Under the pieces are notes generated by a model. The model saw only the letters and a program-made list of their open reading frames with translations, did not search any database and was not told the origin of the DNA. From Acidobacteriaceae bacterium (lineage in GTDB: Bacteria > Acidobacteriota > Terriglobia > Terriglobales > Acidobacteriaceae), in contig JAOAPC010000017.1 in NCBI GenBank assembly GCA_025462735.1, positions 1 through 64,000 of the forward strand: a stretch of 64,000 nt of DNA, read 5' to 3'. How positions within the stretch are numbered: position 1 is the first letter of the stretch; each line of letters begins with the position of its first letter. The translations under genes were made by a program, and so were the position numbers. This document shows positions 1 to 64,000 of the stretch, in pieces.

Positions 1-64
1 GCAGTTCCCATTGAGATTCGCCGGGCAGCTTAAGATTGAGTCAGCTGCCTCTACCATCGAACGA

Positions 65-313
65 CTACGCGACAGGGCCGCTGTCGTCTGCATCGGCCGG
101 CGCGATCACTATGAGCACTCGTTGTCCTAGGTTCCAGCCTTCCCGGTTTGGCAACCGCAGCTCCGCATAAAGCGGCTCCGCGCCTTCCACTGAGACGGTC
201 ACACGTTCCCGGTGATCTTCATAAAGTCCGGCACGCGAGATCTCAGTTATGTTTCCTGTTAGTTTGAGCGTTCTTGTACTTAGCACAAAAGCCTCCACCC
301 GAAAGGAATACAT
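65..313 (-). CDS. small hypothetical protein (82 aa)
   Basis: Short soluble protein with alternating hydrophobic residues suggesting a small beta-rich domain (residues about 4-70), no signal peptide and no membrane segment. A PilZ-like fold is possible, but no diagnostic RxxxR/DxSxxG signature is visible, so I leave the function open. It lies about 200 bp downstream of the histidine kinase on the same strand. The start is the only ATG giving the full domain. Confidence 0.5.
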   Translation of the reverse strand: MYSFRVEAFVLSTRTLKLTGNITEISRAGLYEDHRERVTVSVEGAEPLYAELRLPNREGWNLGQRVLIVIAPADADDSGPVA

Positions 314-516
314 ATCGTTCCGGAAGAATTCCGATGTTAGTGACAGAACCGGGCATGCACAATCATTTAAAGGACTAAACAGAAACTCCGCTTTGATGAA
401 TATTCGCAGTTGAGATGCCTGTTCAACTCAGTCGTAAAACTTTCGTGATAGTCACATTGCCCTTCAGCGCGGACTGTCTCAAGCTATTTGCCAACACGTG
501 CGGAAATGCTGAGACA

Positions 517-1653
517 CTATAAAGGGATGGTTGCTACGATGCGCGTGCCCCTCCCTAATTTGCTGTGGACCATCAACCTGCCACCGATGTTTTCAGCCCG
601 CATTCGCAAGGCGAATAGACCAAAACCTTTCGTTGCAGACGAAAGCGGGGACGCCGAGAAGCCTCGCCCATTGTCTAATATTGCCAAGCGCACGTGTCCT
701 TCGCTATATGCCACTTCAACTCGGACCACGGTGGCTCGGGCATGCCTGAGCACATTTGCCATTGCTTCTTTGCCAATGCGCAAGAGTTCCAGGCGGACTT
801 CCGGTGCAAGCTTGCGGACTGATTTCTCCATGCGCAGGCGCAACTCGATCGGAACACCCTCAAAAAGTCTCCGCGCCAAAAACCCCAAAGCGACTGCCAG
901 ATCTTCGTTGCCGAACGATTCCTTAGAGAGCGCCCAGATCGATCGACGACCCTCAGCAAGATTTTCGCTGGCAAGTTTTCGCAAACGGCGAAGCCTCTGA
1001 CGTCCTTGTTCGAAGTTCTCGCCGAGTTCCTTATCCGCCACTTCCAGCTGTAGCACAACCGCGTTTAGGCCCTGGACCACGGTATCGTGGATTTCCCCCG
1101 CCATGCGGGAACGTTCGTTCAATACGGCATCTTCCCGGAGGACCGCTTCCCTTCTCTTATGCTCAGTAATGTTGGTCAGTGAGCTGAGAACTCCCGCGGT
1201 TTGCGATTGCCGTCCTGGTATGGGGTACGCGCCGAAAAGCACGTCGCGATAATCGCCCTTACGCCGTACCAGACGGTATTCCGAGCCTGAAGTAGTCAGG
1301 CCGTGCAGAGCTCTGACGCAGGGCCATTCCGCTATAGGAATATCGCGGCCATTCACGTCGAACATTTCACCCCAGATACTTGGGGCCCTGCTAACCAGCT
1401 CCCCTTCGGGGTCCTTCTGCGCAAGTTGCCTTGCTTCCTCATTGACGAAGGTTATTTTCCCGGCCGCATTGCACAACACGATCCCCACGCTCAACCTGTC
1501 TAAAAAAAGGTGCAGCAGTGCGATTGTGCTGAAACCGGTGAGACCTTCATAGGAACGTCTAATTACCTCAAACTTGGGAGGAGACGAAACAGCCCGAATA
1601 CTATGAGGACGTGGACTTGAATCGCCCCCGTTGGCGTGCGCAGTCGATTGCAT
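517..1653 (-). CDS. PAS-containing sensor histidine kinase, NarX/DegS type
   Basis: Cytoplasmic sensor kinase of 378 aa without membrane segments. A PAS domain spans about residues 47-165 and ends with a PAC-like stretch. The HisKA_3 dimerisation/phosphoacceptor helix has the motif EIHDTVVQGL with His189. The HATPase region follows, with an N box (KEAMANVLRHA, about residue 305) and a G box (DNGRGF). This HisKA_3 architecture is the one paired with NarL/FixJ regulators, and such a regulator lies immediately upstream on the same strand (gap about 100 bp), so the two probably form one two-component system. The signal is unknown; a PAS domain can sense redox, gas or a small ligand, but no haem or flavin signature can be assigned. 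Confidence 0.9.
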   Translation of the reverse strand: MQSTAHANGGDSSPRPHSIRAVSSPPKFEVIRRSYEGLTGFSTIALLHLFLDRLSVGIVLCNAAGKITFVNEEARQLAQKDPEGELVSRAPSIWGEMFDVNGRDIPIAEWPCVRALHGLTTSGSEYRLVRRKGDYRDVLFGAYPIPGRQSQTAGVLSSLTNITEHKRREAVLREDAVLNERSRMAGEIHDTVVQGLNAVVLQLEVADKELGENFEQGRQRLRRLRKLASENLAEGRRSIWALSKESFGNEDLAVALGFLARRLFEGVPIELRLRMEKSVRKLAPEVRLELLRIGKEAMANVLRHARATVVRVEVAYSEGHVRLAILDNGRGFSASPLSSATKGFGLFALRMRAENIGGRLMVHSKLGRGTRIVATIPL

Positions 1654-1754
1654 TTGGTGCCTCCGTTTGGCCAGAAGAACGGACGGAACACATTGAAACG
1701 GGCGAGCAGTGCAACCAGCGCAGTTTCATCATCGCGAGCTGCACTCTGGGCTAC

Positions 1755-2597
1755 CTATGTGGCAGCAGCCAGGTCCAAATGAACAAGCCCTCGCTTGACT
1801 GCTACATTGATCGCCTCCGTACGGCCCGTAACTTTCAGCTTTTCCAGGATGTGGGTCATATGCACTTTGACGGTCGACTCACTTATGTTGAACGCTGTCC
1901 CAATTTCTTTGTTACTTTTTCCCGCGGCAACTGCACTTAGAACCTGAGTCTCTCGCAGGGTCAGTTCTCGATCCGCCACACGCCTTGCCAGCCGCGCTCC
2001 GATCTGTGGCGGGACCCATGTCTTACCTTCGGACACACCGCGAATGCAGTCAGCTAATTGCTTCGCCGTGGCATCTTTGAGGATGTACCCCAGCGCTCCA
2101 GCCCGTAGTACCCGGTAGATGTCTTCCTCCAGTTGATAACTGCTGATCACAGCGATACGAGCGCTTGGCTCTTTTTCGCAAATAGAAATAAGTGCGGTGA
2201 TCCCATCGACACCAGCCATTCTGAGATCGAGCAACGTGACAGCAGGACGGTGCTTGAAATACTGTTCCACCGCTTCACGTCCATTGCTGGCTTCGGCGAC
2301 AACTCGCATACCCGGTTCTCGGCTGATCAAGGAAACCAAACCTTCTCGTACTACCGGATGGTCGTCAGCAACCAGGACCGTGAGTACACCCGTGTGGTGA
2401 TCGGGAGCGCTGACCGGTGTACGCTGTTCAGGCTCGATCCCATAACTACGTCTAAAATTGCCGTAATTTCCCGGCAAAGGCAGGTCCGCTTTGTGCGGGA
2501 TCTCTTGGACTCTTGGTTCTGGGGAACTGGTCTGGATGCGAGCTGAGGAACGATCCCAGCTTTCGCGAGAAGGAAAAGTCTTCTGACTGGTAGGCAT
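1755..2597 (-). CDS. NarL/FixJ family response regulator
   Basis: Receiver domain from about residue 72 (acidic pair D78-D79, phospho-acceptor D124 in LLDLRM, lysine K174 in YILKD), followed by a LuxR/GerE helix-turn-helix (about 212-265, LTLRETQVLSAVAAGKSNKEI). It has an unusually long N-terminal extension of about 70 residues rich in P, S and R. This may be non-coding, in which case translation starts closer to the VLTVLVADDHP segment; I keep the long start because the frame is open. It precedes the histidine kinase gene and is probably its partner. Confidence 0.88.
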   Translation of the reverse strand: MPTSQKTFPSRESWDRSSARIQTSSPEPRVQEIPHKADLPLPGNYGNFRRSYGIEPEQRTPVSAPDHHTGVLTVLVADDHPVVREGLVSLISREPGMRVVAEASNGREAVEQYFKHRPAVTLLDLRMAGVDGITALISICEKEPSARIAVISSYQLEEDIYRVLRAGALGYILKDATAKQLADCIRGVSEGKTWVPPQIGARLARRVADRELTLRETQVLSAVAAGKSNKEIGTAFNISESTVKVHMTHILEKLKVTGRTEAINVAVKRGLVHLDLAAAT

Positions 2598-2962
2598 TTA
2601 AAAACTCCATTCTTGTGCTTATGATCGTTCGTTGTTTATGACTTGTTCGGCCCGGCCTACACTCTCTACCTCTCGATATTTTGAAGAACGAACAGAACCG
2701 AAGGCTCAAGCTACTCCGTTCTGGCAAGCTACATAGAGACTCTGACTGCCGAATAGATCAAGGACTGACACCGCGTCGTCTTAAGCGTGCGTCAGAATCA
2801 ACGTGGATTCAGTTTTTACAATTGCTGCGACGGCGAGGAGCCCTATAGATGCGGACGTCGGCTAACATTCGCAACGACAAATTCATGATTAACCGAGGTA
2901 CGTTACGGCACAGTCAAAAAGCGGACAGTCGTAGAAAAAAATTTAACGCTCTGTACTCTTCA
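2598..2962. other. intergenic region without a recognisable gene
   Basis: About 365 bp between the start of the response regulator and the 3' end of the Crp/Fnr gene. It should contain the promoter of the two-component operon, but I cannot place a convincing -35/-10 pair, operator or terminator hairpin in it. Confidence 0.5.
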
Positions 2963-3670
2963 TCATGCTCTTCGTCGCTCACGTCGTTGAACAATTTCCG
3001 AATCTGAATCAACCGACTCCTCGCGAGCGGAATCGTTCGGCGTAGCGGATGTGCTCGAAGGAACTGACGAGAGCGCAGACAATTCCGCCTTTTTCAATCG
3101 CTTCATAAGAGCGTTCACATGCTGGCGGCTGATACCAATCATCTCTGCCAAGGCTTGCTGGCTAATTTTTGGTGGAGGGGTCCTACCCTGCCTATCTCTG
3201 AATTGCACAAGGGAGGAGATCACTCGCGCCAAGCTCTCTTCACTTGGATCAACAAGACGGTTCGCGAGATCGGTCTGAATTCTTACATTGCGCGCGACCA
3301 GCAGAGCGACGAAGCTCAAAACGGCGTCCCCGCCCGCCACTATCATCTGCTTCACTAGCGAAGCGTCGATTTTCACCAGCTGGACGTTGGTAAGGGCAAT
3401 CGCGCTCTGAAATCGAACCGGGTGGTCCCGCGAAATGCAGCTTTCTCCAAAGAAGCTGCCGCTGCTGGCGACAGACACAATGGCTTCTTTGCCTTCTTTG
3501 GACACCACGGTCAACTTCACCGTGCCATTCTCAATGTAAAAAAGAGCTTCGCTCCGATCGCCTTGCGAGAAAATAACCTGGTTCTTGCGATATAGAGTGG
3601 GTCTTCTGTCACATTTCACAGCGGCAAACAAAACCTTGATATCAAAACTATTGACGAGTGGCGGACTCAT
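2963..3670 (-). CDS. Crp/Fnr family transcriptional regulator
   Basis: An N-terminal cyclic-nucleotide-binding-like beta-roll (about residues 20-130, containing the GxFFGE element at GSFFGES) is followed by a Crp-type HTH (about 165-195, ISQQALAEMIGISRQHVNALM). No Fnr cysteine cluster is present, so this is not a classical Fe-S FNR. After the HTH, the usual C-terminal strand/helix is replaced by a low-complexity S/T/R-rich tail. A small indel near the 3' end may have changed the reading frame, but the recognition helix is intact. The target and effector are unknown. Confidence 0.85.
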   Translation of the reverse strand: MSPPLVNSFDIKVLFAAVKCDRRPTLYRKNQVIFSQGDRSEALFYIENGTVKLTVVSKEGKEAIVSVASSGSFFGESCISRDHPVRFQSAIALTNVQLVKIDASLVKQMIVAGGDAVLSFVALLVARNVRIQTDLANRLVDPSEESLARVISSLVQFRDRQGRTPPPKISQQALAEMIGISRQHVNALMKRLKKAELSALSSVPSSTSATPNDSAREESVDSDSEIVQRRERRRA

Positions 3671-3836
3671 CTTGCACTTCCTGTACAGCTGGTTAAATCA
3701 TAGGCCGAGATTTATTAGGACGCGATTAAGATTAGCTGGACGTTTATTTTCGTGTCGCGTACACTCGATACGTTTGTGATACGACCAGGTTTGGATAGCA
3801 ACCTTACCGGTTCTCCATCGGGACAGGGTGCCGACC

Positions 3837-4148
3837 ATGAAGAAAAAACAAAGTAAGGGAGCCTCGCTTCACTTTCCATCGGTACCACTGGCGCAAGCAA
3901 ACAGGCGCGCAAGCAAACACTATAAAATCGTGCGCGACATCCTGACCGATGTGGCGAGACTGGACGAATTCAGCGCTATCAAAATTAATCTAGCGGAAAT
4001 CGGGAAAAATAAAGCGGAGCTGCGTGCGGCAATTCATCGAGCTGCTAAGAGGCACAAAGTGCCGCTCGCCACGACCTCTGACGAGAAACATTTGTATGTT
4101 TTTCGTTCTTCGAACAGCGGGAACAAACCCCAGGGGTTACAGAATTAA
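3837..4148 (+). CDS. small hypothetical protein (103 aa)
   Basis: Basic, soluble protein with a predicted alpha-helical centre and a K-rich N-terminus. I chose the ATG preceded by AGGGTG at a normal distance; a GTG nine bases upstream is the alternative. No family recognised. It is convergent with the next gene, whose stop codon lies 2 bp away, so the two genes end almost back to back. Confidence 0.55.
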   Translation: MKKKQSKGASLHFPSVPLAQANRRASKHYKIVRDILTDVARLDEFSAIKINLAEIGKNKAELRAAIHRAAKRHKVPLATTSDEKHLYVFRSSNSGNKPQGLQN

Positions 4149-4149
4149 A

Positions 4150-4401
4150 CTATGCGCGTTTATTGTTGCTGGCTATTTTTAGAACTTCACGCCGGAGCTG
4201 CGGATTCTTGGCCAATTCCGTAATGAACAGGCGTTGAGCGGCGGGATGTTTGGCCAGCGTAGCTAGTACTTCTTTCTGCAGCCGCCGATTTCGCGCCACT
4301 TCTCGGAATGCCTGACGGCTCAGTTCCGGCTTGCGTGCGATTGCCAGAGCAATCCGCCGGATCTGCGATGGATCTTTGAATGAGACGATGTGAAAACGCA
4401 T
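4150..4401 (-). CDS. small helical-repeat hypothetical protein (83 aa)
   Basis: All-helical protein built from repeated units of about 14 residues of the type ALAIARKPELSRQAF / EVARNRRLQKEVL / TLAKHPAAQRLF / ELAKNPQLRREVL, so it is an internal tandem repeat of amphipathic helices. No catalytic motif. It ends 2 bp from the end of the upstream gene on the other strand. Function unknown; the repeat suggests a protein-interaction surface. Confidence 0.55.
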   Translation of the reverse strand: MRFHIVSFKDPSQIRRIALAIARKPELSRQAFREVARNRRLQKEVLATLAKHPAAQRLFITELAKNPQLRREVLKIASNNKRA

Positions 4402-4592
4402 GCCTGATTTCTCGAGCTTGATAGAAATTGCTTGAAGTAATTCTTTCAGCTCCGCGCAAGACCTTCAGCTTACGTTGGTAACTTCTGCGCTACCAAAGAC
4501 CTACGCCCGCTTCCAACCTCAAACCCAACAGGCCGGTGCCGCTTGACTGCCTCCGATGGAATCATGTCTGATCCAACCATAGGAGTTGTGCA

Positions 4593-5291
4593 ATGAAAGC
4601 AGCCTCAAGCGGACCGGCCTTTCTCTTTGACCTGGACGGCACCTTGGTGGACACCGTCTATCAACATGTGCTCGCCTGGCGGGAAGCTCTGGAGAGCTGT
4701 GGCATTGAGCTCTCTGTCTGGCGCATTCATCGCCGCGTGGGCATGAGCGGAGGTCTTCTTACTAACGCGCTCCTCCGCGAAACTGGTAAGCCGGTCACTC
4801 CGGAGCAGTCCGCGGAACTGCAACGCCGTCACGCCGAGGCTTACGCCCGGCAAGCTGGCAAGGTCCGGCCCCTCCCCGGCGCGCGTGAGTTGCTGAACGT
4901 GCTGACGAAGGAAGGTGTTCCTTGGGCGATAGCTACAAGTGGTCGTCTGGACTTTGCCCAACGCGCCATTGATGTACTGCAGGTCGGTCCTAAAATTCCC
5001 ATCATCACGCGCGACCAAGTCGAACGCGCAAAACCTGATCCGGATTTATTTTTCGCCGCTGCCGAGCGCTTGGGAGTAGACATTCACAACTGCTGGGTCG
5101 TTGGAGACAGTGTCTGGGATTTACTAGCGGCGCAGCGCGCTCGGGCCCTCGGAATAGGCGTTCTTTCGGGCGGTTATGGTCAGGACGAACTCGAGCGGGC
5201 AGGCGCGTACCGGGTTTATCAGGATCCCAACGACTTGCTACAACACCTTGATGAAGTCGGGGTTCGGGTCCACGTTAAAAGTGGGAAATGA
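4593..5291 (+). CDS. HAD-superfamily phosphatase (phosphoglycolate phosphatase / beta-phosphoglucomutase-like)
   Basis: Haloacid dehalogenase fold of 232 aa. Motif I is DLDGTLVDT with nucleophile D13 and acid D15, motif II is the ATSGR region, motif III is the K of ERAKPDPD, and motif IV is VVGDSVWD. An alpha-helical cap sits between motifs I and II (about residues 20-90), as in the Gph/PgmB subclass. AGGAG lies 7 nt before the ATG. The substrate cannot be read from sequence; a sugar phosphate or phosphoglycolate is usual. This was the native neighbour of the tRNA-Ala gene before insertion of the mobile element, whose left end begins 80 bp downstream. Confidence 0.88.
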   Translation: MKAASSGPAFLFDLDGTLVDTVYQHVLAWREALESCGIELSVWRIHRRVGMSGGLLTNALLRETGKPVTPEQSAELQRRHAEAYARQAGKVRPLPGARELLNVLTKEGVPWAIATSGRLDFAQRAIDVLQVGPKIPIITRDQVERAKPDPDLFFAAAERLGVDIHNCWVVGDSVWDLLAAQRARALGIGVLSGGYGQDELERAGAYRVYQDPNDLLQHLDEVGVRVHVKSGK

Positions 5292-5371
5292 ACTGGGCGG
5301 GGATTGCGTTTCGTCAACCACTGTGCAGGTCGCGCAAGCCGCGCAGAATGTGAATGTTTCTAGTCGTGAGA

Positions 5372-5421
5372 TGGTGGAGCTAGTCGGGATCGAACCGACG
5401 ACCTCATCGTTGCGAACGATG
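5372..5421 (-). repeat. attL: 50-bp displaced 3' part of tRNA-Ala
   Basis: Identical over 50 bp to the anticodon-arm-to-CCA portion of the tRNA-Ala gene at the right end. It lacks the 5' half of the tRNA, so it is the original 3' end displaced by integration. The repeat breaks inside the anticodon arm region, a common crossover position for tyrosine integrases that target tRNAs. Confidence 0.92.
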
Positions 5422-5468
5422 GCGTCCGCCCTTCCCGCCCGCGCCCAGAGCGGCATTCGACAACAATC

Positions 5469-5487
5469 ACGGTCCAAAACGGTCCAA
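5469..5487 (+). promoter_or_regulatory. candidate integrase arm-type site (left)
   Basis: Sequence acggtccaaaacggtccaa: two copies of acggtccaa in direct repeat with a 10-bp period (one helical turn), 47 bp inside the left att repeat. The same 19 bp occurs in the same orientation 60 bp inside the right att repeat. Paired short direct repeats flanking a core are the expected layout of integrase arm sites; binding itself is inferred. Confidence 0.6.
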
Positions 5488-5556
5488 CACTTTCAGGCTT
5501 GCCGGGAAAGTTGCCTCACAGTTTTTCCGGCTTCGTTCCCACTCTTCGCGACGTGC

Positions 5557-5796
5557 TCAGCGGGCCATGATTTCTAGGTCACGATAGCGGACATCCGTGG
5601 TCACGAGATCATGCAACTCTTTCTTAATGGAACACTCGTCGGCGATAACGATGTGTTGGATTGCACCGGGATCGAATTGCCCAACGTAAATCTCTCCTGC
5701 TTTGCGTTCCAGACGTTTCAACATGCGAATGCATCGCCACTCTTGTTCGAACGCGTACCTCATGCGCTTCCTCGGCACCATGGCCTTTGTAGCGTA
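5557..5796 (-). pseudogene. C-terminal remnant of a DUF2971-type protein
   Basis: The translated segment begins at YATKAM and contains FEQEWRCIR and IYVGQFDPGAIQHIVI, which resembles the conserved C-terminal part of DUF2971 proteins (T-K-x...YExEWR followed by a G-x-I-x-x-I strand). Similarity continues upstream of the first ATG (5781) to an in-frame stop at 5797-5799, so the N-terminal two thirds are missing. The fragment lies just inside the left end of the mobile element and is most simply a truncated gene. Family assignment is from memory of the motif. Confidence 0.5.
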
Positions 5797-6366
5797 TCAA
5801 GAGCTATTGCGTTGAGTCTCGACCCGGCTCACATCCAGAATCGGCGCCCCTGAAACAATTTCACACTTGTCGAGCAGCTCGCGAAGATTCCCGCTGAGTC
5901 TCATGCCAGAGAGTGCTTCCCGCGCACACGGCCGGATCGCGTAGACCATTAATCCCTCGAAGAGATCGGCAGCAATGCCGTGCGCCGCGCGTCCGTCTTT
6001 AATGAGCGCATATCGGAAATCTTTCACCGCAATGTGATCGATGCGACTGGATCGGACCGACGTGACCGTCAATTCGAAGTCGCGCACACGCAGTTTTCTT
6101 TGTGATCCGCCAGCGTCGGGAATCCCAAATTCTTGCACCAACGCAATCAGCCGATCCTTCAGGCGCTCCGCTGGCACATCGAGCAAATAAGCAGCCTGAT
6201 ATTCATGCGAAGCCGCTGCTTCTGCTTCGAGGAAGTGATCCAGGAGCGCGGAGGCAGAGCGGACGAATGCCGGCTGAGATAGCGGTGCCAAATGGAATGC
6301 CATAGGCGAGAACCCCATGATAACGTGAGACAAGTTGCTCTGCACCGAAAATGGTGCAAACGGCAA
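5797..6366 (-). CDS. hypothetical protein (up to 189 aa)
   Basis: Soluble protein of unknown family; the most conserved-looking part is residues 90-175. In-frame ATGs at residues 17 and 22 are alternative starts and none has a strong ribosome-binding site. Its stop codon is in frame with the DUF2971 fragment that follows. It may be cargo of the element or a degraded gene. Confidence 0.45.
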   Translation of the reverse strand: MPFAPFSVQSNLSHVIMGFSPMAFHLAPLSQPAFVRSASALLDHFLEAEAAASHEYQAAYLLDVPAERLKDRLIALVQEFGIPDAGGSQRKLRVRDFELTVTSVRSSRIDHIAVKDFRYALIKDGRAAHGIAADLFEGLMVYAIRPCAREALSGMRLSGNLRELLDKCEIVSGAPILDVSRVETQRNSS

Positions 6367-6540
6367 ATCCGGGGAAATGCCTCAGGCGGGATTTCCCCGG
6401 GTTAAAGAATTTCGCGCATGTTCAATTGCAGCTACCAGCGCGCCGCGAGGAGAACACCGCTGCATGGCGAGCAGCTCGATATCGGTTTTCCGCGGCGCGG
6501 CAGGATGTCGAGGTTTCGCCGACTAGAGCGGGCTGGGCAG

Positions 6541-6720
6541 ATGCGCCTCAATTTGCAGCGGCCGCCTGCAGATTCCCCAAAGCAGGTGAGCAGTGAATCG
6601 GTCTGCGTTAAGTCGGAACCGGAGTCCCTCGAGCAAGCGCTCGATTATCTTTTCCCCGAACGGCCGCTGACAGATCTCGAACTGTTAGATGAGTTCAATC
6701 GGCTGTTTCCGCCACCCTAA
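6541..6720 (+). CDS. small hypothetical protein (about 59 aa), start uncertain
   Basis: The C-terminal 36 residues (from SEPESLEQ to LFPPP) look like a genuine acidic helical peptide with the pattern LEQALDYLFPERPLTDLELLDEF. Candidate starts are the ATG at 6541, an upstream ATG at 6505 or the GTG at 6589; none is decided by a clear Shine-Dalgarno. It is the only plus-strand gene in this part of the element. Confidence 0.4.
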   Translation: MRLNLQRPPADSPKQVSSESVCVKSEPESLEQALDYLFPERPLTDLELLDEFNRLFPPP

Positions 6721-6723
6721 CAA

Positions 6724-6882
6724 CTACTTGCAAGGGCCTTCGGTAATATCGGCGATCTCTTTCGCCGCCGCTGTATCGCCCTTGATGGCTTTTTTGATTT
6801 TGCGCAAGGCAATCATCTCCGCACGCTTTCTGGTGTTGAGTATCGCTTTTCTTTTTTTTGGTGATCTGAGTGATTTGCTCAT
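6724..6882 (-). CDS. small basic helical protein (52 aa)
   Basis: Very basic N-terminus (MSKSLRSPKKRKAILNTRKR) followed by an amphipathic helix and a short acidic end (EIADITEGPCK). It is the last gene of the leftward tail-like module, about 60 bp beyond the DUF5681-like gene. No family recognised; the charge pattern fits a nucleic-acid or structural accessory peptide. Confidence 0.5.
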   Translation of the reverse strand: MSKSLRSPKKRKAILNTRKRAEMIALRKIKKAIKGDTAAAKEIADITEGPCK

Positions 6883-6943
6883 CTTGCTAGCTTACTGAAA
6901 CGCTGAAGAGGTCGCGATCACGGTTTCCTCCCGGCGATGCAAT

Positions 6944-7330
6944 TCACTTGCTCAACTCTTTGGGCTGCTCGTCCACGAACCTGACATTGAGGTTGAAATC
7001 GACGTTAGAAGTGACTTCGGTTCCTTCCCCACCGTCCGGCGTTCCGTCGAGCATGTCGCGGACTTCGGTGAACCAGCCGAGCGAACGAGCGGCTTCTTTG
7101 AGAGCTTTTTCGGCGATTTGTTTTATGAGAGAAGGGTCCGCCAGGATGGCTGATTCAATGGCATCAAGGAGGGGTTTTCGTTTTGGACGACCGCCTGGAT
7201 TCCCAGACTCGCCTGACTTGAATTGAGTGGTTTTCCCGATGCTAGGATCGACGCCGCCATTTAGCAGCTTCACGCCATTTACACGCCTGTTCTGTGGCGT
7301 GGAAGGCTTTTCCTTTTTCGCTTTTTTCAT
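6944..7330 (-). CDS. DUF5681-like phage/mobile-element protein
   Basis: 128 aa. The central motif QFKSGESGNPGGRPKRKP matches the FKxGxSGNPxGRPK signature of DUF5681 proteins, which recur in phage and island gene clusters, sometimes near packaging genes. A helical part follows (about 60-95). The first 27 codons are embedded in a 66-bp repeat that also occurs at 13968-14033, so the lysine/proline/asparagine-rich N-terminus is repeat-derived. It lies 16 bp downstream of the 149-aa gene, so the two are probably cotranscribed. Confidence 0.65.
   Translation of the reverse strand: MKKAKKEKPSTPQNRRVNGVKLLNGGVDPSIGKTTQFKSGESGNPGGRPKRKPLLDAIESAILADPSLIKQIAEKALKEAARSLGWFTEVRDMLDGTPDGGEGTEVTSNVDFNLNVRFVDEQPKELSK
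7253..7318. repeat. 66-bp repeat with hairpin, copy A (inside the DUF5681-like gene)
   Basis: Differs from 13968-14033 at about 5 of 66 positions. It contains a stem CACGCC / GGCGTG (7282-7287 and 7296-7301) around the loop tgttctgt. Both copies have the same orientation and flank the whole tail-like module. Confidence 0.75.
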
Positions 7331-7346
7331 CTACGATTCCGAGATA

Positions 7347-7796
7347 TCAGTTCAAATGTTTCAATGAGGGAGCTCGAGCAACCTGCGACCTCTGCATCTC
7401 CATGATCATTCCCAATGACGCGAGGAAAGGCTCGAACGCCACCTGCCAAATCTGCGCAAAGGACCGGGTGTAATCACGGTCATACGCAGCTGCGGCGATT
7501 TCTTCTTTGTGCTCTATCAAGCTCGGTGCGTAGGAGAAGATGAGCGCCGGAAGTTTCTCCGGAAATCGGAGCATAGCTCCCATCAGTCCGCGCCCGATCG
7601 CCTTGGCCAGTGCCTGTGGATCATGCTCTTGTTCAAACTGCGCCGGCATCGCGTCAAAAAGTTCGTTGTTTAGCGTGAAGTACTCCTCCCGCCATTTGGC
7701 GGCCGGGATGGATCTGAGCACAGGTACGGCATACTCTTGTTCGCCGAATGTCAGCTTCAGCTCTTTCAGAACCTCGGAATCAGAACTGTTAGTCAT
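7347..7796 (-). CDS. putative phage tail assembly chaperone-like protein
   Basis: 149 aa. The N-terminal strand-rich segment (LKLTFGEQEYAVPVLRSIPAAKW) and helical remainder are of the kind found in small tail-tube/tail-assembly chaperones encoded beside tape-measure genes. A strong GGGAGG lies 7 nt before the ATG. Against this reading, the gene comes after the tape-measure and fibre genes instead of before them, and no frameshifted extension is seen. Function is therefore inferred from context and fold-like pattern only. Confidence 0.5.
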   Translation of the reverse strand: MTNSSDSEVLKELKLTFGEQEYAVPVLRSIPAAKWREEYFTLNNELFDAMPAQFEQEHDPQALAKAIGRGLMGAMLRFPEKLPALIFSYAPSLIEHKEEIAAAAYDRDYTRSFAQIWQVAFEPFLASLGMIMEMQRSQVARAPSLKHLN

Positions 7797-7872
7797 ACAA
7801 TTTACCTCCCTCTTTTTCGATGTCGAACTTTAAGCCTTCCTCGTGGTTGCGATCTTCGTGCGCTCGCTCTGG

Positions 7873-9162
7873 TCAGGGGCGGGCTACCGCCTCGGTGGCG
7901 TCGAAGTAGTCGATCTGCATGTCGCCATTCACCGCCCCGTTGTTTGCCACTCCAAAGAAAGGCGTGAAGGCGTTGCCAACGTAAATATTTACCCCGCTCG
8001 ATGTGCAAACGGTGGAATGGTCGATCTTGAAGGTGACTACTGATCCGCTCGGTGACCCGTTCCCGGTGGCCGTCAGCGGAGCAACATCAATTTCAAACCA
8101 GTGATAACTGGTGTCCTGGGCGATGCCGCTGTCGAAGAAGCTGTATCCAAATCCTGATCCACCCGTCACGCAGCCAAAGTTCGTTGCGGTTCCAGTCCGC
8201 GATGATCCCATGAACGCGATCATGTTAGCGCCGGTCGGATTATTTAAGCCGCGACCGTCTACCAGTCCGAACTGTTGATTAGTAGCGTTGGTGGCATTGT
8301 TCCCAGACACCAGCCGCATGTAGGCGCGCGTGACCAAGGGCAGTGAGCCATTCAAATAGAAAGTCCCGGTTAGCGAAATCGTGCCTGTAGTGCCGTTCGC
8401 ATTCAGTTCAAACGTGCAGGGCTGGTTGACGTTCGAGCCCGCTGGCTGTGTGACCGTAATTGTTCCGGTCGCTACCCAATCCAGATCGCCGTTCTTTCCG
8501 CAGAACTCATCCTTCAAATAGACCTGCAAGCGAGGATCCGCTGTTCCGTATCCGCCAGCCGTAGCAAACGAGGCTGCAACGGTCTGCCCGGAAGTGGAGA
8601 CGTTCGGTGCGATGCTTCCATTGGCGGTTTCGCCTTTGTCGTGGCAGCTCGTGCTGGCCACTGCTGGACAGTCACCGGTTGTGAGTTTTCCGACGGTCGC
8701 CGGCGTTCCGCCCGAGATCACTCGGTAAACGTCATAGCTCGAAGCGCTCGGAACCGCGGTCCAGGAAAGATTGATGTAGTTCGAGCTCGTGAGCGTGGCA
8801 TTACCTGTGGCTATGCGCGCCGCCGGGGAGCAGGTGGTGTTTCCGGAAAGATTCGCAACCACGCAATACGAATAAGCGGTTGATCCGGCGCTTCCGGTTG
8901 TGGTCAACGTTGGAGCCGTGATTGGATTCGCAACGCCGGTGTTAGAACCGCCTGATCCAGATTGGGGAACCCATGCGCTGCCATTCCAGGTCAACACCTG
9001 GCTAGTTGACGGTGAGCCAGCGATCAAGTTGATTAGCGCTTGCGCGCCTGTGCTCGCTCCGGTTCCGCCCATGTAGATTTGCAGGATGGAAGGGCCAGCA
9101 ATGGCGATGGTCGTGAGACAGATGCAAAGTAGGACGAGAAATGTGTTGAACAATTTGTTCAT
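7873..9162 (-). CDS. secreted tail-fibre-like protein
   Basis: 429 aa. A typical signal peptide (residues 1-22, hydrophobic core LVLLCICLTTIAIA) is followed by MGGTGASTGAQALINLI and QVLTWNGSAWVPQ, motifs common at the N-terminus of phage tail fibres. A fibronectin-III-like segment follows (about 85-150, INLSWTAVPSASSYDVYRV). The Gly/Thr/Asn-rich C-terminal half has cysteine pairs and resembles a lectin/jelly-roll domain. A cleavable signal peptide is unusual for a tail protein. It sits directly downstream of the tape-measure gene on the same strand. Confidence 0.7.
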   Translation of the reverse strand: MNKLFNTFLVLLCICLTTIAIAGPSILQIYMGGTGASTGAQALINLIAGSPSTSQVLTWNGSAWVPQSGSGGSNTGVANPITAPTLTTTGSAGSTAYSYCVVANLSGNTTCSPAARIATGNATLTSSNYINLSWTAVPSASSYDVYRVISGGTPATVGKLTTGDCPAVASTSCHDKGETANGSIAPNVSTSGQTVAASFATAGGYGTADPRLQVYLKDEFCGKNGDLDWVATGTITVTQPAGSNVNQPCTFELNANGTTGTISLTGTFYLNGSLPLVTRAYMRLVSGNNATNATNQQFGLVDGRGLNNPTGANMIAFMGSSRTGTATNFGCVTGGSGFGYSFFDSGIAQDTSYHWFEIDVAPLTATGNGSPSGSVVTFKIDHSTVCTSSGVNIYVGNAFTPFFGVANNGAVNGDMQIDYFDATEAVARP

Positions 9163-9202
9163 AGTTTTAATACCTGTACCAGGCGAGAATATTTGCCCCT
9201 GC

Positions 9203-11479
9203 TTAAGCCTTCCTGATCGTTTTATCCGAAGTGGTTGCGTGCAGGCGGATGCGGCCGGTTTTGGCTTGGTACGTGATCTCTGTAACCAGTGCCGATAAGC
9301 TGCCGTGCAAATGGATTTCGGGAACGCCGCCAGAATTGCCGAGGTTCTTCATCTGCGCTGTAATTGCGCTGGCGATCGCTTTCAGTGCTGGCCCGTTGTC
9401 GAGCGGAATCACAGCTTCGCGCGAGCTGCCGCCATTCGGCGAATCGCCGATCACGGCCAGAGTCGGACCGGTCACTAGCCCCCCGGAAGCTAAATGGGTG
9501 ACGTTCACTACTTGCGATGGCTGCTGGGAATTGATGTTGGGACTATTCGCAGCAGGAGCAGCGGAACCAGCAGACGCGGATGACGAAGCTTTTGAGCCAC
9601 CGACGTTCGACCCGACAGCGCCTAGCGCTCCTGCGAGAGCTTCTAAGGCAGCACCAGCTGCAAACTCTGCTGCTGCTGCTGCCGGATTAAGAAAGATGTC
9701 AGCAGTGGCCTTGCCGATAAAGAACGCTCCCCAATACTGAGCCATCGAAGCGACAGCTTTGGCGACAAGGCGTTCCATCGCTTGAGCCGCTGATGCCGTG
9801 CCTGCGACCATCTCTTGGGTAGCCTGGTTCATGCCTGCTGCAAGGTTGGCGATGACGCCGACTGCGGTGCCCTCCAAAAGCTTAAAGGCGCTAGCTCCAG
9901 CCGCTAGCTCCGTAGTTAGAGCCTGCTCCCATTCTTTTATGGCATTCTTTGATTTGCCAAAGTCGTGATCGAGATTCTGGATCGCCTTCTGGAGTTGCTG
10001 AATCTGCTGCACACCGCCATGCGATGCGATGGCCTGCTGTAGCTGAACCTGAAGTAACTGGCGCAGCTCGGTTACGAGCTTCCTGACGGCGTCGCTTGAG
10101 GCCCCGGTCTGAAGCGCAAAATTGAGTTCGGCCTTGACTAAAGCAACGTAACCTTTATCGACATCCCTTTGGGTGACGATGCCTACTTTCTGCAACTGAA
10201 TCAGCTTGTCGTAAGCGTCGTAGGCAGCGGCGAGTCCGGAATGCAGGTTGCTTTGAAGGGTTATTCCCAATCCCTTTGCGGCAGCATCTGCTTGCTGGAA
10301 GCCCTTGGTGATTGCATTTGAAATCTCGTCCATTCCCGGCGGGGCTTCGGTGACGAGCGGGATGGGTTCTTTGCCGAGCTGCCGGAGTTCTGTAAACGCC
10401 TTTGCATAGATCGCCCTGATCTTGTTGTTGTGCTCGTCGATTAGTTTCTCGATGTCGGCACTGAGTTTCTGCCGCTCGCCTTTCGTCTTGTCGCCTTCAA
10501 AGGTTAAGGCGGAGATGCGCAGAGCGATTGCACGAATCTGGTTATTAAGCTGATCTTCATTGGCTTTATTCTCTACCGCGAGAATCCGCGAATAGCTGCC
10601 GCCCGTTATCGCTAGCTTCAGAAGGGCTTCGGATTCCGCGACGGAAATTCTGGCCTGAGATGCGGTTTTTACCGCAGCGATGCGTTCTTCTTCCGCCTTC
10701 ACTACTTCCGCAGTCTGTTGCGCATCATGCTGCTCTTGAAAAAGCGTCAGCTGTTCGGTCTGGGTTTTGATCGTCGCCGTGAGCTGGTTTACTTTATTCT
10801 CATAGGTGCTGGCCTCTCCGGTGACGCCCACAAAGCCGTTGCGCAGGCCGTAGAGCTGATCTTCCGCCGCGCGTACTGCGTTCTTGTTTTTGTTAATCGA
10901 TTCAGTGAGATCGTTGATCTTTGATTGCGTAAGCGCTGAGCCGGTCAGCCCGAACTCTTCGAGCGCTTTCTGGGCTTTGCCGTAGGCTGCTACCTGTTCG
11001 AGAATCGCCTTATTGGTTGCCGCGATGCTGGCGTTAGAGGCTTTCATGGCCTCAGTGAAGATGAATGTCTCAGAAACCCACGCGCTCATCTTCTCGGCGG
11101 CCTGGATGATCGCCTGAATCACGAATAGAATAGCCGTCGCTTCAAAGGCTGAGGAGAGCGCCTGACCGACTCCGGGCAACTCCGCGATGAAGGACCGGAC
11201 GTGGCGCGGCAGATGAATGCCGAACTGTTCGCCCAGTAAGGCCGCTTCCCCGCGGGCCTCATACATCGATTCTTTGACCTTCTCGCCCGAGAGCAGAGTG
11301 ACTTCGCCCATCTCGACCGCACCTCGTGAACTGACCGCCATGCGCCCGGTCATCTGGTCCACTGAGTCCGACGTCGCGTTGATCGCAGCTTGAGCAGGCG
11401 CGAGCTTCGTAGGGACAGCCTCGCCAAGCGAGGCAATCTGCGCCATTGCCGCCTGCTCATCAAAAAGCAGAGTCAACAC
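9203..11479 (-). CDS. phage tail tape-measure-like protein
   Basis: About 758 aa, mostly alpha-helical with coiled coils (residues about 150-520), a hydrophobic Ala/Gly-rich helix region (about 590-640), and the C-terminal motif HLASGGLVTGPTLAVIGDS followed by SREAVIPL, which is characteristic of tail tape-measure proteins. I favour the GTG preceded by AGGAG (start 11479); a GTG at 11503 is the alternative. Tape-measure length sets tail length in siphophages, and this one is in the short-to-medium range. It is the strongest structural phage gene in the element. Confidence 0.82.
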   Translation of the reverse strand: MLTLLFDEQAAMAQIASLGEAVPTKLAPAQAAINATSDSVDQMTGRMAVSSRGAVEMGEVTLLSGEKVKESMYEARGEAALLGEQFGIHLPRHVRSFIAELPGVGQALSSAFEATAILFVIQAIIQAAEKMSAWVSETFIFTEAMKASNASIAATNKAILEQVAAYGKAQKALEEFGLTGSALTQSKINDLTESINKNKNAVRAAEDQLYGLRNGFVGVTGEASTYENKVNQLTATIKTQTEQLTLFQEQHDAQQTAEVVKAEEERIAAVKTASQARISVAESEALLKLAITGGSYSRILAVENKANEDQLNNQIRAIALRISALTFEGDKTKGERQKLSADIEKLIDEHNNKIRAIYAKAFTELRQLGKEPIPLVTEAPPGMDEISNAITKGFQQADAAAKGLGITLQSNLHSGLAAAYDAYDKLIQLQKVGIVTQRDVDKGYVALVKAELNFALQTGASSDAVRKLVTELRQLLQVQLQQAIASHGGVQQIQQLQKAIQNLDHDFGKSKNAIKEWEQALTTELAAGASAFKLLEGTAVGVIANLAAGMNQATQEMVAGTASAAQAMERLVAKAVASMAQYWGAFFIGKATADIFLNPAAAAAEFAAGAALEALAGALGAVGSNVGGSKASSSASAGSAAPAANSPNINSQQPSQVVNVTHLASGGLVTGPTLAVIGDSPNGGSSREAVIPLDNGPALKAIASAITAQMKNLGNSGGVPEIHLHGSLSALVTEITYQAKTGRIRLHATTSDKTIRKA

Positions 11480-11535
11480 GCAATCTCCTATGTCAATGGC
11501 CACCGCACACCCCTTAAGTAATTACTCGGAAGATT

Positions 11536-12051
11536 TCATTCACATGGAAGCGAGTCAACGTAGCGGCCGACCGCGGCGATTGTGGCTTCCTTCAGGTTCA
11601 TGCCGGCACTCATAAGCTGTTTTACGCGCCGGGCGGTGCGGTCGGCTTCCGAGACGTTGCTTGGACCGCGCTTGCGCGCTTGCGCTTCGCGCCGACGGGT
11701 CGCGGATTCTTGCTCGATCCGCTGGCGCCTGGCCGACTCTGCCAAATTCTCGGACTTGACGAGATTTGTTTTGGCGGTGGCTTCGTCCACGACAACGCCA
11801 CGGTCATCTACGAAAAATTCGTCGCCATTCGGCCGGAAACGCTTGTAGTACCGTGGACGTTCGGATTCATCCAAATCCACCACAGCTGCAGAACGCGCTT
11901 TGTTTGCATGCCGCGCCAGCGCCTCGTCCAGTCGTTTCGCGGTAGCGCTCTCGACAACCTTCCCGCGCGGGTCCACATAGAACGGGGTTTTGTCACTCTT
12001 GAATTTCTTTTCGTATCTGGTCCCCGATAGCTCAACGAAAAATCGTGCCAT
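11536..12051 (-). CDS. hypothetical protein with an internal duplication (171 aa)
   Basis: Two tandem copies of a unit of about 50 residues: KKFKSDKTPFYVDPRGKVV...ATAK and KRFRPNGDEFFVDDRGVVV...ATAK, followed by a very basic R/E/A-rich helix (about 115-150). The ATG with GAAAGG upstream was chosen; the frame stays open upstream, but that part lies in the structured leader. It precedes the tape-measure gene. Function unknown. Confidence 0.6.
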   Translation of the reverse strand: MARFFVELSGTRYEKKFKSDKTPFYVDPRGKVVESATAKRLDEALARHANKARSAAVVDLDESERPRYYKRFRPNGDEFFVDDRGVVVDEATAKTNLVKSENLAESARRQRIEQESATRRREAQARKRGPSNVSEADRTARRVKQLMSAGMNLKEATIAAVGRYVDSLPCE

Positions 12052-12094
12052 GATTGTTTTCCTTTCACGGTCTTTTTTTAATCGGACAAAAACC

Positions 12095-12249
12095 CCGGTG
12101 GCGGCCCGTATGAGATCCGCCACCGGAATGCAGCGGTGGCGGGCTGAAAACTTTGGACGGGGACGAATCAAGACCCCGAAGACCCGCCACCGAAATCGTC
12201 ACTGGCCGGCCAAGGAGAACACCTCACCGCGACGAAACTTTTTGGACAT
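12095..12249 (-). promoter_or_regulatory. attenuator-like leader: short ORF plus mutually exclusive hairpins
   Basis: Reading leftwards: a 16-codon ORF (12249-12199, MSKKFRRGEVFSLAGQ), then four complementary blocks at 12183-12192, 12134-12143, 12117-12126 and 12095-12104, all variants of ccggtggcgg / ccgccaccgg. Blocks 1-2 and 3-4 can pair, or 2-3 can pair instead. The last hairpin (10-bp stem) is followed by gtttttg on the minus strand, so it could terminate. It lies between the 119-aa gene and the duplicated 171-aa gene. Confidence 0.45.
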
Positions 12250-12254
12250 TCGTC

Positions 12255-12614
12255 TCACCGCAGAGCCGCGCTGGCCCGGTGGCTCGCCTTCCTGCGATCT
12301 TGCTGACGGTTGTATTCAGGTTGCATCGCTGCGACGCGCTTCGCGAAAATATCCATGGTCGCCCGCGCTCGATCGACCAGAACGCTGAGTCTCGCAATGC
12401 GGGCCTTACACTGATCGAGAACCTCCGCTGCCTCCCTCCGCTCAGCGGAAGTTGCGTCGGTACTGGCCAATATCTGCTCCGCGGTAGATCGCTGCACGCC
12501 GAGTCTCGACAGGCGTAGCTCGCCTTCCTCGATTTCCTTTTTCCGCGCATCGCGCATGTCAACTGTGGCGTCGTATTGAGAGACGTCCATCTTCCCTTCT
12601 GTTTTTGTTGCCAT
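12255..12614 (-). CDS. coiled-coil hypothetical protein (119 aa)
   Basis: Almost wholly alpha-helical with a long heptad-like, charged coiled coil (about residues 20-100: RKKEIEEGELRLSRL... KARIARLSVLVDRARATMDIF). No catalytic motif. It lies 14 bp after the XRE gene and upstream of the leader and tape-measure gene, in the same leftward transcription unit. A structural or scaffolding role is possible but not shown. Confidence 0.55.
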   Translation of the reverse strand: MATKTEGKMDVSQYDATVDMRDARKKEIEEGELRLSRLGVQRSTAEQILASTDATSAERREAAEVLDQCKARIARLSVLVDRARATMDIFAKRVAAMQPEYNRQQDRRKASHRASAALR

Positions 12615-12628
12615 TTGCTTACTCTCCT

Positions 12629-12982
12629 TTAACGAGCCGGATAGCCGCGGCCAAGTACAGCGATCGCCGCTTCCAGTTCAGAGAAGCCGCGCCCCTCTTG
12701 CAGCCTGTCGAATAACTTCTTTTTTGAAGCGCTGGACTCAATCTCTTCAATCGCGGCGGCCAGGCGGGGATCAGCTGATCGGAGCACCGCAGCATAGCTA
12801 TCCCTACTTACTTCGAGGATGGCCGTGCGGATTTTATGTGTTTCATCTTCGGTCAGCGTTGCCAGATGGTTTTCCACTAAGCTCAGCTTGGCTTGGCTAA
12901 CGCCTGCCCGTTTCGCGACCTCATGTTGGTTGAGTCCAGAGCTCTCCCGCAATACTCTTAATGGATGCTGCTTCCACCTCAT
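12629..12982 (-). CDS. XRE-family regulator with a helical C-terminal domain (117 aa)
   Basis: N-terminal HTH_3 (about residues 5-45: LRVLRESSGLNQHEVAKRAGVSQAKLSLVEN), then a helical extension containing AAIEEIESS and KKLFDRLQEGRGFSELEAAI. The ATG preceded by GGAGG was chosen; a TTG five codons upstream is weaker. It heads the leftward tail-like operon and may control that operon. It is not closely similar to the two short XRE proteins elsewhere in the element. Confidence 0.75.
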   Translation of the reverse strand: MRWKQHPLRVLRESSGLNQHEVAKRAGVSQAKLSLVENHLATLTEDETHKIRTAILEVSRDSYAAVLRSADPRLAAAIEEIESSASKKKLFDRLQEGRGFSELEAAIAVLGRGYPAR

Positions 12983-13098
12983 CGCCGCCCTCCGCAACTG
13001 AATCGATTGATAATTTTATTAACTCAACCATAGGCGGAAGCGCGAGCAAGTAGTAGGTGACGAAAGTTGTGAGGGTCAAATTCGGGTCGGAGAGATGA

Positions 13099-13374
13099 TT
13101 ACGGCTTTCCTACCGGATAGGGGCAGGTTCTCGAGCGGCGGTGATCGCAATCATCGTATGAGTGGTGCAGGTCAGATCGTAGCATCTCGACTTGGCGCAC
13201 AGCATCCTTGCGCTCTTCGTCCGATAAATTCTGGTTGGTTATAACCATCACCAATGCGAAATCGGCCAACTTCCAGACGTCGGCAACCGTTAGGCCGCCA
13301 CTCGTGAGGGCGCGTTCCCCGGGTCCATAGCCGCGCGCCCCAAAGCCCTTCTCAATCACTGCTGTGGCATCCAT
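13099..13374 (-). CDS. small hypothetical protein (91 aa)
   Basis: Helical protein with a Gly-rich N-terminus and a C-terminal His/Cys/Arg-rich tail (HHSYDDCDHRRSRTC) that could bind metal. No family recognised. About 120 bp separate it from the XRE gene downstream on the same strand. Confidence 0.45.
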   Translation of the reverse strand: MDATAVIEKGFGARGYGPGERALTSGGLTVADVWKLADFALVMVITNQNLSDEERKDAVRQVEMLRSDLHHSYDDCDHRRSRTCPYPVGKP

Positions 13375-13555
13375 GTTTCCATCTTAGCCTGCGAGGTCAA
13401 AAATCCCGCCCTTTTGAAAAACCCGAAGTTCCCGACCTTAACATTCCTTAACAGTCGCGAGGCAGTCGCCTCTGCCGTTTTCTTGCTGTAAGCCTTGCAC
13501 TTTCAGCGCACTACGCAGAAAATCTGAGAATGGCGAGCGCGGAGGCGGTAACCGC

Positions 13556-13747
13556 ATGACCATTCAACTCATCCACTGCCACAGGTGTAAGCAAATGAAG
13601 TTGCCATTTCTGTTTTCTCCGGCGGCGCTTCGCGCAAAGTATCCGAGCTGTCGCGAGTGCAGGAGGGAAGCAAGACAGAGGACCGGAGGATCGAAAGACA
13701 GCGCGTGGAATGGATGGGCGAAGCTCGATTTGAGCGGGGCGGCATGA
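13556..13747 (+). CDS. small zinc-ribbon-like protein (63 aa)
   Basis: Two CxxC knuckles (CHRC near residue 8 and CREC near residue 33) separated by about 22 residues, typical of a minimal zinc ribbon. GGAGG lies 10 nt before the ATG. Its stop codon overlaps the start of the next gene as ATGA, implying translational coupling. Likely a small nucleic-acid-binding or recycling protein of the element; exact role unknown. Confidence 0.55.
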   Translation: MTIQLIHCHRCKQMKLPFLFSPAALRAKYPSCRECRREARQRTGGSKDSAWNGWAKLDLSGAA

Positions 13748-13917
13748 CGACGCCAACTGTGGAGGTCGCGGAATGGGTCGCAGCGCTCGTGCTCGATCCC
13801 AGGCACCGGTGTACGCCTCTGTGCCTGTGCAACAAGGTCAAGGACATTCCGCACATCGCGGAAGCCATCCGGCGGCTCGAATACCAACTTCAAAGCTTGG
13901 CGCGCGCTGGCGGTTAA
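13744..13917 (+). CDS. small hypothetical protein coupled to the zinc-ribbon gene (57 aa)
   Basis: Starts at the ATG of an ATGA overlap with the preceding gene. It contains a cysteine cluster (HRCTPLCLC) followed by an amphipathic helix (HIAEAIRRLEYQLQSLARAG). No family recognised. The tight overlap is the main reason to accept it. Confidence 0.45.
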   Translation: MTTPTVEVAEWVAALVLDPRHRCTPLCLCNKVKDIPHIAEAIRRLEYQLQSLARAGG

Positions 13918-13967
13918 AAGCCTGTTTAATGCCTGTTCTCAGGCATTCGCGACTTCTAAAAACCGCC

Positions 13968-14083
13968 GCCGCCATTTAGCAGTTCCACGCCATTTCCACG
14001 CCTTTTATGTGGCGTGGAAGGCTTTTCCTTTTTTGGTGGTTTTCCGCCATTTATCCGCCTGTTCTGTGGCGGAAGCGACTTTC
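13968..14083. repeat. 66-bp repeat copy B plus a shorter adjacent copy C, with conserved hairpins
   Basis: 13968-14033 matches 7253-7318 at about 61 of 66 positions. An adjacent shorter relative lies at 14044-14083. Hairpin stems differ in sequence but keep pairing: ttccacgcc / ggcgtggaa (13994-14002, 14011-14019) in B and ccgcc / ggcgg (14055-14059, 14068-14072) in C, both around an 8-nt loop. The region does not encode a convincing protein. Confidence 0.7.
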
Positions 14084-14276
14084 CCAACTTTGGCCTTTTT
14101 TTGGAACCCCTGACGCGCGTGAAGGAACTTCTCCTGACTCGGTAGCACATCGGATTTAGCTTGGCGCGGTAGGACATCCGACTATCAATCGGAGGGTCTG
14201 TCTCTAATCGCTTGAATCCAAAGTGGAGCATTTTCTGACTATGGCGGTTCTATGGCTGTTCGTAGAGGGACTGCGA

Positions 14277-15560
14277 TTAGCCTGACGCCATCGCATCAGA
14301 TGGTGCGCCGCTGCCCACTCCTTCGCGCTGTGGCAGCTTCCTGGTGGCCTGGAGGCGCTGCGCTGCCCCTCGCTGCATGCGAGCCGAGGCGTCTCTTAGA
14401 TCGTCCGGATCAATGATGTGATAACGATCAAAAATTGACCTGGTTTGGTGTCCCGAGATCTCCATTGCCACCTTCTCGCGCACACCATCGCGGACCATGT
14501 TCCGGACTGCAGATCGTCGCAAATCATGAAAGAGTAAGTTCGGACAGCCCGCTCGCTTGACGACTCGCTTCCAATCTTTCGCAAAATTCGCGACCGGCCG
14601 GCCGGTTGTGTTTGTAGCAGCGATCCTCGCGCGAAGGATTTCCTGAGCTTCAGTTTCGCTCTCGGTTTTGGCGCTTTCTCTGACCGGCTTGCCGTCCTGC
14701 CAGAATTGAGTCCACCAAAACTTACTCGCGCGATATCTGAACACTGTGCCTGTCCGAGGCAGCCGAGTGAACACGTGATCATCGGGATTCTTGCGGGCTA
14801 CACACTGCGTGAGCAATTCGAAAACTAGATCGCTCATCACCACACAGCGCGATTTTCCGTTCTTTGTTTGGGATCCTTCGAGCGAGATGGTGCGCTCTGA
14901 AAGATTCACCTGGCCAACCCTCAGATCGAGAAGTTCTCCTTTCCTCCAGCCATACGTGATCGCGACCTCAAACATTGCACGAAGCCAGAGCCCGACCTTC
15001 TGCGTCTCTCGAGCGAGAGCTTCATATTGGGCATCGGGAACGAAACCCGAACGCGCGTTGTTCGTCGGAAGAATTGGGACATAAGGACGTTGGCTGGGTT
15101 TCAGGACGTTCATCTCGATCGCCAGTTGATACATGCGCTTGAGCATTGCACTTTCATTATTTATCGTCGCGCTCATCGCTCCCTGTTGCTGGCGTTCCGC
15201 GATGTAAGAGGAGATCTCGGTTGCGGTGATGGATGCGGCGCGCCGGCCCCCGAATTGCGGGCCAAGGTGCTTATTCCATGTGAGCTTGATGTTTCGTAGG
15301 CTCCTTCGCTTCTTGGTCGCGTAGTCGCGTTCGATGAGCGAGAAGAGATCCCGAACCAAGACAGCAGCCATCTCCTTACCCTGTGGACTCGCAGTGGCAG
15401 TGAAATCGAGGGCCCGGAATAGTTTTGCCTTCAGGTAGGAAAGCCAGTCATCGAGCTGACTTGGACTGCAAAGCACTCCCGCGTTTTTCAGATCGATGAG
15501 GCGATTGATCAGCTCGATGCCGAGCTGCTCGCTCTCTTGGCTCCAAACTTCCTGGCTCAC
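14277..15560 (-). CDS. tyrosine recombinase / phage integrase (second copy)
   Basis: 427 aa from a GTG preceded by AGGAGG; the frame extends further upstream but has no better signal. An N-terminal SAM-like/core-binding part (about 70-180) is followed by the catalytic domain with Arg in TYGWRKGELLDL, the box FHDLRRSAVRNM, and SGHQTRSIFDRYHI with the nucleophilic Tyr. All catalytic residues are present. It lies mid-element, away from both att repeats, and is divergent from an XRE gene with operator-like palindromes between them. It could come from a nested element or act in DNA inversion, resolution or cargo mobility. Confidence 0.88.
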   Translation of the reverse strand: MSQEVWSQESEQLGIELINRLIDLKNAGVLCSPSQLDDWLSYLKAKLFRALDFTATASPQGKEMAAVLVRDLFSLIERDYATKKRRSLRNIKLTWNKHLGPQFGGRRAASITATEISSYIAERQQQGAMSATINNESAMLKRMYQLAIEMNVLKPSQRPYVPILPTNNARSGFVPDAQYEALARETQKVGLWLRAMFEVAITYGWRKGELLDLRVGQVNLSERTISLEGSQTKNGKSRCVVMSDLVFELLTQCVARKNPDDHVFTRLPRTGTVFRYRASKFWWTQFWQDGKPVRESAKTESETEAQEILRARIAATNTTGRPVANFAKDWKRVVKRAGCPNLLFHDLRRSAVRNMVRDGVREKVAMEISGHQTRSIFDRYHIIDPDDLRDASARMQRGAAQRLQATRKLPQREGVGSGAPSDAMASG

Positions 15561-15600
15561 TGGCGGTTCCGACCTCCTGTCGGCAGGAACTCTATCGCGA

Positions 15601-15642
15601 GAACACAATAGTGTGCAACACAAAAAGAACACTCTAGTGTTG
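15601..15642. promoter_or_regulatory. paired palindromic operators between integrase 2 and the XRE gene
   Basis: gaacacaatagtgtgc (15601-15616) and gaacactctagtgttg (15627-15642) share AACAC-N2/3-TAGTGT dyad symmetry, centres 26 bp apart. A further half-site agtgttc is at 15666-15672. They lie in the divergent intergenic region, the expected position for binding by the adjacent XRE repressor. Confidence 0.6.
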
Positions 15643-15692
15643 AATACTGCAGAGTGTAGACTGAAAGTGTTCACCTGCCCCAAGATGATGCG

Positions 15693-15902
15693 GTGAACTC
15701 CCAGCGCATGTTTGGCCAGATCATCCGCGAATTGCGAATCAAGCGAGGTCTATCCCAAGAAGCCCTCGCCGATCTGACCGGACTGCATCGCAACTACGTA
15801 GGAAGCGTGGAACGCGGTGAGCGGAACCTGAGCCTAAACAACATCCTCAAACTGGCTAAAGCGCTGCAGGTCCGCCCCGCCAAATTATTCGAGAAGTTCT
15901 AG
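15693..15902 (+). CDS. short XRE-family regulator (69 aa), C-protein/repressor type
   Basis: Consists of almost only an HTH_3 domain: [49 protein letters not shown]. Start is a GTG, or the ATG five codons later; both have weak ribosome-binding sites. It is divergent from integrase 2 and convergent with the early operon (9 bp apart). About 60% identical by eye to the other short XRE protein at 19687-19902. Probable autoregulator acting on the two palindromes upstream. Confidence 0.8.
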
Positions 15903-15910
15903 CCGCGCGC

Positions 15911-16165
15911 TCACGGCATCTCCAGCTGAAACTCGAACGGTTTCCCATGGCCGCTCGCATCGAAAGCGCGGATGAATTTGATCGCCTCTGGAGGCAGTGG
16001 AATAGGAGCATTCCGGTTTACCAGCGCGTAGCATGTGGTCTGCTCGACGACGAATTTGAAGCCGGTGGAGCGGAACAGCGCGAGGCAGACGGGGCACGTC
16101 CACGTATCGCGGCACTGCCCGTCCTCGATGTCTTTCTCGGTGACTTGAATGGTTAGGGTTGGCAT
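15911..16165 (-). CDS. small hypothetical protein with a CPVC motif (84 aa)
   Basis: The N-terminal strand TLTIQVTEKDIEDG is followed by DTWTCPVCLALFRSTG, a zinc-knuckle or thiol pair, then a beta-rich remainder. Its start overlaps the stop of the upstream gene by one base (TAATG), so translation is coupled. It is the last gene of the early leftward operon. Function unknown. Confidence 0.6.
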   Translation of the reverse strand: MPTLTIQVTEKDIEDGQCRDTWTCPVCLALFRSTGFKFVVEQTTCYALVNRNAPIPLPPEAIKFIRAFDASGHGKPFEFQLEMP

Positions 16166-16374
16166 TAGAATATTCCTTCAAGCAGAGCCCGAAGTTCCGG
16201 GTCCGCGGCTAGTCGCTGTTCAAACTCAGCCTCGACCTTCTGGTCGCATTCCGCCGAGCAGCAATCGAGACCGTCAAGCGGGGAGATGCAGTCAGAAGCT
16301 TCAAACTCCTGGCCGCATCCCGCGCAGGTGAACACGTAATTGTCCTTCCACGGTTGATAGTGTCCGTAGGCCAT
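16165..16374 (-). CDS. small zinc-finger-like protein (69 aa)
   Basis: Four-cysteine arrangement (CAGC ... CCSAEC) around residues 17-43, typical of a zinc ribbon, then an acidic helix. Its start overlaps the stop of the ATPase gene (TGATG) and its stop overlaps the start of the next gene (TAATG). Such strict coupling suggests a fixed stoichiometry with the ATPase; a partner role is inferred. Confidence 0.6.
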   Translation of the reverse strand: MAYGHYQPWKDNYVFTCAGCGQEFEASDCISPLDGLDCCSAECDQKVEAEFEQRLAADPELRALLEGIF

Positions 16375-17612
16375 CAGAAGGGAATCTCTTCTTCTGCCAC
16401 GGCGTCTTGCGCGGCGATTACGGGCTGCGGCTTTCCGTTTTTATTGTTTGCGCTGGTTGAGGTCAGCAGTTCGACGAGCGTCATGTTCTTGCCGGGATGC
16501 AGCACGTCTTCGGTTGAGAGGTGCAGCATGCCCACCAGCGAGTTCTGATCGGTGATACGTTCGCCCGCCTGCAGCCGTGCCCGCATTTTCTTGATGATCT
16601 CGACATTGCGTCGCAGGTTATTCGTCTCTATCTCATCCTCCATGCGCGACCAGGAGCTGAATCCGTTCAGGTACTCAAGCGTGAGGTGGCGGAACATGGT
16701 GTCGATCTTTGAACGCTTCTCGCCGCCAGGGAAGCACTGATTTAGTAGGTTGTCGAGCTCCTCGATCAGGCCTTTGCGGTCGGCCTGATCTCTGGCCCAA
16801 TCAGTCTTGCCGGAGACGATGAGGTCGCGGCTCGTAGATGTGGCGCGGTTCGCTTGTCCCAACTTGGCGCGAAATTCGATGTGCGGCCGGAAGCAGTCGA
16901 GCACGCGCTTGTAATCGCCCTGCTTGTAGCCTTTATCGAAATCTTTGAACACAAACTGCTGATTGTTGATGATCGAGTCGGCGTCCTTCACCACGTCGCA
17001 GACGTACTCCATGGTGGTTTTGCCGCGCAACAGCCCAGCGATTCTGCGCTTGCGACGGCGCATCTCGGCTTCGAGTACGCATTCAAAGCCGAAGTTCTGC
17101 CCGCCGCCCGCGTTGAATTTCGAGTCACCCTGCACCAGCTTCTTTTCTCCGGTGTCCGGGTCCTCGATGTTCTCCCACCAGTAGCCCAAACGCCCGCAGG
17201 CGATCGCATGGAACTCGCCCGCCTGAAATGGCAGCACGAAACGGTTCCATTCATTCATCAGCTGCGCTCTGCGGTCGAACGGTAGGTTGCCATTCTCGTA
17301 TGCGAAGGTGGAGAGTCCTTCCGACCATGGCACGGTGAGATCGTCGGCCACGTACACGGCGCCCTTGGCCTTAAGGAAGTCATTCATCGACTGCTTCAAG
17401 GCGGCGAGCGAATTGCCGACGGTGATAACGAGGGGTACCTTTTCGGTGTCGAAGATGTGAACCTTCCACGCGCCCCAGCGGTCGGAGGAGTCGTAGACGT
17501 GGACCGCGCCTGCACCGCAATAGTCTTTGGCGATGCCAGCGGCCAGTTGTGCCATGGTGCAGGTTTTGCCCGAACCGTTCGGGCCATCAGTTGAGAGTTT
17601 GAGGTATTTCAT
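16374..17612 (-). CDS. phage-type P-loop ATPase (AAA_24/Sak4-like) with an SSB-like C-terminal tip
   Basis: 412 aa. Walker A GPNGSGKT is at residues 10-17, with a Walker B-like AVYVADD at 85-91. A nucleotide-binding core of about 220 residues is of the kind annotated as phage AAA/RecA-like ATP-binding protein and often linked to single-strand annealing or replication. A helical region follows (about 250-380), and the protein ends in AEEEIPF, resembling the acidic DDDIPF tip of single-stranded DNA-binding proteins. AAGGAG precedes the ATG. It is the central gene of the early operon. A recombination or replication role is inferred. Confidence 0.72.
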   Translation of the reverse strand: MKYLKLSTDGPNGSGKTCTMAQLAAGIAKDYCGAGAVHVYDSSDRWGAWKVHIFDTEKVPLVITVGNSLAALKQSMNDFLKAKGAVYVADDLTVPWSEGLSTFAYENGNLPFDRRAQLMNEWNRFVLPFQAGEFHAIACGRLGYWWENIEDPDTGEKKLVQGDSKFNAGGGQNFGFECVLEAEMRRRKRRIAGLLRGKTTMEYVCDVVKDADSIINNQQFVFKDFDKGYKQGDYKRVLDCFRPHIEFRAKLGQANRATSTSRDLIVSGKTDWARDQADRKGLIEELDNLLNQCFPGGEKRSKIDTMFRHLTLEYLNGFSSWSRMEDEIETNNLRRNVEIIKKMRARLQAGERITDQNSLVGMLHLSTEDVLHPGKNMTLVELLTSTSANNKNGKPQPVIAAQDAVAEEEIPF

Positions 17613-17653
17613 GGTTTCTCCTTTTGTGAATTTGCGAAATTAACTACTTGCGT

Positions 17654-17830
17654 TCAGTCGTTCAGTTCCTCGATCGCCCTCTCCGTCTCTTCCGCCGAGA
17701 GCAGTTGTTCGCTTGAGTACCCATCACAGAGCGACGTGACTGCGGTCCCGTCCTGGCTGATGAGCAGGGTGAAGTCATCTTCGTTTACCCAACGGTCGTA
17801 GCCGCGGGAGTTGCCGATGTGGAACCTCAT
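17654..17830 (-). CDS. small hypothetical protein (58 aa)
   Basis: MRFHIGNSRGYDRWVNEDDF begins a small beta-rich domain followed by an acidic helix (SAEETERAIEEL). The start overlaps the stop of the gene upstream (ATGA), which supports translation. About 40 bp separate it from the ATPase gene. Confidence 0.5.
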   Translation of the reverse strand: MRFHIGNSRGYDRWVNEDDFTLLISQDGTAVTSLCDGYSSEQLLSAEETERAIEELND

Positions 17831-18012
17831 CGCTTGCCATCCTTCTCGGCGTAATACAGGCAGACTGACCAGCCGCGTAGGAACACCGGATCGTCGCGCA
17901 TCCAGCCCATGAGTTGAAAAAACATGTCGCGCAATTGAAACGCGCTGAGCTTGAGCGTGCGGTTGAATAGTTCCTCGCGCGGAACATCGGGTGGACTAAT
18001 GCGCTCACCCAC
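17827..18012 (-). CDS. small hypothetical protein (61 aa)
   Basis: A GTG start is preceded by GGGAGG at 5-6 nt, which fixes the start well inside a longer open frame. Sequence core: LKLSAFQLRDMFFQLMGWMRDDPVFLRGWSV, a helical hairpin with many aromatics. It overlaps its neighbours on both sides by a few bases (coupled early operon). No family recognised. Confidence 0.5.
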   Translation of the reverse strand: MGERISPPDVPREELFNRTLKLSAFQLRDMFFQLMGWMRDDPVFLRGWSVCLYYAEKDGKR

Positions 18013-18310
18013 AGACCACCTCCCCGTGCTTCGCGCACAGATCCTTCTGGCTTTCGAGATCAGTGACCGTGGCTTTCGCTCCGCAGGCGAACTCGTGACG
18101 GTCGTCTTCGTAGACGCACACCGCATCGACGGCTTCATGCAGCAAGGCAACGACGTTCAGCCGCTCGGCTTTGCGCACGGCCAGTTCTAGATTTCGGTGT
18201 ACGGAGATTGTCCGGTTGGTGGCGACTGCAGCCACGCGCCAAGTGAAGGTGGAGTTGAGGGTAGGGAAAACAAGAAAGGCGGGATGGGATGCTAAAGTTT
18301 GTGAAGCCAC
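18005..18310 (-). CDS. small hypothetical protein, first gene of the early leftward operon (101 aa)
   Basis: GTG start with AAGGAGG 4 nt upstream. Mixed alpha/beta, with CVYEDDRHEFACGAKAT and a C-terminal CAKHGEVVCG that could form a metal site together. It reads away from the palindromic operators at 18394-18456, so it is probably controlled by them. Function unknown. Confidence 0.55.
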   Translation of the reverse strand: MASQTLASHPAFLVFPTLNSTFTWRVAAVATNRTISVHRNLELAVRKAERLNVVALLHEAVDAVCVYEDDRHEFACGAKATVTDLESQKDLCAKHGEVVCG

Positions 18311-18393
18311 ATTGCCTCCTTAGTGGGCGATGTCGGTCAAGCTCGGCCGGCTGCTGATAACAGCCGGTCGGGCTGCTTATTTCTTCTCCTATT

Positions 18394-18456
18394 GAACCAA
18401 GCGCTTGGTTCGTTGTCAAGTGCTAATTTTCCGGATTGCAACCAGCCGCTTAGTTC
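18394..18456. promoter_or_regulatory. perfect 18-bp palindrome plus an imperfect second copy (operators)
   Basis: gaaccaagcgcttggttc (18394-18411) is a perfect dyad; caaccagccgcttagttc (18439-18456) matches it at 14 of 18 positions. Both lie in the divergent region between the early leftward operon (start 18310) and the 53-aa gene (start 18479). This is the layout of a lambda-like or C-protein-like switch. The binding protein is not known; an XRE protein of the element is the natural candidate. Confidence 0.62.
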
Positions 18457-18478
18457 CGCTATATTTCAATCCACAGCC

Positions 18479-18640
18479 ATGGCAAAGAACCCGCACGCTG
18501 CAGCTCTCGGTAGAAAAGGCGGAAAAGTGCGCATGAGTAAGTTGACCGCAGAGGAGCGCACGAAATTGGCTCGAGAAGCCGGCCGTGCTTCCGGGAAAGT
18601 GCGTAGGGCGAAGGCGAAGAAGCCGAAGGAATCCAGATAA
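18479..18640 (+). CDS. small basic protein (53 aa), KGGKxR/LTxEER type
   Basis: Highly basic: AALGRKGGKVRMSKLTAEER then KLAREAGRASGKVRRAKAKK. Short proteins of this pattern (GRKGGKxR...LTxEER...ARxAxxAR) are widespread in soil bacteria and are usually unannotated; they resemble histone-H1-like or seed-protein-like DNA-binding peptides. It is the first plus-strand gene after the operators and is followed directly by a strong terminator, so it forms its own transcription unit. Confidence 0.6.
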   Translation: MAKNPHAAALGRKGGKVRMSKLTAEERTKLAREAGRASGKVRRAKAKKPKESR

Positions 18641-18658
18641 AACAGCTTGTACTGAAAT

Positions 18659-18691
18659 AGAAAAGGCCCGACTGCGAATCGGGCCTTTTCT
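18659..18691 (+). terminator. rho-independent terminator
   Basis: aaaaggcccga / tcgggcctttt stem (11 bp) with a short loop followed by T-rich sequence, 20 bp after the 53-aa gene. The A-run on the left would also serve the other strand. Confidence 0.85.
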
Positions 18692-18797
18692 AAATTCGGT
18701 GAGCGGCAAGCTCTAGAAATGGAGTCTAGTCGCCGTGTGTGCCGGTGGTCAAGACGATGGCGTCCTGTGGTTGTTGCCTGCATTGGAGTGCATACAA

Positions 18798-19604
18798 ATG
18801 CCCAGCGCAATTCTTCCGTTCTACACGTCTGAGGGGTTCTTGATCGCTGCGGATGGCAGGACGCGAGTCAATGGAGAAAAGCGCGACGATCAGACGATAA
18901 AGATTTTTCAGCTTGCAGAGCCGGGTAGATCGTTCGCTTATGCCTTTGGTGGAACTGTTGGGTTTACCGACAAAGAAAATGAGGATTTGATCCTGTTCGA
19001 TCTGCGTGATGAGATTTTAAAAATCATTAAATCGCTGAGAATGACCAATCACAAAAACTTCAAATCATATGCTGGCAAGATTGTGGCCCGTCTCCACGAG
19101 GGGCTAACGAAGGCGCTAACAAATGAAAGAATGGAGCGCCTTAAGGATGAAGGAACAGTCGAAGAGCCCGCCCTTGTCGCTTGTCTGATACTCGTTGGCT
19201 ATTACGAGAAAGAGCCTTCCTGGATCGCAATCCGATTCCCACACATAAAGCAAACATTGCTTGAGCCAGAGCCAGAAATTATGCCGCTCCAAAAGGGATA
19301 CAGACCGCCCGTAGTCTACGGTTCACAGATCATTGCGCGACGACTTTTTGACACCGACGACCCGACCTTCGCTAAGTACCGAGTTCCAAGGGTAAATGAC
19401 GCAGAGAACGTAACCTTGGGAGAAGTTGCGGAAGCTGCCAAGAAGTACATCCTAGCTTGCGCAGATCCAGAAGTAATAAAGATTGACCCCGTAATCTGTG
19501 CGGCCATAGGCGGCCACATCCACATGGCAAAGGTCACCCCAAAAGACGGTTTTGCATGGCTGCCAGAATATCGCCCTGTCACGGCCTCAATAATTTCGCC
19601 GTGA
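18798..19604 (+). CDS. proteasome/HslV-like Ntn-hydrolase-family protein (candidate)
   Basis: 268 aa from an ATG with GGAG 9 nt upstream. The N-terminus MPSAILPFYTSEGFLIAADG resembles the first strands of proteasome beta/HslV subunits. If S3 is placed at the Thr1 position, D19, R21 and K35 fall without gaps on the family's D17, R/Q19 and K33, and the ADGR turn resembles HslV GDGQ. Thus the catalytic frame may be kept with Ser instead of Thr. The remaining 200 residues are mixed alpha/beta and unlike a minimal beta subunit. It sits alone after a terminator and before an XRE gene, like cargo. Function unknown; family placement is inference from motif spacing. Confidence 0.55.
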   Translation: MPSAILPFYTSEGFLIAADGRTRVNGEKRDDQTIKIFQLAEPGRSFAYAFGGTVGFTDKENEDLILFDLRDEILKIIKSLRMTNHKNFKSYAGKIVARLHEGLTKALTNERMERLKDEGTVEEPALVACLILVGYYEKEPSWIAIRFPHIKQTLLEPEPEIMPLQKGYRPPVVYGSQIIARRLFDTDDPTFAKYRVPRVNDAENVTLGEVAEAAKKYILACADPEVIKIDPVICAAIGGHIHMAKVTPKDGFAWLPEYRPVTASIISP

Positions 19605-19621
19605 CCCGCACAAATCTTCCA

Positions 19622-19665
19622 GCCCACTCCAGTGTGTATTTTCCCATTGCAAACTCGGAGTGGGC
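19622..19665. promoter_or_regulatory. inverted repeat upstream of the second short XRE gene
   Basis: gcccactcc (19622-19630) and ggagtgggc (19657-19665) are perfect 9-bp inverted copies separated by 26 bp, located between the Ntn-like gene and the XRE gene. It could be an operator with widely spaced half-sites or a weak hairpin; there is no T-run. Confidence 0.4.
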
Positions 19666-19686
19666 GGGGTTAGTATCTCTGCCGCC

Positions 19687-19902
19687 ATGAACCCAAATCC
19701 AAAGACAATCTTCGGCAACACGATTCGCGAACTGAGGCTGAAGCTGGAGCTTAGTCAAGCCGAGCTTGCGATCCGGGCAGGGCTGCACCGCAACTACATC
19801 GGCGGAATTGAACGCGGAGAAAGGAATGTTTCGCTGATCAATATCCAAGCCCTGGCTCGTGCGCTGCAAACCCGTCCTGGCAAGCTGTTTCAGACTTTGT
19901 AG
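19687..19902 (+). CDS. short XRE-family regulator (71 aa), paralogue of the other short XRE protein
   Basis: HTH_3 with IRELRLKLELSQAELAIRAGLHRNYIGGIERGERN, very close to the 69-aa protein at 15693-15902 (shared GLHRNY, ERGERN, LARALQ/LAKALQ and RP.KLF). The ATG at residue 10 of the open frame fits the paralogue's start. The two paralogues in one element suggest either a bistable switch pair or the merger of two elements. Its stop is followed at once by the AGGGGG ribosome-binding site of the next gene. Confidence 0.8.
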   Translation: MNPNPKTIFGNTIRELRLKLELSQAELAIRAGLHRNYIGGIERGERNVSLINIQALARALQTRPGKLFQTL

Positions 19903-19913
19903 GGGGAACGGTG

Positions 19914-20087
19914 ATGACAGACCACATCCAAGAATCTATTGCGTTGCTGGATCGCGTCGTATCGGAGATGGAGAAATTGAAGGACGAACAGTACCAGGCC
20001 AAGAGCAATGTCGGCTGGCGCGGAGCGGACTTCTTAATTTATGACACGAAGGTCCTTCGCGACAAGATGCTGAACTTTAAACAGTAA
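19914..20087 (+). CDS. small hypothetical protein (57 aa)
   Basis: ATG preceded by AGGGGGAACG. Helical, acidic first half (IALLDRVVSEMEKLKDEQ) then GWRGADFLIYDTKVLRDKM. It follows the XRE gene by 11 bp, so they probably form an operon. A GC hairpin (20091-20108) without a clear T-run follows. Confidence 0.55.
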   Translation: MTDHIQESIALLDRVVSEMEKLKDEQYQAKSNVGWRGADFLIYDTKVLRDKMLNFKQ

Positions 20088-20129
20088 AAAAGCCCGCGGT
20101 CAGGCGGGCCATTCTGGAGACTAGATCGA

Positions 20130-21134
20130 GTGAAAACCATGACCATCCTACCACGCGAGCAATCGGACAACGTTGATCAACGCCTGCGCGAATTGTGTTT
20201 GGCGCGAATGCCAGGCACGCAGATTACGAACACAATTAACAGCGAGATGGGGCTCGATTGGACACTCCAGGCTTACTGGGGCCGCGTGCGCAGGTTAGAG
20301 CTTCCTTGGAACCGCACCGAGAAAGCTGGCCAGCCGCACCCTTCTACTGAATATCTGCCGGAAAATAAACGCGCAACCTGCAGAGAGGACCCCGCTTATG
20401 AAGGCCGCAACGGAATCCTCGATCGAGTGATCTGTCGCGAGTGCTTCGCAATACTCAGAGACGGCGCCATGCACGGAAAGCGAGGCCACCTGTGGACGAT
20501 CCACAAGAAGATGAGTCTGGAAACCTATTGGCGGCGCAATCCCGGCGTGCGCATTTTTACCTTCGAGCGCATCGCTCGCCAGGCGCACATCGATCTCGAC
20601 AAGTACGTGGCTAAGGAGGTCGCGAACTATGGGACGCCGGATGAGCTGAAGGCAGCGCAGAAAAATCCTCGCTACGAAGAGGACAACGGGATAACTCAAT
20701 ATGTGATTTGCCGAGTCGAGCGCTGCGGCTTCAAGAGTATTTGCCGCCTAGCTAAGCACCTGGACAACGCACACGGGATGAGCACGAAAGAATATCGCAG
20801 GGATCGCTCGTGGCCAATCATGACGGCGGAAGAACTAGATAACAAGGCCAAGTTCGGCAGGAGCCTCTATGCAAACCGCAAGCGACTTGCGTGGCGCCCA
20901 GATAATTGGGGTGACCAGCCGGCATCGTGGCGCTTAATCGCGACGGAACTGCTCTCGCGAGAAGATCACATGCCCAACGCAGAACTAATCACTCGCCTAA
21001 TGTCCAGCAGAACCCTCATCTCTCTTGAGCGCTATGGTCAGAGCGCCCAGGAGATAGGAAACAACCAAGCATTTAAGAAGCTGGTAAACGATGTGCGTAA
21101 ATGGATTCGCAGGCCAGGCAGACGTGGCCGGTGA
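20130..21134 (+). CDS. DNA-binding protein with two Ros/MucR-like zinc fingers
   Basis: 334 aa. The N-terminal HTH-like part (about 15-60) is followed by two related modules: C102/C105 with H120/H125, and C194/C199 with H210/H215. Each is preceded by a P-x-YE-x-x-NGI segment and a VIC, and each is followed by the GM/MS..(T/E)YWR or EYR tail that marks Ros/MucR fingers (compare SLETYWR and STKEYRR). Single-finger Ros/MucR proteins are about 150 aa, so this looks like a duplicated, extended form. GTG start with GGAG about 10 nt upstream. Probably a transcriptional or replication regulator of the element. Confidence 0.7.
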   Translation: MKTMTILPREQSDNVDQRLRELCLARMPGTQITNTINSEMGLDWTLQAYWGRVRRLELPWNRTEKAGQPHPSTEYLPENKRATCREDPAYEGRNGILDRVICRECFAILRDGAMHGKRGHLWTIHKKMSLETYWRRNPGVRIFTFERIARQAHIDLDKYVAKEVANYGTPDELKAAQKNPRYEEDNGITQYVICRVERCGFKSICRLAKHLDNAHGMSTKEYRRDRSWPIMTAEELDNKAKFGRSLYANRKRLAWRPDNWGDQPASWRLIATELLSREDHMPNAELITRLMSSRTLISLERYGQSAQEIGNNQAFKKLVNDVRKWIRRPGRRGR

Positions 21135-21173
21135 AAATGCTTGTCAATTCACGCCGCGTGTTTTGCGCCTCTT

Positions 21174-21274
21174 GTTTTAGTTAACCTCACCACATCCATT
21201 GCCCTTTATTCTCTAGGCGTTCGGCATGGTTTTAGTTAACCTTCCACAATTTTCCACCTCTTTTGTTAGTTAAC
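21174..21274 (+). repeat. iteron-like direct repeats (candidate origin or operator)
   Basis: gttttagttaacct occurs exactly at 21174-21187 and 21229-21242; a shorter third copy gttagttaac is at 21265-21274. They lie in the AT-richer 180-bp gap before the winged-HTH and DUF1376-like genes. The layout fits iterons of a replication origin, or operators for one of the flanking regulators. Confidence 0.5.
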
Positions 21275-21317
21275 TCCGACGCTGTCTGTCGAAATACTGC
21301 ACTACGCTTTGCCCTGA

Positions 21318-21635
21318 ATGGGGCACTCTCGACAAGACTCCCGCATCACCCAACGCAGTCAGATACTGGGCCTGCTCATCCGCTCCCGCGGTGAGTGGGT
21401 TCCTCTTCCGCGAATCCTCGAGTTGGGCATTGCGCAATACAACACCAGGGTGTTCGAGCTTCGCAAACTCGGGTTTCGAATTGAAAACCGCATCGAGCAG
21501 CGAGCCGGGCGCCGATGCAGTGCGTTTCGTCTCGTGCCAGGTCCGGCGAGCGCGTCTGCGACCGAACCTACTTCTGGTCCTGTGTGTGAGTCGTTGTTCG
21601 GTGATCTCGAACCTACGCCGAGGTATCCGGACTGA
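21318..21635 (+). CDS. winged-helix DNA-binding protein (105 aa)
   Basis: TQRSQILGLLIRSRGEWVPL then ELGIAQYNTRVFELRKLGFRIENRIE forms a typical winged HTH (about residues 10-75) of the kind found in phage replication modules. The stop overlaps the next start (TGATG). It is adjacent to the repeat cluster, which it might bind. Confidence 0.6.
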   Translation: MGHSRQDSRITQRSQILGLLIRSRGEWVPLPRILELGIAQYNTRVFELRKLGFRIENRIEQRAGRRCSAFRLVPGPASASATEPTSGPVCESLFGDLEPTPRYPD

Positions 21636-22291
21636 TGCACGAGCCATGGTTCAAGTTATTCGCTTCGGACTATCTGCTTGATGCCGACGTCGATGCCATG
21701 CCTCGCGAGGCAGGAGAACTACTTCTCCGCATGTGGTGCGTCTGCCACATCCATGGATACTGTCCATCAGATCCTGAAGAACTCGCCAGGTTGACACGTT
21801 GTAAGCTGTCGTACGTTTCTCAGAACCTTTCGCACTGTCTCCCACTCTTCGAATTACGTGGCGATCGCCTTTACAGCCGGCGCATGGAAAGGGAGAAAGA
21901 AAAATCCGCTGCGGCGAGTAAGAGCGCAAAGACGCGGTGGGATCGCAATGCGAAACGCAATGCGAACCGCAATGCTCAGAAGTCAGGTTCAGGTTCAGGT
22001 TCAGGTTCAAATTCTCCAGAAGCAACCCCTATATCCCCATGCGAAAGGACCTCGGCTGCGACTGCTGGGATCGCACAACTCACAAGTCGCGATATCAGAA
22101 ACGTCGCCAGGGAGGTGCAGGAACTAAGTGCGGGTGATCTCGCTGGACATGCTGACAAAGAGGCCATTTTCGAAATAGCGTGTGATCGCTGGGAACTTAA
22201 TCCTTCGCTCGTGAGAGCTGCGGCCGGGCGCTCTTCACTGGAATCGAAGTCGAACGGAAGGTCTCGCTCAAAGGCGGTCAACATCGCATGA
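21635..22291 (+). CDS. DUF1376-like phage replication protein
   Basis: 218 aa. N-terminal HEPWFKLFASDYLLDADVDA and MPREAGELLLRMWC match the DUF1376 pattern (W/P-x-x-x-x-DYL..T, then a hydrophobic helix), a domain at the N-terminus of many phage replication initiator-like proteins. The middle carries a low-complexity stretch: basic K/R/N repeats, then GSGSGSGS encoded by a caggtt hexamer array (21984-22007). The C-terminal part is helical. It is coupled to genes on both sides (TGATG before, ATGA after). Confidence 0.65.
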   Translation: MHEPWFKLFASDYLLDADVDAMPREAGELLLRMWCVCHIHGYCPSDPEELARLTRCKLSYVSQNLSHCLPLFELRGDRLYSRRMEREKEKSAAASKSAKTRWDRNAKRNANRNAQKSGSGSGSGSNSPEATPISPCERTSAATAGIAQLTSRDIRNVAREVQELSAGDLAGHADKEAIFEIACDRWELNPSLVRAAAGRSSLESKSNGRSRSKAVNIA

Positions 22292-23685
22292 GCGCGCGCC
22301 GACCCGCATCACCGGAGATAACGGACGCCTCGAACTGTGCAAACGTACAGTGTGCAACGAATGATACGATTCGCGCTGAGGCAACTAACCCGGCGAGCCA
22401 TCGGGAGAACGAAGCGATGGCGAGACGGAGGTTCCAACAACCAACACCGTTCAAGGAGGGGAATTTTTGGTGGTTGCGTGTCTGGGATACGAGCAAGACG
22501 GGCAGCCGCAAACGTCAACGCATCAAGCTAGCCAATGCGGACATGGCGGTCCGCGAAGTGCAGAAAATCGTCGACGAAAGACTCCGCCCGATGAATCAGG
22601 GGTTGGGTCTCACCGGATCGGCGATGAGTTTAAGTGACTTCATGGAAGACTGTTACATACCACGCTACTTGCGATCGGCGGCGCCAGGGCGCGCGGCGGA
22701 ACTTTCGAGCAGTACTCGCGAATGCTACCGCGGCGTGATCTCAAAATACCTGCAGCCGGATCTCGGGAAGCGGTGCCTGCGCGATCTCACCCGCCCGAAG
22801 CTGCAAGAGTATTTTTCGTACAAGGCGGCTGAGGTGTCGTATCCGACGATGTCGAAGATTAGGGATGCACTCTCTTCGGTTCTCCGCTCTGCGGTTGACG
22901 TGGAGTACCTCAACAAAAACCCGATGGAAGGGCTGCGGTTGCCGAAGGACCGGCGACCCAGGCGACCGAAGCCCACCATCACGCCCGAGCAGTTCGCCAA
23001 TCTCGTGCAACTCCTTTCCGAGCCCTACGCGACGATGATATTCACCGCCGTGTGGACCGGGCTTCGAGTCAGCGAATTGATCGGCCTCAAATGGCGCTGT
23101 ATTCATGCGGACTCTATCACCATCGAAGAACGCTACTGTCGAGGTGATTGGTCGCAGCCGAAAACCGGCGCCAGCGCTGCAACGATCGGTGTGGACCCTG
23201 AAGTCATTGCGCGCCTGCTTCGCCTGCCCACGCTAACCGTGGAAGTGCGAGCCGGCTGTGCTATCCGAAAACACAAACTGGTTAAATCTGGAGGAGCGGA
23301 TGATCTGGTATTCCAGAGCGTGCAGAAAGGTGCCCCCATGAACGATCAGAACATCCTGAAGCGACATCTGCAGCCAGCGGCCAACAAACTCGGTTTGCCG
23401 TTCGTCAATTGGCGCTGCCTGCGAACCTCACACGCGACCTGGTTGGTGCAGGCGGGAGCCGACCCGAAATCGGTGCAGGGACAAATGCGGCACTCTCGCA
23501 TTTCGACGACGATGGATATTTACGCGCAGATCGTACCCAAGTCTCAGCGCCGAGCACTTGAGCAGCTCTCGGCTTTTGCTGGGGTCAACGGCATTCCTGT
23601 AGCGCAGCAAACGGCAAGGGATCTCGATCTAGATTTTTCGGGTTCCGAACCCTTTCCGGAATTACGGTCCAAAACGGTCCAATAA
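22288..23685 (+). CDS. tyrosine integrase of the element (att-proximal)
   Basis: 465 aa; an internal ATG at 22417 with GGGAG is an alternative start giving 422 aa. Arm-binding N-terminus, core-binding domain (about 110-210) and catalytic domain with R260 in [14 protein letters not shown]292, R379, H402 in MRHSRI and nucleophile Y412 in MDIYAQ. The usual HxxR box is here W-R376-C-L-R379, so the first His is replaced by Arg. The last codons contain the tandem acggtccaa arm-type site, so the integrase gene overlaps its own probable binding site. It ends 57 bp from the att repeat, the classic position. Confidence 0.92.
23664..23682 (+). promoter_or_regulatory. candidate integrase arm-type site (right)
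   Basis: Same 19 bp as at 5469-5487 (acggtccaa twice, 10-bp period), located within the last codons of the integrase gene and 60 bp inside the right att repeat, in the same orientation. In the circular form the two sites would flank the core. Confidence 0.6.
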
Positions 23686-23742
23686 ACGAGGTTTCCAAAG
23701 TGCTCGCAATGGCGCAAAGCGTCCGCAAGTTGTTGGCAGGAT

Positions 23743-23792
23743 TGGTGGAGCTAGTCGGGATCGAACCGACGACCTCATCGTTGCGAACGATG
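23743..23792 (-). repeat. attR: 50-bp repeat within the intact tRNA-Ala
   Basis: Identical to 5372-5421. The repeat ends at tRNA position 27, and the 5' part of the tRNA (23793-23818) is unique to this copy. Confidence 0.92.
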
Positions 23793-23818
23793 CGCTCTCC
23801 CAGCTGAGCTATAGCCCC
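23743..23818 (-). tRNA. tRNA-Ala (anticodon CGC)
   Basis: 76-nt cloverleaf on the minus strand: acceptor GGGGCTA pairs with TAGCTCC, D-loop contains AGCTGGGAGAG, anticodon stem CATCG/CGATG with loop TTCGCAA (anticodon CGC, reads GCG), T-loop GGTTCGATCC, encoded CCA. Positions 27-76 are duplicated at 5372-5421. Integration kept this copy whole, so the tRNA stays functional. Confidence 0.96.
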
Positions 23819-23867
23819 ACTCGGGGATGGGTAGATTTTATCATCGGAGTGGGCGCTCCCTAATCGT

Positions 23868-24263
23868 CATGTCATCCCGAGCGCCGAGGGATCTGCAGTT
23901 CGAACTTTTCTCCCCAACCCTCGGCCAGGTCTTGCCACGTCGGATTCTTCGTTGCAACCAGGGCGAGCCTTTTTACTCGTGTCCAAGACTTGATCTGTTT
24001 TTCGCGCGCAATTGCGATTCCCACTTGATGAAATATTTCGTAATACACCAGTCGGTTGATGTTGTACCGCTTTGTAAATCCCTCGATTTCGCCGCGTTTG
24101 TGCTGCAGCGCACGACGATAAATGCTATTTGTAATCCCGGTGTATAGGTTAAGGGAGCGACTAGCCATGATGTACACGTAGTAGGCTTTCAGGCTCAACT
24201 GCAGATTCCTCGGCTGTGACGGTCATCCGCAAGCGAGTGACCTTCTTCGCTCGGGATGACATG
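23868..24263. mobile_element. palindromic repeat element carrying a GIY-YIG nuclease gene
   Basis: Perfect 16-bp terminal inverted repeats, catgtcatcccgagcg (23868-23883) and its complement (24248-24263). Inner arms also pair (23884-23900 with 24197-24213, 16 of 17). The nuclease ORF fills the space between the inner arms, and its stop codon lies inside the terminal repeat. A related element without a nuclease gene is at 53575-53757. Confidence 0.7.
23872..24198 (-). CDS. GIY-YIG endonuclease family protein
   Basis: 108 aa. YYVYIMAS and YTGITNSIYRR form the GIY-YIG signature (Y-V-Y... and Y-T-G with downstream Arg). A conserved HKRGEIEGFTKRY, LVYYE and AIAREKQIKSW complete the UPF0213/URI-like small nuclease domain, and the metal-binding Glu lies in REKQIK. 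Start is a TTG. The last residues (QIPRRSG) are encoded by the terminal repeat of the surrounding palindromic element. The domain is complete, so the protein is probably active; whether it moves the repeat is inference. Confidence 0.85.
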   Translation of the reverse strand: MSLKAYYVYIMASRSLNLYTGITNSIYRRALQHKRGEIEGFTKRYNINRLVYYEIFHQVGIAIAREKQIKSWTRVKRLALVATKNPTWQDLAEGWGEKFELQIPRRSG

Positions 24264-24359
24264 GAAACTATAAGGAACTTTGGGAATGAATGTCTGTGAC
24301 GAATGAACATCAGAACAAGATTACTGACTTGCTGGCTTAAAGGTTTCGCCGTAGCGAAC

Positions 24360-25295
<936 letters not shown>

Positions 25296-25308
25296 CTAAG
25301 AAGATCGA

Positions 25309-25436
25309 AAGCTTTTAACCGCAGAGTTCGCTGAGACTTCACAAAGAGCGCAGAGAAACCTCATAAAAACCTAGAAGAAATTGATCTTCTTTGCGGTCTC
25401 GGCGTAAACCTCTGCGATCTCTGCGGTTAAAGGCTT
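25309..25436. repeat. inverted repeat between icd and mdh
   Basis: aagcttttaaccgcagag (25309-25326) pairs with ctctgcggttaaaggctt (25419-25436) except one position; inner cgcagag / ctctgcg arms reinforce it. The motif aaccgcagag belongs to a family seen at 30186, 46768, 52144 and, more diverged, near 60117. The right arm touches the icd stop codon. Confidence 0.65.
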
Positions 25437-26860
25437 TACACCGCACTCATCGCGGCGGCGGCCATGTTCTCAATAATGTGGTCTGCAAAGTTGCTGGTGC
25501 TGACTTTGGTTGCGCTCGGCATCAGGCGCTCGAAGTCGTATGTGACTTTTTTCTGTTCGATGGTGCGCTCCAGGCCACTTTCGATCAGATCGGCGGCTTC
25601 GTTCCATCCCATATAGCGGAACATCATCACGCCGGACAGTATCACCGATCCCGGATTGATCACATCTTTGTCCGCATACTTCGGCGCGGTACCGTGTGTG
25701 GCCTCAAATACCGCGTAGCCATCGCCAATGTTCGCGCCCGGTGCGATACCCAAGCCGCCGACCTGCGCGGCGCACGCGTCGGAAATATAATCACCGTTCA
25801 AGTTGGGAGTGGCCAGCACGGAATATTCGTCGGCGCGCGTGACCACCTGCTGGAAGATGGAATCGGCGATGCGGTCGTTAATCATCAGCTTCTTTTTCCA
25901 TGCGCCGTGGCCGTGAGTTGCGTAGATGCTGTCGAGTACGCTGCGGACTTCTTCGGCAACTGACTTGCCGAATTCAGGCGGAGCATATTCCAGGCCGGGC
26001 TCGACCAGTGCGGCATTCTCTTCGGCTGACAGATTCGGATTCTTGTCTTTGTTGTCGAGAATCCAGCTCTCGCGTTCGGTGACAACTTTGTCGCGAAATT
26101 CTTCAGTCGCGAGCTCGTATCCCCACTTGCGAAATGCGCCTTCGGTGAACTTTTGAATGTTTCCCTTGTGGACCAGGGTGACAGTCTTGCGGCCGCTTTC
26201 AAGCGCATGCTGGACGGCCATTCGAACCAGGCGCTTGGTCGCGAAGATGGAGATCGGTTTTATGCCAATGCCGGAGTCGGTGCGCACCTGCTTTTTGCCG
26301 CCCTTGAGCATGTCTTTGTTGATGAATTCGATGATCCTGGCAGCATCGGCAGTTCCCTGCTCCCATTCGATTCCCGCGTAAACGTCTTCGGTATTCTCGC
26401 GGAAGATGACGACGTCCATGCGCTCAGGATTCTTCACGGGGGAAGGCGTGCCTTTGTAATACTTCACGGGCCGGATGCAGGCGTAGAGATCCAGCACTTG
26501 CCGCAGAGTGACGTTCAACGAGCGAATACCGCCGCCGACAGGAGTTGTGAGCGGGCCTTTAATGGCGACACGGAATTCGCGAATCGCGTCGACGGATTCC
26601 TGAGGAAGCCAGTCATTGAATTTTGCTTTGGCTTTTTCCCCGGCGAAGATTTCATACCAGGCCACGCGGCGTTTTCCGTTGTAGGCCCTTTGAACAGCGC
26701 CGTCGAATACGCGAACCGAAGCTTTCCAGATGTCACGACCGGTGCCATCGCCCTCGATAAACGGAATGATTGGATTATCCGGAACGCGAATCCGGCCGTC
26801 CTTGTATGCGATGCGTCCGCCGTCACGCGGCACGGGCACGCCATTGTATGAATCTGCCAT
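25436..26860 (-). CDS. icd: isocitrate dehydrogenase (NADP-type)
   Basis: 474 aa. Oxidative decarboxylation of isocitrate to 2-oxoglutarate. The substrate loop has [17 protein letters not shown] with the regulatory serine position, followed by [27 protein letters not shown] and the metal-binding aspartates near NLNGDYISD. Length and motifs are those of the E. coli-like homodimeric enzyme with a slightly longer C-terminal part. Cofactor (NADP) is inferred from overall type. Cytosolic. Confidence 0.94.
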
Positions 26861-27107
26861 CTACTGGATCCTCCGCTGTGGTTAGGAACCAAGGATTATA
26901 AATGGTGGCAGGGTGAGGTGGGCTGTGCTGGAATATCTGCGAGCGGAAGCGTTGGAAGAGAACTCCTTTCAGGCCCGTGCCAGAGCGGCAAACACCAGGT
27001 CCTTCGACTGCGTGGATCGATTCGCGAGCGAATCAATCCACTCCGCTCAGGATGACAGAGTTAAGTGAGCGCCGTGAGCTTCCGGTTGTCCTATCGACAA
27101 CGGCTCT

Positions 27108-30086
27108 TCAGATCACCACCCGGTCGTAAATGCTTCGTACTTCCGCGAACGTACGCAGCAACTCTTGCTCGAGACCCTCAGGAAACTCCCGCCGCAAAAT
27201 TTGTGAGGTCAATGTTTCCACAGAGTGACGTGGGTGTTCGGCTGAGGGCAACCAGCGGCCGTTTCTGCCGGTGACGAGGCGCAGAATATGCTCGACGGTG
27301 CGATAAAGTTCGCCGGCATGGTCGAGAATGGCTGCTTCGTGCTTATCGAGGACACCCGCACTGGAACACCTCCAGAGCCGGTCGCGCAGCGTGCCACTCT
27401 TAGGACGCACGCCGTTTTTCACCAGCAGGAAACTGGAGAGAAAATCAATGTCGTAGAGTCCGCCCGCCGAGGTGCGGATACTCTTCGCGGGAGCAGTGGC
27501 GTCTTGGAGTTTGGTGCGCATCTCGCGCACGGCTCGAGGAAAGCCGGAATCGGCCGCGAATCTTTTGAATAGACTTTCCGATATCTGAGACGCCTGCCGG
27601 CCGAGATCTGTGCTACCCGCGATCAGCCGCAACTTGGTGTAGGTCAGGGCCTCCCAGGGCTGGGCGTCGGTGGCGAAATAGGATTCCAAGTGCGCCGTAC
27701 TCACCGCCAATTCACCTTCGGCACCGCGGGGACGCAGGCGGGCATCTACGGGAAAAACCATGCCTTCCTGAGTATAGGCAGCAAGAGCCTGCATTATTTG
27801 CTCAGCTGATTTAGTGAGCGCCTCGCGGTTCTGTGATCCATCGCAGACAAATAATAGGTCAGCGTCGGAAAGAAGATCGAATTCCCGCGTGCCCAGTCTT
27901 CCCAGAGCTAGAACCGCTAAACCTCGAGGTGAGCCAGCAATGCGGAATGCGGCGGAAATTGCGTGCTCGGCCGCAGCTGTAGTTTGGGCGAGCGAGGAAT
28001 ATACGGAACGATGCTCGGCGACATCGCGCACGCCTGAAGCAAAGATGAGGTGGCGGAAGTGTCGCCGCAAGAGCGCAATTTTTTCAGCGTGGCCAGTGGT
28101 CGAGTTGGCGATGTAATCGAATGTGGCGTCGCTGCTCTCGAATGGAGAATCGCGAAAGCCCCCGGCTGAAACATCAAACAGGTTCGCGCCCAGAAATTGC
28201 GCCGCCATTGCATAGATTTCTGCCAGCGTACTCACTTCTTCCGGATAGCGCGCGAGAGATTCAGACAAATGGTCGCTGACCTCGAACAGCGATGAGGCGC
28301 GGGCGATTGCCTGCTGATCGCGCACCACGGCGGCATAGCGTTCGGAGCTGGCATACGCGGAACTCAGGAAGCGGATCAGGTTCTTGCGTCCCACTGGGCT
28401 AAGGCCTGAAATTGCCTGAAAAAGTTCGGGCGCATCGCGTGCGAGTTTTTCCAGGAGTTGCTGGTTCGATTGCTCGGCAGTCGCGATCCCAGACAGAGTC
28501 TGTAACTGGAACTCGCCCTCTTTTTCCTGCTGAGGCGTATTCGCCTGTTGCTGGTAAATGACTCGCTGATAGATTTCAGCGACTGCGGCCATGCGCTGCC
28601 GCACGGAACTTCGGAGATCCGCCAGGCTGTAGCCGGGAGTGAGACCGGCCATCGAACGTTGCAGGATCTGCAGCTCGTGTTCCGAGCGCGGAAGCCGGTG
28701 CACCTGTTGTCCTTCCCGAAGCTGGAGACGGTGCTCGAGGTGTCGCAGAAAAGAATAGGCGGAGGTTAGCTCGTGAAAGTCATGCCCGCTTATGTGCCGC
28801 TTATCGTGCAACTTCTGCAGCGAGAACAGCGTGCCTCCGGAGCGAAGCCAGGGCTCTGCCCCTCCATAGACTCGTTGCAGACATTGAACAAGAAATTCAA
28901 TATCGCGAATGCCGCCGCGATCAACCTTGACGTTAATGGATTCGCCTTCCGCGGCGACTTGCTTTCTGCGCTTGCGGTCAATTTTTTCGCGGGCCACTAA
29001 CGCGGTCTTGATTGCTACAAAGTTGACCTTCTCGCTGTAGACCTGTGACTGCACACCGCGAACGAATCTGCGCGCCAGGGGAATGTTGCCGGCAGAGTGG
29101 CGGACCTTGATCAAGGCTTGCCGCTCCCAGTCGTGCGCGGTTTCGGAGTAGTAGCGCAGCGCGTTCGACAAACTGATCGCCAGTTCGCCTTCATTCCCCT
29201 GGGGACGCAGGCGCAAATCGATGCGGAAGACCGCGCCTTCAGCAGTGGGACGCGAGAGTATCTCGGTAAGCTGCTGGGCCAGCCGGACAAAGTACTCGCG
29301 ATTGGAAATTGGCGCGGTCACGGGCTCCTGTCCGTCGCCATACAAATAAAGGAGATCGATATCGGAACTGTAGTTGAGCTCGCTGCCGCCCAACTTCCCG
29401 AGCGAGAGCACGGCGAAGGGAGTGGTTAGAGCACGGCCTTCTGCGTCGAGGTGCTGCGGCAAGCCATAGCGGAGCTCCATGGAGCTCTCGGCTTCGCGGA
29501 GGGCGTCTTGGATTAGAACGTCGCTAAGAGCTGAAATTTCGCCAGTGGTTTCGGCCAAGGGAGAAATACGGAGCACGTCGCGAAGCATAATGCGGACGTA
29601 CTCGCGACGTTTGAACCGGCTCAATAGCAGCGAGACGTCGCGCTCGAAGGATCGCGACCGAAAGCGGGCCAGCGCCTCAGAAAATTCTTCATGGGAGAGA
29701 CTGCGGTCAAGCTTCCGCTCACGAAGAAAAGTTTGCAGCAGATCCGTATTTCGGACCAAGGTTTCGCCCACATAGCGGCTATTTCCGAAAACTGCGATCG
29801 CATAATGCGCGAGAAAGGGATGGGACTCGATCAGCCGCAAGGTTTCTGACGAATCTCCGCTAAGCAAGCGATCGAAGAGCAGCAGCGCGGAATCGGGATC
29901 GGGAGTTTCCGCGAGCAGTCCCGGAAGGGCGGTTGCCAACGAAGGGGATAATCGGCTGCAAACCGACGCAAGTTGTTGGCGCGCTGCTTCCAGAGCCTGA
30001 AACGGAATGCTTTCCAAATGGTCTCGGAGGTCTCCGGGCTTTTCGCTCGATTGCATTTGTCCGAATGGGGGTCCGCTAGAACTCAC
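27108..30086 (-). CDS. glnE: bifunctional glutamine synthetase adenylyltransferase/deadenylase
   Basis: 992 aa. Two nucleotidyltransferase domains in tandem: N-terminal deadenylase-type with LGKLGGSELNYSSDIDLLYLY and C-terminal adenylyltransferase-type with LGRLGTREFDLLSDADLLFV, each followed by helical GlnD-PII-UTase-like domains. It controls glutamine synthetase by adding AMP to or removing AMP from a tyrosine. The target enzyme gene glnA is 2.5 kb away and keeps the tyrosine. Length is as expected for the family. Confidence 0.95.
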   Translation of the reverse strand: MSSSGPPFGQMQSSEKPGDLRDHLESIPFQALEAARQQLASVCSRLSPSLATALPGLLAETPDPDSALLLFDRLLSGDSSETLRLIESHPFLAHYAIAVFGNSRYVGETLVRNTDLLQTFLRERKLDRSLSHEEFSEALARFRSRSFERDVSLLLSRFKRREYVRIMLRDVLRISPLAETTGEISALSDVLIQDALREAESSMELRYGLPQHLDAEGRALTTPFAVLSLGKLGGSELNYSSDIDLLYLYGDGQEPVTAPISNREYFVRLAQQLTEILSRPTAEGAVFRIDLRLRPQGNEGELAISLSNALRYYSETAHDWERQALIKVRHSAGNIPLARRFVRGVQSQVYSEKVNFVAIKTALVAREKIDRKRRKQVAAEGESINVKVDRGGIRDIEFLVQCLQRVYGGAEPWLRSGGTLFSLQKLHDKRHISGHDFHELTSAYSFLRHLEHRLQLREGQQVHRLPRSEHELQILQRSMAGLTPGYSLADLRSSVRQRMAAVAEIYQRVIYQQQANTPQQEKEGEFQLQTLSGIATAEQSNQQLLEKLARDAPELFQAISGLSPVGRKNLIRFLSSAYASSERYAAVVRDQQAIARASSLFEVSDHLSESLARYPEEVSTLAEIYAMAAQFLGANLFDVSAGGFRDSPFESSDATFDYIANSTTGHAEKIALLRRHFRHLIFASGVRDVAEHRSVYSSLAQTTAAAEHAISAAFRIAGSPRGLAVLALGRLGTREFDLLSDADLLFVCDGSQNREALTKSAEQIMQALAAYTQEGMVFPVDARLRPRGAEGELAVSTAHLESYFATDAQPWEALTYTKLRLIAGSTDLGRQASQISESLFKRFAADSGFPRAVREMRTKLQDATAPAKSIRTSAGGLYDIDFLSSFLLVKNGVRPKSGTLRDRLWRCSSAGVLDKHEAAILDHAGELYRTVEHILRLVTGRNGRWLPSAEHPRHSVETLTSQILRREFPEGLEQELLRTFAEVRSIYDRVVI

Positions 30087-30326
30087 GGTGGGTTGGCAGA
30101 TCAGGATAGCATGAGGCTAGCTATCAGCCGTCAGCTATCAGCCATCAGGAAAACTGCAGCTACCAGCAGCATTCTTCAAAACCTTTAACCGCAGAGCACG
30201 CAGAGATAGCGCGAAGGTCGCAGAGCCAAATCATTGAAAAATATCCGCTATGCCGGAGTGATCGCGGGTGCGGTCAGGTATTGATGACCCTCACTGCTCG
30301 CTAGCCACTGGACGGCTGGCAACTTC

Positions 30327-30884
30327 CTACCAGCGGCGGCTGCCGAAGTATTTGCGGACCCCTATGGCGTTGTAACGTCCCCAAGGGCCGTTCGGGCCGA
30401 GGTCGGCAGCCCCGAGGTTTCGATCACGGGCGCCAAAGCGATCAAACAGAAAGTGCTGCGTAACCCGCGCTTCAAATCCCTTACCCAAATAGATGGCAGC
30501 TCCCCAGGAGTGTTCCACGCCGATGGGTTCGAATGACCAGGTGTACAGAGTTTGAGGAACATTCCGGCCGAACAGAAAAGTGGGCTCGCCGAAGAGCATG
30601 AAGCGGCGGAAGGGACCGCGTCCGAAGGGACGAACTTCGAGCAGGCCGGACATCATATAGCGGGCAAAGGCGTTACACAGGGCGTTTCTGCCACCGAACT
30701 TGCCGGCGTCAGAGGCGCAGATGTTCGGGTCAATTTCATTATGAGGCGGCGCTAGGTCAAACTGGGCGTAGCCCCAGAACATATCCGAGGGAAAGAACAT
30801 ACGTTCGTTGGTTCCTGCAGCCTGTTGCGCCTGACACGCCATGCCTGACAGGGCAATTACAACCACAATGTAAAAGGATTTCAC
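30327..30884 (-). CDS. secreted hypothetical protein (185 aa)
   Basis: A signal peptide (residues 1-20, KSFYIVVVIALSGMACQA) precedes a beta-rich protein with many aromatic and Gly residues, including FMLFGEPTFLFGRN and GAAIYLGKGFEARVTQHFLFDRFG. This pattern suggests a small outer-membrane barrel or periplasmic protein. A free cysteine near the signal end does not form a clear lipobox. It follows a repeat-rich gap after glnE. Confidence 0.6.
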   Translation of the reverse strand: MKSFYIVVVIALSGMACQAQQAAGTNERMFFPSDMFWGYAQFDLAPPHNEIDPNICASDAGKFGGRNALCNAFARYMMSGLLEVRPFGRGPFRRFMLFGEPTFLFGRNVPQTLYTWSFEPIGVEHSWGAAIYLGKGFEARVTQHFLFDRFGARDRNLGAADLGPNGPWGRYNAIGVRKYFGSRRW

Positions 30885-31139
30885 TTGGCCTCCGCCGCGA
30901 GTGGACTTGAACGACGCCGAACCGAACTAATCATGTGCCCGAAGTTCAGCGTCCGAATTGTACATCCTCTGAAATCCCGCAATTTGGCGGATGTCTCTAC
31001 GAAAAACCATAGCTTAGGCTGTGATTCTCCAACAACTTGGAGAATGTGAAAGAACGGTGAATGCTAACTCCCTGCGAAATCAGAGAGGCAGTTTGGCGAC
31101 GCTCGTGCTCTTAAACGCTTTCAAGGAGTACTTGAACCA

Positions 31140-31469
31140 ATGGGCCAAGAGATCTCGGTCTCGTATCAGGCAGTGAAGAGTAAGGTTTACCGCCTTATTG
31201 ACAGTCTAGTGGAAGACGCCAAAAGCCAGGATGATGTTCAGGAATCTGTAAAACGCTGGTGGAAGCACATCCATCCTGCGGATCGGCCAATTGCCCGGAA
31301 GCACTTGTTGTCGGTCCTGTCTAAATCCAATGCGACGCTTGCGGCGATATCGGGTGGGTTGAGTGACTTGCAAGATTTTGAACTCCATCGCCCAGTTCAC
31401 ACCGACACCGTGCCCCGATTGCATACTATGCCAGCGCCGGCCTCCGAACGGATGAAAGCTACCGTTTAG
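31140..31469 (+). CDS. hypothetical protein (109 aa)
   Basis: Helical, soluble protein with a central RWWKHIHPADRPIARKHLLSVL segment; no family recognised. It is followed 28 bp later by a rho-independent terminator, which supports it as a real single-gene unit. Confidence 0.5.
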   Translation: MGQEISVSYQAVKSKVYRLIDSLVEDAKSQDDVQESVKRWWKHIHPADRPIARKHLLSVLSKSNATLAAISGGLSDLQDFELHRPVHTDTVPRLHTMPAPASERMKATV

Positions 31470-31496
31470 ACCTTTTACCCATATCGACTTGCGTCT

Positions 31497-31519
31497 AAAG
31501 CCCGGGTTCCCGGGCTTTT
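31497..31519 (+). terminator. rho-independent terminator
   Basis: aaagcccggg / cccgggcttt stem with a tt loop, then ttttgtatttt, just after the 109-aa gene. Confidence 0.88.
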
Positions 31520-31565
31520 GTATTTTCTGAGTGTCCCTGGCAGCTGCTTCAGGGCAAGCTATGGC

Positions 31566-32258
31566 CTATCGGAAACTAGGAGAAAGGACGATGCGTCCGC
31601 GCTTCTTGCTCAACATGCCCCGTTCTTCGTAGCGTCGGAGCGCCCTACTCACAGTGAAGATCGTGGTGGCAGATAGGTCGGCGATATCTTGTTGGAGGGC
31701 TCGACCCGTGATCGCCGTGGCACTTCCATGCGCGGAGCCGAAATTGCGGGCCTACTCCGCCACAGCCCAACGAATTCGATCCTCGGCCGGGGCTGTCGCC
31801 AGCAACCGGTAGCGCTCACGCGAGTAGTGCAAATATCGAGTTGCAACAGCAAACAGATTTATGGCCAGGCGCGGCACTTCTTCCAGTAAGGCCACTACAG
31901 TGCCGGTTGTCCATGCGTAGGTTCGGACAGGGGTATCGCTGTGGGCGGAGGCCCGGTAACTCGCGCCTGGAATTGCCGCTTTGTCTCCAAATACCTCACC
32001 AGGTCGAACAAACCGAATCAGCAACTCGCGACCATCGGCGGTGATTTCCTGCAGCCGAACCCGGCCAGACTCAAGAAGAAACATTTCGGTCGCCGGATCT
32101 TCTTGACGGAAGAGCGATACTCCTTGCTGCACTTCTCTCAGAGATGCTCGGCTCACCACCAGCTCCAGATCCTCTGGAGACAGTCCTTCAAAAAGGGCGG
32201 CATTCTGGATTCCGCTGGGAGTTAGATTGGGTGCGGCCATGGCTTCTGACACCTGCAC
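31566..32258 (-). pseudogene. Crp/Fnr regulator interrupted by an in-frame amber codon
   Basis: The first 168 codons encode the cyclic-nucleotide-binding beta-roll and dimer helix, ending at RIRWAVAE with a TAG at 31752-31754. The same frame continues for 61 codons through a complete Crp-type HTH (GRALQQDIADLSATTIFTVSRALRRYEERG) to a second stop at 31566. The joined length (230 aa) is normal for the family. A single base change in the codon after GAG would explain it. The product without the HTH cannot bind DNA. Sequencing error or suppression of the amber codon are the alternatives. Confidence 0.75.
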
Positions 32259-32502
32259 TGACTCTCCCTATAAGTTATTGATGAAGTTATATCGCGAAAC
32301 GACTCAGGTTGGAGGAGATGGCTCATGCGCTTCAAGCAGTGAAGTACATCCGTGGCGGTTTGGGGAGTCGGATTCTTTCGAGTTCGTGGGCCGAGATAAC
32401 GAGGAACCTTCTTTTCGCCGAGGAGAAGCAGATTCCTCACCGTTAAAGCGGTTCGGAATGACAAGGCTTGGACGGAGCCGCAGCGATGAATGGCATACAG
32501 AA

Positions 32503-32528
32503 GAAAAAAGCCCGGCTTGCGCCGGGCC
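32503..32528 (-). terminator. rho-independent terminator of glnA
   Basis: On the minus strand, gcccggcgcaagccgggc followed by a run of six T, 25 bp beyond the glnA stop codon. Confidence 0.85.
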
Positions 32529-32552
32529 TTTGCTACTAGCAAGGGCTACAGG

Positions 32553-33965
32553 TTAAATGTCGTAGTACAAAGCGAACTCATAAGGGTGCGGACGTAAGCG
32601 GATAGCGTCCACTTCCTTCGTGCGTTTGTAGTCGATGTAGGTACTGATCAGCTCCTCGGTAAAGACGTCGCCTTTTAGCAAGAAGGCGTGGTCTTTTTCG
32701 AGGGAGTCCAGCGCGTCTTCGAGTGAGCCTGGCATGGATGGAACCTTTGCCAGCTCCTCCGGACCCAAATCGTAAATGTCCTTGTCGAGTGGTTGGCCGG
32801 GATCGATTTTGTTTTCGACGCCGTCCAGTCCTGCCATCAGCATGGCCGCGAACGCCAGGTAAGGATTACAGCTCGGGTCAGGCGGGCGGAACTCAACGCG
32901 CTTGGCTTTCGGCGAGGCCGAGTACATCGGGATACGGCATGCCGCCGAGCGGTTCCGACGCGAATATGCCAGGTTCACCGGAGCTTCGAAACCGGGCACC
33001 AGGCGCTTGTAGGAGTTGGTGGTCGGAGCAATGATCGCAGCCAGCGCCGGGCCGTGCTTGATCAATCCACCGATATACCACAGCGCCATCTGCGAGAGTC
33101 CGGCATAACCATCGCCCGCGAAGAGCGGTTTGCCGCCCTTCCACAGCGACTGGTGAGTGTGCATGCCGCTGCCGTTGTCCTGGAAGATCGGCTTGGGCAT
33201 GAAGGTCACAGTCTTGCCGTACTGGTTGGCCACGTTCTTTACCACGTATTTGTAAAACAGCATGTGGTCGGCGGAGTTGACCAGCGAATCGTACTTGAGA
33301 TCGATTTCCGTCTGGCCGCCGGTTGCGACTTCGTGATGATGGCACTCGACCTCGAGTCCGCACTTTTCCATGGTCATGACCATTTCACTGCGCAGGTCCT
33401 GATAGTGGTCCATGGGTGGCACCGGGAAGTAGCCCTCCTTGTAGCGTGGGCGGTATCCGAGATTGTTGGCCTCGCGCCCCGAATTCCAGCGTCCCTCTTC
33501 CGCGTCGATGAAATAAAAGCCGTGCTGCTCGCGCTGATCGAAGCGAATGTTGTCGAAGATGAAGAATTCGGCTTCGGCTCCGAAGTAGGCGGTATCTGCC
33601 ATGCCGGTGGAGGCAAGATAAAGTTCGGCCTTCTTCGCGATGTAGCGCGGGTCGCGGTCGTAACGCTGTTTGGTGACGGGATCGATTACGTCGCAAACCA
33701 TCACCAGCGTGGGGAGCTCGGTGAAGGGATCCATCATGTGGGTGCTGGGGTCTGGGATCAGTAGCATGTCGCTTTCGTTGATGGCCGCCCAGCCACGAAT
33801 AGACGACCCATCCATGCCGAAGCCTTCTTCGAAGGAATCAGCGCTCAATTGATTGATAGGGTATGAAACGTGCTGCCACAAGCCTGGCAAGTCCGTGAAC
33901 CGGAGATCGAGCAACTTGGCTCCGTTTTTCTTCGCGAACTCCAGAACAGTCTTTGCATCTGCCAT
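32553..33965 (-). CDS. glnA: glutamine synthetase, type I
   Basis: 470 aa dodecameric-type enzyme making glutamine from glutamate, ammonia and ATP. GS signatures: [40 protein letters not shown] and NRSAACRIP. The adenylylation tyrosine motif near the C-terminus is present as [11 protein letters not shown], in agreement with glnE nearby. Cytosolic. It is monocistronic with a strong downstream terminator and divergent from the LysR gene. Confidence 0.96.
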
Positions 33966-34282
33966 GGAAAAGCTCCTTTAGGAAGTCGGGAGACACTGGT
34001 GAAATTTATCGGGACACACTACTTCAGCCATAACGCGCACAACCAAGACTTTCAGGGAATCTGGAGAATTGTACACCTGCTACAATCGTTCAAACTCGCA
34101 GGTTATCCACAGTCTAGATGCGGTCGAACATGCTAGGAAATTGATTGTTTTTATGGGCTGGATAAGGAGAGGTTATCTTGCCATTGGCACCTAGCACTTG
34201 GCATTCGGTCGTCAACGTTTTCCCGTTCGCCAATTCCGATCTGGATAGCTAAATGCTAAGGGCTAAGTACTAACAGCTTTTT
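33966..34282. other. divergent intergenic region glnA / lysR
   Basis: 317 bp holding both promoters. It has an AT-rich part at about 34060-34110 and a single ttatccaca word (34103-34111). A short repetitive stretch before the LysR start (ctaaatgctaagggctaag) belongs to a simple family also seen near 30117 and 56316. No clear NtrC or sigma-54 site was found. Confidence 0.45.
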
Positions 34283-35191
34283 ATGGATTTCGACCAGCTA
34301 GAAACGTTCATTGAAGTTGCGCGGTTGTTAAGCTTTTCCCGGGCGGCGGAAAAGCGCTTTCGCACCCAGCCGGCGATCTCGTCGCAGATTCGTTCGCTTG
34401 AGGAAGAGGTGGGCGCCAAGCTGCTTGACCGCTCAGGCGGAAAAGTGTCTTTGACGGCCTCCGGCAAGTTGTTTCTGAAATTTTCCGAGGACACGCTCGA
34501 TGCCCGCAAAGCCGCGGTGACCTCGATCGCCGAGACCGAGCGGGTTCCGCGTGGTGAAATCGTGGTGGGCGCGAACGAGGGAACCTGCCTCCACATACTT
34601 CCCGAGGTGTTTGCCGAATTCAAAAAGCAATATCCGGATGTCTCGGTCAACATCAAACGCGCCGACTATTCCAAGGTGCTGGAGTCTGTGATCGACAACT
34701 CCGTCGATTTCGGAGTGATTTCGCTGCCGGTGAACGACACTCGCTTGACCGCAGTCCTTATTCACAAAGATGACCTGGTCGTGATCGCTCCCCCCAAGCA
34801 TCCTCTCGCAAAACTAAAATCGGCCACCGCTGCTGAGATTGCACGATACTCGCTAGTCATGCCGAAAGTTGGTCACACCCGCGATGCCCTCGACGAGCTT
34901 TTCCACCAGCACAAGCTCAAGCCGCGCTACGCGATGGAGCTGGACTCTAGCGAACTGCTGAAGAGATTTGTGGCAGCGGATATGGGGGTAGGATTCATTT
35001 CCCGCTCAAACGTTCAGGAAGATGTGAAGGCCCACGTTCTGGTTACGATTGAATTTGCCGATGCGCAGATACGCCGCGACTTGGCGTTGGTCTTCCGTAA
35101 AGATAAGGCGCTCAGCCGAGCTGCGCTCGCATTTATCGACATTGCAGTGAAGATCAAAACTGCTGAGACGGTGGCGTCGGGCAAACGGTAA
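34283..35191 (+). CDS. LysR-family transcriptional regulator
   Basis: 302 aa. N-terminal winged HTH (MDFDQLETFIEVARLLSFSR with AAEKRFRTQPAISSQIRSLE) and a periplasmic-binding-protein-like effector domain (about 90-290, EIVVGANEGTCLHILPEVF). The effector class (CysB/CbbR-like) cannot be decided. Divergent from glnA, so a role in nitrogen or amino-acid control is possible but not shown. Confidence 0.9.
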   Translation: MDFDQLETFIEVARLLSFSRAAEKRFRTQPAISSQIRSLEEEVGAKLLDRSGGKVSLTASGKLFLKFSEDTLDARKAAVTSIAETERVPRGEIVVGANEGTCLHILPEVFAEFKKQYPDVSVNIKRADYSKVLESVIDNSVDFGVISLPVNDTRLTAVLIHKDDLVVIAPPKHPLAKLKSATAAEIARYSLVMPKVGHTRDALDELFHQHKLKPRYAMELDSSELLKRFVAADMGVGFISRSNVQEDVKAHVLVTIEFADAQIRRDLALVFRKDKALSRAALAFIDIAVKIKTAETVASGKR

Positions 35192-35196
35192 TCCAA

Positions 35197-35787
35197 CTAC
35201 TTCTTGGCAGAAGCCGCGGTCTCCTTTTTGTAAGCGTCTGAGAGCGTTCCCTTGCTTTGCGCGATGGGCAGCAAGGTCGGATAGAACTGAACAAATGTCC
35301 TGTCAACGGCTGCGTGTGCGGCGTGGCAGCTATAACAAGTCGCCTCAAGCGGAACCATTTTCGCCGTTTTAGAGTCATCAAAACCGAAGAATGCCCAATT
35401 GTCGGGGAAGCGCTTTTCATCTTTCACATGAACCTCGAGGCCCATCCTGTCCGTTCCCTGGTAATTTCCCTTCTGGTTGATTGAGCCTTTGCCTTCGGCT
35501 CCCCGAACTTCGAGGACAAGCATAGTCTTGTCCGGCCAGGTGCCGGTCTCAACGAATGACTTGTAGGCTTCGGGATTCACGAAGACATTGTCGAACATGT
35601 GATGGTCGGCCATCTGCATACCCGGGTTATAACTCATGTCAAAGCCGGTGGTCAGATAGATCCACTCGCGGTAGTGCTCGGGAACTTTGAGCTGACCGTC
35701 ACCCGTGTATTCGGGCGCGGACTGGCTGAAAGCAACCGAAGAAGTCAGAATCGCTGTAAGGAGCAATATTGTCTTTTTGTTGAGCAT
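35197..35787 (-). CDS. cytochrome P460-family c-type haem protein
   Basis: About 197 aa from the ATG at 35787, with a signal peptide (KKTILLLTAILTSSVAFSQS). A single haem-binding CYSCH is near residue 155, preceded by the WAFFGFDD region. Together with HYREWIYLTTGFDMSY this fits the cytochrome P460/P460-like family, periplasmic haem proteins linked to hydroxylamine or NO chemistry; many in this group have unknown substrates. Convergent with the LysR gene (5 bp apart). Confidence 0.78.
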   Translation of the reverse strand: MLNKKTILLLTAILTSSVAFSQSAPEYTGDGQLKVPEHYREWIYLTTGFDMSYNPGMQMADHHMFDNVFVNPEAYKSFVETGTWPDKTMLVLEVRGAEGKGSINQKGNYQGTDRMGLEVHVKDEKRFPDNWAFFGFDDSKTAKMVPLEATCYSCHAAHAAVDRTFVQFYPTLLPIAQSKGTLSDAYKKETAASAKK

Positions 35788-35899
35788 GCGGGCAAGTATT
35801 GCAGCACATGGCGTCGTGCACCAGGCCGTTCCCTGCAGCGCGCCGGCGATTGGCTGCATTGTTCGCTTTTAACGCGAGAACTGGAATACGATTTTGAAT

Positions 35900-37000
35900 A
35901 TGGACGTTAGCGCTCCAGGCACTCGCTTGCCACGCTGGTTTTGGATCGCCGCGATTTGGTTCGGCGTTGGACTATTTGACGCGACCCAGACGGTTTTCAC
36001 CATGCGTGCCGAAGGCATGCACCACGCGTGGGCACGGCTGTTCTTCACATTGCTGTTTGCCTGGCTACCGTTAGCGTTGGCTACCCCCGTCATTTTGGCG
36101 CTCGGACGCCGATACCCTCCATGGCAATTGTGGGCGGTCTCTGCTTGGCTTATCCACCTGCTGTCCTGCTGTGCGATTTGTCTGATTGCCAGCGCATGGA
36201 CTGCAAGCTTTGAAGCGCTTCTAAATCCCTGGGCTGATCCCTCCGGCCCAGGAACGTTGTCGCATTTGATATTTTTCAAGTTCCTCAGTGGGTTGATTTC
36301 ATATCTGGTGCTGTATATCGCCGTACTGGGAATCGGGTACGCTCTCGAATCGCGCGAGCGATTGGCGCACCAGCAAACCGAGACTGCACGTCTGAATGAG
36401 CAACTCTCCAAGGCGCAACTCAGTGCTTTGCGGCGGCAATTGGAGCCCCACTTTCTTTTCAATGCGCTGAATTCGATCGCTGGCCTGATTCGCGAGAACA
36501 GGAACGATGCAGCGGTAAACATGATTGCAGGCTTGAGCGATTTTTTGCGCCATGTGGTCGAGGATTCTAACCGGCAAGAAGTACAACTGGGCGAAGAGAT
36601 TCAATACCTACAGAAATATCTCGACATTCAGAAGGTGAGATTTGCGGACCGCCTTGCGCTGACGCTGCAGGTTCCTTCCGAACTCCTGAGGTCTCAGGTT
36701 CCCAGCCTGATTTTGCAGCCGATGGTCGAAAACGCGCTCAAGCATGGAATTTCAAGGCGAGCGCAGGGTGGAGAGATTCGGATTAGCGCGTTTCGTTTAA
36801 ATGGCATGCTCACACTCAAGGTTTATAACGACGGTCCCAGCCTGGCTGCGGATTATGAGGGCACCGGCTCGGGAGTGGGCATATCAAACACGCGCGCCCG
36901 TCTTCGAAGTTTGTATGGAGATTCGTTCGAATTAAAGTTGCAGAATCAGGGTTCGCACGGCGTCGAGGCATCGGTCTCGGTGCCATTCAGGGAGAAGTGA
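35900..37000 (+). CDS. LytS/YehU-type sensor histidine kinase
   Basis: About 366 aa. Four to five transmembrane helices in residues 15-150, a short coiled coil, then the His_kinase domain (PF06580 type) with LRRQLEPHFLFNALNSIAGL carrying the phosphoacceptor His (about 184), and an HATPase domain with MVENALKHGI and GSGVGISNTRARL. This kinase class pairs with LytTR regulators, and such a gene begins directly at the next base. The signal is unknown, probably membrane or cell-envelope related. A TTG two codons upstream is an alternative start. Confidence 0.9.
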   Translation: MDVSAPGTRLPRWFWIAAIWFGVGLFDATQTVFTMRAEGMHHAWARLFFTLLFAWLPLALATPVILALGRRYPPWQLWAVSAWLIHLLSCCAICLIASAWTASFEALLNPWADPSGPGTLSHLIFFKFLSGLISYLVLYIAVLGIGYALESRERLAHQQTETARLNEQLSKAQLSALRRQLEPHFLFNALNSIAGLIRENRNDAAVNMIAGLSDFLRHVVEDSNRQEVQLGEEIQYLQKYLDIQKVRFADRLALTLQVPSELLRSQVPSLILQPMVENALKHGISRRAQGGEIRISAFRLNGMLTLKVYNDGPSLAADYEGTGSGVGISNTRARLRSLYGDSFELKLQNQGSHGVEASVSVPFREK

Positions 37001-37750
37001 TTGGCTCCATCGGAAGCACGGTCCGCGAAAATCCGCGTTCTGGTGGTGGATGATGAACCGCTGGCGCGCAGCAATCTATCGGTGCTGCTGCGTCGCGATC
37101 CGGAAATTGAAATCGTGGGCGAATATGGGTCTGGCACGGACGCGCTGAGGGCGATCCCCGAGAAACAGCCTGACCTGCTCTTTCTGGATGTTCAAATGCC
37201 AGAATGCGACGGTTTCGATGTACTTGAACATCTGGCCCCGAACTTGCCTCCAGCTATCGTTTTCGTGACCGCCTACGATCAATACGCACTGCGGGCGTTC
37301 GAAGCCGGGGCGCTGGACTATCTATTGAAGCCCTTCGACAACGCGCGCTTTTACCGCGCACTCGAACGCGCCAAAGAAAAGCTGAAGGAGAGCAGGAACC
37401 TGCCGCGGCACACCGACCGCCTGGTCATCAAGGGGAGTGGCCATGTTTCGTTTGTCAAAATGTCCGATATCGATTGGATCGAGGCCGCTGATTATTACGC
37501 GTGCCTGCATGTTGGAGCAAAAACACATTTGCTGCGACGCAGCATGGCGGAGCTGGAGCAGGAATTAGACCCAAATGTATTTTGCCGCATCCATCGCTCG
37601 AGTATTGTCAATCTGGATCGCGTAGAAGGGCTGAAGCTCAACCAGGACGGCGACTACGAAGTTTTGCTTGCCAATAGAATCACTCTTCGGCTAAGCCGAG
37701 GTTATCGAAAACAACTGCAGTCAAGATTGGGCGTTCGCGATGTGAGCTGA
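37001..37750 (+). CDS. LytTR-family response regulator
   Basis: 249 aa from a TTG that follows the kinase stop codon without a gap. The receiver domain (VLVVDDEPLAR, phospho-acceptor D63 in LFLDVQMPECDGF, K in YLLKPF) is followed by a LytTR DNA-binding domain (about 145-245, DIDWIEAADYYACLHVG and CRIHRSSIVNLDRVEGL). Cotranscribed with the kinase. Confidence 0.93.
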   Translation: MAPSEARSAKIRVLVVDDEPLARSNLSVLLRRDPEIEIVGEYGSGTDALRAIPEKQPDLLFLDVQMPECDGFDVLEHLAPNLPPAIVFVTAYDQYALRAFEAGALDYLLKPFDNARFYRALERAKEKLKESRNLPRHTDRLVIKGSGHVSFVKMSDIDWIEAADYYACLHVGAKTHLLRRSMAELEQELDPNVFCRIHRSSIVNLDRVEGLKLNQDGDYEVLLANRITLRLSRGYRKQLQSRLGVRDVS

Positions 37751-37824
37751 CGAAGGATTGCTCCACAAGAAATCCCACGAAGACTCTTCGCAACTTCCAT
37801 GCCACGCTGTTGTACAATTCGCCC

Positions 37825-39114
37825 GTGATTGGTCGTAAAATCCGCTTCTTTCCCCTCCTACTGATATCGGCCCTTACAATCGCGCAGACTACCCAGAAAG
37901 CCCAGATCAGCTACAAATTGCTCTCCGTCCATGTGAAGGGACTGGAGCATTTCACCGAAGATCAAGTTGTGGCTGCATCGGGATTGAAGCTGGGCCGGTT
38001 CGCAGGGGAAGAAGAATTCAAGCAGGCAGCCCAAAAGCTGGGTGAGACCGGTATGTTCACGCAGCTGAACTATACCTACAAGTATTCCACCGAGGGATGC
38101 GAGCTGCAGCTGCAAGTAGCGGAGAACGACAAGCTGATCCCGATTGTGTTCGACAACTTTGTGTGGTTTTCGGATGACGAGCTGCTGAGCATGCTTCATG
38201 CGCGAGTCCCACTTTTTAATGGACGGGTTCCGGGCGAAGGCCATCTCACCGACCAGATCGCGGAAGTTCTAAACACAATTCTCGAAGAAAAGAAACTCGC
38301 GGGCAGAGTCGAGTACATGGCTTCGGCTTCACACGATGGTCCGATTGAGGCCTACGACTACAAAGTAGCCATGCACGCGGTCGTGGTCCGCAATATGGAT
38401 TTCCCCGGCGCAACGGCTGAGGAGACTCCCGCGCTGCAGGCCGCGGCAAAGCCGCTTTCGGGGCAAGACTATCTGCGCACAAAGATGCAGGTGCAAGAGC
38501 ATTTTAATTTCCTGCCTGTGTACTACGCCCGCGGGTACTTGAAAGCCCAATTCGCGGAGGCGCAGGCCAAAGTGATCCAGGACGGCGCGCAGACGCAGGT
38601 CGATGTCAGCTTTCCGGTGAGTCCCGGACTTCGCTACAAGGTAACTGATGTGCAATTTGCCGGTAATTTAGTCTTCCCTGCCGAAAAACTGCGGGAGTTA
38701 ATTCACTTGAAGCCGGGCGAGCCGGCAAATTCCGTTGAACTCGCAGACGACCTCCAGCAACTCCATAAGCTGTATGGAACCAAGGGCTATTTGTTCGCCC
38801 ACGTGGAGGCCGTGCCAAACATGGACGACGCAGCCGCGACGGTTGGTTATCAGCTCAACATGATCGAAGAGGAAATGTACCGTATGGGCGAGTTGAGCAT
38901 TGACGGCGTTCCCCCAGAGAACGCAAAAAAGATGTTGGCGCAGTGGCAGATGAAAAAAGGCGATCCTTACGATAGCAGTTATCCGCAAAGGTTCTTTAGT
39001 ATCATGTATCGCGATTTCGGCCTCCATGGGTCTTACGACGTTGCCCCCAAAGAGGCGATTAACCGGCAGGAGAAGACCGTATCGGTGACTCTTCATTTTG
39101 TGCCGAGAGGCTGA
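37825..39114 (+). CDS. POTRA-domain (BamA/outer-membrane assembly-like) protein without a barrel
   Basis: About 429 aa with an N-terminal hydrophobic signal (FFPLLLISALTIAQT). Repeated POTRA-like modules include SVHVKGLEHFTEDQVVAASGLKLG and VTDVQFAGNLVFPAEKLRELIHLKPGE, each with the G-N/L-h-x-F..L pattern. The protein stops after the last module (LHFVPRG) where BamA/TamA proteins would begin the 16-strand barrel, so it is a soluble periplasmic POTRA protein or a truncated one. A GTG start was chosen; a TTG five codons upstream is possible. No Shine-Dalgarno is obvious. Confidence 0.7.
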   Translation: MIGRKIRFFPLLLISALTIAQTTQKAQISYKLLSVHVKGLEHFTEDQVVAASGLKLGRFAGEEEFKQAAQKLGETGMFTQLNYTYKYSTEGCELQLQVAENDKLIPIVFDNFVWFSDDELLSMLHARVPLFNGRVPGEGHLTDQIAEVLNTILEEKKLAGRVEYMASASHDGPIEAYDYKVAMHAVVVRNMDFPGATAEETPALQAAAKPLSGQDYLRTKMQVQEHFNFLPVYYARGYLKAQFAEAQAKVIQDGAQTQVDVSFPVSPGLRYKVTDVQFAGNLVFPAEKLRELIHLKPGEPANSVELADDLQQLHKLYGTKGYLFAHVEAVPNMDDAAATVGYQLNMIEEEMYRMGELSIDGVPPENAKKMLAQWQMKKGDPYDSSYPQRFFSIMYRDFGLHGSYDVAPKEAINRQEKTVSVTLHFVPRG

Positions 39115-39220
39115 GTTGAATTGGGTTGGTTTGGAGTTGTAATTAAAGCATACTTAAGTTCGCGGTTTAAGCATCCATATGTGAACAGTTTCCCAGAAAA
39201 CTTTTCGGAGGTGTTTTGCA

Positions 39221-39553
39221 ATGAGATCGCAGAAATTCAACCTGATAGCTCTTTTATCAATTGCAGTGCTGATTACCGTCGCAGCTTCCAAAACTCAAAC
39301 CTTCACCGGCGAAGTCTCGGATTCGATGTGTGGGGCCAAGCACATGATGGAGAACAAGGCAGACTGCACTCGTGCCTGCATCAGCAAGGGATCGAGCTAT
39401 GCTTTGGTCGTGGGCGACAAGGTTTATAAGCTCAATACCAGTGACAAGGCTGCTTTGGACCAACTGAACACGCTCGCGGGCGAACAAGCTAAGGTTTCTG
39501 GTACGGCTGACGGAGATACGATCGAGGTCAGCAAAGTCATGCCTGCGAAATAG
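39221..39553 (+). CDS. small secreted protein (110 aa)
   Basis: Strong ribosome-binding site (GGAGGTG) before the ATG and a signal peptide (LIALLSIAVLITVAAS). The mature part TQTFTGEVSDSMCGAKHMME with conserved-looking Cys residues (C37, C49, C53) followed by a beta-rich OB-like half (KVSGTADGDTIEVSKVMP) is a pattern common in secreted acidobacterial proteins of unknown function. Confidence 0.7.
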   Translation: MRSQKFNLIALLSIAVLITVAASKTQTFTGEVSDSMCGAKHMMENKADCTRACISKGSSYALVVGDKVYKLNTSDKAALDQLNTLAGEQAKVSGTADGDTIEVSKVMPAK

Positions 39554-39713
39554 CGGATGGGATGAGGTGGCACCGCCTCTCCCTTGTGTTTGCGTCTGAG
39601 AGATGGCGGGGATTGCCTCGTCAATATTTTTTCTCTCAGTTTTCATGTTGCGCGCAGACTCGCTGTGTTATGTTTGACGATTCATTCACTCAAAAACCTG
39701 GAGGATTTCTGAA

Positions 39714-40271
39714 TTGTCCAAAGACATGGTCCCCAAGCGGATCTTCTTCACCAAGGGGGTCGGTAAACACAAAGAGCGCCTGACGTCATTCGAGCTGGCG
39801 CTGCGCGATGCCGGAGTCGCGGCCCAAAACCTGGTCCGGGTTTCTTCCATTTTCCCGCCACAATGCAAGTTGATCTCGCGAGCGCAAGGATTGCCATATT
39901 TGAATCCGGGCGAAGTGGTGTTTTCCGTAGTGGCGGAAAATTCCACCCACGAGCCTCACCGATTGCTCGCGGCCAGCATTGGGGTGGCGATTCCTGCGGA
40001 CCGCAATACCTACGGCTACTTGAGCGAGCACCACTCTTTTGGAGAAACCGAAGATGCTGCCGGAGATTACGCTGAGGAACTTGCGGCCGAGATGCTGGCG
40101 ACAACTTTGAACGTCGAGTTTGATTCCGACCGGTCTTGGGATGAGAAAAAAGAGATCTATCGGATTTCGAACAAGATCGTGCGTACCGCGAATGTCACGC
40201 AATCAGCTGTGGGAGACAAACGAGGATTGTGGACGACGGTGATTGCGGCGGCAATTTTTATTTTTGACTAG
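39714..40271 (+). CDS. pyruvoyl-dependent arginine decarboxylase
   Basis: 185 aa. Converts arginine to agmatine. The self-cleavage site is RVSSIFPP (S44-S45), where the second serine becomes the pyruvoyl group, and the flanking GPGxxxxxxxLP-like pattern is kept in [14 protein letters not shown]. Length matches the family. TTG start with GGAGGA 8 nt upstream. The product agmatine links it to the N-carbamoylputrescine amidase and deoxyhypusine-synthase-like genes within the next 6 kb. Confidence 0.9.
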
Positions 40272-40332
40272 AAATTGATTTCACTGCTTTCGGGCGCTTC
40301 ACCAGGCACAGTAACGTTACAGGCATGGCTAC

Positions 40333-41490
40333 TTATTGTTGCCGATACGGCAAAAGTTTCCGTAACATCCGGGAGCCATTGCGAAGCAGTTTCGATTTGG
40401 CTGCGTTTCGTTGTACCGCAAGGTAGAGTTGGCCTTCCGCGTACGCGTGTCGGCTGTGATATAGCTCCACTCTCGCCATTCGCTGCTCTGCAATGGCTCC
40501 TGCTTTTTCTTTCTGTGGCGAGGCTCCCATCCCAAAATCAACAACTTGAATACCGTGTCCGAAAGCATAATCGAGTAATGATTCCAGAAGCAGCATCGAC
40601 GGTGAGTATTTCGCTAATAAAGGCGCAAAGCAGGTCGAATAAAGATGCAGGGAGCCCCGGTAACACAAAGAAAACCTGTAAGCGATGGGCCGGCCTCCGC
40701 AGGATAGAATGGAAAGCCAAACCTGGCCTGAAGCAGCACATGTTTTGACGATGTTCTGAAAGAACCTTTGTTGGCCGGCTTCCGCCAGAGGGCTGATGAC
40801 TCCCTTCGATGAGCAGCGCTCTATGTGCATTTTGAAATAACTTTCCAAATGTTCACGAATGTCAACCTCCGTCTTCTTTACATCGAAGGTGACTTCTCCT
40901 GCTTCGGAAATTTTTCTTCTCGCTTTCGCCAAGGTCTTGCTGGCTTGTAGCCCGGAATGCGGATCTGCCGTGAAGGCTGCCTTCGTAAGGCGGCGGATAC
41001 GGAAGGTGGGTTGCATAATCGCGAATAATCCGACCTCGCGTGCAGCCGCAGGCACGTTGCGCGTGAATTCATCATTTTGTCTGATGTTGTCCAGATATAC
41101 GCCGTTCCAAGTAGGTCGCACCGAGCGCAAATAATCGACGAGAGCCCCTGCTACCTGCGATTCAAATCCCGAACATACCAAGCATATTCCGTAATCGGCG
41201 TAGGGCAGACCGGCGAATTCGAGCCACCTTCTGCGGCGCAGAAATTTCCGTCCGCGACGCAACACAAGGGGCACAATGCCGACGATCCTTGAGCTGTGAT
41301 CACGGAATGCAAGCACCTGCACCCCGTTGTTCTCGAAGCTAATAAGATTGGCTTTGGTCCATTCGAAGGTTTCAAACGGAGTTACGTCTTCGCATTGAGA
41401 AAGTAACCGATCCCACGGTTCCCGCAGCGGGTCGCAATCGCTCACCGAAGTCACGACATCCACTCGCAGAGACATGATTGGGTCAGCCAC
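40333..41490 (-). CDS. FemAB/GNAT-like acetyltransferase (BioF2-like)
   Basis: 385 aa with two GNAT-like halves. The C-terminal one (about 200-350) contains HIERCSSKGVISPLAEAG, GGRPIAYRFSLCYRGSLHLY and YSPSMLLLESLLDYAFGHGI, the pattern of Acetyltransf_6 proteins of exopolysaccharide and cell-envelope clusters. The GTG start overlaps the stop of the deacetylase frame, so the two are coupled. A role in acylating an envelope polysaccharide is inferred. A second in-frame ATG is five codons downstream. Confidence 0.75.
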   Translation of the reverse strand: MADPIMSLRVDVVTSVSDCDPLREPWDRLLSQCEDVTPFETFEWTKANLISFENNGVQVLAFRDHSSRIVGIVPLVLRRGRKFLRRRRWLEFAGLPYADYGICLVCSGFESQVAGALVDYLRSVRPTWNGVYLDNIRQNDEFTRNVPAAAREVGLFAIMQPTFRIRRLTKAAFTADPHSGLQASKTLAKARRKISEAGEVTFDVKKTEVDIREHLESYFKMHIERCSSKGVISPLAEAGQQRFFQNIVKTCAASGQVWLSILSCGGRPIAYRFSLCYRGSLHLYSTCFAPLLAKYSPSMLLLESLLDYAFGHGIQVVDFGMGASPQKEKAGAIAEQRMARVELYHSRHAYAEGQLYLAVQRNAAKSKLLRNGSRMLRKLLPYRQQ

Positions 41491-42546
41491 TTCGGCGAAA
41501 AAACGCTTTCAAGGAGTCAGTAGTGCCGGTGATCGTGGCGGCGAATTGGGAGCGAGTCATGTTCCCAATGCCTATTCGAGGCAAGTTGAACGGATCTTTG
41601 TCGCGGTCTACGAAACCTCCCTCGCCTGCAAAGGCAAACAAAAAGCCGCTCTGACGCGCATAGTCACGTTCGCGATCGGTAAAGTCTACGCCGGGAGCGC
41701 CGAACGGGTAAGCGAACGCTCGGATGTCAACACCTGAACTACTTTCGAGTTGCGATTTGCTGGCGGCTATTTCCTTTCCCGCAGCTTCGGCGGATAGAGT
41801 CGATAAAATTGGGTGTGTTACCGTGTGTGCTCCGATTTCGATACCCTCTGCAGCAGTGAGTGTAATTGCTGTTCCGAGAGAAATGAGAATCGTCCGGGGA
41901 ATTCGCGATCAGCACCGAGTTGCAGCTGGGACCGAAGAGACTTCAATTCTTCCCGCTGCTCGGCTTCTTTCAAGCAACGGGAAATGAGAAAGAACCTGCC
42001 GCACGCCTCGGCTCGCTGTTTATCGGTAGTCAGCGGCCAGACCTCGCCATTCCTCAATTTCCAGATAGCGGCGGTTGAAAACATGAGCCGATAGTATGCG
42101 TCTTCGAACCATGTTAGAGTCCGCAGCCCAAGGCTACCCGATACAACGAAACAAATGGCGGGAATGCCTAATTTCGACAAAACCGGAAGAGCAAAATCAA
42201 AGTTATTCGAATGCCCGTCATCGAAAGTGATAAGGACTGGGTACGGCGGCAGAGGAGCTTCTTTCAAAAACCAATCTGCGAACTGCTGGAACGTGATGGG
42301 ATTGTAATACCGGCGCACATACGCGAGCTGCCACTCAAATTCTGTAGTGCTGACTGTCATGCCGAATAACGGATTGTGCTCGGGAAAGCCGGATGGAAGG
42401 ACGTCATGATAGATGAGGACAAGCACGGAATCACGACGATTGCGGCGAAAAAGGTGCACAATTCCGGAACGAAACAGTCCCGTAAACATAAGCTTCTTGA
42501 CGACGTTATACAGGGGATTTTGATACACGAATTCTTTTAGACGCAT
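41483..42546 (-). pseudogene. polysaccharide deacetylase with a frameshift
   Basis: The first frame (to about 41860) encodes the start of a NodB-type deacetylase with LVLIYHDVLPSGF and LITFDDGHSNN (catalytic Asp and metal Asp). It then stops at 41818. The neighbouring frame resumes at once with AAEGIEIGAHTVTHPILS, the metal-binding H-x3-H motif, and runs to a stop at 41483-41485, ending ...FFRRSG. One missing base near 41853-41860 (in cactcactgctgcag) joins both. The gene is either inactivated, or the base was lost in sequencing. The other catalytic motifs are intact. Confidence 0.75.
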
Positions 42547-42644
42547 CTTTTTCCAGGGGTACTAAGGATCCATTTCTGCTGCGTTGGCGTGGGATTTTCC
42601 ACTCCCTCGTCTTACCCGCCGTTTTTGGCTGGTGTGCTGCAGAA

Positions 42645-43763
42645 TTATCTCGGAGTTTTCTTGCCTTTCGCAGAGGATTTTTCCACAACGTGACCTGTAT
42701 TTTTTCCCAACCGCTCCAACACCGCGGCCACGATCAATGGCAGCCCGACCGTGGCGTCCACGAAGACTTCGCCGAAGCGGCCACCCTCTGCTGGAGGAAC
42801 AAACTTTCCCCACGAAATCGCTTCGCTGTAAGGACTGCCTGAGAGGCCTCCCCAATAGACCGGCTCTGGACAGATTCGAACGCCGTAGTGATAGCGCTTC
42901 AATGGCAGGTTTTCGCCCAGTCGGCGATGGCGCAGCTCGATGAATGGGCCAAACTGCTGCGACCAGTTGCGGGGAACTCCGCCGCCGATAGTGAAAATCC
43001 CTAGCCGTTTTTGACGGAGCAGAGTGGAAGCGAAATGCTCGAGGTCTTCAAAAGGATCAAAGCGAATTTTGTGGCGGCCCGAACTTTCGCGCATGCGATT
43101 GTGCAAAGCGACATCGAGCCCGAGCTCTGAATCAGTGAAAGCGGGCACGAAAACCGGAACGCCCTTTTCATAAGCTGATTTCAGAATCCCGCGCTGACCC
43201 TTCGCGTGCTTGGTCAAATGTTCGCCGATGGCATGATTCAACCTGTATGAGCACATCACCTCAGAGTGCTCCCAGTCGGCCAGCACTGCCGCCATTACGC
43301 GCTCGACCTCGTTAAGATTTTGTTCCGGCTCAAGCGTGTCGTAAACGCGGTTGTAGCCTTGCTCGTAGAGTTCCGTGTCAGAAACCTCTGGGTTGTAGCG
43401 AAAATGCGCCCGGCCCGTGGCCTCGACGAGGCCATGCGCCATAAGCGCGCCAGTCGAGACGATCGCGTTCACGATGCCTCGGTCGATCAGCTCGGAGATG
43501 ATTAGACCCTGCTTGGCTACGGTCATCGCGCCGGCTAGTGTCATGACGACGAAACAATCCTTGTCGCGAGCCATGGCTTCGAGCACGTCGGCGGCTTCGC
43601 CGATCTGGCGGCCAGTGAAGGCGGTTTTCGACATGGCGCGAACAAGATCATCAATAGAGCGCACGCTGCCGAGATCCAGCGGTTCGAGCGGGACTAGGCG
43701 GTCCTCGATTGGATTGTGCAGTTTGCGGTCGATGCCCGCGCCGTCATGGTTGTTGTGCTTCAT
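42645..43763 (-). CDS. deoxyhypusine synthase-like protein (possible homospermidine synthase)
   Basis: 372 aa of the DHS fold with a Rossmann-like NAD site (VSTGALMAHGLVEATG, GIFTIGGGVPRNW). The conserved Lys that forms the enzyme-imine intermediate is kept as K320 in SEAISWGKF. Bacteria lack hypusinated eIF5A; bacterial DHS-like enzymes transfer the aminobutyl group between polyamines, for example to make homospermidine. The presence of arginine decarboxylase and N-carbamoylputrescine amidase nearby supports polyamine metabolism. Substrate specificity is inferred. Cytosolic. Confidence 0.8.
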   Translation of the reverse strand: MKHNNHDGAGIDRKLHNPIEDRLVPLEPLDLGSVRSIDDLVRAMSKTAFTGRQIGEAADVLEAMARDKDCFVVMTLAGAMTVAKQGLIISELIDRGIVNAIVSTGALMAHGLVEATGRAHFRYNPEVSDTELYEQGYNRVYDTLEPEQNLNEVERVMAAVLADWEHSEVMCSYRLNHAIGEHLTKHAKGQRGILKSAYEKGVPVFVPAFTDSELGLDVALHNRMRESSGRHKIRFDPFEDLEHFASTLLRQKRLGIFTIGGGVPRNWSQQFGPFIELRHRRLGENLPLKRYHYGVRICPEPVYWGGLSGSPYSEAISWGKFVPPAEGGRFGEVFVDATVGLPLIVAAVLERLGKNTGHVVEKSSAKGKKTPR

Positions 43764-43937
43764 CCGTTCCCCCGAGTTCTGATGGAAGCACTACTTTACT
43801 AGAGCCACAGGAAGACACGCCAGTTTTGCGGCTTCGGAGGGCCGGTCTGTACAAAGAAGTGTGTGTGACAATTCAACAGGGAATCCAACTCCGGTTTGTA
43901 CGCGACAATCTATAATCGATGCTTAAACGAGGAAGCA

Positions 43938-44198
43938 GTGATTAGAGCTCCTAGATTCTGGATCGGCCTGGTTGCCATCGTCGCCATTGCGGGTATTCTG
44001 TTCGTTCTAATTACGCCTGCGCCTGACGAGCTTCCCAGCACCGGGCCGCACTCGCTGGACAAAACGTTCGCTCTGGTCTCAACGTATTTCCGTTCGCCTT
44101 CCCTCGAAACTCTGGGCGGACTACAGCTGCAGTTTTTACTCACCACTGGGTTAAACCGCGGCAACTTACTTGCGCTTACCTGCGTTCTCCTCTGCTAG
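43938..44198 (+). CDS. small membrane protein (about 86 aa)
   Basis: A GTG with AGGAAG upstream gives MIRAPRFWIGLVAIVAIAGI, a single N-terminal transmembrane helix, then a periplasmic linker rich in P/S and a helical end. No family recognised. An upstream start at 43896 is also open but lacks a signal. Confidence 0.4.
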   Translation: MIRAPRFWIGLVAIVAIAGILFVLITPAPDELPSTGPHSLDKTFALVSTYFRSPSLETLGGLQLQFLLTTGLNRGNLLALTCVLLC

Positions 44199-44301
44199 GG
44201 CCCGGCTCTTTCCAGTCCCGTCCCAAGGACCCAATTTCAGTAGCTGCCGGCGTCGAGCAGGCGCCCAATATTTTGCTGCAAATTCACGGGGGAGTGAGAC
44301 A

Positions 44302-44631
44302 TTGAAACTGCAAAGTTGCGATTCGGAGATCCTGATTACCGCTGGTTTTTATGAACCTTTTACAGCAGCGAACGCGATCCAGGCATTGAATCAAGTTGGA
44401 TTTGAAGATGGTGATATCGGCATGCTGGGTATGCTGGACGGGCCTGTCAGCAATCTAACCGGAATTTGTGAGGCCATTGGCGTGCCGCTGGCGCATGCTT
44501 TGTATTACGAAACCAGCTTTGAAGATGGCGGGGTTTTGCTCATCGTTAGAGCGCGGGAGTTGTCGATGAGAAGAACTGCTTTGGCCGTGCTCAATGAGCA
44601 GGGTGGAATTCTTCCCCCAACCATACATTAG
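44302..44631 (+). CDS. small stress-protein-like alpha/beta protein (109 aa)
   Basis: A TTG start is preceded by GGGGGAG. The sequence reads ILITAGFYEPFTAANAIQAL, then GFEDGDIGMLG and HALYYETSFEDGGVLLIVRA, resembling the general-stress-protein/YflT-like fold (a ferredoxin-like module with a mobile Gly-rich loop). Small proteins of this type are common in acidobacteria; their function is not known. It ends about 50 bp before the radical SAM gene. Confidence 0.5.
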   Translation: MKLQSCDSEILITAGFYEPFTAANAIQALNQVGFEDGDIGMLGMLDGPVSNLTGICEAIGVPLAHALYYETSFEDGGVLLIVRARELSMRRTALAVLNEQGGILPPTIH

Positions 44632-44684
44632 CCAGCTCTCGAAAGACTTGCCCGAGTGGCTGTTAAGGCGCAAGGAGGCGTGGC

Positions 44685-45767
44685 GTGAATGGCAACTCTG
44701 CCAAACCGGGATTAAGCGTTTTTCAGTTGTTGAACGCCTGGTGGTCGATCCTTACGGGCAGCGCCCCCATGCTGTCGATTGAAGTCACCCGGGAATGTCC
44801 GCTGAGCTGTCCGGGCTGCTACGCGTACGGCGACGCGCATCTGGGTGGCTCGGCGACCCTTCGAAGCCTAAGCGATTATTCCGGCGACGAACTGGTAAAT
44901 GGAGTCATCCGCTTGGTCGAACAGCATCGGCCGTTGCATGTGACGCTGGTAGGAGGTGAGCCCCTCGTTCGACATCGAGAACTAACTCGCCTTCTGCCCT
45001 TATTGAGCAAAAGAAAAATTCACACCATGGTGGTCACGAGCGCTGTAATCCCCATTCCCCGGCAATGGATGCGAATCCCGCGCGTTCGCGTATCGGTATC
45101 AGTGGACGGTCTTCCAGAACATCACGATGTTCGCCGCAAGCCAGCAACATATGACCGGATCTTGAAAAATATCAGCGGATGTGAGGTGAATATTCATTGG
45201 ACAATCACTCGTCCGATGCTGCAACGTTCCGGATACGTAGAAGAATATCTTTCGTTCTGGGGTGCCCGGCGAGAAGTTGTTCGCATCTGGACCAGCACGT
45301 ACACTCCTCAAAATGGGGAACATTCCGCGGAGATCCTGACCTCTGGCGATCGTCAGTTCGTCACGCAGGAGCTTTTAAGGGCGAAAGCTCGTCATCCCAA
45401 ACTCCTGATGAGTACTGGATTAGCGCAGGCAATGGTGGATCCGCCATCCAGTCCGCGGCAATGCATGTTTGCCCGGATGTCCACAAATTACAGTGCTGAT
45501 CTAAAGACTCGTGTAGAGCCTTGCGTATTCGGTGGCGATCCGAACTGCTCACAGTGCGGCTGTGCGGTCAGTAGTGGCCTGCATTGGGTAAAGAATATCC
45601 GCTTAGCACCCGGCCTGAAAGTGGAAGACATCGCGTTTACATCCTCCGCTGTAGGAGAGTTCGTGGGGAGGTTCCGAGGCAAGAAACAACCTCGCTGGAG
45701 TGACACGCGCCGGGTTGAGCTGGTGCAAATCTCTCGATCGAGCAAGCACGACCGGAAAGCCTCCTGA
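44685..45767 (+). CDS. radical SAM protein with a C-terminal Cys cluster (SPASM/Twitch-like)
   Basis: 360 aa; GTG start with AGGAGG 6 nt upstream. The radical SAM motif CPLSCPGC (C-x3-C-x2-C, about residues 38-45) and GGEP (LVGGEPLV) are present. The C-terminal part has further cysteines (CMFARMS ... CVFGGDPNCSQCGC) that could hold an auxiliary Fe-S cluster, as in SPASM proteins. It uses SAM to generate a 5'-deoxyadenosyl radical, but the substrate is unknown. The N-carbamoylputrescine amidase gene follows at 65 bp. Confidence 0.85.
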   Translation: MNGNSAKPGLSVFQLLNAWWSILTGSAPMLSIEVTRECPLSCPGCYAYGDAHLGGSATLRSLSDYSGDELVNGVIRLVEQHRPLHVTLVGGEPLVRHRELTRLLPLLSKRKIHTMVVTSAVIPIPRQWMRIPRVRVSVSVDGLPEHHDVRRKPATYDRILKNISGCEVNIHWTITRPMLQRSGYVEEYLSFWGARREVVRIWTSTYTPQNGEHSAEILTSGDRQFVTQELLRAKARHPKLLMSTGLAQAMVDPPSSPRQCMFARMSTNYSADLKTRVEPCVFGGDPNCSQCGCAVSSGLHWVKNIRLAPGLKVEDIAFTSSAVGEFVGRFRGKKQPRWSDTRRVELVQISRSSKHDRKAS

Positions 45768-45831
45768 TCGCGGTTGCCGGTAGCTAGCAGCCCAAGGTGT
45801 TGCTATGCTAGTCCTTCCGGAGGAGGACTTT

Positions 45832-46731
45832 TTGCCCGATAAATTTCGCGTAGGGCTGGTGCAGATGTCGGCAACGCCCAACCCAGACGAGAACCTTACG
45901 CGCGCGCTTGAGAAGCTGCATCAGGCTGCGCACAAGGGCGCGCAGATCGTGTGCCTGCCAGAACTTTTCCAGACACAATATTTTTGCCAGCGTGAGGATG
46001 CTGCACTTTTTGATTTGGCTGAGCCAATTCCGGGACCAACTACGGCAAAACTGGCTGACGCGGCAAAGCAATTGCACATTGTCTTGATCGGTTCGTTATT
46101 TGAGAAGCGCGCACCGGGCGTTTATCACAATACCGCGGTGATGTTTGACGCGGACGGAAGCCTGCGCGGCATGTACCGCAAGATGCACATTCCGGACGAT
46201 CCTCTTTATTACGAAAAGTATTACTTCACTCCTGGCGACCTTGGTTTCAAGGCGTTTGATACGCAAGTGGGCCGAGTAGGAACCCTGGTTTGCTGGGACC
46301 AGTGGTATCCGGAAGGCGCGCGGCTGACTGCGTTGCAGGGAGCGCAGGTGCTTTTTTATCCGACGGCTATTGGCTGGCATCCAGATGAGAAGAAAGAATT
46401 GGGTGAAGCTCAGCACAACGCCTGGCATGTTATGCATCTCGCGCACGCCATTTCAAACGGCGTTTATGTGGCGGCGGTGAACCGGGTCGGCTTTGAACAG
46501 GGTGACATTCGCGGGAAGAAAGCTCCCGGAAAAGGGCTGGAGTTCTGGGGAGGATCGTTTCTTTCAGATCCTTTTGGCCGCGTGGTGGCGCAGGCCTCGC
46601 ATGACAAAGAAGAGATCCTGATTGGCGAAGTTGATCTGCGTGTGCTCGAAGACACGCGGCGGAATTGGCCGTTTCTGCGCGATCGACGTATCGACGCCTA
46701 CGCGCTGATTACGAGCCGGTTGATCGACTGA
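45832..46731 (+). CDS. aguB: N-carbamoylputrescine amidase
   Basis: About 299 aa of the nitrilase superfamily. Catalytic triad visible: Glu in CLPELF, Lys in YRKMHIP and Cys in LVCWDQWYPEGA. The insertion FTPGDLGFKAF and overall length match AguB, which hydrolyses N-carbamoylputrescine to putrescine, the last step from agmatine. GGAGGAGG lies 5 nt before the TTG at 45832, which fixes the start there instead of the ATG at 45805. No agmatine deiminase gene is in this window. Confidence 0.9.
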   Translation: MPDKFRVGLVQMSATPNPDENLTRALEKLHQAAHKGAQIVCLPELFQTQYFCQREDAALFDLAEPIPGPTTAKLADAAKQLHIVLIGSLFEKRAPGVYHNTAVMFDADGSLRGMYRKMHIPDDPLYYEKYYFTPGDLGFKAFDTQVGRVGTLVCWDQWYPEGARLTALQGAQVLFYPTAIGWHPDEKKELGEAQHNAWHVMHLAHAISNGVYVAAVNRVGFEQGDIRGKKAPGKGLEFWGGSFLSDPFGRVVAQASHDKEEILIGEVDLRVLEDTRRNWPFLRDRRIDAYALITSRLID

Positions 46732-46907
46732 TCCATTCGGATTTGACGCTCACATCGAAAACCCTTGAACCACAGAGAGCACTGAGGCGCACGGAGGAAC
46801 GCCACCTGACAATTCATTAAAGTGGTTCACTGTGAGTGTAATCGCCTGTTAACAACAGTTACGCACGTAACGGTGACCAGGCACAAGGCTTCGGTGTCCA
46901 ATAAGGC

Positions 46908-47360
46908 ATGCGGCCTTTCCTTGTTGCCTTCATCTGCTTTACCGTTCTTTCGACTGCGGGTGTCGCACAGAACGCGCGGAAACCTGGCGTGGCAGTGGAG
47001 TTAGATGGGCAGAATCCTTTGCACTTGCGAGTGAGCTTGAGGTCGGGTGCTGCGACTACCACGACGTTCTACCGCTCTGACTTACCTTGGGGGAATAGGT
47101 ACAGCATGGTCTTCGCAGCAGTGAGACCCAACGGAGAACCCGTCGATTTGAGTTTACCCATACACGACCCCGGCCCGACCAAGGTATCTGTGAAGCCTGG
47201 GGAAACGCTGACGGGTGACATTGATTTGCGGTACGTCATCCGAGATCCTAATGCGATGAAGAAGTCAGACGTACTCTTGTTCTGGGCATACAAATCTCCC
47301 AATGAGTTGAATCTTCCACACTGGTCGGGGGGCTGGGTTCTGATACCCAAAAATAAATAG
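46908..47360 (+). CDS. secreted hypothetical protein (150 aa)
   Basis: A signal peptide (RPFLVAFICFTVLSTAGVAQ) is followed by a beta-sandwich-like sequence (LHLRVSLRSGAATTTTFYRS, VSVKPGETLTGDIDL). No family recognised. It stands alone between repeat-containing gaps. Confidence 0.55.
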   Translation: MRPFLVAFICFTVLSTAGVAQNARKPGVAVELDGQNPLHLRVSLRSGAATTTTFYRSDLPWGNRYSMVFAAVRPNGEPVDLSLPIHDPGPTKVSVKPGETLTGDIDLRYVIRDPNAMKKSDVLLFWAYKSPNELNLPHWSGGWVLIPKNK

Positions 47361-47588
47361 CGAAGGCCAGCAACGGTCGATAGTTGATGACAAATCGCCA
47401 TTACACTCACAACCGACAATCCTAGGATCGTTTGTACTGCATTCGTACTAGCGTTGCTTGTCCCTTGTTAGAAACGCCCTGTGCTCTTAATGGCCTCTGT
47501 GGTCAATGATTTTCGCCTGCACGCCATTCGGAATTGTCGCTCACGTGGAAAAGTTCGACTTTTTTTGGCCCGCCGCTGCGTAATCTGT

Positions 47589-49940
47589 TTATCTGTAAAT
47601 CAGGTAGCGCTCGCGGGTCTGCTGAAATTTAAGCAGCTCGTCTTGCCACTCAAGATCGATGCGGTGCGGGTCTTCACCTCGAAGGAGCGCATCGTACACC
47701 GCCTTATTCGCCAGAATTTCCATTATTTTTTCGATGTGGTATTGCTCGGGATAAAGCTTCAGCAGAGCTGAGGCCAACTCGATGCCAAGTTCTGGAGCAT
47801 CAAGAAAGTCTCGCTGGGTCAGCACAAGATTCACGCCGTGGCAGGGCTGGCCGGAGTAACTGCTTGACGTCGGAGTAAATGTAATAGGGACGAAACGCAC
47901 TCCGGGAATCTGCCGAGCGTTCAGATATGCCGCAAGTTCACGGGCGTTGATCCATGGCGCTCCGAGCAACTCGAAGGGAGTATCAGTACCGCGACCGACG
48001 GACACATTCGTTCCCTCGACCAGACCCACTCCGGGGTACAGCGTAGCTTCGGTCAGGCTTCGCAGATTCGGTGAAGGATTAATCCACTCCACGCTGGTGG
48101 AATCGAGCCAGTCGCCGCGCATCCAGCCCTGCATCGACACCACCGTAAGCTTGGCGTGAATGTTGTGCTCGGAGTTGAACATCTGCGCGAGTTCACCCAA
48201 GGTCATGCCGTGACGTACCGGGACCGGACCATAGTTGGTGAAGTTTTCGCGGCCTGGTTCTGAAAGCGGGCCTTGAACAAGTACTCCGGTGATCGGGTTG
48301 GGACGGTCGAGCACGATGATCTGAGTTCCGGTTTTCGCGGCGGCCTCCAAAAAATATCCGAGAGTGGTTTCGTAGGTGTAGAAGCGCACCCCTGCATCCT
48401 GCAGATCAAAGATCACTGCATCGAGTTGCTTGAGAATATCGAGCGGCGGACGACGTGCCTGGTCAGTGCCACCGTACACGCTGTAAACCGGAATTCCAGT
48501 AGCGGCGTCACGCGAGTTGCCGACTTTGGTAGTGTCGAGTTCGCCGGTGACTCCGTGTTCGGGGCTGAAGATGGCGGTCAGTTGAACTGCGGGTGCATGC
48601 GCCAGCACATCAATGGTGCGACGACCGGCGGAGTCAACACCGGTCTGGTTGGTGAGAACGCCGACCCGCTTTCCTCGCAGAAGCGCGAAGTCCTGGGCTT
48701 CAAGAACGTCGATTCCGGTCAAGACGGAACCGTTGCGGTCATCCAGGTGCCGCTGCGCGATCATGGCTTCGTTGTAACCCGTCAGCGTTTTCCAGCGCAT
48801 AGCTTCCTGCTCATCGGCGGTCAGTGGAATGGCGGCAGCAACCGCGGTGGCCACTTTGGTCCGCAGCGACACAGTAAAACCCTGCCCTCGCGGGTGGACG
48901 GAGTTGGCGAGAAGGATGATGTAGGTGCGAGTAGTGGGATCGATCCACAGCGAAGTGCCTGTGAATCCGGTATGACCGAATGAGCCGACGGGCAACAGCT
49001 CGCCGCGATTGGACGAAAATGGCGAGTCGATGTCCCAACCGAAGCCGCGAATAGCGGGCAAATTCGGGGGCTGCTGCGGACTGGTCATCTTGCGAATGGC
49101 AAGCGGCGAAAGAACCCGGCTTCCATCGAGCAGGGCCTGCGCGAATTTGGCCAGGTCATCGGCGGTCGAGAACAATCCAGCATGCCCAGCAACTCCTCCC
49201 ATGCGGCGGGCCCGCGGATCATGCACTACGCCGCGCAGCATTTGCTTTTGCTCGTCATACTCGGTTGGAGCAATTTGCGAAATCCAGTCTGCCGGAGGCA
49301 AAAAGCGGGTGCGCGACATCCCCAATGGAACGAAAATATTTTGGGCGCAGTAGGAATCGAGCGGAACTCCGCTGATCCGCTCGACCAACGCAGCTAACAC
49401 AATAAAGTTGGTGTCGCTGTAGATGAACTGCGTTTCAGGCGGAGCAACCGATGTAGCCGCGAATGCCAGGCTATACGCCGTATCGCGACTTGTGAAGGCG
49501 GGTGTGAGATCGATATCCGGCGCAAGCCCAGAATGATGAGTCAGCAGATCGCGGACCGTAATATCGCCTTTGCCGTTTTGACCGAATTCCGGAATGTACT
49601 TCACCACCGGATCGTTGAGCCGAACTCTTCCCTGCTCCTCAAGCTGCATTACCGCGGTTGTGGTCGCGATGACCTTGGTCAATGACGCAAGATCGAAAAT
49701 CGTATCCACGGTCATCGGCTCGACCTTGGGTTCGAGCGAGCGATTGCCGAACGCTTTACGGTAGATCACTTGCCCGTCGTGGCCGACCAACAAAACTGCG
49801 CCAGGGATTTCATGGTTGTGAATGGAGGTTTGAATTATCGAATCAAGATCGTTCAGATTGGGTGCGCTGGCTTGTTGGGCGAAAACAGGCGCGCACCCCG
49901 CGATCCATAGCAGAGCGATGTAAAGGTGTTTGTAGGTCAT
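47589..49940 (-). CDS. serine hydrolase (beta-lactamase fold) fused to an exo-N-acetylmuramidase NamZ (DUF1343) domain
   Basis: 783 aa with a signal peptide. Residues about 25-390 form a class C beta-lactamase/transpeptidase-like domain with SxxK (SLTK in DLASLTKVIAT) and YxN-like YSDTNFIVL. Residues about 410-780 are DUF1343, whose founder is the exo-beta-N-acetylmuramidase NamZ: GKRVGVLTNQTGVDSAGRRT and FSPEHGVTGELDTTK. The fusion would release or trim terminal MurNAc from peptidoglycan. It is divergent from the murQ operon, which supports a recycling role. Confidence 0.85.
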   Translation of the reverse strand: MTYKHLYIALLWIAGCAPVFAQQASAPNLNDLDSIIQTSIHNHEIPGAVLLVGHDGQVIYRKAFGNRSLEPKVEPMTVDTIFDLASLTKVIATTTAVMQLEEQGRVRLNDPVVKYIPEFGQNGKGDITVRDLLTHHSGLAPDIDLTPAFTSRDTAYSLAFAATSVAPPETQFIYSDTNFIVLAALVERISGVPLDSYCAQNIFVPLGMSRTRFLPPADWISQIAPTEYDEQKQMLRGVVHDPRARRMGGVAGHAGLFSTADDLAKFAQALLDGSRVLSPLAIRKMTSPQQPPNLPAIRGFGWDIDSPFSSNRGELLPVGSFGHTGFTGTSLWIDPTTRTYIILLANSVHPRGQGFTVSLRTKVATAVAAAIPLTADEQEAMRWKTLTGYNEAMIAQRHLDDRNGSVLTGIDVLEAQDFALLRGKRVGVLTNQTGVDSAGRRTIDVLAHAPAVQLTAIFSPEHGVTGELDTTKVGNSRDAATGIPVYSVYGGTDQARRPPLDILKQLDAVIFDLQDAGVRFYTYETTLGYFLEAAAKTGTQIIVLDRPNPITGVLVQGPLSEPGRENFTNYGPVPVRHGMTLGELAQMFNSEHNIHAKLTVVSMQGWMRGDWLDSTSVEWINPSPNLRSLTEATLYPGVGLVEGTNVSVGRGTDTPFELLGAPWINARELAAYLNARQIPGVRFVPITFTPTSSSYSGQPCHGVNLVLTQRDFLDAPELGIELASALLKLYPEQYHIEKIMEILANKAVYDALLRGEDPHRIDLEWQDELLKFQQTRERYLIYR

Positions 49941-50164
49941 TTAAGTGTTTGCAGCAGCATTTCTGAATGTACCTCACTGTTGTCGGAACCGATCAAGTTA
50001 CGGCAGACGGGGTGCCATCCGTGCTACTCCGCCTTTACCGTGCAACATGCGTCTGCTATAACCGCGATAGCATGACAATTTTCTGAAGAGCCCTTCTGGA
50101 TACCACAATCACATCTGAGGCCCGACTTCCTCGATCGAATTACGAGAATCAGGACAAGATTTTT

Positions 50165-51217
50165 TTGCGCGCCTTCGCGATTCTCGCAGACGCAATCGAG
50201 CAGCGGGCCTTTCCGTCAGCATCGGTTGCCTTAACCCACGCTGGAAAGCTCGTAGCGTTGAAGGCGTTCGGGCGCTTTACTTACGAGGAAGACTCTCCGA
50301 GGGTCGATGCGGACAGCATCTTCGACTTGGCGTCTGTTTCTAAAGTTGTCGCCACGACCAGCATGGCGATGATTCTGTACGAGCGTGGGTTGCTGGATAT
50401 CGAAACGCCTGTCGTCGGAGTCTTGCCGGAATTTCGCGGTGAAGATCCGCTACGCGCTACGGTCACGTTCCGTTACCTGCTGGCGCACAGCTCCGGACTT
50501 CCAGCGTACGAAAAGCTTTTCATGCGCGCGAAATCCAAAGATGAACTTTTGCACAAAACTTCTTCGGTTCCGCTAAAGAACGCACCAGGAACTCGTGCCG
50601 AGTACAGCGATATTGGTTTCATACTTCTCGGAGTTGCTCTCGAGCGAATTGCAGGGGAATCACTTGACCGGTTCTGCCAGCGCGAAATATTCGGTCCGCT
50701 GGGAATGTCGCACACGACATTTAATCCCCCGGTAGCCTGGAAATCGCGAATTGTGCCGACGGCAGACGACCGGACATTTCGAAAACATGTCATCCAGGGC
50801 GAAGTGCAGGATGAGAACGCAAGCGTGATCGGCGGCGTTGCCGGTCACGCAGGGCTCTTTGCGAATGCTGGGGACATAGCGATTTTCGCGAATGCCATGC
50901 TGAACGGCGGGGCCGGGATTGTGCGAGCGCAAACGCTGGCCCTGTTCACCAAGCGTCAGAGTTCGCAGCCTGGAACCTCGCGGGCACTGGGCTGGGATAC
51001 GCCTTCGACTCCGTCGCAATCCGGCAAATATTTTTCACGAACATCATTCGGGCATTTGGGGTACACGGGAACGTCGCTTTGGATTGATCCTGAGCGGCAG
51101 ATTTCAATAACTCTGCTTACCAACCGCACTTGGCCAGATTGCTCCAACCAGGCGATCAAAGAGGTGCGTCCAAAGTTTCATGATGCGGTGATGGAAGCGC
51201 TCGGGGTATCCGCGTGA
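50165..51217 (+). CDS. beta-lactamase-family serine hydrolase
   Basis: 350 aa without a clear signal peptide, so possibly cytoplasmic. SxxK is SVSK (DLASVSKVVATTSMAMI) and YxN is YSDIGFILL, with further KTG-box-like residues near HLGYTGTSLWIDP. Similar in fold to the N-terminal half of the NamZ fusion; duplication of that half is plausible. Its stop overlaps the murQ start by 4 bp (GTGA), so it forms an operon with murQ. Confidence 0.85.
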   Translation: MRAFAILADAIEQRAFPSASVALTHAGKLVALKAFGRFTYEEDSPRVDADSIFDLASVSKVVATTSMAMILYERGLLDIETPVVGVLPEFRGEDPLRATVTFRYLLAHSSGLPAYEKLFMRAKSKDELLHKTSSVPLKNAPGTRAEYSDIGFILLGVALERIAGESLDRFCQREIFGPLGMSHTTFNPPVAWKSRIVPTADDRTFRKHVIQGEVQDENASVIGGVAGHAGLFANAGDIAIFANAMLNGGAGIVRAQTLALFTKRQSSQPGTSRALGWDTPSTPSQSGKYFSRTSFGHLGYTGTSLWIDPERQISITLLTNRTWPDCSNQAIKEVRPKFHDAVMEALGVSA

Positions 51218-52185
51218 GAAAAACCGCGCAACCCAAGCTGGAGCAGTTACCTACAGAGCAATTGAATCCTGCTTCGTCCGACCTGGATCTGAAGCCTTCG
51301 CTGGAGATTGCTCGCATCATCAACACAGAAGACGCGACGGTCGCGGCAGGTGTGGAGCGAACTCTGCCGGAGATTGCCCGCGCCATCGATTGGATTGCGC
51401 AGGCCCTCGCGAATCGTGGCCGGCTGATTTACGTTGGCACCGGCAGCAGCGGCAGGATCGCAGCCCTGGATGCTTCCGAGTGTCCGCCGACGTTTAATGT
51501 TCCGCCGAGCACAGTTCAGTTTGTGATGGCCGGTGGTGTGCGTGCCCTCAGCAAAGCAGTCGAAGCAAACGAAGACTCGCGCGAACTCGGCATGCGCGAG
51601 ATGCGCAAGAAAAAGCCGACAAAGAAGGATGTGGTTGTCGGAATCGCTGCCAGCGGACGGACTCCGTTTACGGTGGCGGCGGTGGAGTACGCGCGCAAGG
51701 CCGGGGCGAAAACGATCGCTGTGACATGCAATCCCGATTCCCCGCTTGAAAACGCCGCAGAGTTGGCCATAGTGGTTGAGACCGGCCCGGAAGTTGTCGC
51801 GGGATCGACGCGGATGAAAGCAGGCACCGCAGAGAAATTGGTACTGAATATGCTTTCAACCGGAGCCATGGTCCGGCTGGGATATGTGTACGGCAATCTG
51901 ATGGTGAACCTGCATCAGAAAAACAGCAAGCTGACGGAGAGAGCCATCACCATTGTTGCGCGGGCTCTGGATACAAGCCGTGAGCAGGCACGGGAGGCAT
52001 TGCAACGGGCTGGGAGGGACGTTCCGGTTGCGATTGTGATGGCTAAGGCAGGCGTTTCGCGGGAGAAGGCTGACAAATCTCTGCAAGCCGCACGAGGACA
52101 CGTTCGTAAAGCTATTGCCGCCGCGCAGCCGCTAACGACACTTAACCACAGAGGGCACAGAGACCACGGAGATGCACAGAGGTAA
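51214..52185 (+). CDS. murQ: N-acetylmuramic acid 6-phosphate etherase
   Basis: 323 aa. A SIS domain with YVGTGSSGRIAALDASECPPTF followed by GIAASGRTPFTVAAVEYAR matches MurQ, which cleaves MurNAc-6-P into GlcNAc-6-P and lactate during peptidoglycan recycling. The catalytic Glu lies in the SECPPTF region. It starts within the stop of the upstream hydrolase. The last codons (LTTLNHRGHRDHGDAQ) are encoded by a member of the aaccacagag repeat, so the C-terminus has been extended by the repeat. Confidence 0.95.
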   Translation: MRKTAQPKLEQLPTEQLNPASSDLDLKPSLEIARIINTEDATVAAGVERTLPEIARAIDWIAQALANRGRLIYVGTGSSGRIAALDASECPPTFNVPPSTVQFVMAGGVRALSKAVEANEDSRELGMREMRKKKPTKKDVVVGIAASGRTPFTVAAVEYARKAGAKTIAVTCNPDSPLENAAELAIVVETGPEVVAGSTRMKAGTAEKLVLNMLSTGAMVRLGYVYGNLMVNLHQKNSKLTERAITIVARALDTSREQAREALQRAGRDVPVAIVMAKAGVSREKADKSLQAARGHVRKAIAAAQPLTTLNHRGHRDHGDAQR

Positions 52186-52261
52186 CCTTCGCATTTTCCA
52201 ACTTCCAGCTAAAATTTGACAGTATCTCAGCAATCATCCGATCTAGTTAGGATTTTCTTCA

Positions 52262-53560
52262 ATGGATAAATTCGTAATTCGTGGCGGAAACCCGCTGCTG
52301 GGAACCATTCGCGTCAGCGGCGCCAAGAATGCCGCTTTGCCGGCGATGGCCGCTGCTCTGCTTACGGAAGAGCCCGTAATTCTCGAAAACATTCCGCAGG
52401 TGCGGGATATTGAGACGACGCGGAAGCTGCTGACCGCGATGGGGGCCGAGGTCGAGCTTGGTTATGGACGGGCACAGCACCGGACAACGATATGCTGCCG
52501 TAACCTGAATGCGCCGGAAGCTTCCTACGAGTTGGTGAAGACCATGCGGGCTTCAACCCTTGTGCTTGGGCCGCTGGTGGCGCGTTGCGGCAGGGCGCGA
52601 GTTTCATTGCCCGGAGGTTGTGCGATCGGGACGCGTCCGATCGATTTGCATATCAAGGGCCTGGAGCGGCTGGGCGCAAAGATCAATCAAGAGCACGGTT
52701 ATGTTGAGGCGGTCGCCGAGCGGCTCAAAGGCGCGGAAATCACCTTCGACAAGATCACGGTGACAGGCACGGAAGATTTGCTCATGGCGGCGACCCTAGC
52801 CGAAGGTGAAACTGTAATGCAGAACTGCGCGCGCGAACCGGAGGTCGCCGACCTGGCTGACCTGCTAAACAAAATGGGGGCGAAGATCGAAGGCGCGGGG
52901 ACCACGACGATTCGCGTACGCGGGGTTGCCAAGCTGCACGGCGCGAAACATCGAATCATTCCTGACCGAATTGAGGCTGCAACGTTCATCATTGCTGGCG
53001 CGCTTACTGATGGAGACCTGAATATCACGGGATGCGATCCCGCTCATTTGGGATCGCTTTTGCAAAAGTTGCAAGAAGCCGGGGTCAAGACAAGACACAC
53101 CCCGGATTCGGTGCGAGTCGAGGGCAATGCGAATCTGAAAGCCGCGGACGTGGTCACTGAAGAATATCCGGGATTTCCGACAGACCTGCAAGCTCAGTAC
53201 ATGGCGGTGGCAACGCAGGCTGAGGGCACATCGATCATTACGGAAAATATTTTTGAGAACCGCTTCATGCACGCGCAAGAAATGTTGCGCATGGGAGCGA
53301 ACATCAAGATAGAAGGGCGACGGGCTATCGTTCGTGGGAAAACGCCACTCAGCGGGGCTGCGGTGCTGGCATCTGACCTGCGTGCTTCGGCTTCGCTGGT
53401 GCTGGCCGCTCTGGTTGCAGATGGCGAGACGATCATCGACCGCGTTTATCACATCGATCGCGGTTACGAAAATATCGAAGAGAAGCTGCGCGGAGTTGGA
53501 GCGCAGATTCGCCGGATTGGAGAAATCCTGCCGAAGCGCCGTGGATCAGGCGCAGCGTAA
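52262..53560 (+). CDS. murA: UDP-N-acetylglucosamine 1-carboxyvinyltransferase
   Basis: 432 aa. First committed step of peptidoglycan synthesis (PEP transfer to UDP-GlcNAc). Start MDKFVIRGGNPLLG, KNAALPAMAAALLTEEPV, and the fosfomycin-reactive loop PGGCAIGTRPIDLH with the catalytic Cys, so the enzyme should be fosfomycin-sensitive. Full length. 76 bp after murQ. Confidence 0.96.
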   Translation: MDKFVIRGGNPLLGTIRVSGAKNAALPAMAAALLTEEPVILENIPQVRDIETTRKLLTAMGAEVELGYGRAQHRTTICCRNLNAPEASYELVKTMRASTLVLGPLVARCGRARVSLPGGCAIGTRPIDLHIKGLERLGAKINQEHGYVEAVAERLKGAEITFDKITVTGTEDLLMAATLAEGETVMQNCAREPEVADLADLLNKMGAKIEGAGTTTIRVRGVAKLHGAKHRIIPDRIEAATFIIAGALTDGDLNITGCDPAHLGSLLQKLQEAGVKTRHTPDSVRVEGNANLKAADVVTEEYPGFPTDLQAQYMAVATQAEGTSIITENIFENRFMHAQEMLRMGANIKIEGRRAIVRGKTPLSGAAVLASDLRASASLVLAALVADGETIIDRVYHIDRGYENIEEKLRGVGAQIRRIGEILPKRRGSGAA

Positions 53561-53574
53561 CTTATTTCGTTGTG

Positions 53575-53757
53575 ATGTCATCCCGAACTCGCCGAAGGCG
53601 AGAGAGGGATCGTACGATGCTAGTTGAGCGGCAAGGGCGGAGGATTGCGACGTGCCGCCCCGAACTGTCCAGTTCGTCCTGACCACTGCAACGTCGATGC
53701 AAACGGACGTAAGGTCCCTCTCTCCTGCGCGTTCCGCGCACGAGTTCGGGATGACAT
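53575..53757. repeat. palindromic element without a gene, related to the GIY-YIG element
   Basis: Perfect 17-bp inverted repeats atgtcatcccgaactcg (53575-53591) and its complement (53741-53757), 149 bp apart; internal gagagagggatc / ccctctct arms pair too. It shares the terminal atgtcatcccga and the gagggatc box with the element at 23868-24263, but lacks the nuclease gene. It sits between the convergent genes murA and pnp. Confidence 0.65.
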
Positions 53758-53792
53758 GATTTTCGGAGTGTGTTTAGGTCACGAGCTGCAGA

Positions 53793-53823
53793 AAAAGGCC
53801 GCGAATTTTGTCGCGACCTTTGA
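53793..53823 (-). terminator. probable terminator of pnp
   Basis: On the minus strand, aaaggtcgcgacaaaat then tcgcggccttttt: a G-C-rich stem with one G-U pair and a T tract, about 15 bp after the pnp stop. Confidence 0.7.
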
Positions 53824-53836
53824 ATCAATGACGAAC

Positions 53837-56278
53837 TTAGTGGCGACCACCACCGCCACCACCGTGACCACCCCGTGGACCGCCGCGGCCACCTTGTCCT
53901 CCGCGGCCACCGTCACGTCGGCCACGACGTCGTCCGCCGCCACCTCCACCACCGCCAGGCCGGCCTCCGCCGCGTGGACGATCTCCGCCACGATCACCAG
54001 CACCGGCACTAGCAGGTTGCGGAGCATCGACGCGATTGAAGTTAGGTTCGTCGCCTTCCTCGAATTCAGCTCCACCTTCGAGAGTCAGGCCCCCGCCAGT
54101 TACCGGCGCGGCTACAGCGACGGATTCCACTGGAGCTCTTTCTTCACCGCCTTCACCGCCATCGGAAGGAGGAGCGCCGCCCATTTTTGCGCGCTGCTCT
54201 TTCAAAATAGCTTTGCGTGAAAGACGAATGCGGTTGCCCTCAACGGCGAGCACTTTCACCAGCACCTGATCGCCTTCTTTCAGTTCGTCGCGAACATCCT
54301 TAATGCGATGCTCGGCGACTTCGCTGATATGCAGCAGACCTTCGGTTCCGGGGATGATTTCGACGAACGCGCCGAAATCAGCAAGCCGCGTGACTTTGCC
54401 GAGATAGGTCTTCCCTACTTCGGCAGTTGCGGTGAGATCGCGAATAATCTGCAGAGCTTTATTCGCCGAAGCTTCGTCGTTCGAAGCAACGTTGATCTTG
54501 CCGGTGTCCTCGACGTCGATCTTCACTCCGGTCTGCTCGATAATGCTCCGGATCATCTTGCCACCGGGCCCAATCACGTCGCGAATCTTATCGACTGGAA
54601 TCTGCAGCGTGTAAATACGCGGAGCGTAGGAGGAAACCTTCTCGCGATGCGTCGAAATTACTTCATCCATTTTGTCGAGAATGAAGAGGCGGCCGCGTTG
54701 TGCCTGAGCGAGAGCTTCGCGCATAATCTGCGCCGTGATGCCGCCAACCTTGATGTCCATCTGCAACGCGGTGATGCCGTCTTTCGTCCCAGCGACCTTG
54801 AAGTCCATGTCGCCATAGTGATCTTCGGCGCCGGCGATGTCGGTCAGTATGGCGTAATCGTTGCCTTCCTTCACCAGGCCCATCGCTACTCCGGCCACTG
54901 GAGCCTTGAGCGGAACACCAGCGTCCATCAGCGAAAGCGCTGCGCCGCAGACTGTGGCCATCGAAGACGAACCATTGGACTCCAGAATGTCGGAGACCAC
55001 GCGCATGGCATAGGGCCACTTGTCTTCGCTAGGGAGAACAGCGGAAATCGCCCGCTCCGCGAGCGCGCCATGACCAATTTCACGGCGTCCGGCGCCACGC
55101 AGAAATGCAACCTCTCCAACGGAAAACGGAGGAAAGTTATAGTGAAGCATGAAGCGTTTCTTGGCTTCGCCTTCGAAGACTTCAAGCCGCTGCATGTCGT
55201 CGCTAGTGCCGAGAGTGGTTGTGACCAGCGCCTGAGTTTCGCCGCGAGTAAAGATGGCGGAGCCATGGGTACGGGGCAAAACGCCGACTTCGATCCAAAT
55301 ATCGCGAATCTGATCGAAAGCGCGTCCATCGGGACGGCGCTTCTGCTTGATTACGGCTTCGCGGAAAATCCGTTCACGGAGGGCTTCGTAGTAGGTCTTG
55401 AACTTGGCCTCGGCCGCTTCGTCTTGTTCAGGAAGGGCTGCGACGAGGACCTTCTTTAGTTCGCGAACCAGCGCGTAGCTTTCGGCTTTGGGGTGCTTCT
55501 CGGTGTCGAGGCGATCAGCCAAGTCCGCGCCAACCTTGGACTTCAGTTGATCGTAGTACGCCTGATCGAACTCCGGCGGCTTCACTTCCCTCTTCGGCTT
55601 ACCGGCTTTTTCGCGCAGCTGGTTGATCGCGGCGCAAATCTTCTTGATCTCGGTGTGAGCGAATTCGATCGCATCAACGACGGTTTCTTCCTTCACTTCT
55701 TTGGCGCCGGATTCAATCATCACGATGCCGTCAGAAGTGCCGACCACCATTATGTTCAGCAGGCTCTCCCGCATTTCGGTGTAGGTCGGATTGATGATGA
55801 ACTGGCCATTCACCAAGCCAACGCGCACTGCGCCAATGGGGCCCAGGAACGGAATATCCGAGATGGTAAGGGCGGCGGAAGCGCCGTTGATGCCGGCAAC
55901 GTCAGGGTCATTTTCTGTGTCGGCGGAAAGAACGAAAGCAATTACCTGAGTTTCGCAACGGAAGCCCTCTTGAAAAAGAGGACGGACAGGGCGATCGATT
56001 TGACGACTCGTTAAAATCTCGCGCTCGCTGGGACGGCCTTCGCGTTTGATGAAGCCGCCGGGGATGCGTCCGCCGGCGTAGGTGTATTCGCGGTAATCAA
56101 CGGTCAGCGGGAAGAAGTCGATTCCCTCGCGCGGATCAGGGTTAGCCGTCGCGGTGGCCAACACAACGTTGTCGCCCATTCTCACCACGACCGAGCCGTG
56201 GGCCTGTTTGGCCAATTTTCCAGTTTCAAATGAGATTCGTTTACCGCCGGAGAGATCAACAGAAATTTCTTGTTTCAT
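53837..56278 (-). CDS. pnp: polynucleotide phosphorylase with a Gly/Arg-rich C-terminal tail
   Basis: 813 aa. Two RNase PH domains (about 10-140 and 320-460), an internal helical domain, KH (about 550-610) and S1 (about 620-690, GKVTRLADFGAFVEIIPGTEG). It degrades RNA 3'-5' phosphorolytically. After the S1 domain comes about 120 residues of acidic linker and then an RGG-like, His-tipped tail that is not part of the usual core; RGG tails often bind RNA. Order rpsO then pnp on the minus strand is the conserved bacterial arrangement. Confidence 0.95.
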   Translation of the reverse strand: MKQEISVDLSGGKRISFETGKLAKQAHGSVVVRMGDNVVLATATANPDPREGIDFFPLTVDYREYTYAGGRIPGGFIKREGRPSEREILTSRQIDRPVRPLFQEGFRCETQVIAFVLSADTENDPDVAGINGASAALTISDIPFLGPIGAVRVGLVNGQFIINPTYTEMRESLLNIMVVGTSDGIVMIESGAKEVKEETVVDAIEFAHTEIKKICAAINQLREKAGKPKREVKPPEFDQAYYDQLKSKVGADLADRLDTEKHPKAESYALVRELKKVLVAALPEQDEAAEAKFKTYYEALRERIFREAVIKQKRRPDGRAFDQIRDIWIEVGVLPRTHGSAIFTRGETQALVTTTLGTSDDMQRLEVFEGEAKKRFMLHYNFPPFSVGEVAFLRGAGRREIGHGALAERAISAVLPSEDKWPYAMRVVSDILESNGSSSMATVCGAALSLMDAGVPLKAPVAGVAMGLVKEGNDYAILTDIAGAEDHYGDMDFKVAGTKDGITALQMDIKVGGITAQIMREALAQAQRGRLFILDKMDEVISTHREKVSSYAPRIYTLQIPVDKIRDVIGPGGKMIRSIIEQTGVKIDVEDTGKINVASNDEASANKALQIIRDLTATAEVGKTYLGKVTRLADFGAFVEIIPGTEGLLHISEVAEHRIKDVRDELKEGDQVLVKVLAVEGNRIRLSRKAILKEQRAKMGGAPPSDGGEGGEERAPVESVAVAAPVTGGGLTLEGGAEFEEGDEPNFNRVDAPQPASAGAGDRGGDRPRGGGRPGGGGGGGGRRRGRRDGGRGGQGGRGGPRGGHGGGGGGRH

Positions 56279-56519
56279 GGTTTTCCTTTGCGGAGGGCAC
56301 CGGGAGCCAGCTCTTAGCTCTCAGCCGTTAGCTTTTAGCGAACCAGTGTGCCAGCGTCTAGTAAGGCCTTCAGAGCTCTTGGACCTGCTTACGCCCAGGA
56401 GCTAAAAGCTATAGCTGAGTAGAGAGGATGGGAATGCAACCTTCAAACCTCAAGCCGCCAGACGAACTGCGGCCCGGTTCCGATGACAGGGGAACGAACA
56501 GTCCAACAGAAACAGCCTC

Positions 56520-56786
56520 CTACTTGCGGAGGCCGAGTCTTTGAACAACCGTCTTGTAGCGCTCGGAATCGTATTGTTTGAGGTAGTCGAGCAAGCGGCG
56601 ACGCTTGCTGACCAGCATGAGAAGACCGCGGCGTGAGCCATGGTCCTTCTGGTGCGTTTTGAAGTGATCCGTTAATTGACCAATGCGTTCGCTCAACAGA
56701 GCGACCTGGACTTCTGGACTGCCCGTATCAGTGGGGTGTGTCCCGTACTGATCAATGAGGGATTTCTTTTGCTCTCTGGCTAGCAC
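56520..56786 (-). CDS. rpsO: 30S ribosomal protein S15
   Basis: 88 aa. [40 protein letters not shown] and [20 protein letters not shown] are family-diagnostic. Binds 16S rRNA helix 22 region early in assembly. Upstream of pnp by about 240 bp; that gap holds a simple-repeat stretch but no clear S15 autoregulatory structure that I can prove. Confidence 0.97.
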
Positions 56787-56965
56787 TAACCTGATGCACT
56801 CCTTCTAAATTTTCAACGTTTAGTTGTCCCGATAAGGCTAACACGCGGCGGGAATGGCGGCAAGTTTGGAGGATGCGGCTAGAGTCAGGATTGACCGTTT
56901 GGAGTTCGGTTGACGCGTCGCCACTTCCGACCTAATATTTCCGCCGGTGGGTGCAATGTCCCCGC

Positions 56966-57085
56966 TTATCGCCCAGACGAATCTCCCATGACCGAATCGT
57001 CGAGAAGCTTGGCGGCGTCGGTACGGGTGTTGTGTACAAGGCCGAAGATGTAAAGCTCGGCCGATTTGTCGCCCTCAAATTCTAA
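56966..57085 (+). pseudogene. N-lobe fragment of a Ser/Thr protein kinase gene
   Basis: From 56981 the frame reads [12 protein letters not shown] then [20 protein letters not shown] and KF followed by a stop. This is the glycine-rich loop and VAIK-lysine region of Pkn2-type kinases (normally GGGGMGVVYKA...GRxVALK). One extra base upstream (56980) breaks the preceding AQT, and the rest of the kinase is missing. It lies directly before cstA, probably a relic. Confidence 0.7.
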
Positions 57086-57181
57086 TTGTGGCAGCTCGTT
57101 GAAGTGCCACTTCGGTTACTGACCTTCCCTTGCACCGCTTACCTAAACCGGACACAATACTTCCGTCTCGCTTCTCACGCG

Positions 57182-59215
57182 ATGAATTCTGGCATTCGTT
57201 TTCTTTTATGGACGGTTGTTGCCCTGGTGGGTGCTCTCGCGCTTGCCACTATCGCTTTGCATCGCGGCGAGCAGATCAATGCGCTGTGGCTGGTGGCGGC
57301 GGCGATTTGCACATATGCGCTCGGATACCGCTTTTACAGCGGCTTCATAGCGGCCAAAGTCCTTGGGCTTGATCCGCAGCGCGCAACTCCTGCCGAACGC
57401 CTGGAGAACGGGCGTGACTTCCTTCCTACCAACAAGTGGGTTGTCTTCGGACATCACTTCGCGGCGATCGCGGGACCGGGGCCGCTGGTCGGGCCAGTGC
57501 TGGCGGCACAGTTCGGTTATCTCCCTGGCACCCTGTGGATTTTAGTGGGTGCCGTGTTTGGCGGCTGCGTACAGGATTTGGTGATCCTTCTAGTCTCGGT
57601 GCGCCGCGACGGTAAATCGCTGACCGAAATTGCCAAAGAAGAGGTTGGCCGAGTCGGGGGAGTGGTGGCCTACGCATCCGTGATTTCAATTCTCGTAATT
57701 CTGCTCGCGGTCTGTGCGTTGATCGTGGTGAATGCGCTTAAGCAAAGCCCGTGGGGCACCTTCACCATCGCGATGACGATTCCAATTGCGCTTCTAATGG
57801 GCGTGTATTTGCGGCGACTGCGGCCGGGGCGCGTGCTGGAAACGTCGGCGATTGGGTTCGTGCTGGTGCTGGCCGCGATCTGGGGCGGGCAATGGGTTTC
57901 TCAAAGTCCAGCTGTAGCGAAGTATTTCACTATGACAGCGCCAGTGTTGGCGATCGCACTCATACTTTACGGATTCGCAGCTTCGGCGTTGCCGGTCTGG
58001 CTGCTGCTGGCGCCACGGGATTATCTGAGTACATTCGTAAAACTGGGAACCATTGGGTTGCTGGCGGTGGGAATTGTGCTGATGCATCCCACGCTTCACA
58101 TGCCGGCGCTGACGAAGTTTGTGGACGGCACCGGGCCAGTGTTTGCCGGGAAGGTCTTTCCTTTTGCGTTTATCACCATCGCTTGTGGCGCGATCAGTGG
58201 ATTTCATTCGCTGATCTCAAGTGGCACGACGCCGAAACTGATCCGGCGTGAGACAGAAATTCGTTTGGTAGGTTACGGCGCAATGGTTGCCGAATCGATG
58301 GTCGCAATCATGGCAACCGTAGCGGCTTGCGTGCTCGAGCCGGGAACCTATTTCGCGATTAACAGCCCAGCGGGAATCGCGGGACAGCTGCCTGAAAAAG
58401 CTGCGAGCACGATCAGCGCGTGGGGATTTCCTGTGACAGCTGCCGGCATGCAAGCGCTGGCAGGAAGTGTCGGAGAGCAGACATTGTTCAATCGCACGGG
58501 AGGCGCTCCTGCGTTTGCGGTTGGCATGGCACATATTTTTTCGAGCAGTTTAGGTGGCCAAGCAGTCATGGCGCTGTGGTACCACTTCGCACTGATGTTT
58601 GAGGCGTTGTTCATCCTGACCGTACTCGATGCGGGCACGCGTGTCGGTCGTTTCATGGTTCAAGATGCGCTCGGGCATGCGTGGAAGCCGATGGGCCGGA
58701 CGAGTTGGTACCCATCGGTGCTTGCGACTAGCGGCTTGATCGTTGGCGCGTGGGGTTATTTTCTGTGGCAAGGCGTACGCGATCCGCTGGGCGGAATCAA
58801 CTCACTGTGGCCGCTGTTCGGGATCGCGAACCAGTTGCTGGCAGCCGTGGCGCTGTGCGTCGCAACCACCATCATCATCAAGATGCATCGCGCGAAATAC
58901 ATGCTGGTGACGCTTACGCCTTTGGCGTGGCTGGTGATTGTGACGTTTACCGCTTCATGGCACAAAATCTTTGATCCCGATCCGCGCATTGGTTTTCTGG
59001 CACAGGCGCGGAGACTGGCAGTGAATGCCGGAAGCGCGCGGTTGATCTTCAATAACTGGCTGGACGCGATTGTGACCGGAGCGCTGATCGTGATGGTGGG
59101 GTTGATTCTGGTGGAGTCGCTCCGACAGTGGTTTGGAATTCTCAGCGGCAAGAAGGAAGCGCAGACAAAAGAGTCGCCGTTTGTGGTTACGCGATTGGCG
59201 GAGGAGCAGGTATGA
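57182..59215 (+). CDS. cstA: carbon starvation protein CstA-type transporter
   Basis: About 677 aa from [13 protein letters not shown], with 14-16 transmembrane helices. CstA-family motifs [53 protein letters not shown] and [12 protein letters not shown] are present. Members import peptides or pyruvate under carbon limitation. The longer frame from 57086 includes untypical residues. Its stop overlaps the next small gene (ATGA), a coupling usual for cstA. Confidence 0.9.
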
Positions 59216-59376
59216 GGTTCTTACGTTTGATAAGAGCGGTGTTGCGGGAGATCTTTGAAGAGGCGGCATATGAGAGGTTCTGCGTGCGGGAGGGCTTTGC
59301 TGCGGGTAAACACTCGTATGGCAGATTCTTGCGAGAGAGCGATCAAAGCAAAAAGCCGAAAATTAAGTGCTGCTGA
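59212..59376 (+). CDS. YbdD/YjiX-like small protein coupled to cstA
   Basis: 54 aa: [20 protein letters not shown] then RFCVREGF and [17 protein letters not shown]. YbdD/YjiX proteins are short, lie directly after cstA/btsT and have the pattern R...YxxY...H....P.(S/T)YxxF.R with a Cys-containing end; this fits except that the consensus Tyr/His positions are partly shifted. The start overlaps the cstA stop. Confidence 0.7.
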
Positions 59377-59387
59377 GTTGCCTTATT

Positions 59388-59470
59388 CGGGGGCAACCCC
59401 CGAGTGAATCCCTCAGCGGCTGAAGCCGCGCATTTTTTGCCATGAAATCGGCACGAGTGAAACTCGTGCC
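59388..59470. repeat. three short GC-rich hairpins in a row
   Basis: cgggggcaacccccg (59388-59402), gcggctgaagccgc (59416-59429, followed by cattttttg) and ggcacgagtgaaactcgtgcc (59450-59470). The second plus its T-run may terminate the cstA operon; the series resembles dispersed REP-like hairpins. Confidence 0.55.
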
Positions 59471-59493
59471 CTGCCCGATTCGCGAAACGGGAG

Positions 59494-60066
59494 TCATCCC
59501 GATGAATTCCCTGCCAAACCCAGCTCTCCGGCAATCCCCTTCAATGCCTCAATGCAGAACGCGATGTGCTCATTCAAATCTGCGCCGAGGTCCCGAGCGC
59601 CGTTCACAATGTCCTCGCGACTGACGCTGCGGGCGAAAGCTTTGTCTTTCATTTTTTTGCGTACGGATTTGGCTTCGACCTCAGCCAGCGATTTGCCGGG
59701 TTTGACCAAGGCGACGGCAGTGATGAATCCCGCCAGTTCGTCGCAGGCGAAGAGAGTTTTTTCCATCGGAGTATCGCGAGTCACTCCGGTGTACTCGGCG
59801 TGCGACATGATCGCGCGGCAGATTTCGTCGGAGTATCCGCGCTGTTTCAGAATTTCGTTGCCCTTATAGGGATGCTCCCGAGCCGTGGGATATTTCTCGT
59901 AGTCAAAGTCGTGGATCAAGCCAACCGCACCCCACAGTTCCTCATCCGCGGAGAACTTTCGAGCATAGGCACGCATGCACGCTTCCACCGCCAAAGCATG
60001 TTTGCGCAAGCTTTCTGATTGGGTGAATTCGGTCAGTAGATTCCAGGCTGCGCTGCGGTCAGTCAT
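59494..60066 (-). CDS. HD-domain hydrolase
   Basis: About 190 aa from MTDRSAAWNLL. HD signature: H in LRKHALAVE, H-D in GLIHDFDYEKY, further His in EHPYKGNEIL and SHAEYTGV, all in the order expected for a metal-dependent phosphohydrolase. Cytosolic. The substrate is unknown; nucleotide or signalling phosphates are usual in this superfamily. Confidence 0.82.
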   Translation of the reverse strand: MTDRSAAWNLLTEFTQSESLRKHALAVEACMRAYARKFSADEELWGAVGLIHDFDYEKYPTAREHPYKGNEILKQRGYSDEICRAIMSHAEYTGVTRDTPMEKTLFACDELAGFITAVALVKPGKSLAEVEAKSVRKKMKDKAFARSVSREDIVNGARDLGADLNEHIAFCIEALKGIAGELGLAGNSSG

Positions 60067-60087
60067 AATGTGCGGACATCCTACCAT

Positions 60088-60433
60088 CCAAGGGTTTCCC
60101 CGCTGAATAACCCGCTAACCACAAAGCGCACGAAGGTTCACCAAGGAAATCAAAGAACTGCAACTTCGTTGTTTTCTCGAATCACCATTGATTAATGGCC
60201 GCTTCGGGTGGAATACAGTTAGTAAACACCACTCTTGGTTTCAGTTGATGAGTCGTCGCACCGAGATTCTCTGGTTTTCGCCTGATCTGCTTGGGTTTTG
60301 TAGGAATGATTTGGTATGTGAGTTGGCGAATTTACTTGACTTCCACAGGCCTGCTACCGCAGATTACGCATGTAGCTGGAACTCAGCGATGAGTTCCAGG
60401 GTGCTTGTCAGCTCTGGCAACTCCCACCTGTAA
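60088..60433. other. intergenic region without a convincing gene
   Basis: 346 bp between the HD gene and the XRE regulator on the other strand. Contains a diverged member of the aaccacagag repeat family (about 60117) near the HD gene. An 81-codon open frame in its right half has no ribosome-binding site and an atypical composition, so I do not call it. Confidence 0.45.
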
Positions 60434-60964
60434 ATGGCCACTAATCTTGCCCCGGTAGATTCCAGGGAGGTCGTACGGTGCGACCATTGCCTTCTGGTTC
60501 AATTTCGCACATCCAATAACCTTTGCCGGCGATGCCACATTTCGCTGGATGAAGAAGAGCCAGAGATTGTACAGGCGCCTGCGCCGCAGCTAGTACCCGC
60601 TGCGCACCGCGGCCACCTTAACCTCGCATCTTCAATCCGCAGCATGCGTTTGCGCAATGGGCTGAGCCAGCGTCAACTGGCTGGCCGCATGGGCGTGCCG
60701 CGAACCTACGTGTCGAAAATCGAAAACGAAAAGGCCACGCCGACGCTCTCGTCTTTAGAGCGGTTAGCGAGGGCTCTGGAGGTAACTGTGCCCGACCTGC
60801 TAAGCGGCGGAGAAAGAAACCGTCAGGACGAGATCAGTGAACTGGTGAAAGATCCGTTCATTGCGGAGATGCTGCCGTTCGTTTCGCAACTGAATGGGAT
60901 GCAGATGTCGAGCATTCTGACCCAGGTAAGGGATTTGACGATGCGGCCGAGAAGGACGGCTTAG
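60434..60964 (+). CDS. XRE-family regulator with an N-terminal zinc knuckle
   Basis: 176 aa. Residues 16-34 carry C16-x2-C19 and C31-x2-C34 (CDHCLLVQF...CRRC), a zinc ribbon. Residues about 65-120 are an HTH_3 (IRSMRLRNGLSQRQLAGRMGVPRTYVSKIE), then a helical end (RNRQDEISELVKDPFIAEML). Similar zinc-XRE proteins are common in acidobacteria; target unknown. A terminator follows at 61132. Confidence 0.82.
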   Translation: MATNLAPVDSREVVRCDHCLLVQFRTSNNLCRRCHISLDEEEPEIVQAPAPQLVPAAHRGHLNLASSIRSMRLRNGLSQRQLAGRMGVPRTYVSKIENEKATPTLSSLERLARALEVTVPDLLSGGERNRQDEISELVKDPFIAEMLPFVSQLNGMQMSSILTQVRDLTMRPRRTA

Positions 60965-60976
60965 GTAGACGGTGTA

Positions 60977-61091
60977 GGTCGGACATTCTTGTGCGACAGG
61001 ATTCCGGTCCAATTGATTATGAGCAAAGGTTGAACGAACAATATTGAGTTAAAGAAGCAAACTCAACAGCGTCGGACAAGAATGTCCGACC
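60977..61091. repeat. 115-bp element with perfect 16-bp terminal inverted repeats
   Basis: ggtcggacattcttgt (60977-60992) and its exact complement (61076-61091) bound a short AT-richer centre without an ORF. MITE-like. Distinct in sequence from the gtcatcccga family. Confidence 0.65.
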
Positions 61092-61131
61092 CACACAGAC
61101 AAGCTTTATCCGGGCGAACCAGCCAACACTG

Positions 61132-61161
61132 AAGCCGGATCCGAAAGGTTCCGGCTTTTTT
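61132..61161 (+). terminator. rho-independent terminator
   Basis: aagccggatccgaaaggttccggcttttttaa: 6-7 bp GC stem with an inner stem and a T6 tract; it serves the upstream XRE gene. Confidence 0.85.
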
Positions 61162-61180
61162 AATGATCGGTGAGCAGTGG

Positions 61181-63994
61181 TTAGTGATCAGTGTCCTCAA
61201 GGGATTCTCCTTTTCTCGTTCGATATTGCTGGAGAAGTTGTTCCCGATTCACGCGAAGGTCAGCGCCGCTTGAAGTGGCGGGATAGGGCTGCGATCCCAT
61301 CAACCCCTGCCACAGCACTTGATTGAACGCCAACGGATCCAAGCGGTCTTCGACGGAGAAGTCCATGCCCTTGGTGGCGCCGGCCCAATAAGCGGCGTCA
61401 TGGGTTGGGTGCGGCAGTTCACCCGTCGGTCGCGGCGGAAGCGGAAGTTGTGTGTTGTACAGCAGAGCTGAGGGAACGGCGTCGTATGTCCAGGTTTTCT
61501 GATTGGTATCGAAGACGCCGGACATCGGATTGGCTGAAGAATCGCTGAGACTGAGATTGCCGATGCCGAGGATTTCCTCGATAGTGCGCAACATGCTCAA
61601 CGTGGTGTACGGCGCGGAAACAACGGCTTTTTGCTTCACGTAAGGGCCAATCACGAAGGCGACGCTGCGATGCGAATCGACGTGGTCGCCGCCATCCTGG
61701 GAATCGTCTTCAATGACAAAAATCAGCGTGTCTTTGTTGTAGCGGCTGTGGGCGATTTTTGCCGCGAGCAGCCCGACTGCATAGTCGTTGTCCGCAACCT
61801 GAAGCTCGGGAGTGTTCACGCCCAGGATCGCATCGCCGAAGTCTCCGGTGTGATCGTGCATGAACCGGACCAGGGAAAGTCTGGGCAGGCCGCGTTTGGC
61901 GAACTTCGTGTCGAACTCGCGCGCCCATTCTTTGAAGCGGTAGAGGTCGGGAAAGGCATTGTCGAAACTACGAAAATAAATATCTGTGTAGGGAGCTAGC
62001 GCTGCATTCGCTGGGTAGGACACCTGGGTTTTGGTTGAGGCCGGATCGAGCAGCAGCGGAATCTTGTACTGCGAATGGGCCACATCGTAACGGGCGAGGT
62101 CGATGAAGAAACCATAATTGCGGATTGACCGGTGGGCGCGCAGTGCGGCATTCCATAAGTACCCGGTACCATTTTCTCCGTTGGGGGCGTCGGGCGCCGC
62201 GACATTGGCGGTGCCGGGCAAATCATCGGGATCGTCAGGCGTCGCTGGATTAGCCTTTTTTCGCTCGGCAAGCTTGCCATAGCCGACATTGATGTCGCGG
62301 TTTGTGCCTTCGGTGTCGTAACTGGTGCCGCGTCCGGCGTAGTTGATGGTTACCTCCTTCTCAACCAGATCAGGCGAGCGCGCGGAAGTGGACCACGACC
62401 ATCCGTCGAAGCTGACTTCGCTGGTGTCATAGAAGTTATCGAGGGTGACGAAGTTGCGCGCCAGGAGGTGAAAGTTGGGGGTGGTTGCTTGAGGAAATTC
62501 GGTGAGGTTGGGATCGCCGTTGCCTACTTCGAGATCGCCCAAGACCTGATCGTAGGTGCGGTTCTCTTTGATGATGTAGATAACGTGCTTGATATGCCGG
62601 CGGAGGAAAGCTAATTTCGCGGAGTCAGCCGCGCTCAATGTGATCTTAAAATTATTATTGGTTGCGACCTGTTGGGTGAGCGCCTGGAGCGCGTCAGCAG
62701 TCGGAGTTGGGAAGCTCTGCAGACCAGCTTTGATCAGCTGCAGATTGTATTGATTGGTGCCGCGGCATTTACCCTTTTCTTCGAGCGCAAGGCCGCGGCA
62801 GTGGCCGGGGTTCGGGCCAGTTGGTGATTTGCCATTTACCACGTAGATGAATTTTCCGTCGGCGCCGAAGCTGATTGAATTCGGATACCAACCAGTTGGA
62901 ATCAATCCCATGACTTTAGATTGTTTGGGGGCGGAACTGAGCTGGATGACCGCGACGTCGTTCATCCAGCCATTGGTTACGTAGAGCAGTTTTTCATCGC
63001 GCGAGAGCGTAACGCTATTTGTGTCGTTTCCTTTGAGATTCGATTTCCGATCTGGCAGAAGGCCAGAGGGAGCGGTGACTGCAATGTTGTCCACGAGCTG
63101 GTTCGAGCTGGTGTCGATTACTCCGACGGAATCGGTATTGTCCTGTGCCACATAGAGAGTGGACTGGGTGGCGTTCAGCACCATGCGATTAGGCTGGCCT
63201 GGCACGCGAATACGCGCGACGACCTTCGGTTGGGCAGTAAAATTCACAACCACAATTTCACGGTCGCGGATGCTGGAAATGTAAGCAGTGTCATTGCCTT
63301 TGATCGCAACCCAGAGCGGATACTCGCCGCCGGGAACACCGGAATTACGCGGATCCGTTTTGCCAGGACGGAGATCAAGTTCAGTTGAGAGGCTCCATCC
63401 AGCCTGAGACTTGCTAACAACGCTGATGGAGTCGTTGTAGTAGTTGGCTACAACCAGCTTGGAGGCGTCTTTCGTGATCGCGATTCCAGCGGCCTGCGGC
63501 TTGACTGAGAAACCAACACCAACCCCACCGTGGCCAAGAGCGATAGGGCTTCCCTGCTCTTCCGCCCATAAGCCGTTAGGCCCTAGCGAATAGGCGTGCA
63601 CGTTGTCGTCAACGCCGCCGGTGATGTAAAAGGTGGTAGCTGAGGGATCAAAGACCATGCCGCTGTAAGTGTTCGGAATTTGGATTACCTGCTTCTGAAC
63701 CGGCTTGGATTGCGAGATGTCGTAGATGAAGACGAACTGGGTTGACTCTGCCGGAATGACTTGTCCCGAAGAGTCGTGGAGCATGTTGTATCCGCTGGTC
63801 AGAACCAGCAGAGTTTTACCGTCGGGGCTGACGATAGTGGTCACAGCCTGACCTGCGACATATTGAGGGTTATCGGCGAAGCCTGGATTGAGCGGGACAA
63901 AAGTGGCTCCGCTTGGAGCCATGGGGGTGATCTGCTGGCCGCTATTCGGGATGGCCTGCTGCCCCTGCAAAAATGCACTGAACGCGGACGCCAT
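61181..63994 (-). CDS. YVTN-type beta-propeller fused to a phosphoesterase (bifunctional YncE/alkaline-phosphatase-like), 5' end at window edge
   Basis: At least 937 aa. The N-terminal half has repeated propeller blades (TLLVLTSGYNML, KLVVANYYNDSISVVSK, LYVTNGWMNDVAVI, FIYVVNGKSPTGPNPGH). The C-terminal half is a phosphoesterase/alkaline-phosphatase-like domain (HVIYIIKENRTYDQVLGDLE, HDHTGDFGDAI, FVIEDDSQDGGDHVDSHRS). Such fusions are secreted. MASAFS at the first ATG looks like the end of a signal peptide, so the true start probably lies beyond the window and I treat the gene as 5'-partial. Substrate unknown. Confidence 0.85.
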   Translation of the reverse strand: MASAFSAFLQGQQAIPNSGQQITPMAPSGATFVPLNPGFADNPQYVAGQAVTTIVSPDGKTLLVLTSGYNMLHDSSGQVIPAESTQFVFIYDISQSKPVQKQVIQIPNTYSGMVFDPSATTFYITGGVDDNVHAYSLGPNGLWAEEQGSPIALGHGGVGVGFSVKPQAAGIAITKDASKLVVANYYNDSISVVSKSQAGWSLSTELDLRPGKTDPRNSGVPGGEYPLWVAIKGNDTAYISSIRDREIVVVNFTAQPKVVARIRVPGQPNRMVLNATQSTLYVAQDNTDSVGVIDTSSNQLVDNIAVTAPSGLLPDRKSNLKGNDTNSVTLSRDEKLLYVTNGWMNDVAVIQLSSAPKQSKVMGLIPTGWYPNSISFGADGKFIYVVNGKSPTGPNPGHCRGLALEEKGKCRGTNQYNLQLIKAGLQSFPTPTADALQALTQQVATNNNFKITLSAADSAKLAFLRRHIKHVIYIIKENRTYDQVLGDLEVGNGDPNLTEFPQATTPNFHLLARNFVTLDNFYDTSEVSFDGWSWSTSARSPDLVEKEVTINYAGRGTSYDTEGTNRDINVGYGKLAERKKANPATPDDPDDLPGTANVAAPDAPNGENGTGYLWNAALRAHRSIRNYGFFIDLARYDVAHSQYKIPLLLDPASTKTQVSYPANAALAPYTDIYFRSFDNAFPDLYRFKEWAREFDTKFAKRGLPRLSLVRFMHDHTGDFGDAILGVNTPELQVADNDYAVGLLAAKIAHSRYNKDTLIFVIEDDSQDGGDHVDSHRSVAFVIGPYVKQKAVVSAPYTTLSMLRTIEEILGIGNLSLSDSSANPMSGVFDTNQKTWTYDAVPSALLYNTQLPLPPRPTGELPHPTHDAAYWAGATKGMDFSVEDRLDPLAFNQVLWQGLMGSQPYPATSSGADLRVNREQLLQQYRTRKGESLEDTDH

Positions 63995-64000
63995 AAAAGC

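Follow-up and report, generated by a model that had tools for sequence, protein, structure and literature searches.

A predicted proteasome-like Ntn protein subfamily of Acidobacteriota is cargo of small transposons and of a prophage-like element

The window analyzed here, a 64,000-nucleotide stretch of DNA from a member of the Acidobacteriaceae, contains an 18.4-kb prophage-like element at a tRNA-Ala gene, and the gene for a putative Ntn protein sits within this element (Table 1). The preliminary description had called this gene element-encoded, and the surroundings bear this out: it lies between 50-bp identical tRNA-Ala repeats, in an element with a tyrosine integrase at its tRNA end. A primosomal-like gene is also located between the repeats, and the GC content around the Ntn gene is ~0.50-0.51, vs. 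0.54-0.58 in most of the neighboring intervals. Inside the element there is also a 70-bp direct repeat (7249-7318 and 13964-14033; 91% identical). A comparison of the 18.4-kb element with 50,697 phage records returned no near relative.

Table 1. Features of the window around the Ntn gene, and transposons with inverted ends and 8-bp duplications around a family member at other loci (L numbers; ends as matching positions out of 20).
Feature	Position	Strand	Remarks
Ntn protein gene	18798-19604	+	ATG start, 268 aa; proteasome-like by relatives and predicted fold
Ser3 codon	18804-18806	+	Proteasome Thr1 equivalent, after Met1-Pro2; S/T in 19/19 members; predicted model residue 3 aligned to chain residue 1
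Asp19 codon	18852-18854	+	Asp17 equivalent; 19/19 members
Lys35 codon	18900-18902	+	Lys33 equivalent; 19/19 members
KGG-type small basic protein	18479-18640	+	Directly upstream of Ntn gene; no Pfam match
Cro/C1-type helix-turn-helix regulator	19687-19902	+	Downstream of Ntn gene; HTH_3, 1.2e-14
Cro/C1-type regulator	15693-15902	+	HTH_3, 7e-18
Second tyrosine integrase, within element	14277-15683	-	Phage_integrase, 3.6e-20
Tail tape-measure-like protein	9203-11503	-	phrog_12798, 2.5e-11
Tyrosine integrase adjoining tRNA-Ala	22288-23685	+	Phage_integrase, 2.7e-15; phrog_1, 1.9e-58
Attachment-site repeat	23743-23792	.	Part of intact tRNA-Ala (CGC) gene, 23743-23818; 100% over 50 bp to 5372-5421
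Far attachment-site repeat	5372-5421	.	Partial tRNA-Ala copy; other end of the 18.4-kb element
L013 element			IS1595-type; 2.6 kb; ends 17/20
L014 element			IS1595-type; 2.4 kb; ends 17/20
L053 element			IS1595-type; 4.2 kb; ends 17/20
L062 element	5933-11340 (of L062)		IS1595-type; 5.4 kb; ends 17/20
L064 element			IS1595-type; 3.2 kb; ends 18/20
L012 element			IS1-type transposase; 3.8 kb; ends 18/20

The reading frame of the Ntn gene is open from 18717 and includes an in-frame GTG at 18735; the ATG at 18798 is favored as the start because all 19 full-length family members in our alignment begin with either M-[ST]-A-[IL] (13/19) or M-[PS]-[ST]-A-[IV] (6/19). Ribosome-binding sites followed no consistent pattern over these 19 starts. 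The window protein had no match above chance in Pfam, NCBIfam, or PHROG, no relative of it was recovered by tblastn from 50,697 phage records and from plasmid records, and in a scan of viral sequences for which it was the sole query, none of the 11 pattern matches was a relative. The cut-off of the Pfam Proteasome family (PF00227) is reached by none of the 19 members: two match it (best E-value 0.04), and the window protein does not. Membership in a known defense family was considered and set aside, as the PADLOC matches were weak (JetB-like, 0.017; DndH, 0.021; one of the 19 members each) and were taken as chance.

Four residues singled out in the preliminary description, S3, D19, R21, and K35, are present at these places, and their spacing is the 1-17-19-33 of the proteasome beta subunit. 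The proposal that Ser occupies the Thr1 position also holds: among the 19 aligned members, which are 21-34% identical to the window protein, this position holds T (17 members) or S (two, the window protein and L013), and Lys35 is likewise kept in all of them, so that the homologs conserve both residues. Arg21 occurs in 15/19 members and is not invariant, and the suggested mimicry of GDGQ by ADGR therefore applies loosely. Gly238 and Trp254 are conserved throughout (19/19 each), and Gly52 (18/19) is a candidate counterpart of the oxyanion glycine (Gly47). Given this conservation over 19 members at such low identity, the register of S3, D19, R21, and K35 represents more than chance resemblance.

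Methionine aminopeptidase cleaves Met before Pro, Ser, or Thr. Given this specificity, Met removal would leave 13 members with a free Thr or Ser, and would leave a Pro or Ser ahead of the nucleophile in the remaining six, which start with MPS (the window protein), MPT (two members), or MST (three members). The preliminary description raised the question of whether loss of Met1-Pro2 exposes Ser3; as the window protein begins Met-Pro-Ser, Ser3 would be exposed only if Pro2 is also removed, and simple Met excision would not achieve this.

The family is sparsely distributed. With the window protein as query, 5/399 genomes of the class match, including the genome of origin, and profile searches identified matches in 4/396 genomes of the phylum (5-row profile), 15/397 genomes of the window's own order, and 7/257 genomes of the order of genome G137 (both with an 8-row profile). 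A scan of genome contigs with a 4-row profile located three loci, in metagenome-assembled genomes of Acidobacteriaceae or Bryobacterales/Bryobacteraceae, and one IMG/VR viral contig encodes a relative. In these searches, the subfamily was thus found only in Acidobacteriota genomes and in one uncultivated viral contig.

The structure of the window protein was predicted with AlphaFold2 from an input of five sequences (pLDDT 71.5, pTM 0.74), and that of a second member, the protein of L012/L021, which is borne on an IS1-type transposon, was predicted as well (pLDDT 78.2, pTM 0.81). By their structural matches, both models correspond to the Ntn alpha-beta-beta-alpha fold, which is defined by strands S1-S11 and helices H1-H4; H1 and H2 are present in both (residues 69-80 and 88-107 in the window model), and the sandwich anticipated in the preliminary description is therefore predicted, as a proteasome-type fold, for two members. 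For the window model, each of the 50 PDB matches listed by Foldseek is a chain of the 20S proteasome or of Anbu (best E-value 1.4e-6), and the matches listed for the second model are likewise confined to proteasome and Anbu chains. VIA-align superimposed the two models on proteasome beta and Anbu chains in a common register, with a Z-score of 15.5 for the window model (rmsd 3.4, 190 residues) and of 17.6 for the L012/L021 model (rmsd 3.0, 188 residues); in most rows listed for the window model, the alignment begins at residue 3, which stands opposite residue 1 of mature beta chains. HslV is absent from the 50 VIA-align rows listed for either model. The alignment of the window model with proteasome-type chains covers residues 1-261, so that the downstream 200 residues, described earlier as differing from known beta subunits, do differ in sequence but not in predicted fold. 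Query-normalized Foldseek TM-scores among the matches listed are 0.39-0.56 for both models, with an rmsd of ~5-10 Å. As these TM-scores are moderate, the proteasome-like assignment rests on the E-value, Z-score, and residue register taken together. In a viral library, two phage proteins were matched (E-values 3.9e-5 and 2.6e-4).

Sequence profiles lend weaker support. A 19-member profile matched PDB sequences weakly (best proteasome E-value 0.13), with proteasome beta subunits making up 29 of the 38 sequences listed, many of them with the nucleophile position of the profile on residue 1. The two top rows (0.0017 and 0.0091) are designed helical proteins and were taken as helix noise. A profile-profile comparison with HslV (hhalign) gave weak similarity, with P = 0.0012 and a probability of 19%, vs. 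P = 0.41 and 0.18 for the controls.

Transposase genes of IS1595 type (PF12762 and PF12760; a zinc ribbon and an ISXO2-type DDE domain) or IS1 type were encountered near family loci. The family was counted at 23 loci outside the window, and at 13 of these the edge of a transposase or transposase remnant lies within 1 kb of the Ntn gene (L012, L013, L014, L016, L019, L050, L051, L053, L054, L057, L058, L064, and L065; remnants at L050, L051, and L054), and the same is true of 8/17 loci fetched after the pattern was first noticed. The other 10 have no transposase within this distance, several of them being on short contigs; at L062, the transposase is 3.4 kb from the Ntn gene in the same element. 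Not counted among the 23 are five family matches that are weak or very short (L017, L056, L068, L069, and L070), of which L056 alone has a nearby transposase, at a distance of 4 bp. The 22 carrier genomes contain 78 IS1595 and 73 IS1-type matches (151 in 116.8 Mb), which gives an expected adjacency of 0.0049 per locus, or ~0.1 for 23 loci, vs. 13 observed; this figure assumes evenly spread transposases, and a 20-fold local clustering gives P = 8e-7 for the 23. As a separate observation, KGG-type reading frames, as found upstream of the Ntn gene in the window, are located near the Ntn gene at L016 (1393-1701) and L058 (3143-3346) and inside the L012 element (10932-11231), and these three loci all have IS1-type transposases.

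Element boundaries were sought at 11 loci with both an Ntn gene and a transposase, by scanning jointly for exact 8-bp direct repeats and, within them, 20-bp inverted ends. At six of the 11, inverted ends and an 8-bp duplication enclose the transposase and the Ntn gene (Table 1); for L014 and L062, ends were first found without a duplication, which appeared after the ends were shifted. Mismatched flanks of different loci served as the null and peaked at 15/20 (110 pairs), vs. 17-18/20 observed; a score of at least 14 was seen for just one of these 110 pairs, and one shuffle reached 15. L065, a possible element, and L090 reached only 14/20. Complete ends were not found for L057, L019, and L058, and L056 has inverted ends (21/24) without a duplication. 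The scan did not include L016, whose contig stops inside the transposase. Five of 19 other IS1595 copies examined have ends of at least 17/20 (L089, L093, L099, L103, and L107), and none of 17 control IS1595 copies carries the Ntn family. The inverted ends and 8-bp duplications at six loci, together with the lower nulls, identify the Ntn family as recurrent transposon cargo. The subfamily is thus mobile cargo, of IS1595-type and IS1-type transposons and, in the window, of a prophage-like element. Within 6-kb flanks, the window Ntn locus has no transposase, matching inverted ends, or target duplication; the segment 18410-18432 (reverse strand) resembles the L013 IS1595 end, but its orientation is opposite to that expected for an end enclosing the Ntn gene, from which it points away, and the window holds no partner for it.

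Other genes also occur in or next to such transposons. Besides its Ntn gene, the L062 element encodes a RelA/SpoT protein and an N6/N4 methylase fused to an Mrr domain, DUF3800 proteins are co-passengers or neighbors at L065 and L105, a PIN protein occurs at L056, and an IS1595 element at L107 (5547-9586; ends 20/20, 8-bp duplication) encodes a ClpP-like (SDH-type) protease; only L062 and L107 among these loci have ends of 17/20 or better. A protein at L090 (5381-6202) exceeds the Pfam Proteasome cut-off (24.5 bits vs. 22.4) in a locus with weaker ends, and two further Pfam-level proteasome-like genes are located near IS transposases in genomes G900 (contig 85) and G934 (contig 37, outside the delimited element). 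In the vicinity of IS1595/IS1 transposases, we also observed a second proteasome-like group, whose members reach the cut-off of Pfam Proteasome (L090; L058, 3321-4055; L089, ~5799-6023). Two elements of one genome, L065 (4115-8452) and L095 (4312-7760), have IS1595 transposases that are 92% identical and similar ends, and carry different cargo. In the Ntn tree, the supported (starred) branches require at least four IS1595 and at least three IS1 label changes; overall support is low, with 4/16 inner branches starred, the labels are clustered no more than shuffled ones, and the window protein has no firmly placed partner. Repeated capture and exchange of the Ntn cargo is the simplest reading.

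Among known systems, the proteasome-like family offers the nearest comparison. Fuchs, Alva, and Lupas (2021; PMC8665760) described 22 new proteasome-like subfamilies with a patchy distribution and the catalytic residues Thr1/Ser1, Asp17, and Lys33, two of which (PPH and AAH) are strongly phage-linked; the available text of that article names no genomic context that would hint at a function, and the term "Acidobacter" is absent from its main text. The Acidobacteriota subfamily shares with that family, as described there, the predicted Ntn sandwich, the Thr/Ser1-Asp17-Lys33 register, and the patchy spread, and it differs from the 22 subfamilies, as known from their descriptions rather than from alignments, in its transposon and prophage context. 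According to these descriptions, phage PPH has ~140 residues and lacks H2, and connectase lacks both H1 and H2, whereas the window protein has 268 residues and both helices in its model. Anbu (ancestral beta subunit) is among the best structural matches to both models; in contrast, the family found here has no Pfam or NCBIfam match at cut-offs and is borne on mobile elements. On the transposon side, there is precedent for IS families with passenger genes (PMC7986276), and 8-bp repeats accompany ISApl4, a member of the IS1595 family (PMC12561309), as far as the available text of these articles shows. IS1595/IS1 transposons with passenger genes (tIS) correspond to the elements described here in transposase type, inverted ends, and 8-bp duplications; the literature searched (titles and abstract openings) returned no proteasome-like passenger gene in IS elements.

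With its fold and active-site spacing, the window protein could be taken for an ordinary HslV or 20S beta subunit that happens to be sited in a prophage, and HslV in particular is also bacterial and has a Thr near the N-terminus. We consider this very improbable. The GDGQ of the HslV signature TT...GDGQ is absent (the window protein has ADGR), and there is no Pfam or NCBIfam match. A separate HslV is encoded elsewhere in the genome; it is one of two PF00227 matches there, the other being weak and below cut-off. This HslV spans 171-172 aligned residues, vs. 268 in the clearly longer window protein. Among the 10 window neighbors scanned, there is neither an HslU gene nor an alpha-subunit gene, nor was any unfoldase recognized. 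HslV or 20S identity is therefore rejected on the lack of a Pfam or NCBIfam match and the separate HslV, and of the earlier term "proteasome/HslV-like", the proteasome part is retained, on fold and residues, and the HslV part is not. As modeled, the window protein is a divergent proteasome-like Ntn protein. The weak second PF00227 match in the genome (L018; G000 contig 9, 216557-216955) has no IS1595/IS1-type transposase in its 11-kb stretch.

The likeliest role, by analogy with the other cargo, would be that of a Ser/Thr N-terminal hydrolase in mobile-element conflict or maintenance. Two observations favor this role: genes typical of conflict are found in transposons of the same kind, and the Ntn gene is missing from most transposon copies. 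The preliminary description had raised the possibility of a host-control, defense, or anti-defense factor. Ser3 (Thr in most relatives) would be the nucleophile, supported by Asp19 and Lys35; it may be freed directly by Met removal in 13/19 members, and in the six others, including the window protein, we assume either a one-residue trim (by self-cleavage or an aminopeptidase) or loss of activity. Such a hydrolase, perhaps self-assembled, might act on proteins of the host or of rival elements and so help its carrier persist, as restriction/methylation, RelA/SpoT, and PIN cargo may do. Alternatively, the protein could be a transposition helper, one that would, for instance, degrade or trim the transposase or a repressor of the host, with later acquisition by a prophage. 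The adjacency of Ntn genes to transposases of two IS families, recurring over the Ntn tree, is consistent with this, but the 17 other IS1595 copies that lack the family, the close relative of one carrier transposase that moves other cargo (L065/L095), and the window copy that has no transposase make a helper role unlikely. The Met-Pro-Ser start of the window protein would, in turn, fit a protein that is catalytically dead or non-proteolytic, with the fold kept for binding or acting as a ligase, as in connectase. This, too, seems rather improbable: the active-site Ser/Thr, Asp, and Lys are retained in 19/19 members despite low overall identity, a pattern that suggests selection on catalysis, and the H1 and H2 helices that connectase, as described, lacks are predicted in both models.

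Taken jointly, we consider it probable that this is a divergent proteasome-like Ntn subfamily, carried as mobile cargo, and most likely a Ser/Thr hydrolase that aids the persistence of its carrier. The stronger proposal, that IS1595/IS1 transposons and the prophage carry a dedicated proteasome-like protease subfamily as a reusable conflict module that destroys or processes proteins of the host or of competitors, next to methylase/Mrr, RelA/SpoT, PIN, and DUF3800 cargo, is put forward tentatively, as a possibility short of probable. For the proteasome-like subfamilies described so far, which number more than 20, the available text offers almost no clue to function (PMC8665760); here the context is clear and testable. 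Members of this branch of the family appear to be moved about by the mobile DNA that carries them, and carriage by small transposons and a prophage would account for its patchy spread and divergence. As small, single-gene putative Ntn enzymes with a Ser or Thr nucleophile, its members are also material for studying the evolution of proteasome-type catalysis outside the proteasome. If the conflict reading is true, mobile-element warfare, rather than housekeeping, would account for some of the variety seen among proteasome relatives.

Follow-up and report, generated by a model that had tools for sequence, protein, structure and literature searches.

A small GIY-YIG nuclease gene enclosed by tagged REP hairpins, a candidate partner of the CGTC-tagged REP superfamily

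Anatomy of the element

The window, a 64,000-nucleotide stretch of DNA from an Acidobacteriaceae bacterium, harbours a small GIY-YIG nuclease gene within a repeat element (Table 1). The left arm of this element, CATGTCATCCCGAGCG (23868-23883), is matched at 16 of 16 bp by the reverse complement that ends at 24263 (arm 24248-24263), and the inner arms GCCGAGGGATCTGCAGTT and AACTGCAGATTCCTCGGC pair at 17 of 18 positions. The enclosed ORF passes the Pfam GIY-YIG model with 50.4 bits (cut-off 22.6). Its final codons (..IPRRSG stop) are encoded by the terminal repeat, the TGA being located inside TCGGGATGACAT, and across relatives too the gene often runs into the repeat and terminates at its TGA. 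A nuclease-free element further along the window has perfect outer arms (53575-53591 and 53741-53757, 17/17 bp), inner arms, GAGAGAGGGATC, and the same boxes. The original prediction had described these features, namely the perfect 16-bp inverted repeats with inner arms around a complete ORF, the repeat-encoded stop and last residues, and the related element at 53575, and all of them hold.

Table 1. Coordinates of the features in the window
Feature	Position	Strand	Remark
Complete element: TGTC-tagged REP hairpins as a head-to-head dimer around the nuclease gene	23868..24263	.	
Left REP unit, ATGTC-ATCCC-GAGCGCCGA-GGGAT-CTGCAGTT	23869..23900	+	
GIY-YIG nuclease ORF	23872..24198	-	108 aa, TTG start, stop inside left repeat
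Right REP unit, longer internal stem-loop (ATGTCATCCCGAGCGAAGAAGGTCACTCGC...GAGGAATCTGCAGTT)	24197..24262	-	fold z -2.1
TTCATTCGTCACAGAC, fragment of the spacer of another REP dimer, upstream of the nuclease	24292..24307	-	common to the C9 copy and G003
Nuclease-free head-to-head dimer, same REP family	53575..53757	.	arms fold z -2.7 and -3.2

Each single arm is a hairpin on its own, of the form TGTC-ATCCC...GGGAT-C. The element is therefore made of two REP units placed head-to-head with the gene as a spacer, rather than a simple terminal inverted repeat. For the left unit, the ATCCC/GGGAT hairpin was drawn, with a stability no better than that of shuffled sequences. Tag pairs that point outwards, the signature of head-to-head dimers, occur at 23869/24262, at 53575/53757 and at many other loci, and head-to-head pairs within 150 bp were also recorded in the genome-scale word counts. 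The gene itself is found inside one dimer (the window, Sphingobium), between two complete dimers (Azospirillum, locus L001) or in a REP array. Because the arms are hairpins and the placement of the gene varies, we rejected the reading of the element as a rigid TIR transposon.

At no more than one mismatch, TGTCATCCCGA has 8 sites in the window for 1.24 expected, and none of 100 shuffles reaches 8; the repeats are thus not a product of chance. A count of the terminal repeat over the whole genome, as envisaged in the original prediction, yielded 17 occurrences of ATGTCATCCCGA and 89 of TGTCATYCYGAG, with none for the reversed control, and there are copies with and without nuclease. The genome has seven small GIY-YIG genes, each of them located inside or between these repeats. 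One other copy of the element (G000:C9:34669-35060) is 77% identical to that of the window at the DNA level, and the local alignment of the two begins and ends at the repeat (window 23872-24262).

The GIY-YIG ORF is the sole ORF with a recognised domain in the element, which contains no HuH/Y1 tyrosine transposase gene. The catalytic-type residues of the nuclease are Y9, Y19, G21, R29, H33, E66 and N85. Among 49 sequences, Y9, Y19, R29, H33 and E66 are invariant, as is Asn85 in the nuclease clade. Together with the Pfam score and an AlphaFold model with a pLDDT of 90, these residues place the protein in the GIY-YIG superfamily. In comparisons of that model with solved structures, the nearest folds are UPF0213 (1zg2) and then Slx1, a nuclease that acts on branched DNA. 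The protein consists of one domain and lacks the modules with which GIY-YIG homing enzymes bind DNA.

Other features surround the element. The motif at 24292 was considered as a promoter and rejected, as it stems from the spacer of a REP dimer. This sequence, TTCATYCGTCACAGAC (window 24292-24307, and the C15 and C12 copies of G000), has 8 copies in the genome at no more than one mismatch; it belongs to the spacer of one family of REP dimers and recurs some 30 bp beyond the nuclease elements at C16 and C9. On the other side, a tyrosine integrase-like ORF (22288-23685) lies beside a tRNA-Ala gene (23746-23818), and the two (22288-23818) probably represent an island border adjoining the element. 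In relatives, tRNA-Ala and the mdh gene (window 24360) are on separate contigs. Adjacency to a tRNA gene was rejected as a cause, since the gene of the window adjoins tRNA-Ala and the C9 copy, 85% identical, does not. Another repeat of about 50 bp, at 25308-25358, has dozens of copies across the genus.

Association of the nuclease with covarying hairpins

For a survey of its relatives, 80 nuclease genes were picked by protein pattern alone, the repeats playing no part. They belong to Acidobacteriota, Planctomycetota, Verrucomicrobiota, Chloroflexota, Bacteroidota/Ignavibacteria, Clostridia, Patescibacteria, Nitrospina, Omnitrophota and others. The nuclease gene is inside or between tagged hairpins in more than a dozen bacterial phyla. 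In an unguided word count, GTCATCC, TGTCATC, CTGTCAT and TGTCATT came out as the top 7-mers within 500 bp of the gene relative to the same contigs. There are 5-6 tags/kb within 200 bp of the gene as opposed to about 0.5/kb beyond 1 kb, and 72 of the 80 loci have a tag within 600 bp. The same trend holds for complete tagged hairpins (2.00/kb near the gene vs 0.16/kb far from it) and when only intergenic DNA is considered (5.43 vs 0.97 tags/kb). Tags are present on both sides within 250 bp for 47 of 72 nuclease genes, compared with 15 of 686 control ORFs and 4 of 174 small ORFs (Fisher p 4e-43).

The letters of the stems differ from one locus to the next and their pairing partners follow, while the tag remains constant. 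Thus, 200 of 326 heads are accompanied by their own complementary tail, as against 0.7% for the tail of any other class, and most loci devoid of the commonest word have another stem class (ACCCC, ATGCT, ACCCT or ATTTC). Units near and far from the gene on the same contig are of one type in 11 of 35 cases vs 6.2 after permutation (7 of 2000 permutations). Even a strict search for 7-bp stems, although these repeats call for a wider one, showed the true tag to be enriched 4-fold, with hardly any enrichment, if at all, when the tag was permuted. In relatives, most small GIY-YIG genes are found inside or between such repeats, each with its own variant (TGTCATTCCGAG, TGTCATCCTGAG, TGTCATTCCCGAAGGGAAT).

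Many of the nuclease genes are broken, with in-frame stops in 9 of the 80 matches and numerous fragments, as expected of a selfish gene that decays once it has spread. Stops or frameshifts were noted at loci L061, L065, L078, L085, L092, L097, L102, L108 and L135 and in Sphingobium TomTYG73.

A superfamily of CGTC-tagged REPs was described in 2013 by Di Nocera, De Gregorio and Rocco, who concluded that it apparently has no dedicated transposase (PMC3733652). These repeats have a CGTC, TGTC or CCTC tag and a stem that starts with AT, form mainly head-to-head dimers, are intergenic and are present in many copies; they include Neisseria dRS3 and Rickettsia RPE-4/RPE-6 (PMC3733652). The window shares all these traits, with its tag beside an AT-starting stem (covarying stems in relatives), its dimers and its high copy number (the 89 TGTCATYCYGAG words), and judging from these sequence traits its terminal box is a TGTC variant of the superfamily. 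However, the published form has an 8-9 bp stem, a 4-5 nt loop and a CCA-type tail (PMC3733652), whereas in the window a 5-bp outer stem is combined with inner stem-loops of variable form and a tail of CTGCAGTT or GTACG; loops and tails are longer and different (CTGCA rather than CCA). We therefore call the copies of the window TGTC-type relatives. The superfamily was reported from five phyla, Acidobacteriota, to which the window belongs, not being among them (PMC3733652). Unlike in that study, where no dedicated enzyme was found, here a GIY-YIG gene is located inside or beside the dimers.

The repeat copies beside the nucleases of alpha-proteobacteria and Neisseria do fit the published CGTC form. 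A search of plasmid records with the protein of the window led to the very same genera as those listed for CGTC REPs (list in PMC3733652). Among published hosts of these REPs, the nuclease lies beside the host's own REP in Azospirillum lipoferum (flanks CGTCATCCCCGCGAAGGCGGGGATCC), Novosphingobium, Sinorhizobium meliloti (CCTC tag; Sinorhizobium flanks CCTCATCCCTGTGCTCGTCACAGGGATCC) and Neisseria, where the flanks in Neisseria gonorrhoeae are CGTCATTCCCGCGCAGGCGGGAATC, i.e. dRS3. This is likewise the case in Rhizobium, Shinella, Sphingobium, Aeromonas, Planktothrix and Spirosoma, each with its own REP form. The flanking repeats are divergent or one-sided in Novosphingobium, which has a divergent CGTC hairpin, and in Rhizobium sp. 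L51/94, a point against the partnership.

Co-occurrence and presence/absence at orthologous sites

Among 200 genomes of the class, those with a strong nuclease match have a median of 37 REP words vs 1 for those without (Fisher p 3e-20), although these genomes are not phylogenetically independent and the trend is weaker within families (p 8e-4, 0.04 and 0.06). One family of 49 genomes has no strong match and no more than five REP words per genome. Three genomes are REP-poor in spite of a strong match (G142, G080 and G093), and their repeats either differ in stem or tag or amount to just one dimer. Conversely, 11 REP-rich genomes (at least 50 words) have no strong match, which counts against a partnership between nuclease and REPs, and loss of the gene or another enzyme must therefore be assumed there. 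Weak GIY-YIG matches were rejected as an explanation for these genomes, as those fetched belong to a tRNA-associated subfamily without these REPs, described below.

Empty sites, to be sought in relatives according to the original prediction, were found in Azospirillum, Sphingobium, Shinella and the class of the window. In A. lipoferum, a dimer-gene-dimer array lies between sufB and sufC, which are adjacent and without REP in five relatives; a scan of 50-kb blocks in Azospirillum detected this REP type only at the nuclease. In Shinella, the block is present in WSC3-e and absent from H4-D48, whose site is REP-free. The REP-free empty sites of Azospirillum and Shinella mean that the REPs and the gene arrived or left together. 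The site between fnrL and a response regulator gene in Sphingobium exists in three states: REP-gene-REP in TomMM7A and others, a solo palindrome in two strains and neither in one. The palindrome is CGTCACCCCGGGTCAAGCCCGGGGTGACG in TomTYG64 and TomTYG74, the latter having one mismatched copy, and at the same site TomTYG73 has a frameshifted nuclease gene. In the class of the window, the site upstream of argH is occupied by the element in G142, G233, G118 and G245 and by nothing in G238. Thus, gene and repeats do move together across genomes, in the co-occurrence data as well as in these comparisons, an outcome in favour of the original prediction. REP-type insertions showed no target-site duplication that could be called clean, the exact junctions at the empty sites being too diverged, and this counts against the proposed mobility. 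Sinorhizobium hflX was rejected as an empty site, as the relative has the gene there too. In the gap upstream of argH (L202-L214), almost every species of the genus has a small gene of its own, and the gap is an insertion hot spot.

Possible roles of the nuclease

CGTC REPs, RAYT REPtrons and GIY-YIG nucleases were each already known. Our search of the literature, outside which most subscription papers and preprints lie, retrieved no link between GIY-YIG nucleases and REPs, and one may exist elsewhere. REPtrons combine GTAG REPs with a RAYT (REP-associated tyrosine transposase), an HuH/Y1 enzyme of the IS200/IS605 group. As in REPtrons, the nuclease gene is flanked by tagged hairpin REPs and the genome has many nuclease-free REP dimers. 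In contrast, the enzyme here has the unrelated GIY-YIG fold and the tag is YGTC, which sets the element apart from RAYT-type REPtrons. With the standalone UPF0213 and Slx1-like nucleases (1zg2, 1ywl, Slx1-Slx4), its best structural matches, the protein shares a single-domain fold and conserved GIY...YIG, Arg and Glu. However, known members are described as repair enzymes or have no assigned role, whereas the present clade is multicopy and REP-bound, and the C-terminal Asn listed as absent from the Slx1 cluster in the 2006 study of Dunin-Horkawicz is the invariant Asn85 here. GIY-YIG homing endonucleases and Penelope-like elements also are selfish elements driven by a GIY-YIG nuclease, but the present one has no intron, reverse transcriptase or DNA-binding module, and its ends are tagged hairpins. 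Inverted ends, non-autonomous copies and empty sites are reminiscent of MITEs and insertion sequences, unlike which it lacks a DDE or HuH transposase, shows no target-site duplication that we could clearly make out and has ends that are themselves hairpins.

We propose that the nuclease is probably the dedicated partner of the CGTC/TGTC-tagged REP superfamily, a GIY-YIG counterpart of the RAYT of REPtrons, and it is the best candidate for the enzyme that spreads the CGTC REP family. In our reading, the target of the Slx1-like enzyme would be a YGTC tag adjoining a hairpin, in DNA that is single-stranded or cruciform, with cleavage at that point. Joining of the element would be left to host repair or replication, since strand transfer is not to be expected of a hydrolytic GIY-YIG enzyme. 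The dimers with a nuclease would then be autonomous, and those without one, like the solo REPs, would be either non-autonomous copies moved in trans or deletion scars. The minimal mobile element of the original prediction thus stands in part: the enzyme and repeats travel together, with empty sites and copies with and without nuclease, but they are usually not one minimal TIR unit. As for a GIY-YIG enzyme mobilising hairpin repeats, the gene does travel with them; that the nuclease itself moves DNA is what we infer.

The main rival explanation is homing into existing REPs, which would be older or otherwise moved. The nuclease would cut solo REP palindromes and spread by gene conversion via the homology of the repeat arms, and the REPs would have been colonised, not moved. 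The solo palindrome of Sphingobium TomTYG64 and TomTYG74 where TomMM7A and others have the gene between two REP arms fits this scenario, and GIY-YIG homing enzymes are well known (PMC1564403). Such a palindrome is nevertheless also the expected product of a deletion between the direct repeats ACCCCGGG. Homing appears unlikely to us, given the empty relatives of Azospirillum and Shinella without any REP at the site, nuclease-free lineages that are nearly REP-free and a single-domain protein devoid of homing-type DNA-binding modules.

Alternatively, the enzyme might resolve cruciforms or hairpins and be tolerated or selected beside REPs without moving them. Its nearest folds are indeed Slx1 structure-specific nucleases, and prokaryotic Slx1-like proteins were predicted to work in repair (PMC1564403). 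Yet the gene is patchily distributed and multicopy; it is often decayed, orthologous sites are polymorphic for it, and so it looks mobile rather than housekeeping, which makes a repair role very unlikely. Finally, nuclease cassettes and REPs might simply pile up in large hot spots of intergenic DNA without being functionally connected. REPs are intergenic, the nuclease gene could share their niche, and in the genus sampled around G142 other small genes too are found at the argH site, a hot spot. Passive co-location is, however, very improbable in view of the two-sided tags, at about 2% in control ORFs, small ones included, vs 65% for the nuclease, of the excess of tags near the gene within intergenic DNA itself, and of the tRNA-type sister subfamily, which is intergenic as well and lacks these REPs.

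REPs are among the commonest bacterial repeats and, to our knowledge, no enzyme has since been described for the CGTC type, which makes up half of the REP classification. If the nuclease is their partner, the origin and spread of CGTC REPs, dRS3 and RPE elements would gain a specific, testable enzyme, and the standalone GIY-YIG nucleases, a large, unassigned group long taken for repair enzymes, would gain a role. Partnerships between REPs and nucleases would then have arisen with two unrelated folds.

The weaker GIY-YIG matches in genomes of the class are not bound to REPs but have an intact tRNA gene on one side and, on the other, a copy of the 3' half of the tRNA. This sister subfamily, a negative control for the REP type, might possibly represent a separate, tiny mobile element that targets tRNA genes. 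At many loci the tRNA copy is joined to a GTC-tagged hairpin, e.g. CGTCCCGATGCCATCGGGAAGG, and the GTC tag common to both subfamilies argues for an enzyme family that reads a tag beside a hairpin. We see roughly even chances for a bacteria-wide class of minimal mobile elements whose sole protein would be a standalone Slx1-like GIY-YIG enzyme reading a GTC tag beside a hairpin, with one branch that built and spread the CGTC REPs, including Neisseria dRS3, and a sister branch that would rely on GTC-tagged hairpins to settle in tRNA genes. The loci of the sister subfamily (L177-L182, L184, L185 and L223-L239) are directly 3' of intact tRNA genes (Ala, Ile, Lys, Arg, Met, Pro and others). At L225 and L241, the tRNA duplication extends past the terminal CCA into flanking DNA and thereby resembles a long target-site duplication.
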